10,619 bases of DNA from Candidatus Rokuibacteriota bacterium (lineage in GTDB: Bacteria; Methylomirabilota; Methylomirabilia; Rokubacteriales; JACPHL01), in assembly GCA_016188625.1 (NCBI GenBank), contig JACPHL010000070.1, forward strand, positions 1 through 10,619, in the 5' to 3' direction. The position numbers and the translations under genes are program-made. The notes under the pieces are model-generated. The model worked only from the letters and a program-made list of their open reading frames with translations. It made no database searches and was not told the origin of the DNA. Below, in pieces: positions 1 to 10,619 of the stretch (positions within the stretch are counted from its first letter, which is position 1; each line of letters starts with the position of its first letter).

Positions 1-813
1 CGCGGAGACCATCTGCGTAACCAGCCCGATCCACCCCATGGCCTGCAGCTCGCGGAAGCCCCGCCAGGCGGCGATGAAGACCTCCCCCACCGCCACCGGC
101 GCAACCACGACGTCGGGGAGGCGGTAACCGGTCTGCTCGGCCAGCTCGTAGGCGAGGGTCTTCTTTCCCGCCTGCTTGTAGGGGTTCCGGGAGGCCCCGC
201 AGTCGAAGATCGGGACCTCCTCGATCAGCCGGTCCCAGTGGAAGATCAGGTCGTCGTAGAACCCCTTGTAGAGGATCAGGTCCGAGGCGACCGCGGCCAT
301 GTGGGCGAGCTTGGGGGCCGAGGCCTGCTCGTAGCAGAAGATGAAGGCGCGGAGCCCCGCCCGCGCCGAGTAGGCCGCGATGGAGGAGCCGGCGTTCCCG
401 GTGGAGACGACCGAGGTCGCCCGGAAGCCGAACTGGAGCGCTGCGGCCACCGCGCTGGCGGAGGAGCGATCCTTGACGGTCCCGGTCGGGTTCGTCCCCT
501 CGTACTTCAGGAGGAGGCGCCGGACCCCGAGCTCGCGGGCCAGGCGCGGGGCCTCGAGGAGCGGGGTCTCCCCCTCGCCCAGGCTGACGAAGTGGGCCGG
601 GTCGCGGATGGGGAGGACCGGGTGATAGCGCCAGAGGCCGCGGCGGCTGAAGGCGCCGGGCCCGAGCCGCCCGAGGGCATCGAGGTCGTACACCAGCTTG
701 AGGAGCCCGCGGCAGCGGTCGCACTGGAGGCGGTAGGTGAGGGGGAAGCGCGCCCCGCAGTCGATGCAGGCCAGCGCCGTGGCGTAGGAGGGCTCGAGGG
801 CGGCCACGCTCAC
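1..813 (-). CDS. thrC: Threonine synthase (PLP-dependent), 3' end cut by window edge
   Basis: This enzyme should convert O-phosphohomoserine to threonine in the cytoplasm, using pyridoxal phosphate. Only the first 271 residues are in the window. An N-terminal zinc-ribbon has C16, C19, C31 and C34. The substrate loop reads SLGEGETPLL (residues 77-86). The PLP lysine motif NPTGTVKDRSS makes K114 the likely Schiff-base lysine. A conserved STGNAGSS phosphate/cofactor loop follows. The zinc-ribbon plus fold-type II PLP core is typical of archaeal-like bacterial threonine synthases. The GTG start overlaps the stop of the upstream glycosyltransferase (GTGA, 813-810), with a purine-rich GGGAAGGGG just upstream, so translation is probably coupled. 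Its place behind two glycosyltransferases has no obvious metabolic logic. Related fold-type II enzymes such as threonine dehydratase or cysteate synthase are possible but less likely given the zinc-ribbon and SLGEGETPL. Confidence 0.9.
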   Translation of the reverse strand, partial: MSVAALEPSYATALACIDCGARFPLTYRLQCDRCRGLLKLVYDLDALGRLGPGAFSRRGLWRYHPVLPIRDPAHFVSLGEGETPLLEAPRLARELGVRRLLLKYEGTNPTGTVKDRSSASAVAAALQFGFRATSVVSTGNAGSSIAAYSARAGLRAFIFCYEQASAPKLAHMAAVASDLILYKGFYDDLIFHWDRLIEEVPIFDCGASRNPYKQAGKKTLAYELAEQTGYRLPDVVVAPVAVGEVFIAAWRGFRELQAMGWIGLVTQMVSA

Positions 814-1802
814 CCCTTCCCGAACCGGGACGCCACCACGTCGAGGAGCTCCTCCACGCGCCGCTGGCAGGTGTGGTCCCGATAGGCCCGACGCTGGGCG
901 TTCAGGGCGATGGCGGCCGCCTCGTCCGGATGGGCCCGGTAGTAGCCGATCAGGTTCCGGCACTCGGCGGGGCTCCGGTAGGTCACGATCTCTTCCCCCT
1001 CCTTGAAGAACTCCCCCAGGTCCGCCTTCCAGTCCACGAGCTGGAAGGCCCGGCTCCCGGCCAGGAAGAAGGTCCGGTCGTTGACCCCCACGATGTCGTT
1101 CAGGGGGTGGTGGAGGTTCAGGTTGATCCGGCTCCCGCTGAAGACGCAGAGCAGCGCCCGATCGCTCACGGTGGCCCGCCGGGCGAGCCGCCGGACCGCG
1201 GGCGAGGCCGCGCGCTCCCACCCCCGCCCCCAGAGGGCGAGGGGCAGGTCCGCCAGCTCCCGGAAGAACCGCTCGCGGTAGGGGTAGTGGTGGCCGACGA
1301 AGCTCACCTCGGCCCCGTAGCGCTCCCGCTCGGCGGGGGTCAGCTCGACCGGTTGGTGGAGCGCGGGGTCGCAGTAGTGGGGGAGATAGTAAAGGGTCCT
1401 GAGCCCCGCCAGCTCGAGGGCTCGGATCCCGTAGCGCTCCTTGGAGAGGATCAGGTCGTACGGCTCCAGGCACTCGAAGGGGATCGTCAGCAGCGGGTTG
1501 TCGGGAAAGAGATTGATGAGGACGGCCCCGGTCTCGGCCTTGAACCGCTCGAGGAGATCGGGGCCGAGGGTCTCCCCCTTGTAGACCAGGATGACCTCGG
1601 GACGCTCCGCCCGGGCGATCCTGGCGAGCCCCCGGAGGATCCACCGGATGTAGAGGGCCTTGACCCCCTTGTTCTTGTACAGCGGGTTCCGGCGGCGGTA
1701 GACCACCGCGCGCACGGTCTGGCCGTGGGCCTCGAGCTCCCGCCGGAGGTCCTCGAGCCCGCCGGTCCCGGAGGCGGCCGGTCGGACGAGGAGCCACCTC
1801 AT
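810..1802 (-). CDS. CgeB-like glycosyltransferase (GT-B fold, glycosyl transferases group 1)
   Basis: A 330-residue protein, probably a cytoplasmic or membrane-peripheral sugar transferase for a surface glycan. The N-terminal half (residues 1-165) looks like a Rossmann-type acceptor domain, with MRWLLVRPA at the start, VILVYKGETL near 70-79 and INLFPDNPL near 96-104. The C-terminal half resembles the Glyco_trans_1_2/CgeB domain: SFVGHHYPYRERFF (167-180), RINLNLHHP (225-233), a donor-binding stretch with GSRAFQLVD (249-257), then EEIVTYRSPAE (270-280) and the usual tail AYRDHTCQRRVEELL (306-320). The ATG overlaps the stop of the upstream GT4 gene (ATGA, 1802-1799), and its own stop overlaps the next start, so it sits inside a coupled operon. 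The family is recognised by its C-terminal pattern. Substrate and product cannot be told from sequence. The gene appears intact. Confidence 0.8.
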   Translation of the reverse strand: MRWLLVRPAASGTGGLEDLRRELEAHGQTVRAVVYRRRNPLYKNKGVKALYIRWILRGLARIARAERPEVILVYKGETLGPDLLERFKAETGAVLINLFPDNPLLTIPFECLEPYDLILSKERYGIRALELAGLRTLYYLPHYCDPALHQPVELTPAERERYGAEVSFVGHHYPYRERFFRELADLPLALWGRGWERAASPAVRRLARRATVSDRALLCVFSGSRINLNLHHPLNDIVGVNDRTFFLAGSRAFQLVDWKADLGEFFKEGEEIVTYRSPAECRNLIGYYRAHPDEAAAIALNAQRRAYRDHTCQRRVEELLDVVASRFGKG

Positions 1803-2845
1803 GGCCAGCCGGCCTGGTCCCGTTGCGCCCGGACCGCCTTGAGGAAGCTCGCCAGCCGCTCGGCCCGCGCCCCGGGGCTGTAGCGGGCGACCTCGGCGTA
1901 GGCGGCATCGGCGAGCTCGCGGACCAGGGCCCGGTCCCGCCGGAGGGTCTCCAGGGCGTCGGCGAGGGCCGCGGGGTCGCCGGGCGGGATGAGCCACCCG
2001 GTCTCGCCGTGGACGAGGAGCTCCCGGACCGACGGGAGGTCGGAGGCGACGATGGGGCGACGGTAGGTGAAATACTCGAAGAGCTTCAGGGGCGTCTCGT
2101 AGGGGCGCCCGCCTTGGGCGAGGGCCGGCAGGAGGAGGGCGTGGAACGGGGTGACCACCTCGGGGAGCCCGCGCGGGGGGACGAAGCCGTGAAAGCGCGC
2201 CCGCTCGGCCACGCCGCACCGCCCGGCCAGCCCCCGGAGGCGCGCCTGATCCTCGACGCTCCCCCCGACCAGATGGAGCTCCACGTCGGGGAGGCGGCCC
2301 AGGGCCTCCAGCGCGACCTCGAGGCCCTGCAGCCGATGGAGCTGCCCGGTGTACCCCACCCGGAACGGCTCCGCGCCCGGGCGGTAGGGAGGGGGAGGGG
2401 CCGCGGCGGGCGCGGACGGGCAGGCGGGGGGGATCACCTCGATGGGTCCGGGCGGGAGGTAGAGCTCGCGGAGGAGATCGGCCAGGGCGCGCGTGGTCGC
2501 GACGATCCCGTCCACCTCGGAGAGGACCCGCCGCTCGAGCTGCCGGACCGGACCGTTCGCCTCTCGGCCCAGGAGCGCGTGGAGGTCGTGCACGTGGAGG
2601 GGGCGTTGGCGCCGCCAGGGCTGGAGGGCGGCGGCGAGCTCGAGGGTCGAGGTCAGGACGACATCCACGTCGTCCTGCCGGACGAGCCGTCGGAGGATCC
2701 CACGCGCGGCGAGGTGGAAGATGGCGTCCCAGCGCGGGCCGGGGCCCCACCGGAGGCTCGGCAACCCCTGGATGAGGAGCCCCTCGGTGGGCGCGAGCCC
2801 GTAGTGGGCGAGGAGCTCCGGGGCGCGGAGCCGGCCCCGGGCCAC
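1799..2845 (-). CDS. GT4-family glycosyltransferase with missing N-terminus
   Basis: The C-terminal donor-binding domain is clearly GT4: FRVGYTGQLHRLQGLEVAL (161-179), LHLVGGS, ARFHGFVPP, then PYETPLKLFEYF with acidic residues E250 and E257, PIVASDLPSVRELL and GETGWLIPPGDPAAL. Such enzymes move a sugar from a nucleotide donor to lipid, protein or polysaccharide acceptors. The N-terminal domain is incomplete. GT4-like sequence begins as CHALAQAGHRVHLLV near 2887, where the family normally has some 15-30 residues before it with the first beta strand. Upstream the frame runs antisense-like through the lipoprotein gene with no plausible start. The coordinates use the first in-frame GTG inside the homologous part (2845), giving 348 residues. 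That would lack the first strand-loop and may not fold normally. The gene is therefore probably 5'-truncated by the junction at 2884-2900, or mis-assembled there. It overlaps the next gene by 4 bp. Confidence 0.72.
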   Translation of the reverse strand: MARGRLRAPELLAHYGLAPTEGLLIQGLPSLRWGPGPRWDAIFHLAARGILRRLVRQDDVDVVLTSTLELAAALQPWRRQRPLHVHDLHALLGREANGPVRQLERRVLSEVDGIVATTRALADLLRELYLPPGPIEVIPPACPSAPAAAPPPPYRPGAEPFRVGYTGQLHRLQGLEVALEALGRLPDVELHLVGGSVEDQARLRGLAGRCGVAERARFHGFVPPRGLPEVVTPFHALLLPALAQGGRPYETPLKLFEYFTYRRPIVASDLPSVRELLVHGETGWLIPPGDPAALADALETLRRDRALVRELADAAYAEVARYSPGARAERLASFLKAVRAQRDQAGWP

Positions 2846-3198
2846 CAGGAGGTGGACCCGATGCCCGGCCTGGGCGAGGGCGTGGCAGGGTCCTCGGGGA
2901 AGTTCGAGGTGAAGCTGTAGGACTTCACGACGCCGCGGGGGTCGAAGCGGACCGTGAGCTGCTTGGTCAGCTCCTGGTCCGTCGTCCGCCGGACGTAGAG
3001 CCAGGTCCAGGTCGGATCCCCGTCGTCGATCCCCACCTGGGTCGGCTCGCCGAAGAGCCGGAGGAGGTCGGCCTTGGCGGTCGTCCCGGCCCGGACGGTC
3101 TCCGGGGTCGGGGAGGGGAAGTCCCGTCCGAGGGTGAGTGCGGCGCAGGCGCCGAGGGCCAGGGCGAGGACCAGCAGGGCGCACCACCGGGGGAGCAT
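2653..3198 (-). CDS. BamE/SmpA-like outer-membrane lipoprotein with an out-of-frame C-terminal tail
   Basis: The protein begins MLPRWCALLVLALALGAC, a signal peptide with lipobox LGAC, so C18 should be lipidated after cleavage by signal peptidase II. Residues 33-103 match the small SmpA/OmlA (BamE-like) fold: ETVRAGTTAKADLLRLFGEP, then TWTWLYVRR, and KQLTVRFDPRGVVKSYSFTS. BamE proteins sit at the inner face of the outer membrane and help the BAM complex. Many BamE-like lipoproteins exist outside that complex, so no gene symbol is given. The ATG at 3198 is chosen because a near-perfect Shine-Dalgarno lies just upstream. A GTG at 3219 in the same frame is less likely. Recognisable sequence stops at D103. 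The remaining 78 residues to the stop are the neighbouring glycosyltransferase read in the wrong frame, so the natural C-terminus seems lost. It lies 34 bp after the upstream small gene. Confidence 0.75.
   Translation of the reverse strand: MLPRWCALLVLALALGACAALTLGRDFPSPTPETVRAGTTAKADLLRLFGEPTQVGIDDGDPTWTWLYVRRTTDQELTKQLTVRFDPRGVVKSYSFTSNFPEDPATPSPRPGIGSTSWWPGAGSAPRSSSPTTGSRPPRGSSSRGCRASGGAPARAGTPSSTSPRVGSSDGSSGRTTWMSS
2884..2900. other. Apparent deletion or fusion junction between lipoprotein and glycosyltransferase genes
   Basis: Reading leftward, the BamE-like frame has recognisable family sequence up to SFTSNFPED (ending at 2890). The glycosyltransferase frame becomes recognisable from CHALAQ (starting at 2887). 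There is no lipoprotein stop codon, no intergenic DNA, no ribosome binding site and no glycosyltransferase start between them, and the two are in different frames. The simplest reading is loss of a segment holding the lipoprotein's last codons, the spacer and the 5' end of the next gene. It may be real in the organism or made in assembly. Confidence 0.6.
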
Positions 3199-3200
3199 GG

Positions 3201-3210
3201 TCACCTCCTT
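3201..3210 (-). promoter_or_regulatory. Strong Shine-Dalgarno for the BamE-like lipoprotein
   Basis: On the minus strand AAGGAGGTGA stands two bases before the ATG at 3198, with GGAGG five bases from it. It is a full match to the 16S rRNA anti-Shine-Dalgarno, decides the start in favour of ATG 3198, and predicts strong translation compared with the poorly marked neighbours. Confidence 0.85.
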
Positions 3211-3232
3211 GGCCCGCACGGGGCCGATCGGG

Positions 3233-3616
3233 TCACTCGCGGGGGGTCCCGGTGCGTCGCCAGATGGGGAGGCGGGCCATCCGCTCCGGGAACTCGTCCA
3301 GCCGAAGCCGCGCCTGGAGCCAGGCCCGGCCGGTCTCCGAGGGCGGCCGGGCGTTCAGTCGGAGGAACTCCTCCGCCAGGTAGCGGAGCTCGGAGAGGAC
3401 GGCGTTGATCTCCCGCTCGAACGCCGTCAGGGTCTCCTCCGGGACCGTCCGCCGGAGCTCCAGCCAGAGGCGTCCCGTGACGCCGACGGTGTCCAGGTAG
3501 GGGTTCAGGGCGTTGGCCTCGGGCTCGCCCAGGGCGTGGAGCACCAGGTCGTCCACCCACCGCTTGACGATCTGGTGGAGGGACTGGACCAGCAGCTCGA
3601 CCTCCGGTTCCGTCAT
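3233..3616 (-). CDS. Small helical protein of unknown function
   Basis: I do not recognise this 127-residue protein. It starts MTEPEVELLVQSLHQIVKRW and has no signal peptide, no membrane segment and no cysteine. It is predicted by eye to be almost all helix, with alternating charged and hydrophobic residues, for example TAFEREINAVLSELRYLAEEFLRL (roughly 63-86), which could form a coiled coil or helical bundle. The C-terminus is basic (MARLPIWRRTGTPRE). It is the first gene of the leftward group, 34 bp before the lipoprotein, so the two are probably co-transcribed. Coding status is supported by the amino-acid make-up and by the clean gap to the next gene. The ATG at 3616 has only a weak ribosome binding site. 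No function is proposed. Confidence 0.65.
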   Translation of the reverse strand: MTEPEVELLVQSLHQIVKRWVDDLVLHALGEPEANALNPYLDTVGVTGRLWLELRRTVPEETLTAFEREINAVLSELRYLAEEFLRLNARPPSETGRAWLQARLRLDEFPERMARLPIWRRTGTPRE

Positions 3617-3720
3617 GGGGCGAAACGACCGACTCGACGCCGGTCCTCGCGCCTATTGTGCCATTTCTTCGGGCCCCGCGCACCCCCTTCCGCCCACCCC
3701 GGCGCGGCGCCGCGGGCGGC

Positions 3721-3749
3721 TTGACAGCCCGAGGGGGGCGGGCTAGTGT
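3721..3749 (+). promoter_or_regulatory. Sigma70-type promoter for the cupin gene
   Basis: A perfect -35 box TTGACA (3721-3726) is followed after exactly 17 bp by TAGTGT (3744-3749), which keeps the key T, A and final T of a -10 box. Transcription would begin near A3756/A3757, giving a short leader of about 22 bases before the ATG at 3779. The divergent region 3617-3778 also holds the start of the leftward group. I could not find an equally convincing promoter for that strand (CACAAT at about 3656-3661 on the minus strand has no good -35 box). Confidence 0.7.
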
Positions 3750-3765
3750 AGGGGCAATCCTGCCC

Positions 3766-3772
3766 GAGGAGG
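3766..3772 (+). promoter_or_regulatory. Shine-Dalgarno for the cupin gene
   Basis: GAGGAGG lies six bases before the ATG at 3779, a near-ideal spacing, and fixes the start of the cupin reading frame. Confidence 0.8.
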
Positions 3773-3778
3773 CGCCCG

Positions 3779-4132
3779 ATGCCCTTCATCGATTGGGAGC
3801 AGGTTCCCGCGGAGAAGGTCGCCGAGGGGATCACCCGGAAGATGGTGACGGGCGAGAGGCTGAGTTTCGTGCTCTGGCGGTTCGCCGCCGGCCTCCACGT
3901 CCCCGCCCACCGGCACCCCAACGAACAGATCGCCTACATGATCCGCGGGAAGATGGAGTTCCGGCTCGGGGACGAGCGGCGGACCCTGTCGCGGCCCGGG
4001 GAGATCCTCCTGGTCCCGGCCAACGTGGAGCACGAGGCCTGGTTCCCCGAGGAGACCGAGGTGGTGGACGTCTTCAGCCCGCCCCGCGAGGATTTCCTGA
4101 CCGGCCGGGACGACTACCTGAGGCGAGGATAG
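3779..4132 (+). CDS. Single-domain cupin protein
   Basis: A 117-residue protein of the cupin_2 type, a small beta-barrel that usually binds one divalent metal. Cupin motif 1 is seen as G38 followed by H44, H46 and E49/Q50 (HRHPNEQ), then G57. Motif 2 is seen as PGEILLVPANVEH with P73, G74, P80 and H85. H44, H46, E49 or Q50, and H85 are the likely metal ligands. The motif PNEQIAYMIRGKMEF is close to KdgF-like and other small sugar- or metabolite-binding cupins. Such proteins include isomerases, dioxygenases and pure ligand binders, so the reaction cannot be assigned. It has its own promoter and ribosome binding site and stands as a single gene before a hairpin cluster. The gene is intact and the start well supported. 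Confidence 0.88.
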   Translation: MPFIDWEQVPAEKVAEGITRKMVTGERLSFVLWRFAAGLHVPAHRHPNEQIAYMIRGKMEFRLGDERRTLSRPGEILLVPANVEHEAWFPEETEVVDVFSPPREDFLTGRDDYLRRG

Positions 4133-4139
4133 GTGCCTC

Positions 4140-4162
4140 GGAGGGGGGCGCTGCCCCCCTTC
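4140..4162 (+). terminator. Hairpin after the cupin gene, possible terminator
   Basis: AGGGGGGC (4142-4149) and GCCCCCCT (4153-4160) form a perfect 8-bp stem around a GCT loop, extendable by a G-T and a G-C pair. It sits 8 bases past the cupin stop, where a terminator is expected, but no run of T follows. It could be a factor-independent terminator of the GC-rich kind, an mRNA 3'-end stabiliser, or the first arm of a larger repeat unit. Confidence 0.45.
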
Positions 4163-4164
4163 CG

Positions 4165-4231
4165 AACCTCCCCCCAAGGTTGCGCGGGCCAAGCCCGCGC
4201 TCGGAGCGGACCATCCAATCCGCGAGCCGAG
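4165..4231. repeat. Cluster of tandem inverted repeats (REP-like or structured leader)
   Basis: Three more inverted repeats follow the first hairpin almost without spacing. AACCT (4165-4169) pairs with AGGTT (4177-4181). GCGCGGGC (4182-4189) pairs perfectly with GCCCGCGC (4193-4200) around CAA. CTCGG plus GCGGA (4200-4210) pairs with TCCGC plus CCGAG (4219-4231) as a nested two-part stem. A weaker fifth stem joins CCAGAGCC (4235-4242) with GGCTCCTGG (4268-4276). No coding potential is evident across 4133-4287. Only one copy of this cluster occurs in the window, so its being a dispersed element is inference. The alternative is a structured RNA leader for the ThyX-like gene. Confidence 0.5.
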
Positions 4232-4287
4232 GGTCCAGAGCCTGTGAGGGCACACGTTGCTCGGACGGGCTCCTGGCCAGCTAGATA

Positions 4288-5881
4288 GTGGCCGCCGACG
4301 AGTTCACCCCCGAGGAGCGGACCACCCTCGCCCGGTACTTCACCGATGTCGAGGGACCCGTCTTCGCCCTGGTCAACCTCCCGGAGGTCGTGAAGGGGCT
4401 CGCGCTCCCCGAAGTCCCTGCGCCGGCTCTTCCTCGACGAGTTCCTCGATGAAGGCGGGCAGCCCCACGCCGGGACCGAGGTCACGGGGGTCAAGAGGGC
4501 CGAGAAGCTCTACGAGCGCGTGTTCTTCGAGTACGGCGACGACTCCGTGGCCCAGCTCGGGGGCGTCCACCTGGCGTGCGAGGGGGCCTCGAACCTCCTC
4601 ACGAAGGTCCTGGAGTGGGGCCGCCTGATGGCCTACCTCGAGCAGTCCACGCGCTACGTCCCCTACGACGATCGCCCCGGCGGGCGGTGGCGCTACCACC
4701 TCCCCGAGGAGCTGGCGGGATCCCCGCTCCTGGGGGGTTACACGGCCGCCCTGGATCACGCCTTCGAGACCTACGCCCGCGCGCTCGGGCCGCTGCAGGA
4801 GTACTTCCGGCAGCGCTACCCGAAGGCGCCGGAGGACCCCGACCAGGTCTACCGGATGACGATCCGGGCGAAGGCCCTCGACACCCTCCGGGGCCTCCTG
4901 CCGGCGGCGACTGTCTCCAACGTCGGGCTCTACGGCACGGGCCAGGCGTACGAGGCGCTCCTCCTCCGGATGTTCGCCCACCCGCTCGCGGAGGTCCGTG
5001 CTTCCGCCCAGCTCATGCTCCGGGAGCTCCGGAAGGTCATCCCGGCCTTCCTCCGCCGCGTGGACCTCCCCGACCGCGGGGGGGCCTGGAGCCGCTACCT
5101 GGCCGAGACCCGCGAGGCCACCGAGGCGATCGCCCGGCGGCTGCTCGGGGAGGCCCAACCCGAGGAGCGCCCCGAGGTGGTCCTGACCGAGTACGACCCC
5201 GACGGCGAGCTGAGGGTGGTGGCGGCGGCCCTCTACGCGGCCTCGCGCCTCCCCGACGACGCCTTGCTCGAGCGCGCCCGCTGGCTCACGCCCGAGGAGC
5301 GGGCCGCGGTCCTCGCCGCCTATGTCGGCCGCCGGACGAACCGCCGGCACAAGCCCGGCCGGGCCTTCGAGCGGACGAGCTATCGCTTCGACGTCCTGAC
5401 CGACTACGGGGCGTTCCGCGACCTCCAGCGCCACCGCCTGCTCACCCTGGAGTGGCAGCCGCTCTCCTGCCGCCACGGCTACGTGACCCCCGCGGCGGTC
5501 GAGGAGGCGGGGCTCCTCGAGGACTGGGCGCGGGTGATGGAGCGCTGCGCCGGCCTCCACGAGGCGATGCTGAAAGCGGGGCTCGGGCCGGTGGCGCAGT
5601 ACGCGGTCCCGCTGGCCTACCGGATCCGGTTCTACATGCAGATGAACGCCCGCGAGGCGATGCACATCATCGAGCTGCGGACGACGCCGCAGGGCCACCC
5701 GACCTACCGCCGCATCTGCCAGGCGATGCACCGGCTGATCCGCGACCAGGCGGGCCACCGGGCGATCGCCGCCGCCATGGGCTTCGCCGACCACTCCGAG
5801 GTCGAGCTGGAGCGCCTCGAGGCCGAGCGGGCGGCCGAGCAGCGCCGGCGGGAGCAGGCAGCCCCGTCCGGGCCGTCGTGA
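4288..5881 (+). CDS. Two-domain ThyX-like protein (flavin-dependent thymidylate synthase family), frameshifted near 5' end
   Basis: ThyX enzymes methylate dUMP to dTMP with FAD and methylene-tetrahydrofolate. The frame open from 4394 to the stop at 5879-5881 carries two ThyX-like repeats. Taking the codon at 4520 as residue 1, the first repeat has EYGDDSVAQLGGVHL and EQSTRYVPYD (41-50). The second has RFDVLTDYGAFRDLQRHR (R304, H305, R306) and later NAREAMHIIELRTTPQGHP, a typical ThyX C-terminal segment. The signature RHRX7S is split: repeat 1 reads WGRX7S and repeat 2 reads RHRX7P. The true N-terminus seems to start at GTG 4288, in another frame (AADEFTPEER, then GPVFALVNLPEVVKG), and that frame stops at 4452. 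The frames meet near 4398-4400. So the gene is either broken, wrongly assembled, or restarts at GTG 4520 without its first roughly 80 residues. It may be a ThyX homologue with altered or lost activity. Confidence 0.75.
4396..4402 (+). other. Frameshift point in the ThyX-like gene
   Basis: Up to G4398 the first frame reads VNLPEVVKG. From T4400 the next frame reads SRSPKSLRRLFLDEF and carries on to the end of the gene. As I remember the family, homologues have a few more residues between these parts (roughly ALFARY). That would fit a short deletion of a length not divisible by three, about 17 bp, leaving one extra base. The exact size is inference. Confidence 0.6.
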
Positions 5882-5903
5882 GCCGCCGCCGCGGCGCCTC
5901 GTC

Positions 5904-7040
5904 TCAGCCCCCCGCCACCACCAGGCCGTAGAGGCGCGTAGCGTTCTCCGCCAGGATCCCGGCCGCCGCCTCGCGTGCCTCGCCCTCCCCCAGCGCCCCG
6001 TCCTTCACGAGGCCTCCGAGCGCCTCGGCGAGCGCCTGGCGCGCCCGGGCGGCGCCGAGGCAGTAGAGCTCGGGGAGGGCGCCGAGGTCGGAGCCGTAGA
6101 GGAGCTTCCCCGTCGGCGCCAGGGCGAGGAGCTCGCGGAGGAGGGGGACGAAGGCGGGGCCGAGGATCGGCAGGGCGAGGGAGAGGTCCACGTAGACCCC
6201 CGGGTAGACGGCGGCGAGGTAGCCGGCCTCGCGCGTGTAGGGATAGGCCGCGTGGAGGAGGACGAGCCGGACGCCCGCAAAGCGGGGGTCGTCGAGGATC
6301 GGCTTGAGGAGGAGCGGGTTCGCCTGGAGGAGGTCGAGGTCGGGGTCGCCGAGGCCGGTGTGGAGCTGGAGGGCCCTCCCGGTCTCGGCCGCCAGCTCCA
6401 GGGCGGCTTCGAGGAGGTGATCGAGCAGCCCTTTGGCCGTGAGCCGCCGCCGCGCCGAGGGGTCGCCAGCGAGCAGGCGCGCGTAGTCGGCCTCGGCGGC
6501 CTTCCGGTCGCCGAGCTTCACCCCGAGCCCCGAGCGGTAGGCGATGATCGATTTCAGGGCGATGCACTCGCGTGTGGCGGCTTGGACGCCGTCAGCGAAC
6601 GCCTCCATGAAATCCTTGAAGGGGAGGGCCCTGGCCAGGAGATCCTCGGCGAAAGTCTCCAGGCGGAAGACCTCGAGGACCCGGCAGGGGAGGAGCGCCC
6701 GCATCCGCTCAAGCGGCATGGCGCCCGGCGGGTAGGCCGTGTCTACCAGGAGGGCCTCGAGCCGCTCCCGGCCGAAGGCCTCGGCCAGGCGCCGGCTCGC
6801 GTCCGGGGTCGCGCGCGCGGCCAGGATCGCCGCGGGCTCGGGGGGGACGCCGAGGAGGCCGCCCAGGTCGCGGAGGGCGCGGCGGTAGTAGAGGGAGGTC
6901 GCGAGCTGGGGGGTGAGAGCCCCCGGCCGCGCCTCGGTGAAGAGGTCGGGGAAGGTCTCGGGGGTGAGCGGGGTCGCCTCGCCGAGCGGCGGGTGGCAGT
7001 GGCCGTCGATGACCGGGAGGTCGGCGAGGTCGAGCGTCAC
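5904..7040 (-). CDS. Amidohydrolase family protein (FluG/NodGS N-terminal type)
   Basis: A 378-residue metal-dependent hydrolase of the amidohydrolase_2 type, a TIM-barrel cytoplasmic enzyme. Visible metal and active-site elements are VIDGHCHP at the N-terminus (H14, H16), LQLHTGLGDPDL (H227), LVLLHAAYPYTREAGYLA (H263) and LLYGSDLGALPELY (D318). The segments ALKSIIAYRSGLGV and YPYTREAGYLAAVYPGVYVDLSLALP match the group found alone or fused to glutamine synthetase in FluG and NodGS proteins. No glutamine synthetase domain is present here. The substrate is not known. A carboxylate, lactone or gamma-glutamyl-type compound is possible. The start GTG 7040 is chosen because it places the HxH strand at the usual distance from the N-terminus. 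Its ribosome binding site is poor. It follows ku by 26 bp on the same strand, so co-transcription is likely. Its end faces the ThyX-like gene 22 bp away. Confidence 0.85.
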   Translation of the reverse strand: MTLDLADLPVIDGHCHPPLGEATPLTPETFPDLFTEARPGALTPQLATSLYYRRALRDLGGLLGVPPEPAAILAARATPDASRRLAEAFGRERLEALLVDTAYPPGAMPLERMRALLPCRVLEVFRLETFAEDLLARALPFKDFMEAFADGVQAATRECIALKSIIAYRSGLGVKLGDRKAAEADYARLLAGDPSARRRLTAKGLLDHLLEAALELAAETGRALQLHTGLGDPDLDLLQANPLLLKPILDDPRFAGVRLVLLHAAYPYTREAGYLAAVYPGVYVDLSLALPILGPAFVPLLRELLALAPTGKLLYGSDLGALPELYCLGAARARQALAEALGGLVKDGALGEGEAREAAAGILAENATRLYGLVVAGG

Positions 7041-7066
7041 GGGCCGAGGTGACCGGCGCCGCCCGC

Positions 7067-7921
7067 CTATTTCTTGGTGGCCTGGGCCTTCCTGGCGGGC
7101 GCGGCCTCCGGGCGCTTGGCCTTGGCCGCGGGCTTCTTCTCCGCCAGGACCCGCTTGGCGAGGCTCTCCTTCAGGGCCTCCATGAGGTCGATGACCTGGG
7201 CGCGCTGGACCTGGGGGCCGACCGCGGTGACCTCCTTTCCCTCCACCTTCAGGTTGACGAGGTCGAGGACCCGCAGCCGGTACTCGTCCTGGTACTGCTC
7301 CGGCCGGAACTCGTCGCTGGCCAGCTCGTCGATGAGCCGGAGCGCCAGCTCCAGCTCCCCCTCCTTGATCTTGGCCGACCCCCCCTTGTCGATCTCGCCG
7401 AAGTCCCGGATCTCGTCGGCGAAGTACATGGTGTGGAGCATGAGCCCCCCCTGGGCGGGGCGGATCAGGACCAGGCTCTCCTTGCCGCGCATGACGAACT
7501 TGGCGAGGGCGACCCGGTCGGTCTTGGCCAGGGCGTCGGCCAGGAGCCGGTACGCCTTCTCCCCGCCCTTGTCGGGCCCGAGGTAGTAGGTTCGGTCGAA
7601 GTAGACCGGGTCCACCTGGGGGAGCGGCACGAACTCGGCGATGTCGATGACCTTGGAGGCCTCGCCCTCGAGCGCCTTCAGCTCCTCGTCGGTGAGCCGC
7701 GCGTACTGGTCCTTGGCGAACTCGTAGCCGCGGACGAGCCCGGCCCGGTCCACCACCTCGTTGCAGGTGGGGCAGACCTGCTGCTGCCGGATCCGGGAGC
7801 CGCACTTGGCGTGCAGAAGGTTGAAGGAGACGCCGCCCGAGGCGGCGGCCGTGTAGAGCTTGATCGGGATGGAGACCAGGCCGAAGGAGATCGTGCCCGA
7901 TCCGAGGGAATGGGGCGGCAT
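7067..7921 (-). CDS. ku: Non-homologous end-joining protein Ku
   Basis: Bacterial Ku is a homodimeric ring that loads on DNA double-strand ends and recruits LigD. The 284-residue protein starts with SGTISFGLVSIPIKLYTA (8-25), the standard Ku core opening. A Cys-rich patch follows with H37, C40, C50 and C53 (CGSRIRQQQVCPTC). Next come GYEFAKDQYARLTDEEL, FVPLPQVDPVYFDRTYYLGP, and the bridge region GLMLHTMYFADEIRDFGE. The C-terminal core segment is EYRLRVLDLVNLKVEGKEV. The tail (last 25 or so residues) is rich in Lys and Ala, like the basic DNA-binding extensions of many bacterial Ku proteins. ATG 7921 is chosen since the core begins right after it and AGGAGGG lies 8 bases upstream. A GTG at 7972 is less likely. 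It is divergent from ligD, with overlapping promoters. Confidence 0.95.
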   Translation of the reverse strand: MPPHSLGSGTISFGLVSIPIKLYTAAASGGVSFNLLHAKCGSRIRQQQVCPTCNEVVDRAGLVRGYEFAKDQYARLTDEELKALEGEASKVIDIAEFVPLPQVDPVYFDRTYYLGPDKGGEKAYRLLADALAKTDRVALAKFVMRGKESLVLIRPAQGGLMLHTMYFADEIRDFGEIDKGGSAKIKEGELELALRLIDELASDEFRPEQYQDEYRLRVLDLVNLKVEGKEVTAVGPQVQRAQVIDLMEALKESLAKRVLAEKKPAAKAKRPEAAPARKAQATKK

Positions 7922-7929
7922 GGCCGAAG

Positions 7930-7936
7930 CCCTCCT
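7930..7936 (-). promoter_or_regulatory. Shine-Dalgarno for ku
   Basis: On the minus strand AGGAGGG lies 8 bases before the ATG at 7921 and supports that start over the GTG at 7972. Confidence 0.75.
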
Positions 7937-7958
7937 GTCCGGGATCTCGAATGGTGAA

Positions 7959-7987
7959 TTGCACCTTACCACGAAAGCCCCTATGAT
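7959..7987 (+). promoter_or_regulatory. Predicted ligD promoter
   Basis: TTGCAC (7959-7964) and TATGAT (7982-7987) are 17 bp apart. The -10 box matches TATAAT at five of six positions, the -35 box at three. Transcription would start near 7994, giving a leader of nearly 60 bases to ATG 8053. The element almost coincides with the ku promoter on the other strand. Confidence 0.6.
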
Positions 7988-7991
7988 TCAA
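7963..7991 (-). promoter_or_regulatory. Predicted ku promoter
   Basis: On the minus strand TTGAAT (7991-7986) and TAAGGT (7968-7963) are separated by exactly 17 bp, a sigma70-like layout in an unusually AT-rich stretch. Transcription would start near 7956, giving a leader of about 35 bases. Its -10 box overlaps the -35 box of the ligD promoter. Confidence 0.55.
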
Positions 7992-8052
7992 AAAGGCCAG
8001 GACATTCAAGATCTTGGGCCGAGATGACGGCCATGACGCCACCGGTTGGGGT

Positions 8053-10617
8053 ATGAGCCAGGATCTCCCCCCGCTGAAGGAGTATCGGGAAAAGCGCGAC
8101 CCCGAGCGGACGCCGGAGCCGTTCGGCGGCCGCCGCGCGGGGGTGGGGCGCCTCTTCGTCGTCCAGAAGCCCGCCGCCCGCCGCCTCCACTACGACCTGC
8201 GCCTGGAGATCGACGGGATCCTGAAGAGCTGGGCCGTCCCCAAGGGCCCCTCGGTCCGGCCGGGCGAGCGGCGGCTCGCCGTCCACGTCGAGGACCACCC
8301 GGTTGAGTACGCCGACTTCGAGGGGGTGATCCCCGCGGGGAACTACGGCGCGGGCCCCGTGATCGTCTGGGACCGAGGCTGGTACCGCCCCGTCAAGGAT
8401 CGGGACCCGCTCGAAGGGCTGGCCCGGGGGAAGCTCGAGGTCGAGCTCATCGGGGTCAAGCTCCGCGGCCGCTGGACCCTCGCCCGGATGGCCGGGAAGG
8501 ACAAGGAGTGGCTCCTCCTCAAGACGGCCGACGCCTTCGCCGGCGAGGAGGAGCCGACCGAGCGCTACCCGGAGTCGGTCCTCTCGGGGCTGACGGTCGA
8601 GGAGCTGCGGGAGGGCGCAGGCCGGCTCGCGACCCTCCGCCAGCGCCTCCGGGCCCTCCGGGCCCCGCCCGGCGAGGTCTTGCCACGCGAGCAGCCGCTC
8701 ATGCTCGCCTCCCCGGCCGCCCGGCCCTTCTCCGCCGCGGGGTGGCTCTTCGAGATCAAGTACGACGGCGTCCGCGTCCTGGCCTGGCGCGAGGGGGAGC
8801 GGGTGGAGCTCTACGGCCGGAGCGGCCAGGCGTTCACGGCCCGCTATCCCGAGGTCGCCCGGGCCCTCGGGGCGCTCCCGGTCGAGCGGTTCGTCCTGGA
8901 CGGCGAGGTGGTGGCCCTGGACGAGGCCGGACGGCCGAGCTTCCAGCGCCTCCAGGCCCGGATGCACCTCACGAGCCCCCACGACATCGAGCGGGCCCGG
9001 GCCACGGTGCCGGTGACCGGGATCTTCTTCGACTGCCTGGCCGTGGAGGGGCGCGACCTCCGCGGCCTCCCCCTCCTGGCCAGGAAGGAGGTCCTCCAGC
9101 TCTTCCTCCCGGCCCGCGGGGTGGTCCGCTACGGCGACCACGTCCTCGAGCACGGCGAGGCGTTCTTCGAGGCCGCCTCCACAGAGCGCCTGGAGGGGGT
9201 GGTGGCCAAGCAGGTCTCGAGCCGTTACACGGGCGGGCGGACGCGGGAGTGGCTCAAGATCAAGTGCGCGCGCCGGCAGGAGTTCGTTATCGGCGGCTAC
9301 ACCGACCCCCAGGGCTCGCGCGGCTACTTCGGGGCCCTGCACCTCGGGCTCTACGAGGGGGAGCGGCTTGTCTACGTCTCCAAGGTTGGGACGGGGTTCG
9401 ACGAGGCGGCGCTCAAGGCCGTGTGGGGGAGGCTCGAGCCGCTCCGCCGGCCGGTTTCCCCCTTCGCGGTCGGCTCGCCGGCGGGCCCAGGCCACCACTG
9501 GGTGGAGTCGAGGCTGGTCTGCGAGGTGCGCTTCACCGAGTGGACCCGCGACGGCGGGGTCCGCCACCCCGCCTTCCTCGGGCTCCGGGACGACAAGCGG
9601 CCCGAGGAGTGCCGCCGCGAGCTGCCTGTTGAATCCCTGGCCTCGCCCTTCCCACCCGAGGAGGCCCGCCGCCCCGAGGTCAGGATCACGAACCCGACCA
9701 AGGTCTTCTGGCCCGAGGAGGGGTACACCAAGGCCGACCTGGTCGCCTACTACGAGGCCGTGGCGCCGCGCCTTTTGCCGTACCTCAAGGACCGCCCCCT
9801 GGTCCTGACCCGTTACCCCGACGGGATCGCGGGGAAGTCGTTCTTCCAGAAGGACGCCCCCGACTTCGTCCCGGCCTGGGTCCGGACCGAGCGGATCTAC
9901 TCCAAGGACGCCGGGCGCGAGATCGACTACTTCGTCGTGAACGACCTCGAGACGCTCCGCTACATCGTCAACCTCGGGACGATCCCGCTCCACCTCTGGA
10001 GCTCGCGCCTCGGCGCCCTCGACCGCCCCGACTGGCTGGTCCTCGACCTCGACCCCAAGGGCGCCCCGTTCAGCGACGTCGTCCGGGTCGCCCGCCGGCT
10101 CCACCGGATCCTGGAGCGGCTCGAGCTGCCCAGCTACGTCAAGACCTCGGGCGCCACCGGGCTCCACATCCTGCTCCCACTCGGGGCCCGCTACAGCCAC
10201 GAGGAGGCCCGGACCTTCGCCCGGCTCCTGGCGATGCTGGCCGTGGAGGCGGAGCCCGAAATCGCCACGGTGGCCCGGCCGCTCCGGGCCCGGGGCGGGA
10301 AGGTCTACATCGACTTCGGCCAGAACGGCCACGGCCGGACGATCGTGGCGCCGTTCTCGGTCCGCCCGCTCCCCGGCGCGCCGGTCTCCTGCCCGCTTCG
10401 ATGGGGGGAGGTGACAGGCCGCCTGGACCCGGGGCGCTTCACGATCAAGACCGCCCCGGCGCGGCTCGAGAAGCTCGGCGATCCGCTGGCCCCGGTGCTC
10501 GAGGGCGCGATCGACATGGCGGCAGCCCTGGCCCGGATCGAGGCGCGGCTCGGCGCCCGGGACGGCCGCGCGAGCCGGGGCGGGGGGGCCGGCGGGGGGG
10601 GTCAGGACGTCAGGTAG
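8053..10617 (+). CDS. ligD: Multifunctional DNA end-joining ligase LigD (phosphoesterase-ligase-polymerase)
   Basis: LigD processes and seals DNA double-strand breaks bound by Ku. The 854-residue protein has the Pseudomonas-type order. Phosphoesterase domain (about 30-160): FVVQKPAARRLHYDLRLE, SWAVPKGPS, HVEDHPVEYADFEG. Ligase domain (about 225-530): nucleotidyl lysine K236 in KYDGVR, EGVVAK (381-386) and LKIKC (K402, K404). Polymerase domain (about 550-840): NPTKVFWPEEGYTKADL, the metal-binding pair D665 and D667 in LDLDP, KTSGATGLHILLPL, and D754 in YIDFGQNGHGRT. Ligase and polymerase residues look complete. In the phosphoesterase domain, H46, D48, R50, K64, R74, H82 and Y86 are present, but residue 40, normally the first metal-binding histidine, is proline. 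ATG 8053 is chosen since MSQDLPPLKEYREKRDP is the usual opening; its ribosome binding site is weak. The C-terminus ends in a short glycine-rich tail. Confidence 0.95.
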   Translation: MSQDLPPLKEYREKRDPERTPEPFGGRRAGVGRLFVVQKPAARRLHYDLRLEIDGILKSWAVPKGPSVRPGERRLAVHVEDHPVEYADFEGVIPAGNYGAGPVIVWDRGWYRPVKDRDPLEGLARGKLEVELIGVKLRGRWTLARMAGKDKEWLLLKTADAFAGEEEPTERYPESVLSGLTVEELREGAGRLATLRQRLRALRAPPGEVLPREQPLMLASPAARPFSAAGWLFEIKYDGVRVLAWREGERVELYGRSGQAFTARYPEVARALGALPVERFVLDGEVVALDEAGRPSFQRLQARMHLTSPHDIERARATVPVTGIFFDCLAVEGRDLRGLPLLARKEVLQLFLPARGVVRYGDHVLEHGEAFFEAASTERLEGVVAKQVSSRYTGGRTREWLKIKCARRQEFVIGGYTDPQGSRGYFGALHLGLYEGERLVYVSKVGTGFDEAALKAVWGRLEPLRRPVSPFAVGSPAGPGHHWVESRLVCEVRFTEWTRDGGVRHPAFLGLRDDKRPEECRRELPVESLASPFPPEEARRPEVRITNPTKVFWPEEGYTKADLVAYYEAVAPRLLPYLKDRPLVLTRYPDGIAGKSFFQKDAPDFVPAWVRTERIYSKDAGREIDYFVVNDLETLRYIVNLGTIPLHLWSSRLGALDRPDWLVLDLDPKGAPFSDVVRVARRLHRILERLELPSYVKTSGATGLHILLPLGARYSHEEARTFARLLAMLAVEAEPEIATVARPLRARGGKVYIDFGQNGHGRTIVAPFSVRPLPGAPVSCPLRWGEVTGRLDPGRFTIKTAPARLEKLGDPLAPVLEGAIDMAAALARIEARLGARDGRASRGGGAGGGGQDVR

Positions 10618-10619
10618 GC

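Follow-up and report, generated by a model that had tools for sequence, protein, structure and literature searches.

A tandem ThyX variant whose catalytic residues are divided between two fused repeats, probably to form hybrid sites

In the genome of a Rokubacterium, one gene encodes a fusion of two ThyX copies; each copy lacks the half-site kept by the other, and together they probably form one working site. The gene lies in the window, i.e., the whole stretch of DNA analysed here (10,619 nt of contig JACPHL010000070.1), from a host genome of 2.6 Mb that is 84.5% complete. The open reading frame probably codes for, or once coded for, the flavin-dependent thymidylate synthase of this organism, built as two repeats with hybrid sites that span them. 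Our verdict is that tandem ThyX is a widespread, uncharacterised, asymmetric variant of ThyX. In the window, one ORF (4400-5881, plus strand) carries two Thy1 (ThyX) domains, both of which score above the Pfam gathering cut-off of 24.8. The first repeat reads WGR-x7-S and then TRY (WGRLMAYLEQS at 4616-4648; STRY at 4646-4657), and the second reads RHR-x7-P. A sequence-only reading of this DNA had proposed two ThyX repeats with complementary motif loss, and the motif positions and the Pfam scores of both repeats bear this out. The span given in that reading, 4616-5463, is right at its start and runs 2 bases beyond the motif at its end. The features of the locus are as follows.

3779..4132, plus strand: cupin gene upstream of the tandem ThyX gene; 14 other Rokubacterial loci also have a cupin homologue close to the tandem
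4288..4398, plus strand: N-terminal part of tandem ThyX, VAADEFTPEERTTLARYFTDVEGPVFALVNLPEVVKG, in frame +1 from a GTG start; intact relatives carry a homologous N-terminus
4398..4399, plus strand: junction of a 17-base deletion, just before SRS, from DNA alignment with L088, L068, L072 and L107
4400..5881, plus strand: main reading frame for tandem ThyX, from SRSPKS... through the stop codon
4493..5047, plus strand: repeat 1, Thy1 domain (PF02511, 57.0 bits)
4616..4657, plus strand: repeat 1 half-motif, WGRLMAYLEQSTRY; RH of RHR lost, equivalents of E86, S88, R90 and Y91 kept
4877..4903, plus strand: LDTLRGLLP in repeat 1; equivalent of R147 (dUMP phosphate) kept
5183..5749, plus strand: repeat 2, Thy1 domain (PF02511, 72.9 bits)
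5345..5371, plus strand: RHKPGRAFE in repeat 2; equivalents of H53 and E58, with Arg replacing T55
5429..5461, plus strand: repeat 2 half-motif, RHRLLTLEWQP; RHR kept, equivalents of E86, S88, R90 and Y91 lost
5645..5680, plus strand: NAREAMHIIELR in repeat 2; equivalents of N163, R165 and R174 kept

The window copy is frame-shifted by the 17-base deletion when compared with its Rokubacterial relatives, a frameshift that the sequence-only reading missed. The first ~37 residues are displaced to another frame (4288-4398), where the window retains the same N-terminal start that reads ...FALVNLPEVVKGALFARYSRSPKSL... in the relatives. The remainder of the frame is unbroken and shares 74% identity with L088, so the deletion is either a recent event or an assembly error. 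Elsewhere in the window, Ku and LigD genes are arranged divergently (7067-7972 and 8014-10617), and the LigD has the domain order phosphoesterase, ligase, polymerase.

Is the tandem protein a ThyX? It belongs to the Thy1 superfamily (PF02511), and structure prediction for the homologue L088 gives both repeats a ThyX fold. Its AlphaFold2 model reaches a pLDDT of 89.3 and a pTM of 0.87, and residues 296-503 of that model (repeat 2) match ThyX structures at Z 16.7. Repeat 1 of L088 modelled alone (pLDDT 86.0) matches ThyX at Z 11.9, with the first unrelated chain at 4.2. Judged by its sequence, the protein is not a canonical ThyX, either by the TIGR02170 equivalog cut-off, which it misses (53.1 bits vs 87.9), or by a contiguous RHRX7S in one domain, since the motif is divided over the repeats in 118/118 proteins. 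The dUMP residues that ThyX draws from its A and C subunits are nevertheless all present in the whole protein: R78, H79, R80 and R174 in repeat 2, and E86, S88, R90, Y91 and R147 in repeat 1 (Thermotoga maritima numbering, with equivalences taken from an alignment made in this analysis).

How consistent is the split? The alignment comprised 28 tandem proteins of the order (Rokubacteriales), 12 distant tandems and 16 single ThyX; the distant tandems came from two other families of the phylum, Miltoncostaea, Euzebya, Parabacteroides, Paenibacillus and Bacillus plasmids, and Tunturiibacter and Vibrio phages. Among the 40 aligned tandems, R78 and H79 are found in no repeat 1 and in every repeat 2, while E86, S88, R90, Y91 and R147 are found in every repeat 1 and in no repeat 2. 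R174 is kept in repeat 2 of all 40. The equivalent of T55 is Ser in all 40 first repeats, and R165 lies mostly in repeat 2 (35/40). Repeat 1 is not, as aligned, stripped of all A-type residues: R80 is retained in 35/40, position 174 (ambiguous because of gaps) is frequently Arg, and the equivalents of S30 and S55 are kept too. The repeat 2 loop has a conserved motif of its own. Adding 78 named genome loci brought the set to 118 tandem proteins, spanning Rokubacteria, Actinomycetota, Acidobacteriota, Chloroflexota, Bacteroidota, Bacillota, phages and others. In all 118, repeat 1 has S[TQ]RY and lacks RH at the R78-H79 position, and repeat 2 has RHR (or RHNR) and lacks S.RY. The one exception in detail is L063, where repeat 2 has a Ser at the place of S88, yet R90 and Y91 are missing. 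In the Paenibacillus and Bacillus plasmid proteins (L056, 1905-3491; L057, 1776-3494), RHNR replaces RHR in repeat 2, and repeat 1 has a matching one-residue insertion. Viral relatives were picked by the RDLQRHR pattern of repeat 2, which does not select repeat 1; S-x-R is kept in repeat 1 of 45/45, although at the place of Y91 three have Ala or Lys and two have Phe. The split that the sequence-only reading saw in one protein is therefore conserved over 163 sequences (118 + 45), which rules out chance or a single odd genome as its source.

What would such a division mean for the active site? Each ThyX site is built from three subunits. In Mycobacterium tuberculosis ThyX, subunit A contributes RHR 95-97 and Arg199, B contributes Ser71 and Arg190, and C contributes Arg87, Ser105, Arg107 and Tyr108 (reviewed in PMC6514825). 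Similarly, PolB takes Arg86 and His83 from one monomer and Glu94, Ser96, Arg98 and Arg166 from the other (PMC5003785), and in PBCV-1 ThyX, Ser88 sits on a different monomer from Gln75 and Arg182 (PMC3498832). When the 163 sequences are compared with ThyX and PolB structures, each repeat is seen to keep the residues of one subunit role, with those of the facing subunit confined to its partner repeat. The dUMP-clamping set (E86, S88, R90, Y91 and R147) is all retained by repeat 1 and lost from repeat 2, and the start of RHR that grips FAD and dUMP (R78 and H79) is retained by repeat 2 and lost from repeat 1. This residue-by-subunit comparison supports the earlier suggestion that every fused pair makes a single hybrid site. 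Assigning the role of the third subunit (B) to one repeat failed, because T55 (Ser, in repeat 1) and R165 (mostly in repeat 2) disagree.

We infer a quaternary structure, hybrid site, activity and FAD stoichiometry for tandem ThyX as follows. Two chains would form a pseudo-tetramer resembling the ThyX homotetramer. In the working site, repeat 2 would supply RHR and Arg174 for FAD and dUMP binding, and repeat 1 would supply the dUMP-clamping loop E-x-S-x-R-Y and Arg147; this C-type loop may come from the same chain or from the partner chain. The mirror-image site, without R78, H79, S88, R90 and Y91, would be dead. Because the RHR set and Arg174 lie in repeat 2 and the C set lies in repeat 1, each pseudo-tetramer would have two complete and two dead sites, and a dead mirror-image site would leave one active site, and probably one FAD, per chain. 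Hybrid sites are well supported by the residue patterns, not proven. It is also conceivable, if rather unlikely, that the protein is a thymidylate synthase whose sites are less simple, with four FAD per pseudo-tetramer or with the second site repurposed for a nucleotide or NADPH. The equivalents of S30, S55 and often R80 and R174 in repeat 1, and the conserved motif of the repeat 2 loop, would fit such an arrangement, but the R78-H79 pair, which binds the FAD phosphates, is always missing from repeat 1.

Do the genomes need this protein as a thymidylate synthase? Exactly two Thy1 matches occur in 46/59 genomes of the order, and more than two in none; in two of the 46 (G011 and G012), the matches are on different contigs. 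The sequence-only reading had proposed a search for a separate thyA or a normal thyX. ThyA is found in 0/36 good-quality genomes of the order and in 0/53 of the phylum, and the order has no further ThyX. Thymidine salvage is unlikely because thymidine kinase gives just 2 marginal matches among the 59 genomes of the order. Outside the order, Thy1 matches are limited to the tandem's own two in 30/32 tandem carriers, and ThyA is present in 1/32. Certain genomes have no detected thymidylate synthase, probably because they are incomplete. The one ThyA found in the order (L032) is in a genome (G053; 87% complete, 6% contamination) without a Thy1 match, possibly a replacement. With ThyA, other ThyX and thymidine kinase essentially absent, gene content makes the tandem the only candidate for dTMP synthesis in its genomes, and it most likely works like ThyX.

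The sequence-only reading had also raised a flavoprotein with a new reaction and a non-catalytic paralogue, and both are disfavoured, and rejected as the main explanation, because the tandem is the sole thymidylate synthase candidate and thymidine kinase is essentially absent. A Thy1-fold flavoprotein with a different reaction, e.g., UMP methylation as carried out by PolB, is very unlikely. PolB does provide a precedent for a ThyX relative with a changed substrate (PMC5003785), and the equivalog cut-off of TIGR02170 is not reached; against this, genomes without ThyA, other ThyX or thymidine kinase need a source of dTMP, the residues contacting dUMP are retained, and large phages have the gene, in one case next to that for a dCMP deaminase. 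A non-catalytic or regulatory paralogue, degenerating in both repeats, is barely credible: neither repeat alone has a complete RHRX7S and the window copy is frame-shifted, but the split-set catalytic residues are never lost from both repeats (118/118 proteins), and a functional partner ThyX is absent in 30/32 carriers and in the order.

How did the tandem arise, and how far has it spread? In a tree, the repeat 1s form one group (100/99) and the repeat 2s form another (99/94), with some long branches. This grouping suggests a single ancient fusion that predates the divergence of these lineages. Genome contigs hold at least 577 relatives of the tandem, 80 of which were examined. The tandem alignment matched 46 viral contigs, whereas the phage Tunturi_5 protein as query matched none; one of the 46 (L186) is without the motifs and was excluded, leaving the 45 above. 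Tandem relatives are thus carried by many viral contigs longer than 150 kb (L147-L192), and a dCMP deaminase gene adjoins the tandem once among large phages. The annotation on the plasmid records is "FAD-dependent thymidylate synthase". A single-domain ThyX from another family of the phylum (L052, 91-1971; genome G068) has an intein-like insert of ~360 residues directly before THELVRHR, with C as its first residue and an end that reads VSGN, followed by T.

How does tandem ThyX compare with known systems? Canonical ThyX, or FDTS (TIGR02170, EC 2.1.1.148; T. maritima TM0449 and M. tuberculosis ThyX), shares the Thy1 fold of both repeats and, once the repeats are pooled, the same dUMP and FAD residues. 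It differs in that the tandem has two fused repeats, a divided motif and an equivalog score below the cut-off. PolB, a UMP/dUMP C5-methylase, also has the Thy1 fold and a nucleotide site from two monomers, but it is a single-domain protein with an intact motif and a role in antibiotic biosynthesis. The atypical Corynebacterium glutamicum ThyX (3ge9, 3fnn) is a structural match to the tandem model; according to the entry titles, its host depends on ThyA and can make thymidylate without it, whereas the tandem genomes here are without ThyA. An earlier precedent comes from Valas and Bourne 2009 (PMC3224940), who noted that in most Chloroflexi the sole ThyX is a domain-duplicated, uncharacterised one. 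Going by that paper's description, the architecture is the same, and a Dehalococcoidia tandem (L067) groups with the present family. The paper mentions neither the division of residues nor a hybrid site, nor how widely the form occurs. In the largely open-access literature searched, it was the one paper found on a tandem, fused, duplicated or heterotetrameric ThyX, and a description of the split was not found. Domain duplication was already known; the divided site appears new.

What are the implications of a divided ThyX? First, ThyX is essential, serves as a drug target and needs three subunits to build its site, and a natural, fused, split-site form is a ready-made asymmetric version in which, unlike in the homotetramer, single subunit roles can be mutated separately. 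Second, as an outside prospect that we consider unlikely but worth stating, tandem ThyX would represent an asymmetric class of thymidylate synthase on which hundreds of bacterial species rely for all their dTMP and which is also found in jumbo phages, with one composite site per chain fixed by the fusion and the mirror site as a conserved non-catalytic pocket that has a new structural or regulatory role. Third, large uncultured phyla may have no route to dTMP other than the tandem, which the generic name "FAD-dependent thymidylate synthase" conceals.
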